The position numbers and the translations under genes were made by a program. The notes beneath the pieces are model-generated. The model ran no database searches. It was not told where the DNA came from and worked only from the letters and a program-made list of their open reading frames with translations. A DNA stretch of 64,000 nucleotides from Dactylellina haptotyla (Eukaryota > Ascomycota > Orbiliomycetes > Orbiliales > Orbiliaceae). Positions 1 to 64,000 of the stretch are shown one piece after another. The DNA lies in NCBI GenBank assembly GCA_031310005.1, contig CM062379.1:6882001-6946000 (forward strand), written 5' to 3'. Positions within the stretch are counted from its first letter, which is position 1. Every line of letters starts with the position of its first letter.

Positions 1-212
1 CACGCCCAAGTTCGACAAGGATTTGATTAGTTGAGACACAATCTCAGATATTATGACCGGATAGCCTCATAATAGCCAATTAAAGTGGAACATCGTCTGA
101 AGATCCACAACAAGTTCGATTATCCCGGCCATCTTGAGCTCCATCTAAGTCGATACTTTCTAGTTTGTTATTATTCTGAGATTCATCATCTTTAATTCCA
201 AGTCTACCCACC
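1..212. other. Upstream region of the first gene
   Basis: AT-rich leader or promoter DNA before the Zn2Cys6 gene. The start codon at 213 has a favourable context (CCCACC before ATG). I see no convincing TATA box and no other gene here; the window edge cuts any further promoter. Confidence 0.5.
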
Positions 213-1728
213 ATGCTTACTATCCAGAAGAACCGACGGGCATGTGACAGATGCCATTTTCAAAAGCTGCTATGCAAACGAGATGGGACCGACGGGCCCT
301 GTGTTAGGTGTGCTAAGGGGAAACTCGCTTGTCATATTACCCCAAGGCTGAAGAAGAAGCGGAAAACTTCAGCCTCTTCACGAGAGAAAGCAGGATCACT
401 AGCAGAATCTTTGGTAAAGAGTATGATAGAGCCGATTGAAATGGACTCTCTGGAAGCAAAAGTGAGTTGCCAATTTCTGCAGCCCGTCCACACCAGACAC
501 TTACATTGATCTGGTTGAAGCTAACATGTGGATAATTTAGGGAGAACTCGATATATTCTTGGTCTCCTCTACAGAAGATTCAAACTCAGGGATTCGGATT
601 CAGGAAGATATGGATTTCGAAGGCACGCCAGGCAGTGCCACTGATATCGAACTTCCCCATCCAGGGTCTGGTACCAAGAGAGGATCTTCTGTTTCTGACG
701 ACGATACTGTCTTCGAAGCCCTCAGAGTTGAATTTGAGAAGGCCCTCGAATCCCCTGACTTTTCGACGAATGGTCTTTTCCAATCGGGTGAGGCACCAGC
801 TGATGACTTCCAATTCGATATAACTTCGGTCTTTCCCTCTCCTCAATACTCGCCCCGCGACGTCTTTGACCTAGAGTTCGTTCGCAGCACACTTCATGGC
901 TATAGTATGGATGAGACCCAGGATTCAAACACATTCTTTGAAATAGGAGAGTACAGCAGCCCCGGACTAGCCGAAGAGTTTCTCCATAGTAAACCCAATC
1001 TATGGAAAGAAAAGAAATTATCGCCATCTCGCGAATGGATATCTACCGTAATGGAGCTGAACTCCCACATGTCCGAGCATTGCGAAGCCAATCGGAACGC
1101 AGATATGATTCACCAGTCTGACCCTCAAGATCCGACACAAATCGCTTGGGGCCGACTCTCCTGCTTGGACGAGACATTTATGCTCTCTGAGAAGCTGCTT
1201 GAGATATACAACCAGATCCAACCTGAATTTCCCCAAATAAAGCAACAAGAAGTACGCAAAGTTTCCCATGAGTGGGATTTATTTCCCGAGATACCAGATT
1301 TCAGCGGCTACGAACCAGCGGGTAAATCTCCATTGCCTCTTCTTCGTGATCCCGCCTCAGAATTGCTGCTTCTTTCTTGCCGAATACGGTTGCTGGAAAT
1401 CTATTTGGATCTCTTGCGCTTCTTAGAAGATGCGGTTCAAAAAATATCCCTAAATCCTTCCAACTCACCACCAGTGATCCCCAGCTTCAAAATCGGTGTG
1501 TTCCCACTCAAGTCGGCATCTTTGAATCTGCAGCTTGCTGTCATTCTTCAAATAATGGGGCATTATATCGCTCGATTGCAGAAAGAGGCATCGATTGTCA
1601 AACAACCGATGGGCAATGTACGGAGTTCGAAGGCTGCATCAATGATGGACATTGCCGACGCCACGCTTAGTTCGATAAAGAAACACGAGATAGAAGCATT
1701 GGAGATAATTAGACGGATTAAAGTATGA
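213..1728 (+). CDS. Zn2Cys6 (C6) fungal transcription factor
   Basis: Two exons, 213-461 and 541-1728, give a 478-residue protein. The 79-bp intron (462-540) has donor GTGAGT, a GCTAAC branch-like site and acceptor TTTAG, and it keeps the frame (LEAK|GELD). Residues 11-40 form a binuclear zinc cluster: Cys11-X2-Cys14-X6-Cys21-X8-Cys30-X2-Cys33-X6-Cys40, followed by a Lys/Arg-rich stretch (residues 45-52) that fits a DNA-contact or nuclear-localisation segment. The middle is acidic and Ser-rich. The C-terminal third has Leu-rich helices (around ILQIMGHYIARL) resembling the effector region of compact AflR-like regulators. I do not see a clear full fungal_trans domain. It is probably a pathway-specific transcriptional activator. 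The target is unknown, and no biosynthetic cluster is visible downstream; it may control genes to the left of the window. The zinc cluster is secure; the exact class is inferred. Confidence 0.88.
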
Positions 1729-3055
1729 GATATTTGGTGTTCTGGTTTACGAAACTGCAAAATAGATGGACTTATATGGATATGCGGTGTAACTATAGAT
1801 ATGACAGCAAATAACATTATTTTAGAAAAAGATTCAGCTGTGATCCCACTTTAAACTAAACACCGAGACATCGAGTTCCGTGTATCAATGGAAGGTCGGT
1901 TTTCGGGGTTAATTTTGGGTCAGAAGACATCACTTGGAGGTTCTGTATAAGGTAGTCTTTGTGAATTTTTGATTCACCGAAAGTCAATTTCCCGAATTCG
2001 CTATGTCTTTTTAAGTAACATAGTGTTACAAACCTAGCCATTAATACTCCATCTTTCTAGCAAAGCTTGTGCAGGAGAGAGGGCCAACTCGAGCACTAGC
2101 CCCAACTTGAACGAAGTAACATTTAAATTTGTGGCTTAACATTTTGCAAAGTTGACTACCATCGCCACAGCTCCTAATATATCTAGTCATCCAAGGACAT
2201 GAAGTTAGACATACGAACACCACATTCAAATATATCGATGCGAAAAACAACTTCAATTCCACCAGCTGACCCTTTGGCCATCTTGCTGCTCCCTTACAGA
2301 TTATATCAAGATGCAACAAATTCTAAGGCTTAAGGTCAGGGGAAGGTGTTGCTTCGCAGCGAATACGAACTAGGAATAAACCCAGTTTATTCTTTAGAAT
2401 CGAACAAGTATTGAACCCCAATCTTAAATCTCCCTTTTTGACATCTCTTTGACATTATAATATTAACATGGCGCTGTAGTCTAAGAACCACCGCTAAACT
2501 GAGTTCATGAAGATTCAGCTGGCAGTAGAAGTAGCAAGCGGGGCATATTTGTCCTATTGGCGACATATGTTTCGTCTAAGACTTGGGAAAAAGGTACACC
2601 CGTAGAGCCCGCCTCGAGCATCCCAAAATACCCATAGGGAGACAACTAACACTGTTAGCATCCATCGCAGCACAGTGTGTAGTCCGGACGGATTGGAAAG
2701 TGACGGCTGCAATTGGCTGATTCGGCTAATTGATGATCCGGGGTTGTGTGTTCAGATCACAACCCGCCGCAACTCACTCAACTTCATCCCATCGCCATCA
2801 CGACTTCAACCTCCTGGAACGTCCGCCAACCATTCAATCATCACCCACCCGCCATGTAAGCCATGATCTGGAACCATCAGCAAGCCTCATGAACTCTTCA
2901 CCGCCCCCGGCACCCTAGATCTCTGCCCTTCCCGCCGTCAGCCGGTCCACTCAAAGACACCCATCTTTCCTACAGCACTTCTAGGAACCAAAACCCCTAA
3001 GACCAAGAAAAAAAAAAGTCTCAAAATCTAAAACAAAAGCCCACCTTTAATCTCA
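1729..3055. other. Intergenic region between the Zn2Cys6 gene and the Ubp1-like gene
   Basis: About 1.3 kb. The first half is AT-rich, with short open frames on both strands that look random (no domain, poor start context). The last 300 bp before the deubiquitinase are C-rich and purine-poor, as in many fungal promoters and leaders, with an A-run near 3010 just upstream of the start codon. No gene supported. Confidence 0.5.
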
Positions 3056-5298
3056 ATGTCATATTACCACCACTACAACCCATACATCACGACAGACGCC
3101 GATTATTTCTCCCGCAACGACTGGCTCGCCCGCCTCATCACCTACCTCCAAACTCAAATGTCCTCCATCACCTCCGACTCCAAGCAACTCACCATCGCTT
3201 ATGCCGCGGGTGCCTCCCTCGCCACGATAACCCTAATCTACATCTTCGCGCCCACCTTCTTCATCGATGGCTCGAGCAACCCAAACGGCCACGGAAAGCG
3301 CAAACAAACCGTTGTGGGGCTCTACAATCCTGCCAATGACTGTTTTGTCAATTCAGTGCTGCAGGCGCTCGCGGGATGCGGAGAGTTGAGGAGATACCTT
3401 GTCAGGCGGATTCTGGTGCAGGAGGAGCTGGAAGGACTGGAAGGAAAGGGGTTAGTGAAGTGGAAGGGCAAGCGGCCGATCTTGACGAGAGCGTTGAAGA
3501 TTATGCTCGATCGTAGGTTTTCTTCTCCTTTTACTAAAATTTCGTTGGTTTCAATACCAAGCTGGGCTAATTTATGAGCGGTTGCTATTTAGGACTTAAC
3601 GAGCGCCCGTTACATCGCAAGACCATCACGACCAGAGATTTTATCTACGAATTGGAGCGGGTCTTTAGGTCGAGGATTTCGAGGAACCAGCAGGATGCCC
3701 AAGAGTTTTTGCAGATTATTGCGCAAACGCTAGCTGAAGAGTATGAAGCGCAGGAGAAGGTGAAGGCAACGATTCCGAAAGATTTGAAAGTAGAAGAAGT
3801 GAAGGTAGAGGAAGTGAAAGTAGAGGTTGAAGGAGAGAAGGAGAATGAAGAAACGAATGCTTCGGTAGCAAGCGAAGAGAGCTTTGAGGTTGTCAAGGCA
3901 GAGATTGAGAAAGAGTCAAAGAATGGGGAAACCGAGATTGAAGAGTCGGTGCTGTCGGAGGCAGAGCAGACGGAGGCGGAAACAGCGATTACGGAACCGT
4001 CCACAACTTCACCGTCCGCAGAAACAGAAGACGAAAGAGAAGCTGCGAAACCGAAAATGAAACATATAACGTTAGATATCAAGGTAGAGGAAATCAAATC
4101 CGAGGATGAGAAAGACGTCAAAGATGAGAAGGGGTTGCCAAAGATTCCAGAGTTCGGTATGCCGATGGAAGGAAAGCTGGAGTCCGGAATTCAATGTTTG
4201 GTCTGCGGATTTGAGCCGAAACCCACCGCATCCACGTTTGTCGTCTTGACGTTGAACGTCCCACAGAAGAGCTACGCGACGCTGGACGACTGTTTTAATG
4301 AGCACCTATCCACGGAGTTTATTGATGATTTTCAATGCGCGAAATGCAAATTAACGAAGATCATTACGGTTCAAGAGAAGAGACTGTCGACAACCAGAGA
4401 TGAGAAGGGAAGGAGAGAGTTAGAAGCATCGATAGAAACGCTTAAGGAATGCCTTGACGAAGACCCTGAGAAACTTCCAAAGGAAATTGAGCTCCCGCCA
4501 TCGAACTTGATATCCGTTAAATCGCGCATAGCTAAGAGGACATACTTTGCGCATTGTCCGAAAGTTCTATCGATCCATCTTTCCCGCTCGATATTCGACT
4601 ATTATACCAGGAAGAATGGCTGCAAGGTCTCGTTCCCCGAGGAGATAATGCTTGGCCCGTTGACCAACCGGACGAAATATAAGTTGCTGGGACTGATAAC
4701 ACATCGAGGAGGACACGATAGCGGACATTATGAGTGCTACAGACGTCAGAACTCGCATCCACCGCCGTTCTCGACGCCGATGATGATGCCGATATTACCG
4801 GGAATGGCAATGAATGGGGTTAAAGACCTGAAAGATCTGAAGTTGGAGACGCCTGGTCCTGCAGCTTCCACAACATCCAAGCTAGATACTCCGGGAACCT
4901 CGTCAACACCAGGCACACCGGCTACACCTGCTGCGGCGAGTTCGTCTAATCTGAACTTGCCAGCTTCAGCCTCAACACCAACTTTAGTGCAGCAGTCGCC
5001 GGTGAACGAGATTTCATCGCCCATCCCCTCAGAGAAGATGGTGGCACCCGCCACCCCGGTTACTCCTATCATTACTCCAGCTACTGCGGCGCTTACCGCG
5101 GCGGGGTTGAGAGGTACGAAAGGGGATACGGCGTCATTGAAGAGCTTTCCGTCAAAATCGAAGAAAAGCAAGAAAGATCCCGATAGCAGGTGGTGGCGGA
5201 TCAGCGACGATTCTATCAAGGAAGTGAAGACGGGAGATGTGCTCGGGTTGCAGAAGGAGGTGTATTTGTTGTTTTACGAGAAGGTTAAAGTGAGGTAG
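3056..5298 (+). CDS. Membrane-anchored ubiquitin-specific protease (Ubp1/USP30 type)
   Basis: Exons 3056-3512 and 3593-5298 (80-bp intron) encode about 720 residues. Near the N-terminus, residues 45-69 form one hydrophobic membrane anchor. The C19 peptidase domain follows: Cys box GLYNPANDCFVNSVLQAL with nucleophile Cys96, the NQQDAQEFLQII box near residue 186, a CxxC...CxxC zinc-ribbon pair (CLVC, CAKC), and the His box HDSGHYECY with catalytic His near residue 531. The WWRISDDS block close to the C-terminus supplies the final catalytic-site strand. An anchor plus C19 matches yeast Ubp1 (ER/endosomal) and animal USP30 (mitochondria/peroxisomes), so it probably removes ubiquitin from organelle-surface proteins. 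Two low-complexity inserts stand out: a Glu/Lys-rich block of VEEVK-like units after the QDAQEF box, and a Thr/Pro/Ser-rich block between the His box and the last strand. The Cys box reads NDCF instead of the usual NTCF. Family is secure; organelle is inferred. Confidence 0.92.
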
Positions 5299-6072
5299 CT
5301 GTGGACGATAGGATGATGCCGCATGGTGGTGCAAGCCCTTTGAATGTTGCTTTTTAGCTATTTTCTTCTTGTTGTGTCTTTTTTGACTTTCTTTCTTGAA
5401 CTATTTGGTGGTTGGTGTGTATATGATATACTTTTTACGATCATGCGAGATATACGATATGGGCGGTAGACCATCATTCGTTTTTGCATTGTCCTTTTGT
5501 CTCTTTTTTTTGCTTTCGAAATAAGCATATTCCCCCATTCGCTTCGTTTTTGTCTTTTTATTATTACAATTACTACACCCTTTTGATGGGTTAGAGGCGG
5601 CATGATGCGATATCTCAGATACAGGTTGGGAAAGATACAATTAGATGGGAAGGGGAATGGGAAACTGAGGGCAGTTATTGAATGTATACTACCAAAAAAA
5701 AAAAACTAGAGAGGAAATTCTGCAACTTCTAGAATTATTCCATTGGGACAGAAATCAGAACATGGCAATTGTTTAGATGATCACTGTTACTATTCGATGA
5801 GTGTCGTGAGAAACAATTATATCATATGGCATAATCTCGTTATACAAGTACTTCAGGAGACGTGGATTAGAAATATAGGGCTGGTATTATAGGTTATCTA
5901 CCGATGCAAGCTGCAATTACCGCACGGGATTGGACGGATTTGCAGTGCCAGGAATTACGCAAAAGATCGTACGATGGATTGCAGCGAGGAAAACCCGCCA
6001 TCTCGGAGCCGAAGCGTTCCAGACTTCGGAATGAGCGGATGCCGAAGGTGGGAGGTGTGCGTGTGTGCGTCC

Positions 6073-6098
6073 GTGTGTGTGTGTGTGTGTGTGTGTGT
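6073..6098. repeat. (GT)13 microsatellite
   Basis: Thirteen perfect GT units, preceded from about 6056 by imperfect GTGC/GTCC copies. It lies between the deubiquitinase and the Kes1-like gene and is probably length-polymorphic. Confidence 0.95.
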
Positions 6099-6567
6099 AT
6101 TATATAATCGATCTTAGGGGCATGAGCTTTCCCCGGACAAACGTACCTTGCAGAAGGGTGCTAAAGCAGATGAACAAATCTATTGGCCATAATGTGACGT
6201 AATTCGAAGCTGAAAACCTCATTCTGACATCGAGGATTCTATTGGAGGGCAAAAAAGGGTTGACTCGACTACTTTCGTCCCATATATTCACGCCCACAAA
6301 CCAGACAATGTGGAGTAGTATTAATTAAGCTGCAGGCAAGCTTTTGATTAGCAGGAATGGCAGAATGCCAGCTGGGATGGAGTCCCGGAAGGGGTAGCTC
6401 GAGCCCGAGCTTGGTTCGCGACGGGCATTAGCTAATAACGGCTGTCGTTCGAATCACCGGCCCTGGCACAGCTCTGCACAGCTCTGCACTGCTGCTGGGC
6501 GCGGATTGCCATTCGCTTGGCCGTGGAGATGGATGGTGATATGATGGGATTGGAGACCGATCGGACA

Positions 6568-6575
6568 TATAAATA
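6568..6575 (+). promoter_or_regulatory. Candidate TATA box upstream of the Kes1-like gene
   Basis: A perfect TATAAATA, about 640 bp before ATG 7204 and 770 bp before ATG 7337. If used, the transcript has a long leader, consistent with the C-rich DNA in between. Position alone does not prove use. Confidence 0.4.
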
Positions 6576-7336
6576 GACGGCGGCCGGGCGAGCAGACGCC
6601 CTTCTCCTTTAAATAAATACACCCAAATAACAGTCCTCGCATAGATAATAATTATATTAATATAGCAACAAGAGGCCAGCTGAGCAGGAAGGAAACATCG
6701 CCGCCAACAGACGTACACACGATCTCTTCGTTTTAGCCGCCGTGCCTGCAAGTAAGGAATCCAGAGCTAACCCCCTTTCTCTCGCTGCTTCGCTCTCTCC
6801 CGGCCCGTACGAGCGACTGCAAACGCCTCTGGTCAGGGTCCTTTTATTCTGTCCGTCCGTCTGCCTCAGCTCTCTCCGCCTTCGACACTCAGCTTTGAAT
6901 GATAATTGATTTCGTCGGTGGTTGCTCTTGCTGACTGACAGGTCCCCACCACCCAGCCAGGATACACCGCCCATCTGATACCCTCCTCCCCACCCCCTTC
7001 GGTCCTCACCCCGTCTACCCAGCTCCCACCGAGAATCGCCAGACCAGATCACCTCTTCGACAACTTCAGCCTAAGCGACCTCCGACCCGCGCAAGAGCAC
7101 CAAGAGAGAAAAAATTTAATAAAATTAAAAATTAAAAAAGAAGACTAAAAATCCTATCGACGTTCATTTTTTTCTCCCACACCCGATAATCCAAATAAAC
7201 ACCATGTCCGCTGCATTAACCGGTAACTTTGCCTCTGCCCTTCTTCCCTTGCACCCCTCCTCTGTATATTTAATATCAGTAGGGCGCCATCTATGTCGCC
7301 ATCAGTATTTTTCCTCTATTATCCAGTCTGCTAACA

Positions 7337-9290
7337 ATGGGCCGCAAAAAAGGGACCGCGAAGAGCACGTGGGCTTCTTTCCTGAAGGTACGTCACAATC
7401 TACACCTTTACTCTCTCTGAATTTGTGTCTATCGTTATATGGATTTCCTATATGCGACTTTTTTTATTTTCTGTGCGATGACGCTGACTTGACGGCATTC
7501 TAGAGCATCGCAAGGTATGAGCAAAAATTCGCCGCTGCAGCTCGCAACGAGTTAGCTGTCGTGTGCTGCTGCTTGCGACAAACTCCAGTCCGGCGACAGC
7601 ATTACGGTAGCCAAGACCCAAGCTAACCAGCTCTCCTCGACACAGCTTCAATGGCGACCTAGCGTCTATGACCGCTCCCGTATGGATACCCCAACTAAAA
7701 CCTCTCCCGGGCATATTTCGACCTTCAAAAACGCTAACTATCAGTTTTTCGTCTGCGTGTAGCCCTTCATTCTGAGCAAAACGAGCTTGGTCGAATACAG
7801 CGCATATTGGGTACGTTGCGCACCCACGGCCGCCCTACCACCGAGCATAGCCCACCGATTATCCCCCCCGTTTACTAATATTTTTTTAAAATCGGTAGAC
7901 GGAACACCCTGAATTATTCGTCGCCCCGGCTAAAGAACAGGACCCGGAAAAACGAGCGCTCGCCGTACTCAAGTGGTTCCTGTCGACACTAAAACAGCAG
8001 TACAGCTCGAGAAGTGAAAAGCTGTAAGTCCCGGCTTCTTCTGCTTCTTCCATCTACCGTATTTATAAGCAATAACGTCTTTTTGGAACAAAAATCTTTC
8101 TAACCCGGAATAATTTTTCTTTTTCTTTATAGTGGCTCCGAGAAGAAACCGTTAAACCCGTTCCTTGGAGAACTCTTCCTCGGCCACTGGGAGCACGAAA
8201 CCGCCGGCACGACGGAGTTAGTCTCGGAACAAGTCAGCCATCATCCGCCGGTGACCGCCTACTCGATATTCAACAAGAAGCATGGCGTCAAGTTGCAAGG
8301 GTATAACGGGCAGAAGGCGAGTTTTGCCTCGATGACCATCACGGTCAAGCAGGTCGGCCTCGCGACGCTGCACATCGATGCCTTTGATGAAGATTGTAAG
8401 CTTTGAAACTATCACTATCTTACGCACACGATTTGGTTTTGGCTAATAGTTTTACTTTTGGTTGGCAGACTTGATTACCTTACCGGCACTCCACATTGAG
8501 GGTCTCGTGTACGGAACGCCGTATGTCGAGCTCGAGAGGTCGACGATTATACAGTCCTCGAGCGGGTATCTTGCTAAGATTGAGTATGCGGGCAAGGGAT
8601 GGCTTTCCGGCAAGAAGAACTGCTTTACTGCGACCTTGCAGAAGACGGGTAGTAAAGAGATTCTTTATACGGTTTCGGGCCAGTGGATCGATACGTTTAC
8701 TATCAAGAAAGGGAAGACTGAGGTAGGAAACAGCTTGTATTTATATTTAAGGTGTGATGATTGGGAGGCTAACTGCTTGGTTGGTTTGATTTATATAGGT
8801 CGACAGCTTCTCGCACAAGGACCACCCTACAACCCCGCTGACTATTTCCCCGCTGGAAAACCAAGATCCGCTCGAGTCTCGCAAGGCATGGGCTAAAGTC
8901 GCCGCGGCAATCGACGAGGGCGACTATGAGAAGACCGGGCTGGAGAAGTCCAAGATTGAAAACGCGCAGCGCGAGCTCCGCAAGAAGGAGAAGGAAGACG
9001 GCTCGCCATGGGAGCAGCGGTATTTCACGTCCAAGGAGAGGAACGATACGGTGGATAAGCTACTGGAGGTCGCGGCGAAACATATGGTTGCCTCTGGGGT
9101 GTCCGCTGTGACACTGGACGATCCGAGCAAGACGAACGGATTGTGGGTGTTCGATGAGCAAAAGTACGAGGATGTGAAGAGCGGGAAGCGGGATGAAGTT
9201 CTCAAAGCGGCGGTGAAGTCGGTGGAAGAGGCGACGGCTAAGGCGCCTGTCACTATCGCGCAGGAGATTCCGCTGGTGGATCACGAATAG
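7337..9290 (+). CDS. KES1: Oxysterol-binding protein homologue, Kes1/Osh4 type
   Basis: Eight exons (7337-7387, 7504-7514, 7646-7679, 7763-7810, 7899-8023, 8133-8395, 8469-8722, 8799-9290) give 425 residues, the size of a short lipid-binding-domain-only OSBP. The splice model follows the conserved Kes1 N-terminus: [17 protein letters not shown]...PPFILS-like, then EHPELF. Diagnostic features are the OSBP signature EQVSHHPP (His126/His127 bind PI4P), [11 protein letters not shown] near residues 95-105, and a C-terminal K/E-rich tail with PWEQRYF. The protein should be cytosolic and swap sterol for PI4P between membranes. There is no PH or ankyrin domain. Exon 2 is only 11 nt. An earlier ATG (7204) has good context but cannot be joined in frame with a normal acceptor, so I start at 7337, whose first residues ([12 protein letters not shown]) match the position of the yeast start. 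Family is secure; the extreme N-terminus is less so. Confidence 0.92.
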
Positions 9291-10440
9291 ATTGTTTTCT
9301 CTCTTATTCTAGTCACGAGGCTGCTGTGGAGTGTTTTTTTTAATTACTTATGGGTTTAAGCGTTTAAACTTCTTTCATGGACTTGGACTTGTTCTTTTGA
9401 TCAGAAAAGTTTGTGGGTGTGGGGATACCGCTGATGCAAGTGTATCAATCACGTTTTTTCTTGCCTTTTTTGTTAGGGTTGGTGATGATGAACTGGTGTA
9501 CGTCGTTTTAAAATACGCTTTCTAATTGAGGAAATAATAATATGTTATAATTACGTGTGCGACGGTTTATTCGTTCATTCAAATAGGAAAAATTTGCAGA
9601 TGTCCTTGATTTCGAGTGGTAGCACGAGGCTATCCCTCTTATACGATTCTCCTTTCATACATTTGACGAAAAGGATATCGTGAGTGAGAAGTGATTTGCG
9701 GGATATAGTAGAAGAAGAAGAAGCAGGGACGAGAATTCTCCGTAGGTTTATACCGGCCAAGCTTCAACAGATACAAATCCACTCCGAGAATTCTTTCTTT
9801 GCCACCCAGTCGGTGCTAAACCTGCAAATTCACGCATGAGGCATGGTTTATATCGCGGGAATCCTAGGGCAATAAAATTCACAAAGTATGTGCATGTGGA
9901 TGGCAAATGTGACGAACCCGGGCTTGGCCTATCGGTGCGTCGACCGATGTCATGCCCTTCACTCCACTCCGAGCACAGGTTCCGTTGAAACCCCTCACCG
10001 GCCCTCTCGCTATGCCCGATGTGATGATGGATGATGTAGCTATCATTGGCCGATTGGAGGGGGGCCGGCCCTGGCTTGCTCAACGGATTCCCGTCCAAAA
10101 AGCCTCATTCCTACAACGGACGACAAGAATTCTTCGTTCGTCTTATCTTTTTTAATTCCTCAATTGGCCCGAACTTGCCTTCCTCTCGTAGCATCTCCTC
10201 TAGAGTGTAGTGCACTGACTAGTATACCGTCCGAATATAAGAAGGTGAGACCGCTACCCGGCCAGCACAGCTTCGAGTCGACATTGGTTCCGTTCCCTCG
10301 CTAACAACACCACATCCGTCTAGCTCGAGCAGACGTCATTGCTATTGTTGGGAGAGCTTGCCCCCTCCACGGTCTCCTCGCGTCACGATTCATCTTCCAG
10401 TCAATTGAAGCTTCACATTCACTTTTGAGCATCATCAAAC
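9291..10440. other. Intergenic region before phosphoglucomutase
   Basis: About 1.15 kb. It begins with T-rich 3' UTR-like DNA. The right half is mixed, with C-rich and T-rich blocks and a TATAAG at 10236-10241 followed by a CT-rich leader up to the ATG at 10441. No gene supported. Confidence 0.5.
10236..10241 (+). promoter_or_regulatory. Candidate TATA box for phosphoglucomutase
   Basis: TATAAG (in GAATATAAGAAGG), 200 bp before the start codon at 10441, a plausible distance for a highly expressed fungal metabolic gene. Confidence 0.45.
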
Positions 10441-12456
<2,016 letters not shown>

Positions 12457-13690
12457 ATGGCACACTGTATGGTTTACGAATGTTATGAAGGAGGAGAAAG
12501 AAGATGCATTATTAGTATTATGAGGTTGCAACAGCATTTCATTCATTCATCAATCATGTTCTTGTTCCTGGCATTTTACGAGTGAAGGGAGAATCCGAGA
12601 AAACCAGTCGTTGATGCAACGTTTTAATGAAAAAAGCAAATGAAAGAGCATTCCGGGTCGTTTCCGTGGAGTTCAAAACATGTTTCCATTTCTGAGATCG
12701 AAAGATTGATTCAGTGATTGATGTCTGAGACCGGGCGGGTTGGCAAGTCCCAAAACCGCCAACCCACGTTTGAGACGGGAGGCCCAGAACAGGCTTAGTG
12801 AAGACCCGGCCGGGATGGGCAGGGTGAGCCGGCCGTCCATGTACCTCTAGCTCGCAGACCTGACGGGACCTTGTGCTAGTGTACGTCCTGGACCAGGGTG
12901 GGTTCTATTTGGAGGAGTGACTGGGGCAGGTGGCTGGGACCAGCTAATCAGATCACAGCAGGGAAGCGGACTCTCCTGAGGTACCTCTCTCGCGAGCTCT
13001 GGCGACTCTCCCAAGTGACTCTTCTCCCTCTCTTCTTCTGCTTCTTCTTCTGCCGCTCCTTCTTTCCTGGTATCTTCGTCTTTGGATTGCACGGTCCCGC
13101 GTCTGATTCGTTGGAACGGAGCATTTGGGATTCGGATCCTCGTTCGTTCGTCCATTCCTTCATCCGTCCTGGCCACAATCAACATCCCACTTGCACAACG
13201 TAGAATGATAAATAAATAGCATCACTGAGTACTTGTGTTTGTCGTCATTTCGCATCGCATTGCCCTCCGAACCCGCCCAACTTGGCCCCGGCACCTGATC
13301 ACACCCACGGCCACCGGTCCCTTGCCCACTCGCACCGTCATCTGCATCGGATTCCCGCAGTGCTCGCGACCACAATAATCTCCATCTCGGAGCGTATCTT
13401 CAATCAACACCCTCCTCCCTCCGTTCTGCCGTCTACCTGTTGTGGCAGCCTTGTCGTCGTCGTCGTTGTTGTTGTGTGCGTGTGCTACGTAAACGGTCTT
13501 CTCGGGCGATAAACATCATCCAAACCGCCACTCGAAACCCGACCTCCCACCGCTCCCTCCGAGCTTCATACCGCCACTCTTCCCGCTCGCACACGACCAT
13601 CATCGCAGCATCGACAGAAGCTCACATTCTCCCTCAGCATCATCGTCACCTCTCCTTGCTTGCGGGCCGTAGGGGTGTCGAGTCGAGTTC
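12457..13690. other. Intergenic region before ATG11
   Basis: About 1.2 kb. Short 3' UTR-like DNA is followed by GC-richer promoter DNA (12720-12960) and a long CT-rich stretch (13000-13690) that looks like promoter and leader. Short frames on both strands are low-complexity and unsupported. No gene. Confidence 0.5.
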
Positions 13691-16600
13691 ATGCAACTCA
13701 CCATCCTCTACGCTCATACGGGCGACTCGTTATCCGTAGACCCTTCCGGCTTCACCACGTACGTAACCCCCCCTCTCCTCCTCCTCCCTGTGCGCCCACC
13801 TCGAAATAGTTCCCAAACCACCGTACTAACGCACTTACCGCAGCGTCGATGAGCTGAAGTCATGGATCGCGGAACAGACCAAAGTCCCCGTCCAAAACCA
13901 GATCCTCACAACCATCAAAGGTACCCTCGTTAAAGCCCAGGCTCTCGTCACAGAGGTACCTCCAACTTTCCTCTCACCGTCTCTCCACGGCACCTATATA
14001 GCTTACAGTTCAATACTAATCACTATCGAAATGCCCAATAGAAAGAACTCTTCCTCTACTCTCGCCAATACATCACCCCGTCCTCCACCAGCGCTCCCCA
14101 CCTTCCCCATCCCCTCCCTCAGCAAACCCTCCTCCCCACCCGACCGCCTCGATAATCAAAACGACCTGATCTCCTGGCGCACCCTCTTCGCCAACCGCGT
14201 CTCCTGGGCCAACTCCATCCTCTCCCACGCCACCACCCTCCTCTCCTCCATCGACTCCACAAACAGGTCCATCTCAGTCATCGACCGCTCCCTCGAAGCC
14301 GCCACCACAAACCTCGAGTCCCACGTCAAAACCTCTGCCGGCAAATACGATGAGCTGAAAACATGGGCCTTCGAAGTCCTCGAGGGGCAGGAAAAGCTCC
14401 TGCGCGGCTGGGAAACCGGTCTTGAAAAGCTCTCCCGCATCCCGATACACAAGGAAGTCGCGAAGGTGGTCGCCGCTGAACACGTGCGCTCCGGCCGCCA
14501 GGTCAAATCCACATCGACCCTGCTCGATATCGTCACCCTCCAGGAGGTGCGCCAGTCCGGTAAGGAACTCGAAGTCATCGCAAGAGATTTCCACACCCGC
14601 GTCCAGGGCCTCGGTAACACCCTCGAGAGCATACGACAACAATCCACTACATTAACGGGCGAGATCCAGCGCGGGTGGAAACGCAACGAGGACCCAAGTG
14701 CGGGAGAGGCGCAGAGCCTCCTCTCGGACATCAGGGCGCTCGTGCAGAAGATCCAGCAGGATGCGGAGCACATCGCCGCCTACCCGAACAGTCCCAAGTC
14801 GATATCGTCGGTGTCTAAGATCGCGCACACGCATACGAAGGACTACCTCCCTTCGCTGGTGCAGTTCGTATCGGAACTCGGCGGACTAGCACAGGCGTCC
14901 ATTCAGAGGAAGAATGTGGCGGCAGGGTTCACCGTGCAGAGCTTGCAGGCGATCAGTAAGCTCGAGCAGAGGCTGTACCAAGATCTGACGAGCGCCGTGA
15001 AGAAGTGCGAGGCCGAGTATGAGGAACGCAGCGGGCCGAGTTATCAAATTCTCACTCTGGTGGTGCATCTGCCTGCGGTGTATAGTTCTTTCCTGGTGGA
15101 GTGCGTGAGACGACGGGAGTGGAGTGAGAAGATGGGACAGGATGGCGCCAAACTGGCGGAGGAGCTTGCTGGGTTGAAAGAGGAGGAGGAGAAGAGACGG
15201 AAGAAGTGGTATAAAGCTACAACGCAGGGCGGGGAGCTTCCTATCAGCTTTTTGCCGTCCGAGACTTCTGGGTCGATTAATATCGAATTAAATTTCCACT
15301 CTGAGAATGGAAATTGGCCGGTGGTCGTGAGGCCCGATTTAGATGTGCTGCTGAATGCGCTGAAGCACATGGAAGGAGCTGACGGGATCGTGAGAGAACT
15401 CGCGCAGCAGATTATCGATCTAGATAAGCCGACGAGACGGCAGAGGAAAGCGACCGCGCCGACGTTGGCCACCCGGGCGTTCAAGATGGGGAGCATACAC
15501 GAGGCCGCCCTGGCAAGTAGCTCTTTTCTGGGGAATGGTGACGAAGCGACACAGATCAAGCGGTTGAGGGAAGATAGAGCCAGGCTCGAGGAACGGGCGA
15601 GAATGTACGAGAGTCGGGTGAGAAAGCTAGAAGATTTACTACACCGACAGCGACCGGGAAATGCTACGGGGGTGCAGTTTGGAATGGGCGCCACCGGTTC
15701 CACAACGACATCGGTTGGAAGCCCGTTGTCAGCAGAGCCCATGTCGAGGAATAGCTCACAGGGAACAGTGATCACACCTATGAATCAGATCACAGGCACA
15801 CCGCAGCCCGGGCACAATAGGCGGATTTCCATGACGAACGACCCAGAGAAGGCACTAGCAATTAGGATTGTCACTTTAGAGAACGATCTTGCGACGGAGA
15901 AGGAGGCGAAGCAGAAACTCGAACAGGAAATTGAGAATCGTATCGAGAATGAAAAGAAGGATTGGAACGAACGGATGACGGAGGCGGACTCTACGAAGAA
16001 GGACCTTCTGGCCAATATCCAAGCGCAGCAGCAGGAGTTCAACACGGAGAGGAAGGAGCTGCAGGATAAGATTGTCGAGATGGAAGAGCAGCTGGAAGGG
16101 TGGAAGACACGAGTTGATGACGTGTACGCGGAACTCGATAGGATGGAGGAGAGTAAGGCTTTAGAGGCGGCGAGAACAAGCGATCTGGGTAGGGAGATGG
16201 AAGGTGCGCATCAACAGTTGGAAGATTATAAGAAGCTCTTGGACGAACACGAGAAGAAGATGACGGATATGCTGGATGAGAACGAGGTTCTGAGGATCAA
16301 TGCAGAAAACTCGGCCGAGCAGCTTAAGAAGGAACTCGAGGTTACGAAGGCATCGTCGGCCGAGAAATCTCAGGAAATTGAGGATTGGCAGACAAGATTT
16401 CTCGCAAAGGATGAATCTCACAGTCTTACCGTAGTAGATCTAGAACGTAAGATCCACGCACTCGAAGCTGCACTCAAAGTCAAGGATACGGAGAACAAGA
16501 AGATCACGACTAAACTCGACAAGGCGACGAAAGAACTCGACACGTTCCGTAGCAAGGTTTCCGGCGTTCTCGTTCAGCCTATCGCCGCGGGTCACGAATC

Positions 16601-17897
16601 ACACCACGAACTTACTCAGACGCAGATACTAGATGTTGACGAGTTAATGGTTCGTCTTGAGGAATTTGTCGGCGAACTGCGCAAGGAAATCGAAACAGAA
16701 CAGGAAACCGTCAAGACCGTGACTCAGAAGAATAAGGTCCTCCAGCAGCGGTTCGAATCGAGAACAGTCAAAACAAAAGACCTCACCCAGAAACTCTACA
16801 CGCATAACGCACGATCCGGCCAGCTCCTCGAGTCACTGGGCTTCAAAGTGATCGTTGACGACGACGGCCGCACTCAAATCATCAGAATATCCCGATCCGG
16901 AAGCGTCGACGGTGGCGACCTGACGAAGAGTATCTCCATGTCGACTAGCTTACCACCCCTACCGAAAGATCTCGACTCCATCGACGAAAAGTTAGCCAAG
17001 GACGTCGCTTTACTCTACTGGATGGACAATGGAGATTCGGAATCCGAATCCGAGAAATACGCTACGTTCTTAAGCTCGATTGGCACTTTCGATCTCGATG
17101 CCTTTGGCGATGCAGTCACCAAGCGCGTCAAGGAAGCGGAACATATGGCGCGAAAATGGCAGAAGCAATGCAGAGACTATCGGGACAAGTACCACCGTGC
17201 GCAAGCGGAAGCCAGCGAAAAGATCGCGTATCGAAGTTTCAAGGAAGGGGATTTGGCGCTGTTCTTGCCGACACGGAATCAAGTCACCCGCCCTTGGGCG
17301 GCTTTCAACGTCGGTGCACCGCATTACTTTTTGCGAGAGGTGGAGGGCCATCGGTTGAAGGCGAGGGATTGGTTGCTCGCTCGTATTTCTAAGGTAGAGC
17401 AGCGCGTTGTCGATTTGAGCAAGAGTTCCACTGGGGCTACTGCTGGCGAGAGGGGTAGCTCCGTGAGCTCGGAGGGTGGTGCCGAAGTCGACGAGGAGAA
17501 TCCGTTCCAGCTTTCTGATGGCCTTAGGTGGTACCTACTAGATGCTGTTGAAGAAGGAAAGTTGGGAGCTCCGAATACACCCGGTTTGAGCAGTAGCACG
17601 ATCGCGGCGGCGAACGTGGATGCCAAGGGTAGTATCAGAGCGAATAAGAAGAGCGCGACTACAGGCGCTAGAAAGACGTTGACAAAGAGTTTGGCACAGA
17701 GTGGTGGGCCGGTTACGGCGGGTGGCGAGACGAGCAGTATTCGCAGCCGAGAGAGTGGTGCAAGTGGTAGAAAGGGGAGTGGAAATAGTGCGAACGGATT
17801 GATTGCGAAACCGACACCGCCTATTACCGCTGTTATGGAGGGTAGTGCGATCGAAGAAGGGGAGGAGGTTCCTCAAAGCCCGAGGACTGTGAGATAG
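13691..17897 (+). CDS. ATG11: Autophagy-related protein 11 (selective autophagy scaffold)
   Basis: Exons 13691-13758 and 13844-13955 encode the N-terminal ubiquitin-like start (MQLTILYAHTG..., then VDELKSWIAEQT). Exon 3 begins at 14042 with KELFLYSR, matching the conserved TEKE-aromatic block. The long downstream frame runs to 17897, giving about 1,330 residues, normal for fungal Atg11. Dense coiled coil spans nt 15540-16800. The C-terminal Atg11/FIP200 domain is clear at about nt 17220-17400 (GDLALFLPTRN, then PHYFLREVEGHR). Atg11 links cargo receptors to the Atg1 kinase at the phagophore assembly site in selective autophagy (pexophagy, mitophagy). The open frame entered at 14042 is not the frame used from about 14123 onward. 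A GT-AG segment of 43 bp (14080-14122) would restore frame, but its donor (GTCCTC) is weak and it lacks a CTAAC site. The alternative is a one-base indel in a C-rich stretch. Family is secure; residues around 72-90 are not. Confidence 0.9.
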
Positions 17898-18562
17898 GCG
17901 AATTCAGTTGAGGTTTCACTTCTTTTGGGGTTTTAGCGGAAGGGAGTGAGATGTGGTGATATGGGATTTCTTTTGGTATGGTCTTTCTTTGTCGTTTCTG
18001 TTCTGCCTTGCTTTATTGTGCTGGTGTTTATCTACATCAAATATCAGAGCGAGGCGTCCATGGAAATTTATTGGGATATATAATCTTGCGGGATTGATCG
18101 ATTGTACCTTTTTTTCGCATATGCTGCCACATATTGCTATGTCATCTGTGGATTTGGAATCGGTTATTACCTTTGAGGTTTTGTGCGATATCGAGATTGG
18201 GAATACATATGTTATTACTATTTGTTTGTTTTTAGCTCCATTGTGTGTTCTTTTGTCCTTTTGTTTTCTTGTAGCTACTCGCGGTTTTGCTTGGTTCTTG
18301 TGATTTGGCATTTTAGATTATTAGGGCTATGCGTATTCTAGATACTTTACTAGGTAGATGTTTAATATTGGTTATAGATCAGTTATAAGAATCTGTTGAA
18401 GATAAGCTTGGTGCTTTGATCTCAGGACCTTCAGGAAGGTCATCATTGAGACAAATAAGATTTCCCTGTTAATCGGGATATATACCCATTTAGGGGAGAC
18501 AACATTCCTTGAATGCGAGTTAAATCGAAAATTCAGAGAGAAGCTAAAAAGAAGTCCTTCGT
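17898..18562. other. Convergent 3' intergenic region (ATG11 / methyltransferase)
   Basis: About 660 bp of T-rich DNA shared by two converging 3' ends. A rightward 116-codon frame (17953-18303) encodes mostly hydrophobic residues because of the T-rich composition; I do not support it as a gene. Confidence 0.55.
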
Positions 18563-19492
18563 TTACTTCTTCTTAGTGAAGAGAATGAGAGTGGCATTGA
18601 CACCACCAAACAACTGTTCCTTTCCTTTCTCCACGCCAGCCGCCCAGAGGGCCTCCTCGACCTCCCTTCTCATAATCTTACAGATGTCCTGCTCGGTTCC
18701 GGCGAGCTCAGGGTGAGCTTCGCGCCATCTGATAACAGGGCTGGCAGTTCCCATCACGAGCTCAATCTGCTCCACAGTCGCAGGAGGGGAGTATTTAAAG
18801 AACTCCGTAGCTGGGAAAGACTTTTCGTCCGTTCCCCACTCGTAGCGAAGGAAAGAGGACTCATCGAACTCAGGTACCGGTGGGTCTACAGTCCATGGTC
18901 GTGGTTGGTGAACATAAAGTTTCTCGTTGATCCTATTACCTTCCTCAAGGTACGGTTCAATGCTGTCTCGCAGCTTGTCAACCGCAGCCTGGACGGCTTC
19001 GTAATTTGGTGTTGGAGGACCACAGTTGATATGAGCGCCGGTCCAAAGAGCAACGGTACCACCGGGCTTGAGCGTCTTGGCGGCCTGGTGCCAAAATTTG
19101 GGCATATCAAACCAATGGGAAGCTGTGGCCGAAGTGATAACGTCGATACTGCCATCTGCGATAGGCGGCTCGAGGGCAGAGCCAAGATCCTCTGCTGCAG
19201 CAACCTCGAAACGGATCGGTTCCGAGGTGGCGGTAGTCCCGCCCAACGCCTTGGCTGCACTAATCATGCCCTCCGAAGGATCGATTCCAATTGCATGAGC
19301 AAACTGTTGGCCAAGGTTGCTGACGGCTGTGCCTGGGCCGCAGCCTACGTCGAGCATGGTATCAAACTCGCCACCCTTCGCGGAATGGTAGTCGATTATG
19401 AGCTGGTACAGGTTCGGATGGTAGTCGCGCCTGTATTTGGCGTATGCCCCGCCATCTTCTTTGCTGAAGTTGCGGAACGTTTTTTCAGACAT
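18563..19492 (-). CDS. Class I SAM-dependent methyltransferase (TMT1-like)
   Basis: Intronless, 309 residues. The Rossmann motif I is clear at residues 48-54 (LDVGCGPGT), followed by the acidic ribose-binding strand (IGIDPSEGM), the post-motif region ITSATASHWFDMPKF and the motif III-like LKPGGTVALWTG. The HWFD box and overall plan match yeast trans-aconitate 3-methyltransferase Tmt1 and the many related fungal small-molecule methyltransferases of about 300 residues. It should transfer a methyl group from S-adenosylmethionine to a small acid or metabolite in the cytosol. The actual substrate cannot be read from sequence. It lies tail-to-tail with ATG11 and in line with the next leftward gene, with 900 bp between them. 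The start ATG at 19492 gives MSEKTFRNFSKED, a typical start for the family. Confidence 0.85.
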   Translation of the reverse strand: MSEKTFRNFSKEDGGAYAKYRRDYHPNLYQLIIDYHSAKGGEFDTMLDVGCGPGTAVSNLGQQFAHAIGIDPSEGMISAAKALGGTTATSEPIRFEVAAAEDLGSALEPPIADGSIDVITSATASHWFDMPKFWHQAAKTLKPGGTVALWTGAHINCGPPTPNYEAVQAAVDKLRDSIEPYLEEGNRINEKLYVHQPRPWTVDPPVPEFDESSFLRYEWGTDEKSFPATEFFKYSPPATVEQIELVMGTASPVIRWREAHPELAGTEQDICKIMRREVEEALWAAGVEKGKEQLFGGVNATLILFTKKK

Positions 19493-20392
19493 TTTTGAAA
19501 GGGGAGCTTTTGAGCTGAAAAAAGAGATATCGTAAGAACAGTAGATGATTTCTTATTTTTGGAGGTGGGATTACAAATTTTTGAAGAATGAATTCCAATT
19601 GATGATTCCTATCCCTTTTTATTTTCGATATTTCCAGCTTCAAACTTCCACAGTTCATTGAACAGCAATGGACGATTTAAAAGGATCCAGAGACGCCGCA
19701 ACGACAGGTGCGGAGTTCACGGGACCTGCTTGCCGGCTCCACAATTTTTTTCTTGTGTTTCGTAAAGCCACCGCGCCGGATACGAAAAAGAATCCGACCC
19801 TCGGATGGTTTAACGTTATGAGTTATGGCCGTAACTCACCGGATGTACGTCGCCCAACCGACGTTCAAGGCAATTTATCTGCTACGGGACAAACTAAAAA
19901 TAAACTAGACCTGGTTCGCCGTTTTGACCATGTGGTGCTATTCCCAAAACCGGTAGACGCTTTCCTCGTTGCGCACAAACACTCTCAGACCTTTCCAAGT
20001 GAATAGCGCGATTTTCTCACGTTTGAAGTTCTGCACATTGCGTGCTCGAGTTGGTTAGATAAGAACTTTACGGGTCTGATTAGATAGGAGGGAATTTCTC
20101 GTCTAAAATTTATTGTCTTTATCCATATGTATAGTATATCTTTGTCGTGGAAAGAATGAAAAAAAACATGTAAGGGGTAGTGATAATAAAATAATAATGA
20201 TGTGGAAGAACGTGTATCTGTACAGAATAACTCAGATTCAGATTTCCTCCGTATGTAGCCGTAATATTCATAACCAAACAAATGAAACCCGCTAAACCTT
20301 CACTGATAAACAAATGCCCTCCCGGTATTAGAAAAACAGAAAACGCCAGACTATATGGTATACAATTATGAAAAGGATTAAAAATAGTTCAG
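19493..20392. other. Intergenic region upstream of the methyltransferase
   Basis: About 900 bp. It holds the promoter of the leftward methyltransferase on the left and AT-rich 3' DNA of the Pth11-like gene on the right. A 112-codon rightward frame (19668-20006) has no recognisable domain. No other feature seen. Confidence 0.5.
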
Positions 20393-22057
20393 TTAACTCC
20401 TGGATATTGTTGGTGAAGACGGCCGCCTGGTATATGTCCTCTCCGGCCGAGGTACATTTCTCATCGATCCCGCCGAATCGTCATCTTCCCGCTGTTGTTC
20501 CAGGTCGTCTGTCAAGAAAAAGGTTCGGGTAATATCCGGTTCTGAATCGTTTGCTGTTCTCTGCATGATATCCGGTGGCGATAACGGTGATGGCTGGCTC
20601 TGTTCAACGGCCGTGGAAGCAGTCTTCGTTTGTCTTTCGGACTTGAAATCTCCTAGTTCGACGTAGGTGTTATCGGGTGGAGCGATGGTACCTCCGCCTG
20701 ACATAGTTAGTTCTGCGGTCCCGCCTGCCGAAAAACTGAGGAACTTGCCGGCTCCTCTAAAGAATTGGTGTCGTTCGAATATGCTCATGCCACGTCCGGT
20801 GATGGTTGAATTAGGTCCACCAGTGGTTCGCTCGCGTACTCCTTTGAAGAATTTGATCATGACCTGGTTGAGCGCCGGGAGGGAGACGATAATCGCTGCC
20901 AGACTACTCTCCAGGATGCCCCAGAATGCTACGCCCGTGGCGTTCCAAGTCAGGTCGAAAGATTCCAACATGATCCGGTAGAAGACATAGAGCCGGATGG
21001 CGCTAGATACCTGTTTTTCTTTGTGAGCGTGCGGTCGGAGAATATGAAGTAGATGGCTAGAGGTTGGATACAAGACATACCATGGTAAACACACCGAGAA
21101 TGAGAAGAAATATCAGATTGAATTTCTTTCCTGATGCGAGCGGTAGCCTCACCAGGACTACTAGAGGAGGGAATATAGTGAGTGCATCGAGTATGATGTG
21201 GCCTGCGATGAGTAGGCCATAGGCGAGCATACTCCTGGCGCCGACGCATGTGCCATCGAACTGCGATTGAAGCCTAAAACTGTTGTGGGCGACGGGTACA
21301 CCGCAGTCGAAAACTTCAAATAAAACGCATGCGATCATGAACAAGTACGATAGAGTATTGACGAAGTAGAGATATCGTTGCTGGGTAGGTGATTGTAGAT
21401 GAGCAAGACGGAGGAAAAGATGTATGATCGAGCATCTACAAAGGTGGAGTGTGCAAAATAGGAATATGACATGAAGAAATTCCAGCTGCCAATAGCACGA
21501 AGCATCAGTGATCAATCCACGCTTAGTATAAGAATTAGCAATGCAACTTACAACTAGGAAGGCGTATATATCTTTCATAGAATTATCGTACAGATGGTAT
21601 CCAAGACCACTCCCAAAAGTGGCTAAGACAGCGAAAAATACGTAAGCACGTTGTATTTATCACTAGGATATCATTTCAGCACTCACCAGTTACGTTGACT
21701 ACATTGAGAGCGCAATAGAATAGCTAGCAATACAGTCAGTTGAAAGTCGATTGCATATAGATAACCCCGTATGAGTAAGATGTAACTTACAAAAGCAGCA
21801 AGCATAACCCAATCATCTGTACCGAACACTCCTCGGCTCCTCACCCAAAGACGAAGCGATACGGTTCCAGTTGCAAGACTAATAAGAACGGCGCCGCTCA
21901 TAAAGCAGTAAAACGTGTTGATCGGGGGAACATAGTCGGGGTCGATAGCTAAGGGGAACTGAAAGTTCTCTCCATTAGGAAGATTTTTGAACAGCGGGAA
22001 TAAAGTTCGAAGGTATTCCCTATCCGCATCGGTTTGGCGATTGGGTGGTGCCCACAT
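20393..22057 (-). CDS. Pth11-like / fungal rhodopsin-domain seven-helix membrane protein
   Basis: Five exons on the minus strand (22057-21791, 21723-21687, 21622-21552, 21485-21081, 21010-20393) give 465 residues. The joins are in phase and fall in conserved-looking sequence (MLAAF|LFYCALNVVNVT|ATFGSGLGYH...AFLV|LEFLH...FTM|VSSAIRLYV). Seven hydrophobic helices span about residues 40-330. The family hallmarks are the FGTDDWVML box after helix 2, an extracellular GLGYHLYD-type loop, paired conserved Cys in the loops, and FDLTWN before the last helix. The cytosolic tail of about 135 residues is Ser/Thr/Pro-rich with acidic patches. The family resembles Magnaporthe Pth11, a non-canonical GPCR that senses surface cues, but this subfamily has no CFEM domain. 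The ligand is unknown. Exon 4 (37 nt as exon 2 in gene order) is short. Function as a receptor is inferred from family. Confidence 0.85.
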
Positions 22058-25040
22058 TATTGTGTCTGTAGACGATATTCTGCCTGTAGCAAGAGAGACT
22101 AGAACCGAAAATCCGTATCATAAAGGTTCCTCCCCTTCCTCCACCAGTATTGTCCCTTGCATTGACTAAAACATACTCCAGCCGAGAAGCCCGTTTCCGA
22201 GAATATTTGGGTAGCAAGATCCGGTCTTAGACCCAGACCTTCAATCGGCGGTGTCGTGAGAAATGAAAAAATATTGTCGTTCCCAAAAAAGAAGGCAAGG
22301 AAGAAACAATAATCGTGCAACTATCAATGGGGCCATGGGCAATATATTCGCTAATGCACCCACCGCCCTGCACCCACCACCTGTATTTCTCTTGGGATTT
22401 GGGAACGAGCGAAGCCATGAATGGCCTGACGAGCGCAGGGGTGCATAGTGGGTCCTCAACCACCACTCCATGGGTCCTAGGAGTCGGGGAAAACCTTGTT
22501 TCTCAGCACTCGGAACAAGACCCCAGAACCAGGCAAATCTGCGTCGTGCAAACCTTCGTCTTGGTCCAAGTCGTGGCAAAATTAATACAATCGTAATACT
22601 ACGGGATTTTTGTATATTGCGCTCCGTAGCAGAATCTCGAAAGTCGACCAATCCGTCAGCCGGCTACGCGGGGATATGATTTGACGAGGGCGCTAGCAAA
22701 GGAGAGGAATGGAGGAATGTGGGCCTCCTAGCCCCCGAGATGGGTCCTGAGCCTGCCCTTGATCTCAAACACAGATGAGGTACCTGCTCGGCTACTCCGC
22801 AATTCGTTTCGTCGCTATCCTGTAGGTGGTAATCAGTAGGTTCTTCAAGAAGGGACAAGTAAAACCAAGTGCATGGCACAAAACGAGGGAATAGCATTTT
22901 CTGCAAGAATGTCTGAGATCTGCGATACCGTGAATGTTCTCGCCAGATATGTTTCTGAAGGCGATATAAATCGGGAAAAGCGTGGGCGTCCAGTGTGAAA
23001 ATGGACCACTTGGCGCAGCCGTAGCGGGCTACTCCGTGCCATGATAGGTTGAATCGGAGTTGCACAGACCTGCTACAGAGACTGAATGCACGTAATTGAT
23101 AATTGTTACTCCGAAAGATAGAGTCTCTCCACTTCCCATCTGATGCTTTGACACAAGGGGGGGCTCGAGAGTGGCCAGGAAACTATCCTGACTCAGGCCT
23201 TCTCACAGTTGTCCCCTCGGATCTAACGTCGAAGAGGATCAAGCGCTGTGGTACATCTTTCACCCGTTCTGATGGAAAAAGCGAAATTTATGGTGTCTGA
23301 ATCTGCAGGAGAGAAAAAGGCACAAGCCATATCCCACCTTTCGACATGAGCAGATTGGTCATCACACAATATTCAGATCATTGTAACCCGGAGGTGTGGT
23401 ACCTCGAACAAGGCGACTGTCATCAAGAGATAGGCACCATGCATAAGGAGTTATTATCTTACTCCATCGAAAAAGACCAGGATATGGCTAACTGTGTTTG
23501 TAACATCAGGATTTGTTACTGGGTGCGGAAAAGGCAGCCTTGCACTGTAACCAACACAAATATCGGGATTATGGATGATACAATTGTGGAGACTGAGCAG
23601 CATATAGTTAGTCTCCACTTTTGGGCGCTCGCGAACCATTCCCAACAAAGCCGTTGTTTGGGACGAAACTCCGAACGTACATTTCGTATTCGGGTTTCGA
23701 TTAGTCGAGCAGCAGGACGCTCTAGGCATGGCAGGCGTTGACGCGCGTGAAGACGGTGATACTTTTTACTTACTGAAGGAGATTCAACAAAATATTAATT
23801 ATTTCGAAATCACGGAAATACAAATGATAATATTTCCGTCTACATTGATACCCGCGTATTTAGTGTAGGATTATTGATTTAAAGTTCGATAAGTTTCAAA
23901 CGCTGCAAAAAAAATACGATCTGGGTGCCCACTTATTAAACTTTCGCATTCTCAACTGTAAGTGCACAGACTGGGTAGAATGGTCCGCTCCAACCAGCTA
24001 ATGCAATGTTAACTTTGGATAAAACAGTAGGTTTGTAGGATTGCCCTGGAGCGTAGCCAATAGCAATTTCATGAGAGAAACACTTTCGCAATTGTCAAGC
24101 CCAACTGGACGAGAGAAATCATCTCGGGATAAGGCAGCGAAGCCGCACCGTTCTCCGGCCCTTCTTTTAGCCCCCGCGTGTGTGCTGGGCTGCGATGTCT
24201 TGTCCTATAATATAATTATCTTGTCAGTTTTAATGCCCATCAACTGCCGGCTCTTGCCCCAATTTTGACTAGTATCGACTTGAACCCCGAACAAACCCTT
24301 AAGGGTCGATCAAGTACGAGCCAAAACATGCCACCCCATGCAGAAAAACGGTGATCGTTAAACTTAAACTACTATCGATCATATGAGCAATATATAACAG
24401 AGGTCAAAGTACTTACTTAAATTTGTTTTGTGGTCTATGTATAATGTCGACCAACATTTATCGAATATGACGGGGGAAGATGTGAATCAAAATTTGAGTA
24501 ATATATGTTGAACTATCACGAGTGGATACCACGGAACACCGAAACAAACTCTGTAGGTTTGCAGATGATTCCTTAATTTGTACCATCTCGTGGTTTCACT
24601 CTCAAGAGTAGTAGAAATTAGTTTGTTTACGATTAATTAAAAGATTCAATCCATTGAAACGATTCCAATTAACTTAAATACTTACTTCTCGCAGGTAAGA
24701 CAAAAAGTTCGCAATTTAGGAATACGAGCCTGAGCCTGTCTATTTCGCGATTCCTCTGGCCACCCACGCGGAATACCGCTGTTTATTCGGGGTTCTTAAG
24801 CAACCGAGTTTAAATTTTACACAACTTTCAATATGAAGTCGGTATCTATTTTTGGAAGATTGATTCGCATTTTAAAATATAAAGTGAACTGCAACATCTT
24901 ATCTAGAAGCGTCGTGGCAACGAAAACAAGGTATATTCACAAACGTAACATATGAACTCAACTAATTCTATACGTCATATTTCTTCCACCCCCTTCTCTC
25001 TACAATAAAGACTCTTAACTATAAGCAATGAAAAACTCCT
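22058..25040. other. Gene-poor region, 22.1-25.0 kb
   Basis: About 3 kb without a supportable gene. The left 1.2 kb has balanced composition and short frames on both strands. From about 23,740 the DNA is markedly AT-rich. Several GTAAGT-like sites occur on either strand (for example near 24,410 and 24,690), but no open frames connect them. It may hold decayed accessory DNA or long regulatory sequence. I see no terminal repeats or transposase motifs. Confidence 0.45.
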
Positions 25041-25592
25041 TTACGAGTCTTCAGATTTGACGGCCAACAATTGCTCCAAATTTTGGGGACCAAAGTTCTC
25101 CGTGTGCCAAATTTCCCTCTCTTTCTCTCCAAGCAACATTCCCGCCTTTCTGACACCCTCGTGAGTAACAGTCAATGCTCCCTTGAAAAAGTAAATGTTG
25201 CCATCAGGCAATGGAATCTCCCCCGTAAATGTGCTTCCAAAAGTCCACTTTTCGATATAGATTTCTGCCGGAGAGAAGTCTATGAAGAGTGGAGCTACCT
25301 CAGTGCCATTAATAGCAGTGATCCTAGCACCACCGAACTCCTCAACTGGATCCCATTGGTATTCGAACTCGACATCAATAGGCTTCGGGATAGGTTCGCC
25401 TTCGCCGACGCTTCGAAAAAGACTTAAAGTGAACGTCTCCGTCGGGAGTGCCTTAGCAACAGCGGTTTTGTGTATTTCTATGGGTGCTTGGACTTCCTCC
25501 CTTGAGAAAATGCCAAAGAAGCTGGGAGCGCTAGGAGCGCTGATTGGTGGCACATAAAACTGAGGTGGTGGAGCGCTTGGAGGGAACGACAT
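25041..25592 (-). CDS. Hypothetical protein with proline-rich N-terminus
   Basis: Intronless frame of 183 residues from ATG 25592 (MSFPPSAPPPQFYVPP). The frame stays open 19 codons further upstream, but that extension is AT-rich and uncharacteristic. The first 30 residues are Pro/Ser-rich; the rest has alternating hydrophobic and polar residues typical of beta structure (VEFEYQWDPVEEFGGARI, then IYIEKWTFGSTF). No signal peptide or membrane helix. I do not recognise the family. Support for a real gene: sensible codon use, a complete frame, and a TATATAAG element about 160 bp upstream on the same strand. Its place in an AT-rich, gene-poor area suggests a lineage-restricted gene. Confidence 0.6.
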   Translation of the reverse strand: MSFPPSAPPPQFYVPPISAPSAPSFFGIFSREEVQAPIEIHKTAVAKALPTETFTLSLFRSVGEGEPIPKPIDVEFEYQWDPVEEFGGARITAINGTEVAPLFIDFSPAEIYIEKWTFGSTFTGEIPLPDGNIYFFKGALTVTHEGVRKAGMLLGEKEREIWHTENFGPQNLEQLLAVKSEDS

Positions 25593-26004
25593 TTCGATTT
25601 TATAACTGATCAAGAAGAATTTGTAGAAATAAATATTCTTCAGAAACAAAAAACTTCCGATTTCAGGCTTGGAGTATGTTGCTAATGTTTGTTAAAGGCT
25701 TTGCTGTCAATATAGTGTTATTGCTCCTCGTCGCAGTGAGGATACCTCTCTTATATAGATGGGAAATCCGTCTGGATTCATTTCATCATTCCGCGTACCG
25801 CTATAGATACTTTGAGATTGTTAGCTGAGAAAAAGCCACAACATTCACGGGCTTGCAATTTTCAGGGATTATGCTATAGTAGCAAGATAAAATATCAACT
25901 CTTTTTACGAATATCGATAATGATTAGAGAATATAATGTTCAGCCTCACACGTTTAACCAAACTGCCCTCGACATATCAGGCCATGGATGCGGGTACCCA
26001 CAGT
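25593..26004. other. Promoter region of the leftward hypothetical gene
   Basis: About 410 bp, AT-rich, containing the TATATAAG element. Nothing else seen. Confidence 0.5.
25750..25757 (-). promoter_or_regulatory. Candidate TATA box for the leftward hypothetical gene
   Basis: On the minus strand this reads TATATAAG, 158 bp before the ATG at 25592. It supports 25041-25592 being transcribed leftward. Confidence 0.45.
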
Positions 26005-26415
26005 TCAGCTGGAAACCTCTAGAAGATAGGCGTAAAATGTCGTGACGGATTTGATGGCAAATGTATCCTCAATGCGCGCATGCACTCTGCCCCGCGGGGC
26101 TTTCACGGCTTCAAAACCAAACGCATTTAAAATGTGATGGAGTTCCGACTCGAGACTATAAAACGGAATTTTATCGATCCCGATTGCGATCATATGCAGG
26201 TTCTCAGCTCTGGCCGGCATCAGTTCTCCCGAGTGCGACCATTCCGAAACGCGCGGCCAATCATAGTATATATCGTAGTATTGCGAGCTCAAGACGTGGC
26301 CTAAGAAGAGAATATTGCCAGTCGGCGCTGTTGCCGATTTCAATTCAATCAATAAATACTTAGGCCGTGTCCAAGGACTGTTTCCAGTATACAGTGTCTT
26401 GAGCTTGTTGATCTC
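26005..26415 (-). CDS. Hypothetical protein, probable C-terminal exon
   Basis: On the minus strand a frame is open from 26415 (directly after an in-frame stop that doubles as a CCTAG acceptor) to the stop ending at 26005. That is 136 codons beginning EINKLKTLYTGNSPW and continuing through RPKYLLIELKSATAPTG. The first Met-like codon in this frame is internal, so the segment is more likely the last exon of a spliced gene than a complete gene. Composition is protein-like (aromatic-rich, YYDIYYDWPRVSEW), with no recognisable domain. Upstream on the same strand (26483-26674) is another short frame that could be part of the same gene, but I cannot join it with a convincing splice. Could be a decayed gene. 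Confidence 0.4.
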   Translation of the reverse strand, partial: EINKLKTLYTGNSPWTRPKYLLIELKSATAPTGNILFLGHVLSSQYYDIYYDWPRVSEWSHSGELMPARAENLHMIAIGIDKIPFYSLESELHHILNAFGFEAVKAPRGRVHARIEDTFAIKSVTTFYAYLLEVSS

Positions 26416-28352
26416 CTAGGTCCCTCGTCATACTGCTACGTGAATTGATTCGAATTGGGGGCGCAAGTTACTTTCTAATGGATCATTCATCGAACAACAC
26501 ATATTTTTCACCAATTTTGTAACCAAAACTTTTGCTAGCAAGGCTACGAGGAGCTAGTGAAGAAGCTATCTTACACCGCATTACCAACCAACTACAGCCA
26601 ATACTGGGGCGAGAGAAACAGCTCATAGTCCTAGTGCAGTGTTTTATGGCTTTCGTTATTAGGACATCGTTCAATTTCTGCGGTTAAATCAATTGTAGAC
26701 GGTTTCTAGGGTTTTGTAGCATCACTATGCTATACATAATCGCTGATAGTTGGCGAGATTGAGGTCACCGCGATCGTATACATAGCGATGCTTTGTGCCA
26801 CCAAAGTTCTAGAATTAACATTTATCCTTCAAGATTAACCAAACCTCGCCGCTATTATTAAAATAGGGCAAAGAAAACCGTACCATTGCTAGGCGTTAGA
26901 CAGGAATTTGGAGATGGACCAAATGTGTAGGTTACCCGATAGATTGCAATATGCTGCCAGAGATTTAACTCTTGGAGTCGATTACTGTTGTGCTGGATTT
27001 GATTCCTAGCAGTGCTATGGACATTCTACGCTATATTAGGAGCTTGATAGAGGATCAAAAGGTTCAAGAAGAAGGCGTCAGACCAATTACATCATTTGGG
27101 CCCGAATGTCACCTACGAAAAGCGACACATGCAATGTATGTCCCAAATTTAAGGATTCAAGACCCAGGCAGTATCAAAGAATAACATCCTGGTGTGCTGG
27201 CTTCATTCGAATATTCAGGCCGCTAGGAGGGTTCTCAAGATTCTTACTAATCATTGGGCTCAGTCTGAGACCGTGAATGAGGGAGTCATCAAGATGTTGT
27301 GGTGTGATAGGTCTGTGTTGATCACGGGCCAGCACACAGCACTAAGATGGCTAGTGGAAAAATATCAGGTGGGAATGAGGATGGTGCCTGGTATTGAGGC
27401 TCATAACCTCAAGAGACCATATTCAAATCATTACGGTAGCATCCGAGTTCGAAGTTTAGTTGATGTTGGGCTCAGCGATTTGGAACTTTGCTGCCTTCTC
27501 GGGTTCTGGTATGCTACAACCAATCTGGTCTAGTATTGTTGGCTTTGAGGGAACCTAGCTGATAGCGCTATACAGCTTAGTTTTTGCCTAGGATCGCGGG
27601 GGACCGCCACAGAAAACTTTATATGATATCACTAGCAAATTAGCTTTTGCAGTAATTGACGAATAGTGAACTGGTCGTGCGACCTATAGTGCACTCATAA
27701 GGATTATATTTGGATCTCGCGTCGCATTTTCGGGAAACAATCATCGCTAAACATGTTGACAACCATCTTGGCGGCTGTAGCCTGTAGGTTCAGCCTTATC
27801 CCCAAAATACAAGCTTTGGTAGTAAATATTCTAGAATGATTAAACATTTCTAGAATGGGAAATAATTTGCAGGTGCCTATGAAGTAGCCATGATGTCTTT
27901 TTGCAGGAGGCTGAGTCCGGGGACCTATTTGGTTGGGTGTTTGGGAGGCCTAACAGACCAAAAGGCAGCATTTGCTTCGCCTCCCACATAGAAAATCACA
28001 TGGTCAACACACAAACGTGAAGCACACTACGACTAGATCTTCCAAGGGCACAGCTGCACCATTGGACTCATGAGGCCCAAGGACGCAGTTACTTGAGATC
28101 TATGTATAAAATAACATTGATCCGACCTGAGTATCTCGATAAATCAATAAGTATCAAACAACATAGTATCTTCAAAGCATTAAAGCATAACTCTCTTCTA
28201 TTTACATGACCAAACCCTCTCATAAGGTCAACCCCCAACAGGACGATATATTCTCTGCCTTTTTCAGCATCCCTCCACAAGACCAAGGGAGATCATCTAA
28301 ATATCAAAACCAACCTCCATTTCTAATAAACGAGTCCTTCAATCCATTCAAA
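26416..28352. other. Gene-poor AT-rich region before the first Gly-rich gene
   Basis: About 1.9 kb. It includes short frames at 26972-27184 and 27192-27533 (rightward), separated by a few bases, with protein-like but unrecognised sequence; they might be relics of one decayed gene. A TATAAA at 28105-28110 precedes the Gly-rich gene. No terminal repeats or transposase motifs seen. Confidence 0.45.
28105..28110 (+). promoter_or_regulatory. Candidate TATA box of the first Gly-rich gene
   Basis: TATAAA located 248 bp before ATG 28353 and about 100 bp before the in-frame upstream ATG at 28206. Confidence 0.4.
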
Positions 28353-28823
28353 ATGGCATTCTGCGGTCTCTTCAGTCGAAAGAAGAGAAGAACGAGCGAA
28401 AAGACGACAGGAAGTGTGAGCACATACAATAGCACACCTGCCGTTCAGGTTCACCAGAATCCTCCAAATAAACCCGCGACTACTACAACATCATCTGCTA
28501 CAAGGTATAAGACATACGGCGGATCCTCATCAGGATACCGACCTGCCGGTAGCGGATACTCAAATAACTACAATTCTACGGCCATAAACTCAATGTTGGC
28601 GACAAGTTTGAGTCCTGATAGTGGACCCACCACTCATTATCATAGCGGCCACAATAGCCACCATCATCACTCTAACGACCATGGGGGAAGTCATAGCTAC
28701 TCGTCTGGCGGCGGCGGCGGCGGCGGCGGCTATTCAAGCTACTCATCTGGTGGCGATGGTGGTGGTGGTGGCGGTGGCGGTTCATCTGGAGGTGATGGCG
28801 GCGGCGGCGGTGGTGGATGTTAA
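28353..28823 (+). CDS. Small low-complexity protein: basic N-terminus, His-rich, poly-Gly tail ending in Cys
   Basis: Single exon, 156 residues from ATG 28353, which has a strong context (AAA before, GC after). The frame is open to an upstream ATG at 28206 (205 residues), but that ATG has a poor context. Layout: MAFCGLFSRKKRR (Cys next to a polybasic patch), a Ser/Thr/Asn/Pro linker, a Tyr/Gly/Ser stretch, a His cluster (HSGHNSHHHHSNDHGGSH), and a tail of Gly runs broken by SS or GD, ending GGGGC. The Gly tail is built on GGC and GGT codon repeats. No signal peptide or domain. The N-terminal Cys plus Lys/Arg patch would suit lipid anchoring to a membrane, and the His cluster metal binding; both are inference. 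It resembles the protein at 30419-30880 in layout. Confidence 0.65.
   Translation: MAFCGLFSRKKRRTSEKTTGSVSTYNSTPAVQVHQNPPNKPATTTTSSATRYKTYGGSSSGYRPAGSGYSNNYNSTAINSMLATSLSPDSGPTTHYHSGHNSHHHHSNDHGGSHSYSSGGGGGGGGYSSYSSGGDGGGGGGGGSSGGDGGGGGGGC
28707..28730 (+). repeat. (GGC)8 trinucleotide repeat inside the Gly-rich gene
   Basis: Eight GGC codons encode the first poly-Gly run. Further GGT/GGC runs follow to 28820. Such a run is prone to length change between strains. Confidence 0.9.
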
Positions 28824-30418
28824 GGCAGATTCTAGTTTATATATTGTGCAAACTGTTTGATTTCCGTACTTTTGTATAGAAGTAATTGTTATTTCCGTCT
28901 GTATCAATTTGAATTCGAATTCATCATGTAATATCATATAAAATTATAAATACTGTTCCGGTCGAAATTGCCAATGTGTTAAAATAAGTGCCATCTCAAT
29001 GAATATTTAAAGCTAGAGCGATGCGAATAAACTTTCGCGCTTGAGCCTCAAGTTTTGGGGTCAACGACGGCTCAGGCGATGCCTAACATACCTAGTATTT
29101 TCTATCGCCCAGGAGATGCACTGATTGGTCAAGCCGTGGCAGCCGCCACCGCGCCAGCGGCTGATATATCATAATAGCAGCCTTAAACATCCGCGATTAC
29201 ATCGCCTACGGAACATTGAGAACTACCGCCCCGAGAATATTAAGAGCTATGAATTTCGAAAGTCAATTCGAGGATTTCAGGGACATCAAAGGTTGAACTA
29301 ACGTTCTTGCTATCATAGGAGTTGACGGTCAAGAAATACCTTTACCATGACTTTGACAGCTAACGGCCCGGTTACAAAACGTTCAATTTGAACTCACCTA
29401 GTTTCTACCAGACTGTTGAAGATGCGATGAGAGGAGCCAATATTGTGGGTTTTTTGGTATGCAAGTTATATTTAGTTCTTAACGACTTGCAACCTGACAT
29501 GCCATATATAGAAAATAGCAATATATATATATATTGTATGGATTTTTAAAGTTTATATTCTATTCTCTAGATTATGCTAGGTAATAAATGGCTACTCGCA
29601 TTGCAGTAACAAATAAATTGTAACATTGCCAACCTATCCAGGTGGATAGAATGAGGCAAGTTGCCGTCTTGGAAAGTTTAGCTTATCCCAAGCTGGAGGC
29701 AATATTACTTGAATACGTACCATATGCATATTCGACCTCAATATAATGCAGCCTAGTTGCTAGCCTGGGATCGAAGACTTTTACAATAATGGTTTCACCA
29801 AACCCACCAAACCCACAAGAAGATATGTCTCAAAGAGAATTTCTATAAACGCCAATAGAACGAAAGTTGAATGGATTCATGACATCAGCGAACGCCACAG
29901 ATAATATCCCATTTATTGTGTTGTTGGCTTCGCCCTTCGCGCTGCCCGCCGACAGCGATTGCACAGCCCTCAAAGAGGTATTGTCTGTTACTAGCGTCCA
30001 CAAACGGAGAACACTTCAGGCTAAACCAAGAAGGAAACTCGACCAGAAGTAGCATCGGAAGGAAGTGACAAAAGTAGACTGGACCTCTTTGCGATAGATA
30101 ATTCTATTCGCCGAAAAAGATGACTTTATCTTTTGGCCAGCTGGATAGCACCACGTGAACAGCCAAAGCTGTTAAGCTTAATGGCGCCGCTCACCTTTGC
30201 GCCCACAATTCCAGGTATAAAGCTCCAACTAAAGTCGCTGTTCTTAGACCCCGCACCTTCGAGTCATCCGCGCCAGTATCATTTGTTACCCGGTTTGAGA
30301 ATAAACTGGTCAAGACTTCATTTTATCACTTATTTGCCGTTTGACGATTACTTTCTGTGTCACGGCCTCGGTCTCAAGCTTTATACAACCCCCAGACCTA
30401 TCAATCCTACCTTAAAAA
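28824..30418. other. Spacer between the two Gly-rich genes
   Basis: About 1.6 kb, AT-rich, with a short AT dinucleotide run near 29,520. The right end contains a possible TATACA at 30382-30387, 30 bp before the next start codon. Short frames (for example 29867-30052) are unsupported. No transposon signature seen. Confidence 0.45.
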
Positions 30419-30880
30419 ATGAATATTCTGCAGATCCTGCATCTAAAGAAGAAAGCCAAGGACGTCAAGGCCAAAGATACCGCCAAGTCGTCAAGCAAAG
30501 AGTCAACCCCAGTTATCACGAAAGATGCCAGCAGCCCGCCACCTCCTGCCCCATCCACTACTACCAGCTCCACGAAGGACGCGCCGGCTGCAGACAAACC
30601 GTCCAAGTCAGAAACTGAAGGTTCAAAAATTGTAACCCAGGAGACTGTTGCGGCCAATGCCATGGTAACAACAAGTCTGGCCCCAGTCGCTACTAGTGCA
30701 CCTCACAGCCACGACAATAATACTACGACAGCGGGGCATAGCGAGGCTGTTACAGATGGAGGGGACGGAGGGGTTTACAGTGGTAGCGGGGGCTTCCATG
30801 GAGATGCTGGCGGTGTATCCGGAGATGCAGGAGATGCTGGCGCGGCGGCAGCTGGAGACGCCGGATGCGGTGCCTTTTGA
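30419..30880 (+). CDS. Small low-complexity protein, Lys-rich N-terminus and Gly/Asp/Ala tail
   Basis: Single exon, 153 residues. It starts MNILQILHLKKKAKD, a short amphipathic stretch followed by a Lys cluster. A Ser/Thr/Pro/Lys linker follows (with PPPPAPSTTTSS), then HSH and a Gly-rich tail built on GDAG/GGVSGDAG units ending GDAGCGAF. No domain or signal peptide. The order (basic head, S/T/P linker with TTTTSS or STTTSS, His residues, Gly tail with a near-terminal Cys) is the same as in the protein at 28353-28823, 1.6 kb upstream on the same strand. The two may be old tandem duplicates or just share a compositional plan. Expression is suggested only by a TATACA about 30 bp upstream. Confidence 0.6.
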   Translation: MNILQILHLKKKAKDVKAKDTAKSSSKESTPVITKDASSPPPPAPSTTTSSTKDAPAADKPSKSETEGSKIVTQETVAANAMVTTSLAPVATSAPHSHDNNTTTAGHSEAVTDGGDGGVYSGSGGFHGDAGGVSGDAGDAGAAAAGDAGCGAF

Positions 30881-33800
30881 TTGTAACGTTACGATATTTT
30901 AATGTGGAGTTTACGGTCATGGATGAAACTAGGTGATTATCTCGAAGGAGGTCTTTTGTTTTTAGCTTTGTTTAGATTCTCCGGAGTTATAGATTTTTCT
31001 GTATGATTGCTTTTATCTCATTTCCATGAGACTTTGACGATTTGTAAGGATGTAAACGTACCTGAAGTCTGGTGTCTTCGAAGCCTCCTATACCCGGCAA
31101 CAATGATGGTCGGAACATTACAGCCTGTGCATTCGATTCCGAGCCAAGTCACACTGGGTTCAATGTCTAGACCTTCTGATTTCAAGCCATACGATCCTTT
31201 AATAACACCCTTTAATATGAGCACTCTAGCTCCCATAAGTCTTCCCGAGTTGCGATTAGCGGGTTCCACCCGTTGCACGTGGCTTGCCGCCACACTACCC
31301 AGTTCCGCAAGTTCAGATATGCTTAACGACGATGTGCCGTTGTAATTGCGATAATTCCAATTTATGTTCTCAAATGATATATTCTTTCGGGAGCCTCATT
31401 AATTTTTCAGCTACCAGGAGAAACCAGTTCTTCTTGAAAGGCTATAAAAAGGCACAAAAACACATTCAGATGAAGCATTGAGTATCCTGGACACGACTAC
31501 GAGTCAGGTCAAAAGGCCCACTATTCATATTTTAGCGACCCTATGATAAGCTAGAGTCATGAGAAACCCTCGAAAAGTCTTCCCGCGTGGTTTTGTTTCG
31601 GGAGACTTGGTGGCTGACGCCAGAACGCTGGTTCGATTGATCCTCGTTTACATGGATCGTAAGAGTAAGTCGACTGCTTATGAAACACGGATTTAACAAC
31701 ATCGAACGTGTCAATGCTCAGATCAAGTTAGAGTAAAGCTTATTGACATATTGCCCAATCGAACTGCTGAATGCTAAGTTGGGGTTTGCTGGAGGGCAGG
31801 GTCGTGGGACTTCGCACCATCGGTGGCGGCGGCGCTCCTTCCATTCAATTACGTCAAGACTTTTCGTAGACTCTATATCTGCACACTCCTTAATATTATG
31901 GAAGATAGGGCGACTAAGAAAGTTTAGTTGGCATTTTGACTAGTTGCGGTTGAATATTTTCTACGACTCTCAAGGTCTCGACCACAGAAGTAACTGCAGA
32001 CCCCTCGATGATTGACGAAAAGGTTTTCTAGATCGGGTCGGCGATCGCAATGGAGAAGGTCGCGTAAATAGAAGAAGAAGGTGAAGACCCTGTGGCGTCA
32101 ATGGAGGGGTTTCTTGGAGGTGAATGCTATCTAGGATTCCGATATATATAGCTGAGGCTGAGGGGATTGTGTTGGGTGATGTTGACCCTGGTGTTTGATT
32201 TTCGTGCCGCATCCGCTTTGGGCAACGCACTTTTGGCTCTTTGACAGCATCGCGGTCCGGATAACAGGTTCCGACTCACAGAACAGAGAGCTCAGAGATA
32301 CCTGACCGACGGGTACATATTGATTTCCGATCCCTTCGAGGTGCCAAGAAACAAAGAGCCTCAGGTTTGCGAAATCAAAGGTCCGAGGAGAGAAAAAAAA
32401 AGAGCCGGGTTCCGACCAATAATTAAAGTCGCAGCATGCGCACGTCAGCCGCTCGAAAGCCCAACGAGGACCAATTGTGCATTGGTCAATTCGAGACATG
32501 CATGAGGAAATTGAATCATGCAGGGTGGGACTCGGAGCACAAGCGGCAGGGCTCACCGGAAAGACAACAATAAAAACAGGAGAGCGGTTTGAGAATCATT
32601 TCGTTGGCACCAATAACAGCTCGGCTGGCGGAGCTTAGCTGGGCAATCTGTTGATCTCGTTGCAAATTACGTCCGCACAATCGAGATTCGATCGGTTCTA
32701 TTTTAAAAAAAGAAGCCTTCGGTCAGCGGCGGCAGGTGCTACGCTCATCAAATGATCGATCGTCCGGCTCGTGGCTCGTTACACCAAACCAGCGCTAGGT
32801 CTTCGAATCTCTCCTGCGGCCGACGGGCAGCACAGCATTTTGATATTGGTTGGGGGTTTTCTCTTCTATGACATGGTGCGTCCAGGGGCACCAGCGTTCA
32901 TGCGTGATAAGGCTTTGGTGGTTCTTGGGTTTACCGAAGAAACTAATGCAGTGGTGATTCGATTAATTCGTTCGTCCCATTGAGACCGCGGGTTCATCAA
33001 ACCAACAAAACTTGGTTGTGACCCGGTCTAGTCCGTTATCGACCTCAAATAAGTGCCAGGAAACCCAACCACCTAATCAAAAAGCGTCCGCAACGATAAA
33101 CTCCTGCGCTGTCTTTGCATGCATTCGATGCACGGCCAGAATTAGGGACGAAGTGAGGGCAAACGGAACGAGATATCAGTGCGGCAGCTAGCGTATCTCA
33201 CGGCCGATAGCTAATACTGATGTGATTTATTAAGCAACCACATGGCGCTGGTGAAGCGCATCCTGTGGTCAATTAAATTGCGCTGCTCTCTGTCCTCAGT
33301 CAATCCAGATCTCTCGTTCTTTCTTCATATGGCGCTCTCCCTGTGAGCTCACGGTCGTTCGTTCGTTGCAGCCCTATCGTTTCAGTAGTGATTCAAAGTT
33401 TTTCTGCTATTTTCGTCCGTCAACACGGTTCTCGACTTCACAGCTACCTTCGCTGAGACCCACTGTGCCAGAGCTTCGTTTTGCGCTTCCTGGAGCCTAC
33501 GGAACAGGCGGATAAACGAGAGTTCCGGGGACCGCCTATTATACAAACTCCACTCTCTGGCAATCTTCACGCCTAATCAGACCCCGCTCCATCGCTCATT
33601 CCGTAGTTCGCAAGCCGGGCGCATTAGCGGCGGGCGTTGGTCAAGCCGACGCTCTAGCATCTTCACCAAAGAAGAAGGCACCGGAGTCGAAGAGTTTTTG
33701 CTTTCAAACACAGTCACGCCAGCACGGGCACTCCATCTCGATCGCTTGATTTCAAATTCTTGATCCTTACCAGGTGAGGAATCTTGTGTGCGCCCAGGAT

Positions 33801-35168
33801 CAGACTGTTTCTGCAGGGAACCTTAAAAACTTTGCTTCCAAAAATTGCAATTTTTCACGGCAATCCCAGCATCGCATTTTAGGGAGAGACAGGCAGAAAA
33901 GGTACCGGAGGTACCTCCCCTGGGCCATCGCACTAAACCTCTGACGAAACGACTGTTGAGATACCCACCCAAAGCCACGTCTCTGTCTTGTGCAAATTGG
34001 CAGACCAGATTTTAAATTTGGGGGGGTAGCTACAATACCCTGTGCTGTCAGCCTCAAACGAACCGAAGAACAAATAGAAAACAAAGGAACGACTAACAGC
34101 CGGACCAGCGAGACTAGAAAAGAAACGGAAGCCTGCATACGCTTTCTGCCATCCCTTCTGCTGCTTGCTGCTATTCTTGCCCTTCCTGATATACCCTAGC
34201 AGCAGCTGCCAGCAGCCCACAGCAGGCGTAGACACCCCAGGTACCAGTTGCTCACCTTCACGTTCGACGTTGGCGTCTGTCATTCGTTTTTTTCCTGCCA
34301 TTATTCCCAGTTCAGCCCCCAACCGTTGTTCAGCCGTTCAATACGAAGAGCGCCTGACAGATCGGAAAGACAATTCATAAGACCCACTACATTCTTTCGC
34401 CAGGCGTTTTGGAAAGAAAAGAAAGAAGGAAGGAAGGAAGGACCGAGACAAATATTATTCATTCACGGATCCGTTCCTCAGGCTCATTTTCGAAGCATTC
34501 TTCTGAATAATCTCGATCGGTCAGAATTTCATAGCGTTAATAATAATACTGTCATTGCCCGTTCGCCCCCCACAGGCTTGTACGGTACCTCCCTATTGCA
34601 GCGGTAGGAACGACCATCCTTATCGACTCTTTGATCGTTCGTTTTAGTATTATTTTTATTTTTATTTTTTTGCCAGCGGTCATCAAGCTATGGCCCTTGA
34701 GCTTTGAGTAATCGCACACAATCTGCCAGCCCCAATCAACCATCGAGGATCTTTGGCCGAAGAATATATCCCTCCCCGGATCCTTTTCTTTACCCCATCC
34801 CCAATCGTCTGACCGGTGGATCTTTCAGTATCTCATTATCCCGCACAATCTCACCCATCTTTTCGGGGCATTTTCGAGTCCTTTCGCATCGTCTGTGGAG
34901 AGAGCGGTTGCAGCGCACCCGATTCGAACGAGGCATCCCATACGCTTACGGCAGAGATATTCGACAAGATGAAGCAGTAGCCGAAGGTGTTTAACCAGAA
35001 CCGCCCTGAAACGACACGAACCAGATCGCCGGCCTGCCAAATTACGAGCGCGAGTCCCGAAGCAATAATACATCCCGACGGACTAACCCGCCCAGAAAAG
35101 CCACTTGCACCTTGCTGTTCAAAAGGAGATCCGAGTATTTGAGTATTTGAATTGTGGTTCAGCCCGCC
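30881..35168. other. Long intergenic region upstream of the DUF1765 gene
   Basis: About 4.3 kb. Many short frames occur on both strands, none with a domain. A frame at 31018-31293 (minus) is somewhat protein-like but unrecognised. From about 33,800 to 35,150 the DNA is rich in C/T blocks, with several GGTACC-type sites (near 33,901-33,916 and 34,583), AAGG repeats at about 34,426-34,441 and a T-run near 34,650. That pattern suits a long promoter and leader for the large gene at 35169. Confidence 0.45.
34427..34441. repeat. Short (AAGG)n repeat
   Basis: About four tetranucleotide units next to a purine-rich run in the putative leader of the DUF1765 gene. Confidence 0.7.
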
Positions 35169-38100
35169 ATGGCGGCCCTCACCCTGGAAGCTTTGCCCAA
35201 AAATGTGGTGGTAGCCGACTCGCTGGGCAAAGTTCGACCATCCAGTTTCCTGCTCCGCTCAGCTTCTGAGCCTCACCTCAGCTACATGTTCTCCAAGTAC
35301 GACCACATGCACCTGGCCGGGGCCGACTCGATCGAGTTCTCGCCTTCTTCTTCCAGGTCCCCCTCGCCCAACGGCAAAGATGAGTCCATCTTCAGCAATC
35401 CCGAGGACGACAACTCTTCCACCTCGACCACCGGCTCCACCACCCCCAAACGCCCGGCTCCCGTCCTCGAACGCCGTCACACCCTCCATCGCTCTCCAGA
35501 ACTCTCTTCCTCCAGCTCCTCCAGCTTTCGCTCTCTGAAATCGAAGAAGCGCCAGAACGGTGTCGCATTTATGAAGGCGCCCGCCTCCGAAGGGCACGTC
35601 GTCACCTTGTCATCCTCCCACCGGTCGAATTCTTCCATCAGCTTGTCGTCGGTTGGGAACGCCATCCCGAGGAAAGATGAGCTGTGGCTGGGCTTCAAAA
35701 CTCTGGAGAGCGACTATTCAAAGTACGTCTACCACCTGCTGGTCTTCCCTTTCTGTCCTCGGGCTTCGTCCCCGTTAATTGATGAGGCTTTTGTTGCTAA
35801 CCATAACTTGTTTCCGTGCAGGTTCAACTGCAAGTCGATCTTGCAACGCACCCACATCCTCCGCTGCACATTAATTCCCTTTCTACGCAAGTTCGACGGA
35901 ATCACATCCTCCGTCCCGATCGATATCAACGAACTGGACCGACGGATTCGTACGTTGAACAAATGGTGGACATTGCTGTTGGCCTCCCTCCGCGCCAATG
36001 GTGCCAACATGGTCCCGCTTCAGGACAGGTCGACGTACCTCGAAGGTGTCACCGGAATAATGTCTCGACCGGAGTGGAGAGCCGCCCCTTCATCTCTCGC
36101 CCCTCTATCGACCAGGAACCCAAGCCCCTCGAACTCTTGCTCGTCACTTTCTTCCGCTTCTTCGACAATATCATATGAGAAGTCGTTGCAACACGATATG
36201 AAAGTGATGTATACCACTTCCCTGCTTGACACGCTCGCTTTCACGCTCGACGGATTGTCGGAGCAGCAGTGCGGTGCCTTGGTGCATTTCGCCGGAAAAG
36301 TTATTGCTTATGCATTTTTCTTCGTTAATGGCGTCAGCGAAATGCTCATCGGGCTGCTCGGACTGAAAGCCCCACAACTCCGTAAAGTGTTGAACGAATA
36401 CGGAATCGGACGCGGAATGGATCTCCAGGCCGTTGCCGAAGGTGTTATCGGCGAATTCCCCCACGCTATTCATTCCGTCGGCTTCACAACTATGAGCGCG
36501 GCTCTCCCTCGACTCAAGAAACCTGGCAACTATATGGTGGCCACAAGTAACATCGACTGGAAGGGACCATGGATACCACGATGGACCGGCCGAGAAACGG
36601 ATCTGTTCTTCGTGTTTGTTAAGCACTACCACCTCCTGCTTGCCGAATATTTGCCTTTTGGAATCACCGCCACCGCCCGACTCTGTGCCCCAGGCTTCTT
36701 GTTCATCCAAGCTCAGCTCCTTTCCCTTTTAGAGACTGCAATCCACCGAGGACCACCACATCTCATACCCCAGGAAAATGCGCCCTCTAATGTTACCTTT
36801 GATGATATCGTTGGAGCTCATGTTGTCAACGGAAATGCCATGCAACCAGCACCTTCGAAAACAATGTACCGCCCCCTGATGGACCAGCGCATCTTCTCTC
36901 TCTTGAAGGATATCACCATGGATAAGAATTTCAACGACGCCATGCGCGATGTCTTTGCAACCGCGTTCGCCAACCTCCTCAAGTCACTCGCGAAAAATAC
37001 GAAGATTGTGGAACATTCGGCCTGTGTGTCTCTCTGCGACCTTTTGGAAGAGGGCATCCCAGCATTGTACCAATTCGAAAAGCAATCTGAAAATGGTGCT
37101 AAATACATCGACTGGCCATTCTGGATGGATGTTTCGAAGCAAATGATGAAGAACGAAAACAGCATGACAGAGCTTCGGTTGTTTTCTTTCATCTTTGTCG
37201 TATGGGACTTGATCGCCGAGGACCCGGAAAGGAAACGTTCGATTTGCTTGGACTGGTTGTTGGCAGACGATATGTGGCAGCGATTTTTCTCCCATTGGTG
37301 CCCGATGGTCCGAGCTTTCTACATGAGACTCATCTGCTGGAGAGTCGGCAGGTTGGGCGGTCATGGATCGGACCGCGAGATCAGCTACACTGCAGACGGT
37401 GTTGAAATATCGACAGCATCTTGCGACCAGGAAATCTTCGATAAACTGATGACCCGACTTCACGAAGCGCACGGAGCTTTCGTGTATATGCGAGACGAAT
37501 CGGATCGAACTTCGTCCGTCCGCCCATCGGTCGCTCCATGCCCTCCAGCACCCAATCGCAAGTTATCCATTCTTCGAGTTGAGACGCAACCAGGATTTGG
37601 TCGCCCATTCTCCCTCGATAAGATGGTCCAACCTCAAGCGGAGCCTGCTAAACCAGCTCCAGATCCAAAGGCTACTCAACCGGAATCTAATGGAACCAGT
37701 CAGGAGAACGGTGGATCCACCATCAAACGGAAATGGTCGCTTCTTCGGAACTTCCTAGGCGCAGCTGAAGCCCTAAAACCAGATCCGACACCGACACCTG
37801 TCGTGCAGCCTAAAGCCTCGCCGGCTCCACAACAATCATCTCGCGGATCCGCAGGTTCAGCGTACATTCCGCCACGTGCGTCATCTGGAAGGGAGGCCTG
37901 GCATGGCACCAAAGTTCCTTACGGCGCGGCATTCATGAACCGAACTAGAATGCAGTTCAAGTTCGTATTAGAGTTTTCTGATCGACCACCGCATGCCAGA
38001 AAGGGCAAGGGCAGCATGGTACCACGCCTCCCACGTTTGACACAGGATTGGTTGGAATCTATCGGTGAAAGCAAGGAGTCGTCACCACCCGCGGAACCGA

Positions 38101-38285
38101 CCACACTTTCACCATCCGGCCCAGTGCCTCGAAATTGGAAGTATTACGGCAGGGCGTTGGCAGAGTGGACTCTCGTTGTCGACGAGATTGATAACTTTGT
38201 TGAACGCAGGAAGAACGAAGGAATCCGAGATTTCCGTGATACTGAAATTCCGATTCTCTCCGTAGACTCCCTCAGGAAAGGTTAG
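35169..38285 (+). CDS. DUF1765 / UPF0592 family protein
   Basis: Exons 35169-35722 and 35822-38285 give 1,005 residues. The 99-bp intron is a multiple of three with no stop, so the genomic frame reads through it; splicing joins DYSK|FNCKSIL, which restores the conserved start of the domain. I start at ATG 35169 (GCCCGCC before ATGG, strong context) rather than the upstream GTG. The first 170 residues are Ser/Pro-rich and disordered. The DUF1765 region then runs to about residue 760, with DELWLGFKTLESDYSKFNC, ILRCTLIPFLR, and WPFWMDVSKQMM / WLLADDMWQRFFSHWCPMVR. The C-terminal part is again disordered, ending in a short conserved-looking block (GRALAEWTLVVDEIDNFVERR). The relatives are yeast Ydl073w (Ahk1, reported in osmosensing through Hkr1) and fission yeast SPAC7D4.03c. 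A signalling-scaffold role is inferred from that relative only. Confidence 0.85.
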   Translation: MAALTLEALPKNVVVADSLGKVRPSSFLLRSASEPHLSYMFSKYDHMHLAGADSIEFSPSSSRSPSPNGKDESIFSNPEDDNSSTSTTGSTTPKRPAPVLERRHTLHRSPELSSSSSSSFRSLKSKKRQNGVAFMKAPASEGHVVTLSSSHRSNSSISLSSVGNAIPRKDELWLGFKTLESDYSKYVYHLLVFPFCPRASSPLIDEAFVANHNLFPCRFNCKSILQRTHILRCTLIPFLRKFDGITSSVPIDINELDRRIRTLNKWWTLLLASLRANGANMVPLQDRSTYLEGVTGIMSRPEWRAAPSSLAPLSTRNPSPSNSCSSLSSASSTISYEKSLQHDMKVMYTTSLLDTLAFTLDGLSEQQCGALVHFAGKVIAYAFFFVNGVSEMLIGLLGLKAPQLRKVLNEYGIGRGMDLQAVAEGVIGEFPHAIHSVGFTTMSAALPRLKKPGNYMVATSNIDWKGPWIPRWTGRETDLFFVFVKHYHLLLAEYLPFGITATARLCAPGFLFIQAQLLSLLETAIHRGPPHLIPQENAPSNVTFDDIVGAHVVNGNAMQPAPSKTMYRPLMDQRIFSLLKDITMDKNFNDAMRDVFATAFANLLKSLAKNTKIVEHSACVSLCDLLEEGIPALYQFEKQSENGAKYIDWPFWMDVSKQMMKNENSMTELRLFSFIFVVWDLIAEDPERKRSICLDWLLADDMWQRFFSHWCPMVRAFYMRLICWRVGRLGGHGSDREISYTADGVEISTASCDQEIFDKLMTRLHEAHGAFVYMRDESDRTSSVRPSVAPCPPAPNRKLSILRVETQPGFGRPFSLDKMVQPQAEPAKPAPDPKATQPESNGTSQENGGSTIKRKWSLLRNFLGAAEALKPDPTPTPVVQPKASPAPQQSSRGSAGSAYIPPRASSGREAWHGTKVPYGAAFMNRTRMQFKFVLEFSDRPPHARKGKGSMVPRLPRLTQDWLESIGESKESSPPAEPTTLSPSGPVPRNWKYYGRALAEWTLVVDEIDNFVERRKNEGIRDFRDTEIPILSVDSLRKG

Positions 38286-38902
38286 AGATCTTCCTTGGGA
38301 ACACGGTGAAATGGGTGAAAATATTTTCTTCTTGTCTTTGCGATTTTCTTTCTTTCTTTCTTTTGTTCAGCGACAAAGTAACTTGAAAGGTTTATTTGGG
38401 GAGGATTAATTATGCTCATTTGTGTATATTTCTTCGTTGGAGTTATTGGCGCATATTCCCCTTAACCAGCGGGGCATTGATACTATCTTATTTTTTTGGC
38501 GTGGCTTCTCTTCACATACATACACACATGAACATGCTCCTCAGTTGGAGTAAGTTTTCTTTTCGTTCATCCTTTTCATTTGTATATCCCTCTCTTTCCC
38601 CTTGCCGCCAAAATACCGCGCATAGCTTGCTTCACAAAAACATCTAAATTGGATAATAGAACGATAATGTCACATATCAAACGAATTTTCTTACATCCTA
38701 GCTCTCTTTCCTTTTAAGCGCAATAGAATATTAATTAAAAGTGACTTAACCCCATCCCGTAGGATTAATATTGAATATATATCGGTTTGAGGAACATGGT
38801 CGACGTAGATGAAGCCAATGCTTTTCATTCGTGAAATTTGAATCCCTAACCTAGCCTATGTAGCCTTCCATCTCAATAACATTTGCGGTCGACGTACCCA
38901 CA
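38286..38902. other. Convergent 3' intergenic region (DUF1765 / DAP1)
   Basis: About 620 bp of T-rich then AT-rich DNA between two converging 3' ends. No gene seen. Confidence 0.55.
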
Positions 38903-39509
38903 TCACGACTTCTCATTAACCAACTCGCCAACAACCAAGTACTTTCCTTCAAACTGGTCGAACCACCCTTGCAAGGAATCCTTCTCCTCTGGTGTCAAAT
39001 CCGCCAAGGTATCCAAAGGCTTATCAAGCGGTGTCAACAGACTATCATCCAACGCGCCCTTCGCAAGCCCTCGACTCGCATCCCTACCCGCGAAGATATT
39101 ATACGGCGCGCCGGGCCCATAAAACATCTTCCCGGCGGATACGTCGAAGACAGTCCCCTTCACCCCGAGCAAGATACGCGGATCATCCGTGCCGTTGTAT
39201 TTTAGGAGTGTTTTCGGCGTGTACGTTGTGAAGACTATGGGCTCTGGCGCGGCGACGGTGGGGATCACAGTGGGCTGGAAGCGCATGTATACCAGGTAGG
39301 CGGCGAGGGAGAACAGTATGAGGTTTAACGGGGTGAAGAGGGGGATTCTACAAGTTTACTATTAGCTTCCGGGTTTTTTATGGGTCTGGAAACAATGGAG
39401 CGGGATATATCAGAATTGTGGGGGAGAAATACGCTTCGGCAACTTGCGGGGCCGCGGCTTCCATGATTTTGGTGGTCTCGACGATGAGAGGGTGCACAGT
39501 GTCTGCCAT
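38903..39509 (-). CDS. DAP1: DAP1/PGRMC-type membrane haem-binding protein (cytochrome b5-like)
   Basis: Minus-strand exons 39509-39433 and 39347-38903 give 173 residues. The 85-bp intron has donor GTATTT and acceptor TTGTAG, with a GCTAAT branch-like site; the phases match (GC|A). The N-terminus (MADTVHPLIVETTK) leads into one membrane helix, TPLNLILFSLAAYLVYM, at about residues 29-45. The cytochrome b5-like domain follows, with YNGTDDPRILLGVKGTVFDVSAGKMFYGPGAPYNIFAGRD (given here as adjacent blocks: YNGTDDPRILLGVKG and FDVSAGKMFYGPGAPYN), where Tyr residues serve as haem ligand in PGRMC1/Dap1. ER-membrane Dap1 binds haem and supports Erg11/CYP51 and other P450s in sterol synthesis and azole tolerance. 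It lies tail-to-tail with the DUF1765 gene. Family is secure; the short first exon is inferred from phase and splice signals. Confidence 0.88.
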
Positions 39510-39995
39510 TGTGAGTTCAGCGGTGGGTTTAGAAGGTACGCTGGGGGGGATGGGGGGGTACCTGAACGGGTAGGTGATGCTGGGGGGTACGTAGAGGCTT
39601 TTTATACGTTTGGGTTCGGTGAATTTAGTTCGGCGAAATGATGTCAGCAGGGTTGCTCATCCCAACTCGTATTGAGACCTCGACGACCGACAACACATCC
39701 GGATCGGAAATGCAACAGCGACACAGTGGCGAGGCTTCGACAATTTAGACACATGTGTTGTGGAGAAGGGACCCGCGGTCCGGCTTTTGGATGGAACCTC
39801 AAGAAATTCCAAGTTGATAAATTAGGTAAGAGAAATTTGAATTTGAATCTAGAAACTCTAGACTTCAAGGTTCAGAAGAATAAAGTTTTATAAAATCCAG
39901 TGGGAAGGATAGTTTTAGACATTCGTAAAGCTCATAAGGATGTTGTAACGCTAAAATAATATTAAAGAAAACCCGGCATGATGACTTCCTAGACC
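39510..39995. other. Promoter region of DAP1 and 3' flank of the small membrane gene
   Basis: About 490 bp. The G-rich stretch near 39,540-39,590 lies just upstream of the DAP1 start on its template side. The rest is AT-rich. No other feature. Confidence 0.5.
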
Positions 39996-40373
39996 TTAGT
40001 CCCTTTCTCGATGTTTCTCTTTACCCACCAATGCTAAGAGCCCCTGAACTATCCCCATGATCGCCAGTATGCTAGCTGCGACCCCAATCCCTATCTCTCC
40101 CTTCTTAGTAGCTAGTCCAACGCAGACCCCAAGGACGATGGAAAGGGCAAGGAATGTTCCAGCAATAATACAACCAAGCTTCAATCGATTAATCCTCCGA
40201 GCGATTATGATGACCGGTAGCTCTTCGCCTGCGGGTATCGTCCTGCAAACCTGCAAGAAGCAGGCATAAGCAGCAAGGTCTAGCGGTATTGGGTCGCTAG
40301 GGTTGTTTAATGTGTAGGTTAGACGAGAGTCGTAAGCGTGCATCCCCGAAAGAATCGTAGCCGTCTGTCCCAT
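39996..40373 (-). CDS. Hypothetical membrane protein with two C-terminal helices
   Basis: Frame of 125 residues from ATG 40373 (MGQTATILSGMHAYDSRL). The soluble half is followed by two hydrophobic segments, LGCIIAGTFLALSIVLGVCV and IGIGVAASILAIMGIVQGL, with a short charged loop and a KEKHRERD tail. The frame is also open upstream to about 40421, just after a CTGCTAG acceptor-like site. A further upstream minus-strand segment near 40,720-40,830 encodes a strongly hydrophobic run (VLCLLLVLLAYAAILYKTLAE). The gene may therefore have one or more extra 5' exons and a third helix; I could not prove the join. No family recognised. Confidence 0.5.
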   Translation of the reverse strand: MGQTATILSGMHAYDSRLTYTLNNPSDPIPLDLAAYACFLQVCRTIPAGEELPVIIIARRINRLKLGCIIAGTFLALSIVLGVCVGLATKKGEIGIGVAASILAIMGIVQGLLALVGKEKHRERD

Positions 40374-41907
40374 CCGATTGCTTGGGCTATCAATCCGCGA
40401 CGCATTCCGTGATCGTGGCTAGCAGCAAGAAAAAAAAGCTTAGCAGAGTGTTGGCGTAAGCACAAAATATGAATAACCAAGGATAGTTGTAGCTATACCA
40501 CAGTGCATATTCCTAAATGAACCTCAAATTTGAGAATCCAATTTAGAACAAAGGCGCAAGCTCGGTGCTTTTGATTTTCCGAACATAATTTCCGGCGTAG
40601 TTCGTGGAGCGTCTCGTGGCGAAAATTGTGCTCAACCAAGTAAAGGTGTCCGTGGAACATATTCTTTGACCGTAGGGCTCTGATATACGTTGTCTGTCCT
40701 AGCGTAACAATACTTCGGCTAAGGTTTTGTAAAGGATAGCTGCGTAAGCGAGAAGCACTAGCAAGAGGCAGAGGACGCTCCATTCTAAAGATCCAGGGGA
40801 CTGGTCAAGAGCAATTGTCCTGTTATTTATCGGTTTAGGTGAGTTATTATGTGAAATAAATGCTGGTTTTAATAGCAGGTCAGGTAGTCTGAGAATTGGC
40901 CGAATTTATATAGTTTCGATTTTAGGAATATATAATCGATTTATTGGAGCAGGAGCGCGGATTCAAGGTCGTGAAGTACATGCTATAACCCTCAGATCGG
41001 GGAGGTGCTCCAATCTGCAGGTACTTCGGATCTCAATTTAGGGATCCCAGATCGGTAAAAGTATTACAGCTCACAGAACCGCCCTGTCCCTAACACCGCA
41101 CAGCCGCATGCATCTCGAATGAGAGCATGAGCCGAGTCAGCGAAGTCATTGCTTGGACATAAGGGACCCTTGCGCAAAATAAAACGTAGTTTTCTCAACA
41201 TTTATAAGCTTTGCTCTTGCTATCTTTGCAAATCCCTGATCAGAGATGTGATAACCGAGTTGCATCCACTGTTAAAACACAATCCTTGTTAATTTCTGTG
41301 CAATTGCGCTGTTCCAAGCCCTGAAACTTAAGGGAAGCCGCTCCGCCAAATGCATCAGAGTGGGTCTATTCGTCCGTTGTAGTCCGCAGATCGAGAAAAA
41401 TTCGAAAAGGCGTTCAGGTCTCGAACAATTTCGCTGTCGAGCCACATGCGAAAAATAATTTCGCAACTCTCCCCCTTGCTTGACATTGGACGCATAGCTA
41501 CCGTTGAAGCTACGGTTAACAGGGGTAACTGACATACCGACCAATCCCGCCAGAAGCCCCCGCTTGTTCGCCGTTAGGTTTTTTTCGCGACACTATATGT
41601 AATAAGACTAAGGCTGAATTATGAAACACAATTTTGAATAGGCCGACTCTCTATACTATTCCGAAGCAGATGGCTTCTAATCGCTGGCAGTTTTTTCAAC
41701 ACCCCCCGTTGTATATATATTCCGAAATCTCTAAGTGAATTTGTCCGAAATTTTCTACGAGTAACTATTCAACTTTACAAATCCAATTCAACGTCCCATA
41801 TCAATATATATTATTACCCAACAAATCGTGACACTAAGTTGTTGGGTAATTCGAGGCCTATGATAACTCAACCCCAGAGGGGCATACAGCTAAAAAAACA
41901 AAAATCC
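40374..41907. other. Region upstream of the tandem Zn2Cys6/ankyrin-like genes
   Basis: About 1.5 kb. Its left end may hold 5' exons of the leftward membrane-protein gene (hydrophobic coding-like segment near 40,720-40,830, minus strand). The remainder to 41,907 is AT-rich and carries the promoter of the first tandem gene. No other feature supported. Confidence 0.45.
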
Positions 41908-44068
41908 ATGGTTCGAAAATGTGCATTCTGTCGGGAGGATAAGAAGAAGGTAAAGCGTCAACAGTATTCATTTTCCGCCGCGTATAAATTCTCTCGTATA
42001 AAATAAAGATACTTGTGATCATAATAAGATGGGCTAATAGATAGAAATGGCCGAATTAGTGCGTTTCAGTTAATGGGGGCTGGCCAAACAAATGCGACTG
42101 GTGCATCAAATCTAGGCGCCCATGCTCTGAGCGTACCGAGCCTCAAGACTCCATAGATACAACACCGATTTCTCGTCCAAGTAACTTTAAAATAGAGTTC
42201 AGAACGACTTTAGAAATGTCTGTCTGGAGCTAGGTTGCCCTTTTTTCCAATTTGTTTTTTACAAAACTAACTCTTATTTAAATAGTGTCAAGGACTTCGA
42301 TTGTTTGCTATATCTTCTGGCAGGTTTAGTCGATTATAATGAGCAGAATTCCGCTATCCCGAGCCCAGTAAGCTCATATGAATTAGACTTTGAAACAAGA
42401 GAATTGCCAGGTCCGCTCGCTTTTGGTTTTGACGGCCGATATCATCGACCTTTTAGCGAAGCTTACCTCCACCATAACTTCGAACTTTTTCATGCTATAT
42501 GTTTACTCTCAAAAACAGGGCTTGAAAAGAAGCTAGAACTCCTTCAAAGAGAGACAGAGATTGTTATTCAGTATTATAATAGTAAGAAGCGATTCTATGA
42601 AGTATCGGTCTTAGTGGGTATAATGATGACCTCGGTGAAATCATATACAATAAAAGCACTTGTTTCAAGGAATCGAGACATTTCGTCACAGGCGCGGTAC
42701 CTTGCCACAATGATCGAAAATCAAAAGGAGTGTGGTCAACTTTTTCTTTACCTGAAAGCTGCAACAATCCACCCATTTCAAACTCCTATCTGTCCTCCAT
42801 CATTTGAAGACTTTCTGGTGGCAGAACAACGACTAGCAGGTTTAAATAAGTACTTAGAAATAGGTTCTGATTCAAGCCTCTCACCATTGGAAAGAAGAAT
42901 GGTGCCGGCGTACTCGAGCATAGACCCTATTTGGCACCGAGCCTGCTTTATAGCCCAAGATTGTACTGTATTTCGAGAACGCCTACAGAAAAAACCGGAT
43001 GTCTTTTGGCATCAAAATCTACTCGGCGAGACAGGTGTACAGATAGCCTTTCGAAACGGGCTAAGAGATACCGTGCCATTCTTCCCTGAAGAAATGGAGG
43101 AAATTTTGGGCAAAGATATTCTCGAGTTCACCGATATTCGTGGGATGGATGTCGTAACATCATATATCCTTTACCAGAATTTAAGCCAGATTTTCTCAAC
43201 AATATCACGACCCTGTCTTGAACGACGCTTCGCAGATATGAAGACGGGATTCTTTGTATCAACAACCGAATCAAAAGCTTCAGAGCGGTTCCGCAAATAT
43301 CTATTAAACTCGAAGTCTTCGAGTTGGATGTGCGTCGATCCATATCAACTACTGGCTGTCTCTGGCGAGTTCACGTCTATTAAATTATTAGACGACGCTG
43401 TCGAAGCCACGCATCTCTTTGATACAAGGCTAGGAACCTATCGAAAATCTTCTATTGGCTACTTCACAAAGGTCTATAGTTATATAAAGCCTCCTATCTC
43501 ACCTCTAGTATTCGAAGACCTTCATCCCATAATCCTTCTAGGTCTTTTGAACGAATTCGATATTCTGGAAGATATTCTAAGAAGGTACCCCGCACTTACA
43601 CGGCAGGAATCAGAGGGGGGCTATCTTGAGAGCATAGTCTTGCTTACGCTGCAAGCTGGCCAAATGAGCCTGTTTCAGAAACTATCAACACGAATTTGCA
43701 GCATCAAAAGTTTCGAGAGTTTAGCTACGCTATCACAGTATCTTGCGGAAATTACCTCACCAGTTACCTTTTCTACGTGGATCTTCTTCATTTTATCTAA
43801 ATCAGCGGAGTTTCACGATAACTCGCAGCTACGTTGTCACTTGACTGCAATTATCCTACGCAAAATCCGCGCCCAACTTGAAAGTCCTAGTTACCTTAAT
43901 ATTTACTACGACCAACTCACACAGTGGGGATTTCGGCAGGTAGATGAACGGGTACGTGTGGTCTTTGTAATAGGTAGATATACCGAGAATTTCCGTTTAT
44001 GCGAGTGCACTACTTGCCTTGCGCAATCGGCATCAATACCAATCAATCTAGACTCTGAGTGGTTCTAG
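41908..44068 (+). CDS. Zn2Cys6-finger protein with ankyrin-like body and C-terminal CxCxxC (tandem copy A)
   Basis: Exons 41908-41949 (42 nt), 42060-42217 (158 nt) and 42286-44068 give 660 residues. The first two exons assemble a zinc cluster: Cys5-X2-Cys8-X6-Cys15-X10-Cys26-X2-Cys29-X6-Cys36, with an intron directly before Cys15. The donor at 42218 (GTCTGT) is weak, but it is the only one that aligns with copy B (EFRTTLE|IVKDFDC against QFREVVE|IIRDFDC). The body has repeated helix-loop units that look like degenerate ankyrin repeats (NLLGETGVQIAFRNGL; DIRGMDVVTSYILY; DLHPIILLGLLNEFDILEDI). The C-terminus has a second Cys motif, Cys639-X-Cys641-X2-Cys644. No membrane helix. A nuclear DNA-binding regulator is the obvious guess, but the finger spacing and the body are unlike standard fungal_trans factors. 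Copy B follows 1.9 kb downstream in the same orientation. I do not recognise a named family. Confidence 0.8.
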
Positions 44069-46008
44069 TCATAGAGTTGGGAGAGTTATTTGCACCGAAA
44101 TATTCAGCTTGCTCTTAAATAACGTTCATTCACGAATTCATTCGAGATGCAATGGACTTAGATATTATTTGTCTGCTAATGATAATACTCATAAATATAG
44201 AATAAATGGATATCATTTATATTTCCTTTCCAAGTCGAAATCATTCATTGCTGATGCTAGGTGACACAGTGGGTCTATTGTCAGTAGTGGTTTAACTTCA
44301 CCTGCTACTTGAGCTGCTTCTAAGCTCTTTGTGAAGCCTCGAGCTCAAAAGCTAAGGCAGCATGGGAATCTAGCCTGAGGAATCGGTGAAGTCACCAGAA
44401 ACCCTGATTGGCGCTGCCTATGGTGGGCAAGGCCAGTAAATTTTGCAACAAGGCTGATAATTACAGGGTTGCTGTCAGGCTGGTGACTAGACCGCTACTT
44501 GCAGTAATTCCACATACGTTGAAACTCGGAGAACACCATGTCCCCCACAGCAAGCGGATGCGGGTATTCTGGAATCAGTTCACTTACTGATATTCCCAAT
44601 CGTATAGAGATTTCTGATTTGTGACCAAACTTCCCAATTTTGTATTCTAACCCTGTGGGATATTTGGAGAGTGGAGAAGGGCCCAGGCTAAAAAATAACT
44701 TTCTCACTTTGCAATAGTCATACTTCTATTTGATATATGTAAATGTTAAAGCTTGCGACTCCTATCTCTCTCTCAGGAGGCTGAATTGTGACCAGAACGA
44801 TCCAAATCGCAGCTTGAGGAATTATAAGAATTGCATGATGATATGTCGCTCCAGCTAGCAGCTGGGCTCCCCGCACCATCGATGAGAATCTTCCTCCCCT
44901 GTGAAACTCTCGTTTAACTTTGTTTATTAATTTGCGACTAGTTTTCAGCGAGGCGCCGATGCCGTGAGCGTAGCCAGTCCCGTTTATGAAAACTGGGTAT
45001 TGAAATAAGAGGCAGTGAAAATTCGTCAGCCTTCGTCCAGGTATGAATCGAGAACTGAAGTAACACCACCAAATTTAAATGCGACACTTGCTGGATCCCG
45101 GAATCTCCTATCTCAGTTCCGCCTCCTCCCCATCCCCCCCATGTTCATCGCATGATTTTCACCATACCAAGTATCAAGTCTTCCACTGAACTCCTAAGCA
45201 ATCGCTAGCGAGAAGGGCTTGCGGCGCTCTAGGTACAAGACTGCAGGGCCAGGTAGCTCGGCCTTGCGTTGTTAAACCGGGATGTACTACTACTGTACTT
45301 ATCTGCAAATTGGTCTGAGAACTAGCTTGTTCGTTACCTGCGAAGCAGATTTCATAGCATACCCCGACCAGGATATACTCCCAAGGATCTGACATCCTGT
45401 TTATTGGTTGGTGGGATTTAACAAACCCATATCACTGGACAACTAGTTCTTTGCTTCTCGGTACACCTCCCAGGCGGCTCAGTGTCCGAATTTAGCTGAA
45501 TAGGTCGAGACCATGGCGCCCCCACTCGACACCATGGCGAGAAAAACAAAAAATGCGGAAGCGGGTGTCGCAATATGCACGTTTTGGGAGTCGTCTGGGG
45601 CCCATGGGGGGACTCTTAAGTTCAAGAAATATAGGGCTTGCGCACTCTGCGTTCGTTCCAAAATATTAATGAGCTACATCGCAGACACTGAGTTCCTGAA
45701 AGAAGCTACGCAGGAGCGCTCGAGCAGGATATGTGGCTATATAATGTGTCTACATCCCCGCCTCTCTGTACTATCATACCATTTCTTCCATATAATATTT
45801 GCGGTTTTAAACCTCAACCTCCGATTCATGATTTCAAACACAATACATCGCCAGTCGGTGCATCTCCATATCAGGTATAGCTAACACTTTATTTACCTAT
45901 GCTACTTAAATCGCATAGAAGCCTACGCTCGCGCACTGCGGACATTATTCCAAGTCCGAAACTTCTTTGATATATGCGATTACGACTCTCTTTACAAGGG
46001 CGTTGAGG
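44069..46008. other. Spacer between tandem copies A and B
   Basis: About 1.9 kb with no recognisable remnant of a third copy. A 123-codon frame at 45513-45884 contains CALC but not a zinc cluster and looks random. The right end carries the promoter of copy B; no clear TATA box. Confidence 0.45.
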
Positions 46009-48284
46009 ATGCTTCTAAAGTGCGTATATTGCAGACGAGATAAAAAGAAGGTAAGCACACGCCTATTCCTTAAGTATTTATTTTATAACATGAGGAGCAG
46101 GATTAACATGTTGCGATATACATAGTGTATCTCAGAAGGTAAAGGATGGCCCGAAAAATGCAAGCACTGCATCAAATCAAGGTTTCCTTGCTCGGAGAGA
46201 GTCCATACAAAGGACTATACTGCAAGTGTTATTATTCCACAAACCCTTGCACCAAAATTACAATTCAGAGAAGTTGTCGAAATGTAAGTCATGAGTTTCT
46301 TTCGATTAGAAAGGTCACTGTTGGGAATATCCTCAAGGCTTGAATTAAGAAAACCAGGCTAATTAACATCGGCATCAGAATCCGAGATTTCGATTGTACG
46401 CTATACCTTCTCGCCGGCCTCCTTGACTATTCAGATCACCATATATGTCCTCCGATTACAGAAATAGATTTTCAAGCCCTGGGTATGCTCTACAGTAAAC
46501 CCGAGCGCCTTCAGTCTGCCTTCGTCGTAGAAGGTGACTATTGTTTCCCGAAAACCCGAGATGATCTGAATCGCAACTTCAGAGTATTCAATACTACTAA
46601 GATTTTCTGTAAATTCAACCTCGAAAAGGAACTCAAGAAACTCCGAGAGGAAGCAGAGCTAGTAGTCGAATATTACAATAGCAAGCAAAGATATACCGAG
46701 GTGTCTGTCCTGTGCGACCTTATGATGGCTTCTCCGGATTCATATACCACCAAAGCCCTTAGGGAGAGAAATACCAACCGGATGCTGGAAAGGTATCTCC
46801 CTACTATCACATTGAATGAAAAACAGCGTGGTCAGCTGTTCCTCCATATAAAGGCGTCAACTCTACCATCTGATTCTATACCGGTTTGCTTACCAACTTT
46901 ACATGACTTTCTCGAAGCTGAAAAAACACTGTCCGATTTGGAAAATCGCTTGGAAGATACCTACTCTTGTGATTGGGTACCTATTTGGCGGAATTCATCG
47001 GTTCTATATGACAAGATCGATCCAATATGGCATCGTGCTTTATTTCTTGGAGACCGAGATCCCACTCTACTCGAAGGACGATGGGGGATCTTTCCTGAAA
47101 ATCTCCTTGGCGAAAGCTACGCCCATATCGCATTACGGCACGGGCTATCATACCTTGTTACCCAGCTTCCGCTTGAAGAGATGTCTTACAGTCAAGTACC
47201 TTACTATGGGAACTTTGATATCCGCGGAATGGACACCCTTACTGCGTATATACTCTACGGGCTTCGCCAAGGTCTATACGGCCGAGATGGGTCGCCATGT
47301 CCCAAAATCAGCATCAACAATACAGAGCATCGAAATGGATGTTTCTTTTCAGTCGATGAAGTTTCTGGACTCGCGCGTATCAGAAGGAACCTTCCTGATC
47401 TCGAAACGCAAGATTGGGTCCTCCTACGTCCGTACCAACTTGCCGCGCTCCTCGGAGACCCGATGATCATTGACCAATTCGACCTCACCCTATCGCCAGA
47501 TCTCGAGCTTCTACTAACAGTGGGTCAGACCCCTGTCGACACTAACCCATTATGCTCCAAAAATCTCGAACTATACAGATATTTGAGAAACGCTATCCCG
47601 GTAATAGATCTGGGAGATCTGCACCCGGTAACCTTATCAGCGCTCTCGGGATACCTACACATCACAGAAGGAATCCTAACCAGATATCCGGGACTCGAAA
47701 AGCCGCAATACGAAGGAGGCGCTTTGGAAAGCCTTGTCATAATCGCGTTCAAGATACAGGAACCAAGTCTGCTAGACTTACTTTCAGTTCCGATTAAGAC
47801 CCTCGTTAACGTTGATATTCTCATCGGCCTTTCGAGCTATGCGGCTAACTTTGCAAATCCGACTCTATTTGACAAGTGGATGAAACTTACATGGTTTCAC
47901 CCGGCGAGAGAAACCTGGCGGCAAGAGATGGGGACACGGATGGCGGCGGACTTGAAGGAATCGAGTAACAAAGCAGATATTGAACCTATCGTGATACGCG
48001 CGCCTCTCATAGTACGCTGCCTGTTATGGCAGAAAGTTTTATCGGTTTTGCTTGCACGATACCGATCAGAGGTGAACGGGGATAGAAAAGGTCAGATCTG
48101 GCGATTCTGGGAGATACTGCAAACGATGGCAGAGAGCAAGTCATTCCTTGAAGCTTGCCAGTGCGTTCGTTGTGAGAGAGAATGGAGAGACTTCCATACT
48201 ACCTTTGGCGTATGGCAGGACATGTTCAGATATACGGGCGATTACGATTTATTGATGGAATACGACGATGAAGAGTTCTTATGA
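46009..48284 (+). CDS. Zn2Cys6-finger protein with ankyrin-like body and C-terminal CxCxxC (tandem copy B)
   Basis: Exons 46009-46050 (42 nt), 46126-46283 (158 nt) and 46379-48284 give 701 residues. Exon 1 and 2 lengths and phases equal those of copy A. The zinc cluster falls at the same residues (Cys5, 8, 15, 26, 29, 36; CX2CX6CX10CX2CX6C), including shared DKKK and GWPxKCxxCIKSRxPCSE blocks. Matching body blocks include the YYNSK-EVSVL segment, GQLFL-K-A-T, DPIWHRA, ENLLGESYAHIALRHGL, DIRGMDTLTAYILYG, RPYQLAALLGD and GDLHPVTLSALSGYLHI. The C-terminal motif is Cys660-X-Cys662-X2-Cys665, followed by an acidic tail absent from copy A. Both copies look intact, so both are probably under selection. 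Copy B has a better splice donor (GTAAGT) at its second intron. Function unknown; a DNA-binding regulator or sensor with a repeat scaffold is inference. Confidence 0.82.
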
Positions 48285-48748
48285 AAATAAAATACCAATA
48301 AACTGAATTTCGATTCCCACAAACTCCTCTTTTTTTCTTGCGATAACTAACATATAATGAGACCGAAAGAAAGACCAATATAAAGAACGAAGTTGTGTAG
48401 ACTTCGCATGCAAAAAAACGCTAGGAAATTACTGTAAAGGACCCAAAAAAAAGTTGAACGCCGACATGAAATTGTGCCAGAATATGAGTAAACCAGAGTA
48501 ACAACGATCGGACACCAAAGGAAGGAAAGAAAAAGTAATAAGAAGAAGAAGAATAAACACCCATCGTCAGCAGCAACAACTGAAAATAAAACGAGGCTAG
48601 AACTCGTCAGTTTATGAAGAACGGTGGTTGAAACAGCCGCCAGAATGGAAAGACAAAAGAAAGTGTCAGAGCTGCGTGGCAATAAGGACTGAAGCGTAGG
48701 GGTGCAACACCGAACGAATGTTGGATAGGCGTAATTTTAATAATATAT
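48285..48748. other. Convergent 3' intergenic region
   Basis: About 460 bp of A-rich DNA between the 3' ends of tandem copy B and the leftward coiled-coil gene. Nothing else seen. Confidence 0.55.
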
Positions 48749-50056
48749 TCAAGGACCACCAACTCTTCGGACCCAAAGCACAGCAGGTGCTTCAAGCCCC
48801 ATGTCTGCATCTCGCCTCTTCCAGGCACGGTGCAACATTAATCCCTTCTCGTAAAGGTCTCTGGACAAGCCATCGTACTCGCCCTGCAATTTCTTCAGTT
48901 CGTCTTTGAGCTGCGCTCGTTGGGTGTAGTTATGGGTAGATGGGTTGGGTGGGAGACAGGATTCGAGTCCCTTGATCTGTTGCATGGTTCTCCTTTGTCT
49001 GGCAATCAACTGGTCTCGTTGGCGTTCGAGAAGGGCAATGTAGGCTTCGCCGCCCTTGGGTTCCTGCGGCGAGGATTGGCTGGATTCCGAAACGAGCGAC
49101 ATGAGGACGCTGGAAGTATCGTCTCCGTTATCTTGTAGTATTGGAGTGAGAGGTGCGAGCTCTATCATAGGAGCTCCCGTCGGGGACAGGATTGGTGGGG
49201 GTGATCTCCTCGGTGGTGATTTGGGTGCGGGTGGTGGTGCGGCTCTGGATAGTCGGAGCGGTTCGGGTTCGTAAGAAGGCTTTCGTGCTTGCGGCAAAGG
49301 TAGTCTAGAAGACGTGGAATTTGATGGAATGGGCTTGGTGGTAGGAACTGGTGTTGGGGGATCGGAGCTTGTCTCTTCTTCTTGTAGTTCTTCCTCTTCC
49401 TCTTCCTTTACCTCATCGTCGTCGCATGTACCTCCCAAAAAGGACCTGTCAAGGGCGCTCAGGGACGGAACTATCGAATCCCTTAGCCTCGGGGGCTTCT
49501 CTGGAGGTGGCGGTGGTAGGTCTGTTTTAGGCTCAACTTCGTCAAACAAATCTGAATCGTCCGCTGCACCACTCCCTCTACGGCTAGCTTCTGCAGCGTG
49601 TAGTAGGTCTATGCTTTTAGCACCTATCGTGGTAGGTGGTGCTGAGTTCACTGGTTTTCTTGTGAACGCACTCTTTTTCGTGGAGGATATGCTGCTCAGA
49701 TGAGCCGGATGGCGGGGTATGGTGTGGAAGCTGGGCGGACCGTTGATGGCGGGGGTTATTGGAGTCGCGTTGAAATTTGGAGTCGTCGTATACTTCAACG
49801 TCCCACTAAAACTTCTGAATGTTTGGGGGTTTTCCAGTTAGTGAATCCTCCGATAGAATGAGGGGAAGGAAGAATTTAGGAGAGAGACGAACCCAGAAGA
49901 AATATGATTTTGGTGAGATTCGTTCCTCATAAGAAGCACGTCCGGGCGTGAGCTTTCAACCAGGATCGGAAACCCAATTTCAGGCTCCTTCGGCTTACTG
50001 TGCCGCAGCGGAAACCGGCTGAACATGGTGGTGGCCGTTGTTACGAAACTCGTCAT
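48749..50056 (-). CDS. Disordered protein with C-terminal coiled coil, function unknown
   Basis: Minus-strand exons 50056-49893 and 49814-48749 give 409 residues; the 78-bp intron (donor GTTCGT, acceptor TTCAG) joins HISSG|SFSGTLKY in phase. The first 55 residues (MTSFVTTATTMFSRFPLRH) have a weak mitochondrial-presequence look but no strong case. The centre is Pro/Ser/Thr-rich with an acidic run (DDDEVKEEEEEE) and proline-rich PPPPPEKPP and PPPAPKSPPRRSPPP segments, possible SH3 ligands. The last 110 residues form a conserved-looking helical region: EAYIALLERQRDQLIARQRR, then a second helix (LKDELKKLQGEYDGLSRDLY), ending AVLWVRRVGGP. I do not recognise a named family; the coiled coil is likely the functional part. 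The upstream promoter side faces the long gene desert at 50.1-55.9 kb. Confidence 0.75.
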
Positions 50057-53000
50057 GGTGAGAAACGTTTACACTAAATATTAAATGTCGCAAAGAAAAA
50101 GCTGCGAAGGAGGAGAAATCGCAGAGGAGGACTTAGTCCAACGTCGAGTAGTTATCTAAGTTCAAGATGTACTCTGTTGGACGGCGGCCTTGAAAAATAA
50201 AAAAATAAAATATAAAAAACGATAATAAATAAGATACTGGCAAAAGCCGGTATGGATATCCAACAGGCAGGACCAGGTCGACCCACCGCCTGTTTCTTTC
50301 GAAGCAGCAGCGGTAGTTTTAATAGCGGTGGGAGGAGGTGGGACAAGGCTATCCGATTCGTTTCGGTTGGCTGTTGTTGCGGAAGGTGCTGTCGGCCAGT
50401 ATCACACTACGCTGCAATGATAGCGACAGACAGAGGCAGGCGCCAGGGCCCGGGATCTCTCAAACTCAGGGGTACCTGTCCAACAAGCTGCGAAGCTAAT
50501 TAGCGACGTTACAACGATATTGGCTTAAAATCGCGATTCGAATACGTGAACGAGGAAGAAAAGTGGCAGTCGGGAAGAAGAAAATGTCTTTCATGTTGGT
50601 GTCGTGCGATACGGTCTGGGTATACATGTGCCTGGGCCGGTATATTCTGGCCCTTGCCCGCCCAAATGAGAAGAAAAGAGGCCTGGGGAGTTCCTCGGAT
50701 AACTGGCAGAACAGGCACAAGATTCTGGGCCGAAAAGGAAGCTCACAGGGTTGACAAAGAACAATTCTACCTGCGACGGTCTAAAATCAGGGAAAAGCGT
50801 TAGAACCCGACGATCGCGAACGACGAGGGTCCTCGTTCTTCCCGCTGGCTTGTGAAAAAAGGGGAGGAGTGTGTATTTGTGCCTGATTGTGCCGGGAGAC
50901 CTGTTTGATCCATATTGCAATATATAATATATAAAAACTCCGGGGTGGAATTGTCAAGCCGTTCGAGCTTCTGATAAAGCCATATAATGGATAATCTATA
51001 TATATACGAACGGCTGTATACGGAGCGAAAGGATCACCTCCTGTGGCTGAGGCGAAGTGACGCACGCAACTGGCTAAACAGCGTTACGTAGCTCCCTCCA
51101 ATCTACCGATGTATCTGTTGTATACAGCGTTGGGGCGCCCGGGTTTGGCGTGTGATAATGGGATGGGTCTAGGGTGCACCAGTGGAGTTGTTTCTCGAGC
51201 ACTTGAAACGCACCGAAACAAACGCTATTTAACAGAAAATCATACCTAATAGAGGACAAGACGGGACGAGCGAGAAAGAACAAGATAGCGCGGTCGAAAG
51301 TAGGAGCTGGTTTCGAGGTCGAGAAAGGGTCTAAGCTTCAGATGGGAAGCGGCTACGGGTAGGAGGCCGTTGAGTCGTTTATATCGAAAATCCACAACGT
51401 TCGAGCTGCTGGCGATACTTCCAACGCATGAAGGTGAGAAGCAGCAGGGTTTCGGGTGGGCGGTAAGCAGGTCAATGCCCTCTAAAGAACCAGGATACAC
51501 TTCAAACGGTAAACGTCTGTGTTAGTTGGGAAGCCCGCAGAGTAATCAAAAGCTGGCAATGAACAAATATATAAATAAAAATTATAATTCGAGAAGAATA
51601 TGCAGTGGTGGCGAGTTTAATAATTCCGTAACAGAAGTCTTTGTTGACAGGTCGCCAAATGGAGCATCCAGGCTACACTATTTGACAGGTCGGTAAAAAG
51701 GAAGGGAAAGGTACAGGTTAGGGGAAAGGACTGATCGAAGTGAATAGCGAATGTATTAGGTAAAATCAGCTCGACAGCCGAAAGGAACCAGGTTCAGAAA
51801 TCCTGTGGAAGAGCAGACAGATGATCGAAGAAAAGACAGATGGGGATGTGTGTACCTGATATTAAACAAAGTGTCGCTCGAGCTCGTAAGCACTTTTCCT
51901 TGTCCTCGCAAATCAGCCCCGGCTGGGTTTCGACTGCTCCGTGAATGGCCGCTATATCTGGCGAAACCGTCGTATTAGATGAGGCACTGCTTCTGCAGAA
52001 GAGGCTGCAGACTGCAGCGCGCTAGCTGAAAAGACACTATCGACGCCGTTGACTGGCTGGAGAGATCAAGCGAAGAAACCCAAACTTGGTGTAGACGCAG
52101 ACCAGAACGAACAGAAAATATTGGTGGGAGTGAAAAGGGCAAGATTCGGAAACAGACCCCTCAAAATCCTACGAGCGAAAAACTCTTTGACGTCCCGTGG
52201 GGCGGTGACGCAGATATATATTTTTAAAGTAAATAAAAAAATAAAAGAAATAGCTGGTATCGAGATTCCAAGCGTATTGCCACTAAAAGTATCCAAGAAA
52301 TGCGCCCAGGGCTCTCAGACCAATTTCCCCAATATGTCTCCAGGAAAGGCCCACCGAAATTGCAAAGAGGTCAATGTATCTCCTGTGTTGGACGGACGGG
52401 GCTTAGTCTGGTCATTTATCACCACTATCAAGCCGTTTGGAGAGCATGCTTTCGCTAGTCTCGAAAGCAACTGCACTGGATCATCGGCTGGAACCATTTC
52501 CAAAAACAACTATTGATCGATGCTTCCGTAGTTCAGTTAATTGGAAGACGCATCCTGTTCTTGCGCTCCCCGCCTATCTGGCAGGTATAGGCAGGTGTGC
52601 GACCCCGTATGCGTTTGAGAATGACCCCGTCCAGTCGACCGCCTGCATGGAACATGGAACTTGTCTCCACGCGCGCTCGAAATGCTTTCTAGACAACGGC
52701 CTCTCGAACCAGGCACCACTGACAAGTGGTGACAGTTGACAAACAAGTCTTTCTCTTGTCCTTCTTGCCCGCTTGCCCCTCCTCCTTGCCGCATACAGGT
52801 ACACATTACAAGGTTCAGAACAGGGCCCGCTTTCCTTTTTCCTGCAAGCCGCTGTTAAATTTACACTGTCGACGTATCGCCGGCGGAAAACTCAGGCGGG
52901 CTGCCAGAACGAGGTTTTGTGCAACATTTTCGATGATCCCCTAACGCTTCTGCGAGGCAAGTTTCACGAGTGTTCCTCCCAGTTGCTGGTGCCGGCATGT

Positions 53001-55938
53001 GCATGTGTGCATGAGTATCTGCATCCACAATCGACGGAAACGAGCATCCATCCATCGCCATCAAGAGCAATTGCAATTGAAGGTCTATCTAATCGATGGC
53101 AAGAGGGGGGTTAGGGAGAGAAAAAGGAAAGAGCCGGAGGAAAAGCGAAGCTGTCCAATGGGGCCTCTATCGATCAACCTCGCGTGTTGCGTTTCAGGTC
53201 TTGCGGTTGTCGACATCTCATTAGACAACTGTTATGCAACCCTGTCCGATCAATCGATCAGGAAAATTCGAATTGCTCGTTCGCCTGTTCGTGCCCCTCG
53301 CCTCGCCCGGCGGGACCCCCAATGATAGGCATCGATATCAAATTTCAAATTCCAAACTGTCTTGTCTTGTTAGAGGTTTTGGAGCTTGACTCTTTAGGTC
53401 GGCCGGGTGCCTCCACACCCGTCGGCAGCGCCTTCCCATATTTCGCGTTTTAAAGTATTGAATGAGGTACGGAGTACGGAATATTAATTAACCCTCATAT
53501 GAGCGATCTGGTATCAGCATCTCAGACCTCGGACACCAGCCCGCCAGAGAAGAAGCTATGACGCCGCCGTTTTCGCCGGCCGATCTCGAAGGCCCTTTCA
53601 TAACCTTGAACACCAGGTCAATCAACCGACGGGTCAATCCAGAACCAGTGCTGAAGCGCTTACCAAATCACACTATCAAAGACAAAATAATTTCCTCCTG
53701 GTCGATGGCTCTGCATACCGAATGTAGCGACCAAAGTGGGGCTCTTTCCCTGATGTTGACCATCGGGACCCATCAACAGGAAACGACATTTTGGGGTCTC
53801 GAAAAAGCTGCCCAATTCTGCAAGGGGATTGGCTTTCCTTCCACTCTCGTTTCTGTCATTCGTAGCGAGAGGCAAAGATGCATTCCTCCACCCCCTGATC
53901 TCTCCCCTTACAGTAAAGCTCACGAGGGCTTCCCCACTCGCTCGCGGCCAGTGGTTTCCATTCAATTTTCCAAAGTCCGAAATCACGATCGAAGGTTTCT
54001 TGGTCATTCAGCCAAGAGAAAGCCTGTTTCTCTTCGAAGTCGTGTGGCGTCGCGCGACAGTCCGAGTATCCAAATATCACCCCCGTGCATAAGCTGAGTA
54101 TTTCTTTGCAGATAATATTTGGACCTTAAATGATCTGTTGCAACTCAAAAACATGTCTACAACGCTCGATGCAAGATTGGATTATGTCAGGCACCAAACC
54201 TGCTTCATTCCTCGGGTCCAGACATCGTTAAGCATCTGCTAGTATACTGCTGCAGGCTTCCCTTCTTACAATTCTCTAATTTAACCTTACGCAACATGAC
54301 ATCGAACAATGTAATACGCACCTGGAAAAATGTTCCTAGCGAAATCTCTCTTCTCTTAATAAAACTCTCCCTTTATAACCCCCCTCTCAAAAATAGCAGC
54401 AATCCTTAACAAGGCCTGCAATATATGTGGTAATACTATTGTGAAGTGAACGCCGTACCTTAATATCGCGCTCGTTGAGCCGCCCCCCTTCTCCATTTTT
54501 TTCGAAATTTCGAAAGGATTTCGCGATACTTCCAAAACGGGATTCCTCAACTCCCTGCCCTAGCACATCGCACGGCACAAACAAGGAAATCCCCAGTAGC
54601 GGCGGACTGTAATTTAACGAACGAACGGCATTGATCCCTACATTGCCCAAAAGAACGTCATCCACTTCTTTTCCCTTCCTTGTGAAAATTTTAAAAAGAG
54701 ACGAAAAAAATAAAGGTACGAAAGCCTCATAACGCAACACAAATATCGGTGGATCCCGTTTCCTTTTTTAGCTTGCTGAGAACCCTGTGGCGTGCTTTTC
54801 GGTCCAAACTAGGGTTTGAATTCAAAGGTGTGTATGATGTAGGTACAGTAGATACATGTACTCCAAGATGAGGCGTATGCAGGTTCGCGTTCGTCTGATG
54901 GATGTGCCTATCTTTGGCGAGCTACCGGTTTCAAGACATGTCCGATTCGGTTCTGCAGGTCATTTTTTAAACAAGTATTTGGCATTCATTTTCTCACAGG
55001 GAACGCCGACACCGAAAGATAAGCTGAACGATGTTTTGAGGCGAGCGGGGTTTTGCTCGTTTTCGTAGTATACCGCGGGGTAAAAAAAAATAAAAAATCT
55101 ATAACTGGGAAGTGGCGAGATCTAGGTAGCTAACAGGACGCAAGGTGGATCTCAAAGGGCCCACGGATATGCTTCTGCTGCATGCTGATCTATCTTTCGC
55201 AACATGTTAACGTTTTTCGACACCCCGCGCGCGTGCCTGGATTTTATACGAGGATCTCGCACAAACCCTCCAGTGAGACCACCTTGTTTTTCTTTTGCCT
55301 TGCATATGAGCGACACATCTGCACCAAGGGTTGATAAACGTGATGGTCCGTTTTTGCCTAGAGTTGGAAGCGAGGCCGCGAGTGTGAATGGTGAATTCTA
55401 TACGGATATACAATTTATTGCCTGGATTCAATCAGCACCCGGTGCGATCGCGGTCGATTATATGAGTGGGATGGCCTGAGATGGAGAGATACGAGAACCC
55501 TTGGTTCACTGTTTTGGCGTGCATTGTTGCATGAAATCCGGAATCACGGTGGTGGGATTAGATGTTTATGCCGCCCCCAGCTCGTAGTACTTCGCAATTC
55601 TCAGTCTGAGCGATCTTGTTTTTTTTTTTCTGCTTTTTTTTTTCAAAGGACCCTTTGTGGAACCCTCTTATCACCTGCAGCTGCGGAATAGGCTAATCGA
55701 TTGATGAATTCATGCTACTGGACGGGGTTTCCCGGGGTATACTGCGGAATCGATTGTGCTTTGAATCTTGTGTGCTTCTGTGGTATTATAGCTACCTCAA
55801 CGCAATTATCAACTTCTGCTTAAGGGTTCATCAGCAGCCCTCGTATGGCGAGCCGATGGAATAGAAAACGGAAAGCAAAATATCTTATGAAGCAAAACAC
55901 TCGAATATCTACAAACCCACCAAACTTTTTTCATTATG
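50057..55938. other. Gene desert, 50.1-55.9 kb
   Basis: About 5.9 kb without a supportable protein gene. It is the 5' side of the leftward coiled-coil gene and the 3' side of the leftward subtilisin. Its composition is not especially AT-rich: C/T and G/A blocks alternate, and GTACC-type and TACGGAGTAC-like motifs (53,467-53,476) recur, as in fungal promoters. The longest frames (52049-52516 and 53558-54097, plus) have no domain, no clear start context and no paralogue here. Two T-runs lie near 55,618-55,645. Long leaders, a non-coding RNA or decayed sequence are all possible. Confidence 0.45.
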
Positions 55939-57057
55939 TTAATTCTCATGAATACCGTTATATAGAAAATTAAGCGCATCATTCCCCCTAATAACGCCTT
56001 TCCTACCAGCATTCGGCCCACTCGTCCTCCCAAGAAGGAAATCTTTCATCTTCTTGGGATCCCCTCGCAACTCCGGACGTCTAACCATTAACTCCGCAAC
56101 CACACCAGCCACTAACGGAGCAGCAGCAGAAGTCCCCGTAACATTATCATTATACCGATCATTCTTAGCTGGTGCGTTGATCACAGAGCCCGGAGCGTAG
56201 ATGTCCACACAAGGTCCCGTGTTAGAGTACCCGGTCACTTCATTAACACCCTGCGCATCTTTTTCTCCCGTCATCTCTTTCTTTCCCGTCGCACCGACTA
56301 CAATCATCTCTGGCACATTCGCCTGAATGCCCGCTGGAGCATAGTCGCACGCATTGTTGGCATGATTTCCCGCGGACACAACGATGTGAATACCCGCTCT
56401 GATGGCATCACGTATCGCATCCACTTGGTCTTGCACTTCCTCTCCGAATTGGCTCTTCTTCGAGCCTCTGGATATATTAATTAAAGACCCAACGAAGTCC
56501 TGATGAGTATTCGGATCGGTCTGCTTTTCGGCAACAACCTTCAGATGCCGTGCTGTGATTTTTCGGAGACATCCAGGGATACCGTATACGGTGATATCGC
56601 AGGCCAGAAGATTGACCCGCTTGGCTACCCCGAACTTCGAACCGCCTAGTATTCCTGCGATTTCAGTTCCGTGCCCTGCGAAGCCTTTTGTTACCGCGCC
56701 GTCGCCCATCATGGATAGTCGGCCGCCGAAGTCTGGATGTTCTGGGTATACGTTGCCATCGATCAGATAGGCGTCTACACCAGCTCCGGAACGGGGGTCG
56801 TGGTAGTAATATCCATGTGTGGTAAGGCTGTATACGCTCTTATCGGTTTTTGGCGCCGAGATTCTCGCAAGATACCATGGGGCTATCTCTCTAACGGGGG
56901 CGGGGAAGTCGGCTCTTTTCTCTTTAATGCTTCCCGCAACTGGGTTGGATGCTAAGGGGATCGCTAACACCGCAGGTGCGAGCGAAAACAACAAAACAAT
57001 ATGTATAGCGTGAGGTGACTTCATAGGGAATGAATTTCTAATATTATTCGCGATCAC
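55939..57057 (-). CDS. Divergent secreted subtilisin-like serine protease (S8)
   Basis: Intronless, 372 residues from ATG 57057. An internal Met12 (MKSPHAIHIVLLFSLAPAVLA) begins a clean signal peptide and may be the true start. The mature part resembles proteinase K: APWYLARIS, then YYYHDPRSGAGVDAYLID. Catalytic residues are present: Asp100, His129 (in GHGT), Asn231 (oxyanion, SAGN) and Ser310 (GTSAAAP). The signature boxes are altered: IDGN for IDTG, GHGTE for GHGTH, SRGS for SLGG, and GTSAAAPLVAG for GTSMAxPHVAG. Only about 25 residues separate the signal peptide from the PW-LARI start, so the usual I9 inhibitor pro-domain is missing. It might be an active protease with altered specificity, a weakly active enzyme, or a binding protein. 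The frame is complete. Family is secure; activity is uncertain. Confidence 0.88.
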   Translation of the reverse strand: MIANNIRNSFPMKSPHAIHIVLLFSLAPAVLAIPLASNPVAGSIKEKRADFPAPVREIAPWYLARISAPKTDKSVYSLTTHGYYYHDPRSGAGVDAYLIDGNVYPEHPDFGGRLSMMGDGAVTKGFAGHGTEIAGILGGSKFGVAKRVNLLACDITVYGIPGCLRKITARHLKVVAEKQTDPNTHQDFVGSLINISRGSKKSQFGEEVQDQVDAIRDAIRAGIHIVVSAGNHANNACDYAPAGIQANVPEMIVVGATGKKEMTGEKDAQGVNEVTGYSNTGPCVDIYAPGSVINAPAKNDRYNDNVTGTSAAAPLVAGVVAELMVRRPELRGDPKKMKDFLLGRTSGPNAGRKGVIRGNDALNFLYNGIHEN

Positions 57058-58206
57058 GCGCCAAGTGTATCGAATTATCGTCTAGAAGGTAAACCAAAAC
57101 CAGGAGAATTGTATACCAAAGCTATATCACCGGCGCATTATAGCCCCAAATACGCCTTTATAGTTTTCCCAATCGTGCAAACGACGATCTGACCTCGGTA
57201 CGGACAAAGCTATAGTCCAGACTGGCGCTGCCATGCCACAGGATTGAAGATTCCAACCTGCCATATCTCGTAGGTTGAGAAGAATTCCGCATCGACTAAC
57301 TCACTAAGTTAACCTGGTATCGGGCCGAGATCGATCTTTCAAATCTTAGTGCACAAGATGAACCAAGATTGTGGTTCCTAACAGCCTGATCGGGACTAGC
57401 ATGGCCTTGTGTAGTATCTCTTCTGGTCCTCGGTGTATAAAAATTGATTCATTGCTCGGTGTCATGGGGAATCACAAGGGGAGAATTAAGCTACGATCTG
57501 TCTGGGACTTTCTGGTTATGGAAGAACTAATAGAGAGCTAGAGCAAAGCTACTTTTTTGCAAAAATCTGAATAAGTGAGTTCGATGATCCACAAGACGAA
57601 ATGGTCTAGCACCTCGGTTGTAATCGAACCTGATTTTGAACCTTCTTTGAATACTTCGGAAGACACTCCAAAAAAGTTAAAATCCTCGAGATGAAACGCC
57701 CATATACGCAAGGGGTGTGCCTGGAGCTGCAGATGCCTTGTCCGATATCGCGGGGTTTGGAGAGAATTGTGTTGACGGCACTTCCTGTTAACTATCATTC
57801 AGAATTACACCCTTGTGACTATGCAGAGACGGGAGAGAATAATTTGTGGCTATTTCTTTTACGAGATAATTCATGCCCGAATCATCGGCTCTTGAGCCTG
57901 TATGCTGCGAATACCAAGTGATTTGCGGCGCAGTCGCTGTGTCGAATATATTAAATGCACCTGCGCATCTTTCGCAAGGTCCAAACAGGGGTCCATTAGG
58001 CTTCTCGGTGGAAAGAAAAAGAAGCATAAGAAGAAAATCTTGATGTAAATGAAATATATTAAAATAAAAAAGTTTATTGAGGCTCCAACGGTTGAACAAA
58101 AGGAATCAAGTTTTGGGCCCCGTCATGGAATAATTGCCAGAATCAAAATACCAACGAAAATACGCCTGTCTTCTAGGTATCATTTGAATGCAAAACAACC
58201 CGCTGC
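57058..58206. other. Intergenic region between seipin and the subtilisin
   Basis: About 1.15 kb. It holds the subtilisin promoter on its left and seipin 3' DNA on its right. Short frames (57538-57798 minus; 57691-57921 plus) are unsupported. No other feature. Confidence 0.5.
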
Positions 58207-59535
58207 CTACTCGTTCCTTCGTCCCGATCTCCTCCTCACCAACCCCTCGCCACGATGTTCGCTCATCGAGGTACCTATTCCCGAATCCTGAGCGCTCCCC
58301 TGCATTGTATTCTCGTCCGTGCTAGTCGGCGTGCGTCCACCGTCGTCACTTCTATCGTTGGACATATCTTCTGAATCATCCTCGTCGTCACCTTCTTCGC
58401 CCTCCGGAGCGGGAGTTGCTTCTGGCGTTGCATAAACCCCACCTCTTGGGTGGGGGATCTCTTCCGAGTCGTCCTCAGCCGGTCCCAAAGGATGTATTGC
58501 TCGTCTGTCAGTTTCAGAAATGGGAGGGGATCTCTCGTCCAGAGGGTCGTGGTCGCGGTTGCGGTCGTTATCGCCGTCCTGTTCTTCAGAGCCGAAGAGG
58601 TACGATGATATAAATAGCCAAGTTACCCCAGCCCAGAATAGCTCCGTTATCCAGAATGCCGATGTGAACGTTATAAAGGAAATTATGCGGTAGTTGTACA
58701 TGAAATATCTAAGCGAGTATAAAATCCGTTAGCGAATCGCCGTCTCTTTACGCAAGCCACATTTGTTTTTAAAAAGGATGTAAACCCGGATGTTGTTGAA
58801 TAAGCAATAAATAACTAAAAGAGCGTACCTCAAGCCTCTGAATCTTGCCTTGAAGTGGACTTTACTTTCGTACGCCTCCGGAGCCTTATCGGAGGCGTAG
58901 TCGTTTCCGATCCTGATCCCAAGATAACCCGGTAGCTTGTTCTTCGCGAACACCTGCTTTTCCATCATTAAGACCTCTAGCTTCTCTTGTTCTCGGTTCC
59001 AACCGGAGAGGTATAACGGCGACTTCATTACTGTGTCCATCGTGTGGACTATATCGGACTTGTATGTTAAACAGGTCGCCCGTTTCGATGTTGCCAACAA
59101 GGTCGGCGTTTCGGCATTGTTATCGAATAAGGTCAAATTTATCATAAAATTCCCAGCCTGGAAATTATGCGGCGACGTGGGAAGGGTAAGGGAGACGTAG
59201 ACGTCGTAGGCTTGGTTGTGCATGAGGACACCCTTGGTGATATCGGCGGTGCCATGGGGGACGGATTTGGCGTCTGTTAGACTGGGTGTTAGGAAGGCGA
59301 AGTGCGGTGAATTGATGATAGCCTGGCCGTAGATCAGGTGCACCGTTGTGTCCAGACCAATTTGCGGTATGTAGTTGAGATAGAAGAGGATGTATCCGAA
59401 GCAGGCGAGACCGAGGAGTATGAGGGCTAGAAAGACGCCTAGGACCGTTTGTATGTACGCTTTCTGGGCGGTTCTGGATGTTGCAGTATTGTAAGCAGAC
59501 CGAACCGGCCCACTGATTGGATTTTGGGGCATCAC
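58207..59535 (-). CDS. SEI1: Seipin (lipid-droplet biogenesis protein)
   Basis: Minus-strand exons 59535-58829 and 58708-58207 give 402 residues; the 120-bp intron joins FRGLR|YFMYNYR in phase (AG|A). Topology fits seipin: a short cytosolic N-terminus, helix 1 at about residues 30-57 (VFLALILLGLACFGYILFYL), a large luminal beta-sandwich-like region (INSPHFAFL, YDVYVSLTLPTSPHNFQAGNF, MINLTLFD), and helix 2 at about residues 246-270 (FITFTSAFWITELFWAGVTW). The cytosolic tail of about 125 residues is acidic and Ser/Pro-rich. Seipin oligomers at ER-lipid droplet contacts organise triacylglycerol and droplet formation. It is divergently arranged with PEX14, sharing about 980 bp of promoter DNA. 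Symbol follows yeast SEI1 (FLD1). Confidence 0.9.
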
Positions 59536-60519
59536 GAGAGGCTATACGATAGTCTTTGTTAGTCGAGACTTTTGGAAATGTGGATTCTGAGATCTTGTAC
59601 CATCTTCACGTGCGAGTCTCGGACTGTTTTGGTCTGTTGCGTGCTGCTAGGTTTAGAAAGTCTCTACCGTCCAACAACCTGGTCAAACATGGTCTCCGCA
59701 ACTTGGAGAAATGTCCTGAGACTTCTGGTAGACCCGAGATGTCCTGGCCTGGTGGTTCTCGGCGGGTGTATGCTGAGATGAGGATGTTGGGATCTGAAGT
59801 GTAGACATATGACGTCTGATGGAACTCACGCCAACACATTTCTGGTAAACACCACCAACACAAGGGGATGTTGCAAGCGGCAGGACTGGATTATGATAGC
59901 TAGCTTTTGGCATACGAGCAAAGGTGAATAGGACTGGTGGTTCGAGTGTTCTCAGGGCTAATCGAAGTGGGATATGTAGAAACAGGAAGTTCTATAATGG
60001 TATTATTATTGTATATTCTATCAGCTAGGATTGTTTTTTAGAAAGCCTGCTGAGCCTGTAGAATTAATAGCAAGCCTTGAAGTACATACCAGTGCAAAGC
60101 TGTTATATTTATCGACCATCCAACTTATACGCTCACAGTACCTACCTACCATACAAGACCGGTATTAATAATGTGTTTGTCGGAGTTTGTTGTTGTTGGA
60201 TGCCTCGGCTAACCTTCGCAGCCGGCGGAGGCACGTTCAGTTGCCAATCAATCGCAAAGGGGCCGGTAAACAACGCCAGCCTTCCACCCCAGCGCCCAAA
60301 GCCGAAATCCTCACCTGTCACGACCCCCAGCTGGACCCCCAAAACACCATCCACGACCTCAGACGACCTCTCCGACGGGCTGCCTTCGCTATCAGACGTG
60401 TTGCATCCCTAGAGAATACGAGTCCTGCATCGCCAGTCGAGTTATCCGAATCCCTGACGAACGCGTGCGCCATCACACAAAACCTAGATACACACTAAAA
60501 CTACCACCACCACCACAAA
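59536..60519. promoter_or_regulatory. Divergent promoter region shared by seipin and PEX14
   Basis: About 980 bp between two start codons on opposite strands. No clear TATA on either side. The right part, from about 60,180, is C-rich and likely the PEX14 leader; a 111-codon frame in it (60077-60412) has no domain and is not supported. Confidence 0.55.
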
Positions 60520-61760
60520 ATGAGGGAAGATCTTATTCAGGGCGCTGTAAGTCGCATCACTACCCTTCCCATATAGTAACGCATATTCTAACGAGCTATA
60601 TCCCGCGGCAATAGGTTGGCTGTACGTTTCTCGACGCTCTCGCTTTATCATCGCTATAGTTCTGCTTTCTAACATGTTTATATTATAGTCCTTCAGGACC
60701 CTTCGGTCGCCACTGCCCCTCTCGACAAACGTATCGCTTTCTTACAGTCGAAGAACCTGACACCGGACGAGATTGCTTCTGCTCTGCAGAGAACAGGTGT
60801 CGACCCGTCGTTAATACCAAACCTTGGTGCCCCTGCTGCATATAGTGCGCCGCCGCGGCCCGCCGGGTTCGGCCAGGGCTACGGTGGCGGCGGCGGCGGC
60901 TACTTTACCCAGGTCCAAAGACAAGAGTATGTTGGCATTCCGTCGATTGGTTTATTTCGAGGGGGTTAAGTGTTTGTTTATGCTAACCTGAATTCAGGCC
61001 CCCCGGACGGGATTGGAGGGACTGGTTTGTCATGGCTACGGTATCAGGAGGAATGGGATATGGTCTTTATCAGCTCGCCAAACGATATGTGGTTCCTGTG
61101 ATCGCACCGCCAACCCCAGAGGCTCTTGCTGCGGACAAAGCTGCCATCGACACTGCATTCTCCGACGCATTCGCTTTACTCGAATCATTGAAGACCGACA
61201 CAGAAGCCCTCAAGGAAGCCGAAGAAAAGAGAAACACAAAGGTCGATCAGGCTCTCGATGAAGTCGAAAGAGTGGTTGAGACTCTGAGAGAATCGAGCAA
61301 GAGAAGGGAGGATGAAACCAAACGGCTAAACGACGAAGTTCGCAACCTGAAGGACTTGATACCAAAGGCGCTCGAGGGACAGAAGGAGAGCCAGGCCGCC
61401 AGTCTAAAGGACCTCCAGGCCGAATTGAAGTCTTTGAAGGCTCTCCTTGTCAACAGGGCGAGCGCAGCCACAAGATTCACCCCTCCACCTGCCCAGCCGG
61501 CACACTTTGTAGCACCATCTGCTGCTTCCGTCTCCGTGCCTGCGCCATCGCCTGCCCCTGTATCCACACCCACCCCTCCTGCCGAGGCAACTACGAATGG
61601 AGGCGGCCAAACCTTGGGAGGAAAGCCTCTCGGAGCGCTCACCGGAGGAAGGAGCGCCATCCCAGCATGGCAATTGGCTGCTCAGCAAAAGGCGGCGGCG
61701 GCGGCGGCTGCTGCCGCTCCAACGAACGGCGAGGCCTCCGGCTCTGGCGATGCCAAGTAG
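60520..61760 (+). CDS. PEX14: Peroxin-14 (peroxisomal docking protein)
   Basis: Four exons: 60520-60546, 60615-60621 (7 nt), 60689-60926 and 60998-61760, giving 344 residues. The 7-nt microexon (GTTGGCT) is needed to restore the conserved N-terminus: MREDLIQGA|VG|FLQDPSVATAPLDKRIAFL. Both flanking introns (68 and 67 bp) have CTAAC branch sites, and the microexon is bordered by TAG and GTACGT. After the N-terminal Pex5-binding helix bundle come a Gly/Pro spacer, a conserved WRDWF segment with a hydrophobic helix (MATVSGGMGYGLYQLAKRYV), a coiled coil (about residues 140-220), and a Pro/Ala-rich tail with poly-Ala. Pex14 with Pex13 docks cargo-loaded Pex5/Pex7 at the peroxisome membrane. Family is secure. 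Confidence 0.95.
60615..60621 (+). other. PEX14: Seven-nucleotide microexon of PEX14
   Basis: GTTGGCT lies between acceptor GCAATAG and donor GTACGT. Without it exon 1 cannot join 60689 in the FLQDPSV frame; with it the protein reads GAVGFLQDPSV, matching the conserved Pex14 start. Upstream and downstream introns both contain TTCTAAC-type branch sites. Confidence 0.85.
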
Positions 61761-62329
61761 ATGCTGCCCTTTTGATATTGTTTGGGTTGAGATGTTAAAG
61801 ATTGTTTTAATATAATGGGTATTCCTTTGGCTGCTTGCGAGCGTTTATGGTGTACTTTATGTTTTATGTGGACCCCCGTTCCCTCTTTTCCTTCATGTTG
61901 ACATGCATTAGTCGAGATACATACATTTATATAACAACCTTGTCGGCGCTCGCCGGCTAGCCGCCCCTGCTCGTGAATCTTTTCTGTCGAACGATGTATA
62001 TAATAGTACTTTCTGGCCACCTATCATTTTTATCTATATATATTCTACGACATCTCACCGCCTGCTGCCACAAATATAGTGCCGTGCCGTATAAACAATC
62101 GAGCGTAGCGATGGGATGCCAGCCGCGGCTCCCACCGAAAATGACGTTTGTTGTGTTGTGGGACGCCATCGCCGGTTTTTAAGCTGTCTTAAACGCGACG
62201 TCCCTTTCTGCCCGGCTGTCCCAAAGCACAATCAATCCCTCGCCATCTCGTCCAGCAGAGGCGCCACCGCTGCCACCGACTCCCCGAACGATATGATCTG
62301 ACGATATCCACGATACTTCACTCCAGGAG
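61761..62329. other. Intergenic region between PEX14 and the cyclin gene
   Basis: About 570 bp: T-rich PEX14 3' UTR-like DNA, an AT-rich stretch near 62,020-62,045, then C-rich leader DNA before the cyclin start. No gene. Confidence 0.5.
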
Positions 62330-63594
62330 ATGCCATCAAGCTCTGCTATGCGAACCACTCTGGCACCCCCTTCTCATGCCGACACGGACGACAACGTGAT
62401 GGACGACCCTGATTTGTACGACCAGTGGCTCTTCACGGACGACGAGCTGATGCGAACGCCATCTATTACGAAAGGCAATATCACGGTCCAGCAGGAGCGC
62501 GAGGGCCGGAGCAAGGGATGCAACTTTATCCTTCAAGTCGGTATTAAGCTCAAGCTGCCACAGTTGACGTTGGCAACAGCATCGGTCTTCCTCCACCGTT
62601 TCTTCATGCGCGAGTCATTGCGAGACTTTCACTACTATGTGAGGATCCACACATCCGTGCCCCGGTTTCATATTGACGGCTTTTGCTTCATCACGATCGG
62701 GCGATTAACATTGTTCTTCCCCTCTTCTAGAACGTAGCTGCGACAGCTCTGTACCTTGCGACCAAGGTCGAGGAGAACTGTAGGAAGTTGTCCGACCTGA
62801 TCCAAGCCGTAGCGAGAACTGCGCAGAAGAACGACCAGATCATTATCGACGAACAATGCAAGGAATACTGGAAATGGCACGATACAATCATGTTCACAGA
62901 AGAGCACATGCTCGCCGCGCTCTGCTACGACTTCAATATCGAAAAACCTTACAAGCTGCTCCAGGATTATCTGCAGCTGATTGCAGTCGAAGACGGAGGC
63001 AGGAAGGAAAAGGACATCATGAAGGCCGCTTGGGCGTTTATTAATGATTCGCACCTCACGGTCTTGTGTCTCATGTTTCCCGCTTCGACCATCGCAGGCG
63101 CAGCACTCTACATGAGTGCCAAGTTCAACGACACCGTATTCAAAGACAGCAAAGACGGCAGACCCTGGTGGAAAGTTATAGGAGTGGATCTGCTTGATAT
63201 TAAGAAAGCCTGCAACCAGATGGCCGACCTCTACGAGTGCGTCCGATCCCTCTCCACACTTCGGCATAAAATCGCACATCAGCCGGTGTTTGAGAAGCAA
63301 GTTTATCTAACATTTTATAATAGGACGAATCCTCTGAAGAATGCGGACGGGAAATACCCCACCACGCCCGAAACTGAAGACACCAACAGTAATAGAACCC
63401 GCCAGTCTTTACCCGCGGCAAAACTCACCTATGAAGATCACGACAGCGGTATGGCAAGCAATGGCACTAGCACGCAAGATGTCCCCAGTTCAAACTCCAA
63501 ACTACCGGACACCTCGCAAAGCGCCGCCACTATGGACGACCGAGAGGAAGGGGAATTCGAAGACGACGATGATAGGGAAGAGGGGGAATTGTGA
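62330..63594 (+). CDS. Transcriptional cyclin (Pch1/Ctk2, cyclin K/T type)
   Basis: Exons 62330-62638 and 62731-63594 (92-bp intron, donor GTGAGG, acceptor TCTAG) give 390 residues; the join FHYY|NVAATALYL lies inside the first cyclin fold. Hallmarks of transcription-elongation cyclins are present: QWLFTDDELMRTPSI near residues 32-46, GCNFILQVGIKLKLPQLTLATAS and LATKVEENCRKLSDLIQ (given as parts of the cyclin box), then a second cyclin fold to about residue 300. The last 90 residues are acidic and end in EEGEL. Such cyclins pair with Cdk9 or Ctk1-type kinases that phosphorylate the RNA polymerase II C-terminal domain. Whether this one is the Pch1 (P-TEFb) or Ctk2 partner cannot be decided here. 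Start ATG 62330 chosen as the first in frame; Met7 is an alternative. Confidence 0.87.
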
Positions 63595-64000
63595 AGATAT
63601 TGGAGCGGGTCAACACATCCTTTTCGCTGCCTTTTTGCTATAATATTTTTTTTGTGCGTTTTTAGGTACAGTTCTCGTATCAGGTTCGCCATTCCTGCAT
63701 ATTCTTGGTCCTGGAGTTAGGGTGGTGGCTAGGTTAATTTTCGATAGCAAGGTGTACTATAGAATCATAGCGCTTATAACGTAATCAATAATCTGGGTGT
63801 TCCTTCATGGCGGGATTCTAACGGTGACAGCATGCACGACATTTGGTGATTTCTCAGCTAGCTGGTATGCCAAATTCTTCCTGTACCAGTACGGGAAATA
63901 GAAATGAACTTGCTTTTCCAGATTTTTTTAAAAAAATCTTAAACAAAAAAAAAAGTTTTAATCTGGAGGGAGACCTTTCTACGGATAGGACTACCGAAAA
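63595..64000. other. 3' flank of the cyclin gene
   Basis: About 400 bp of T-rich DNA with A-runs near 63,930-63,955, consistent with a 3' UTR and downstream spacer. No gene seen before the window ends. Confidence 0.5.

Follow-up and report, generated by a model that had tools for sequence, protein, structure and literature searches.

A tandem pair of predicted zinc-cluster proteins in Dactylellina haptotyla with ankyrin-like bodies and conserved cysteine tails

Two neighbouring genes, A and B, in a 64,000-nucleotide stretch of Dactylellina haptotyla DNA (the whole stretch analysed, hereafter the window) raise the question of what kind of protein joins an N-terminal cysteine finger to a long repeat-like body and a second cysteine motif. 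A sequence-only reading of the locus had proposed that this design could represent an undescribed class of regulator or sensor.

Both genes lie on the forward strand (Table 1), with 1.9 kb (44069-46008) between the stop codon of A and the start codon of B. Their spliced frames run open to stop codons whose last bases are 44068 and 48284, and predict products of 660 and 701 amino acids, respectively. The exon sizes proposed earlier (42 and 158 nt in both genes) were recovered, and so was the intron directly before the third zinc cysteine. This first intron falls between codons, immediately 5' of the codon for Cys 15, whereas intron 2 interrupts a codon between its second and third bases; both introns occupy identical positions and phases in A and B. 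Exon 1 of gene A was also matched by tblastn with two relatives from other species (P0001 and P0005) as queries. The intron 2 donor of gene A (GTCTGT, 42218-42223) matches the consensus poorly, and inefficient splicing from it is possible; it is backed by homologous donors at the same place and phase in B (GTAAGT) and in a third copy (GTGAGG). A and B share 37% identity over a 580-column alignment (E 9e-113), and the finger is their best conserved part (26 of 40 residues identical). The tandem pair as first described was confirmed to be real.

Table 1. Features of genes A and B in the window, the third genomic copy and the relatives found in other species.
Feature	Position	Strand	Description
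Gene A exon 1	41908..41949	+	42 nt; MVRKCAFCREDKKK; zinc Cys 1 and 2
Gene A exon 2	42060..42217	+	158 nt; finger Cys 15 to 36 (to 42125), then linker
Gene A exon 3	42286..44068	+	body and tail
Gene A ankyrin-like stretch, approximate	42908..43810	+	limits by eye, from alignment to modelled proteins
Gene A CECTTC	44000..44017	+	residues 639-644 of 660
Gene B exon 1	46009..46050	+	42 nt; MLLKCVYCRRDKKK
Gene B exon 2	46126..46283	+	158 nt; finger Cys 15 to 36 (to 46191), then linker
Gene B exon 3	46379..48284	+	body and tail
Gene B helical region before ankyrin-like part	46380..47003	+	
Gene B ankyrin-like stretch, approximate	47004..47888	+	limits by eye
Gene B CQCVRC	48156..48173	+	residues 660-665 of 701
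Third copy	L004:3301-5435, contig C7		same introns, CX11 finger, CRCSAC tail
P0001, P0005			Orbilia ellipsospora
P0002, P0006			Arthrobotrys entomopaga
P0003			Orbilia oligospora
P0004			Arthrobotrys megalospora

Whole-genome searches with the long exon of A, the long exon of B and exon 2 of B each returned three places, namely A, B and a copy on contig C7. These counts are lower bounds for a genome of 39,806,839 bases on 11 contigs, which holds at least three members of the family. In the third copy, exon 1 begins with the ATG at L004:3301 and is 45 nt long, and exon 2, as read by eye, runs for 161 nt from the third-cysteine codon at L004:3421 to a donor at 3582. The acceptor of intron 2 ends at L004:3653, with the same phase-2 junction as in A when compared by eye (I-V-Q-D-L-D-C across the junction, against I-V-K-D-F-D-C in A). 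Because these junctions match those of A and B, both introns are common to all three copies in place and phase. The body of the third copy shifts frame around L004:4780-4840, which could reflect either a short intron or a frameshift.

Three protein searches yielded six relatives in total (P0001-P0006), all from Orbilia or Arthrobotrys, which belong to the same class as nematode-trapping fungi. Three of 7,994 scored candidates came back from the first search, which missed P0004-P0006; five of 7,991 came from the profile search, which missed P0003 even though it was part of the query; and three of 27 came from the search with residues 1-85 of P0001. Since the searches miss true members, the restriction to this group is a lead rather than a result. 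The Uniref name of P0001 and P0005 starts with 'Zn(2)-C6 fungal-type domain-co', and hence automatic annotation had already picked up the finger; none of the six has a Pfam domain on record.

In a tree of the eight proteins, A grouped with P0005 and P0006 (99/97) and B with P0001 and P0002 (97/96), while a tree holding A and B together was rejected (p-AU 0.003). Adding the initial piece of the body from the C7 copy left the B group standing (95/97) and the place of A open. The row of the C7 copy is very long; therefore, the tree was rebuilt without it, and the support for A is from the rebuilt tree. The locus tags of P0005 and P0001 are consecutive (TWF694_010350 and TWF694_010351), and their records have the same longest contig (2,091,018 bases), as do those of P0006 and P0002 (1,599,543 bases). 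Tree and locus tags together imply that the duplication of A and B probably predates the split of these species. A pair of the A/B type appears to be still linked in O. ellipsospora, and may be so in A. entomopaga, as the common longest contig suggests.

The spliced frames bear out the finger pattern that had been read from the genomic sequence, CX2CX6CX10CX2CX6C, with cysteines at residues 5, 8, 15, 26, 29 and 36 in both proteins. Its CX10 spacing had been considered unusually long. However, the consensus printed in PMC7178551 has 5 to 12 residues between the third and fourth cysteine (CX5-12), which makes CX10 long but ordinary; another range, printed in PMC5082525, is CX5-9. P0001, P0005 and P0006 also have the CX10 finger and the third copy has CX11, all within CX2CX6CX5-12CX2CX6-8C. 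In P0003 and P0004 the same loop measures 20 residues, which exceeds both printed ranges and falls outside the CX5-12 pattern, and the gene model of P0002 lacks the finger.

Searched alone, the finger peptides of A, B, P0001, P0005, P0006 and the third copy all matched Pfam Zn_clus and no other family, with scores of 12.6-17.9 bits, below a cut-off of 21 bits that is a diagnostic score and lies outside the class definition. As whole proteins, P0003 scored 7.3 bits and P0004 had no Zn_clus match. The 74 places matched by Zn_clus in the whole genome do not include A, B or the third copy. Among solved structures, the finger of B matched the DNA-binding domain of Leu3 (E 0.0043) with all six cysteines in register; that of P0001 reached only E 2.3 against Leu3, ranking behind a ferredoxin. 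Judging by the arrangement of the cysteines and by the match between B and Leu3, and with Zn_clus scores below the cut-off, we would place A and B among the Zn2Cys6 zinc-cluster proteins, in line with the sequence-only reading; relatives in other species carry such a finger on the same body.

Outside the finger, CxCxxC occurs once in each of the eight proteins, at the same alignment columns, and with the third copy it is kept in nine of nine sequences. Among 20,000 shuffled bodies per protein, the motif appeared in 103 for A and 124 for B, with a range of 23 to 167 over the eight proteins. This rarity and the shared columns argue that the motif is not due to chance. Both proteins had been described as ending with CxCxxC; the motif does lie near the C-terminus, but 16 (A) and 36 (B) residues from the end. 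Likewise, its description as a second metal-like motif holds for three conserved cysteines but not for a clear fourth ligand. A fourth invariant cysteine is present in all eight alignment rows (59 residues upstream of the tail in P0001), for which no counterpart was seen by eye in the C7 copy, and no conserved histidine follows the motif. A metal or redox role of the tail is a guess, and a structural role is as likely.

The putative ankyrin-like character of the body, suspected from degenerate repeats, is supported by two AlphaFold models in which the body is predicted to resemble an ankyrin solenoid. Outside the middle, no such likeness was found at residues 60-275 (E 0.96) or 575-702 (E 0.83). 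The helical region that precedes the ankyrin-like part in gene B is more conserved between A and B than that part itself. Pfam Ank families matched none of the eight proteins. A profile of the eight proteins gave seven matches to solved structures (E 0.93-8.9), the best being a ribosomal protein; they include Leu3 (two) and three designed ankyrins. Known families for the body were sought as well. With an E limit of 1, Pfam yielded no match to A or B; with a limit of 10, five of the six relatives matched one Pfam family each, every match below cut-off and no family shared. NCBIfam gave a single weak match in one of the eight aligned members.

Several known systems share parts of this design. 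Zn2Cys6 factors such as Leu3 and Gal4 (Zn2C6-MHD/CeGAL) have the N-terminal six-cysteine cluster and basic stretch, and B matches Leu3. In contrast to them, A and B have an ankyrin-like body and a CxCxxC tail instead of a recognisable fungal_trans/MHD, and their Zn_clus scores are below the cut-off. In the APSES/KilA-N regulators Mbp1, Swi4 and Swi6, ankyrin repeats likewise accompany a DNA-binding domain within a single fungal protein. However, the DNA-binding domain of A and B differs, their repeats are too degenerate for Pfam, and KilA-N/APSES matched none of the eight proteins in Pfam. Arthrobotrys oligospora, which belongs to the group of fungi that yielded the six relatives, has such a regulator in AoMbp1, for which passages of PMC12565038 describe an APSES head with two ankyrin repeat domains. 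Mac1-type copper regulators, for which passages of PMC4992176 give a C-terminal CXCX4CXCX2CX2H, also have a C-terminal cysteine motif that contains CxCx2C. In A and B, however, only the CxCxxC part is present, without the following histidine, and Pfam copper-fist matched neither them nor the six relatives. Sequence identity to the IkB/Bcl-3 ankyrin proteins, which are not known to carry a zinc cluster, is 12%.

We consider it probable, at roughly 0.6, that A and B are old tandem DNA-binding regulators in which an ankyrin-like body replaces fungal_trans and a conserved cysteine tail is added. For this reading, gene structure, finger pattern and tail conservation are taken from the sequence and the age of the pair from tree and locus tags; the ankyrin fold is a prediction, and we infer DNA binding, partner binding and the role of the tail. 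By analogy with zinc-cluster regulators, the Leu3-like N-terminal cluster would bind CGG-type sites, and the helix immediately after the linker may aid pairing. The helical region and degenerate ankyrin solenoid would stand where fungal_trans usually is, and the comparison with Mbp1 suggests that partner proteins would dock onto the ankyrin-like body. The CxCxxC tail could be a small conserved site of metal or redox type that caps or controls the body. Within a class of gene regulators that is itself ordinary, the family probably forms a small branch that has received little study. A bolder version, which we regard as a long shot, would make A and B one-component regulators specific to Orbiliomycetes, the class of nematode-trapping fungi, with a zinc-cluster reader, an ankyrin receptor and a cysteine metal or redox sensor, and with tandem partners that cooperate, for instance in a heterodimer that has stayed linked from a time before these species diverged.

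As the earlier reading anticipated, fungal_trans found no sequence-level match in Pfam at E up to 1 (A and B) or up to 10 (P0001-P0006); its structures are absent from the 50 matches listed for each of the two models, which excludes nothing. Ordinary zinc-cluster regulators whose fungal_trans has drifted past recognition, with an ankyrin likeness that reflects the helical-pair arrangement alone, are an unlikely explanation, although one that carries some weight. It is distinctly unlikely that the proteins are not transcription factors and serve as cytoplasmic or chromatin adaptors, in which the cluster binds protein or RNA and the ankyrin-like body acts as a scaffold akin to a receptor, with self/non-self recognition as one possible setting. 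Such adaptors would fit the strong divergence between species (A is at most 39% identical to any relative), the sub-threshold finger scores and, in P0003 and P0004, the long loop of 20 residues. Yet identity between A and B is higher in the finger (26 of 40) than overall (36%), and the finger retains the basic stretch of DNA-binding clusters. Moreover, recognition repertoires are expanded in copy number, unlike the three genome copies (a lower bound) found here. That A and B are functionless, decayed duplicates is very improbable: the frame change in the third copy and the weak donor of gene A point that way, but frames remain open across 660 and 701 codons, all three copies keep their introns in phase, and proteins with the finger and the tail occur in other species, with 53 invariant columns listed for the eight-protein alignment.

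Within titles, abstract starts and passages of the open literature, no zinc-cluster/ankyrin protein was found, nor in the passages of PMC11481490, PMC3828140, PMC10141177, PMC5415576 and PMC5082525. Passages of PMC10512319, PMC4035324, PMC9605165 and PMC3675110 concern separate proteins or KilA-N/APSES factors, and Shelest's survey (PMC5415576), as far as its passages go, tabulates combinations of DNA-binding domains, in which an ankyrin partner would not show. Among the titles and abstract starts searched by species and locus tag, none concerns these genes, and no description of the family was found in the open literature searched. According to the abstract of PMC10141177, no regulators are more abundant in fungi than Zn2C6 proteins, and their usual companion domain, fungal_trans/MHD, is largely uncharacterised. 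If a natural family does join the same DNA reader to an ankyrin-like body, the reader would prove modular, and these fungi would offer a limited set of regulators (three genes here) open to deletion and testing.

To the left of the pair, the window contains a DUF1765 protein (35151-38285, +) and a cytochrome b5-like protein (38903-39355, -), which have no obvious functional link to A and B. Elsewhere in the window, 55939-57081 (-) encodes a subtilase-family protease (Pfam Peptidase_S8, E 1.1e-26), and two open frames, possibly genes, at 28191-28823 and 30416-30880 (+) have glycine-rich C-terminal ends and histidines.
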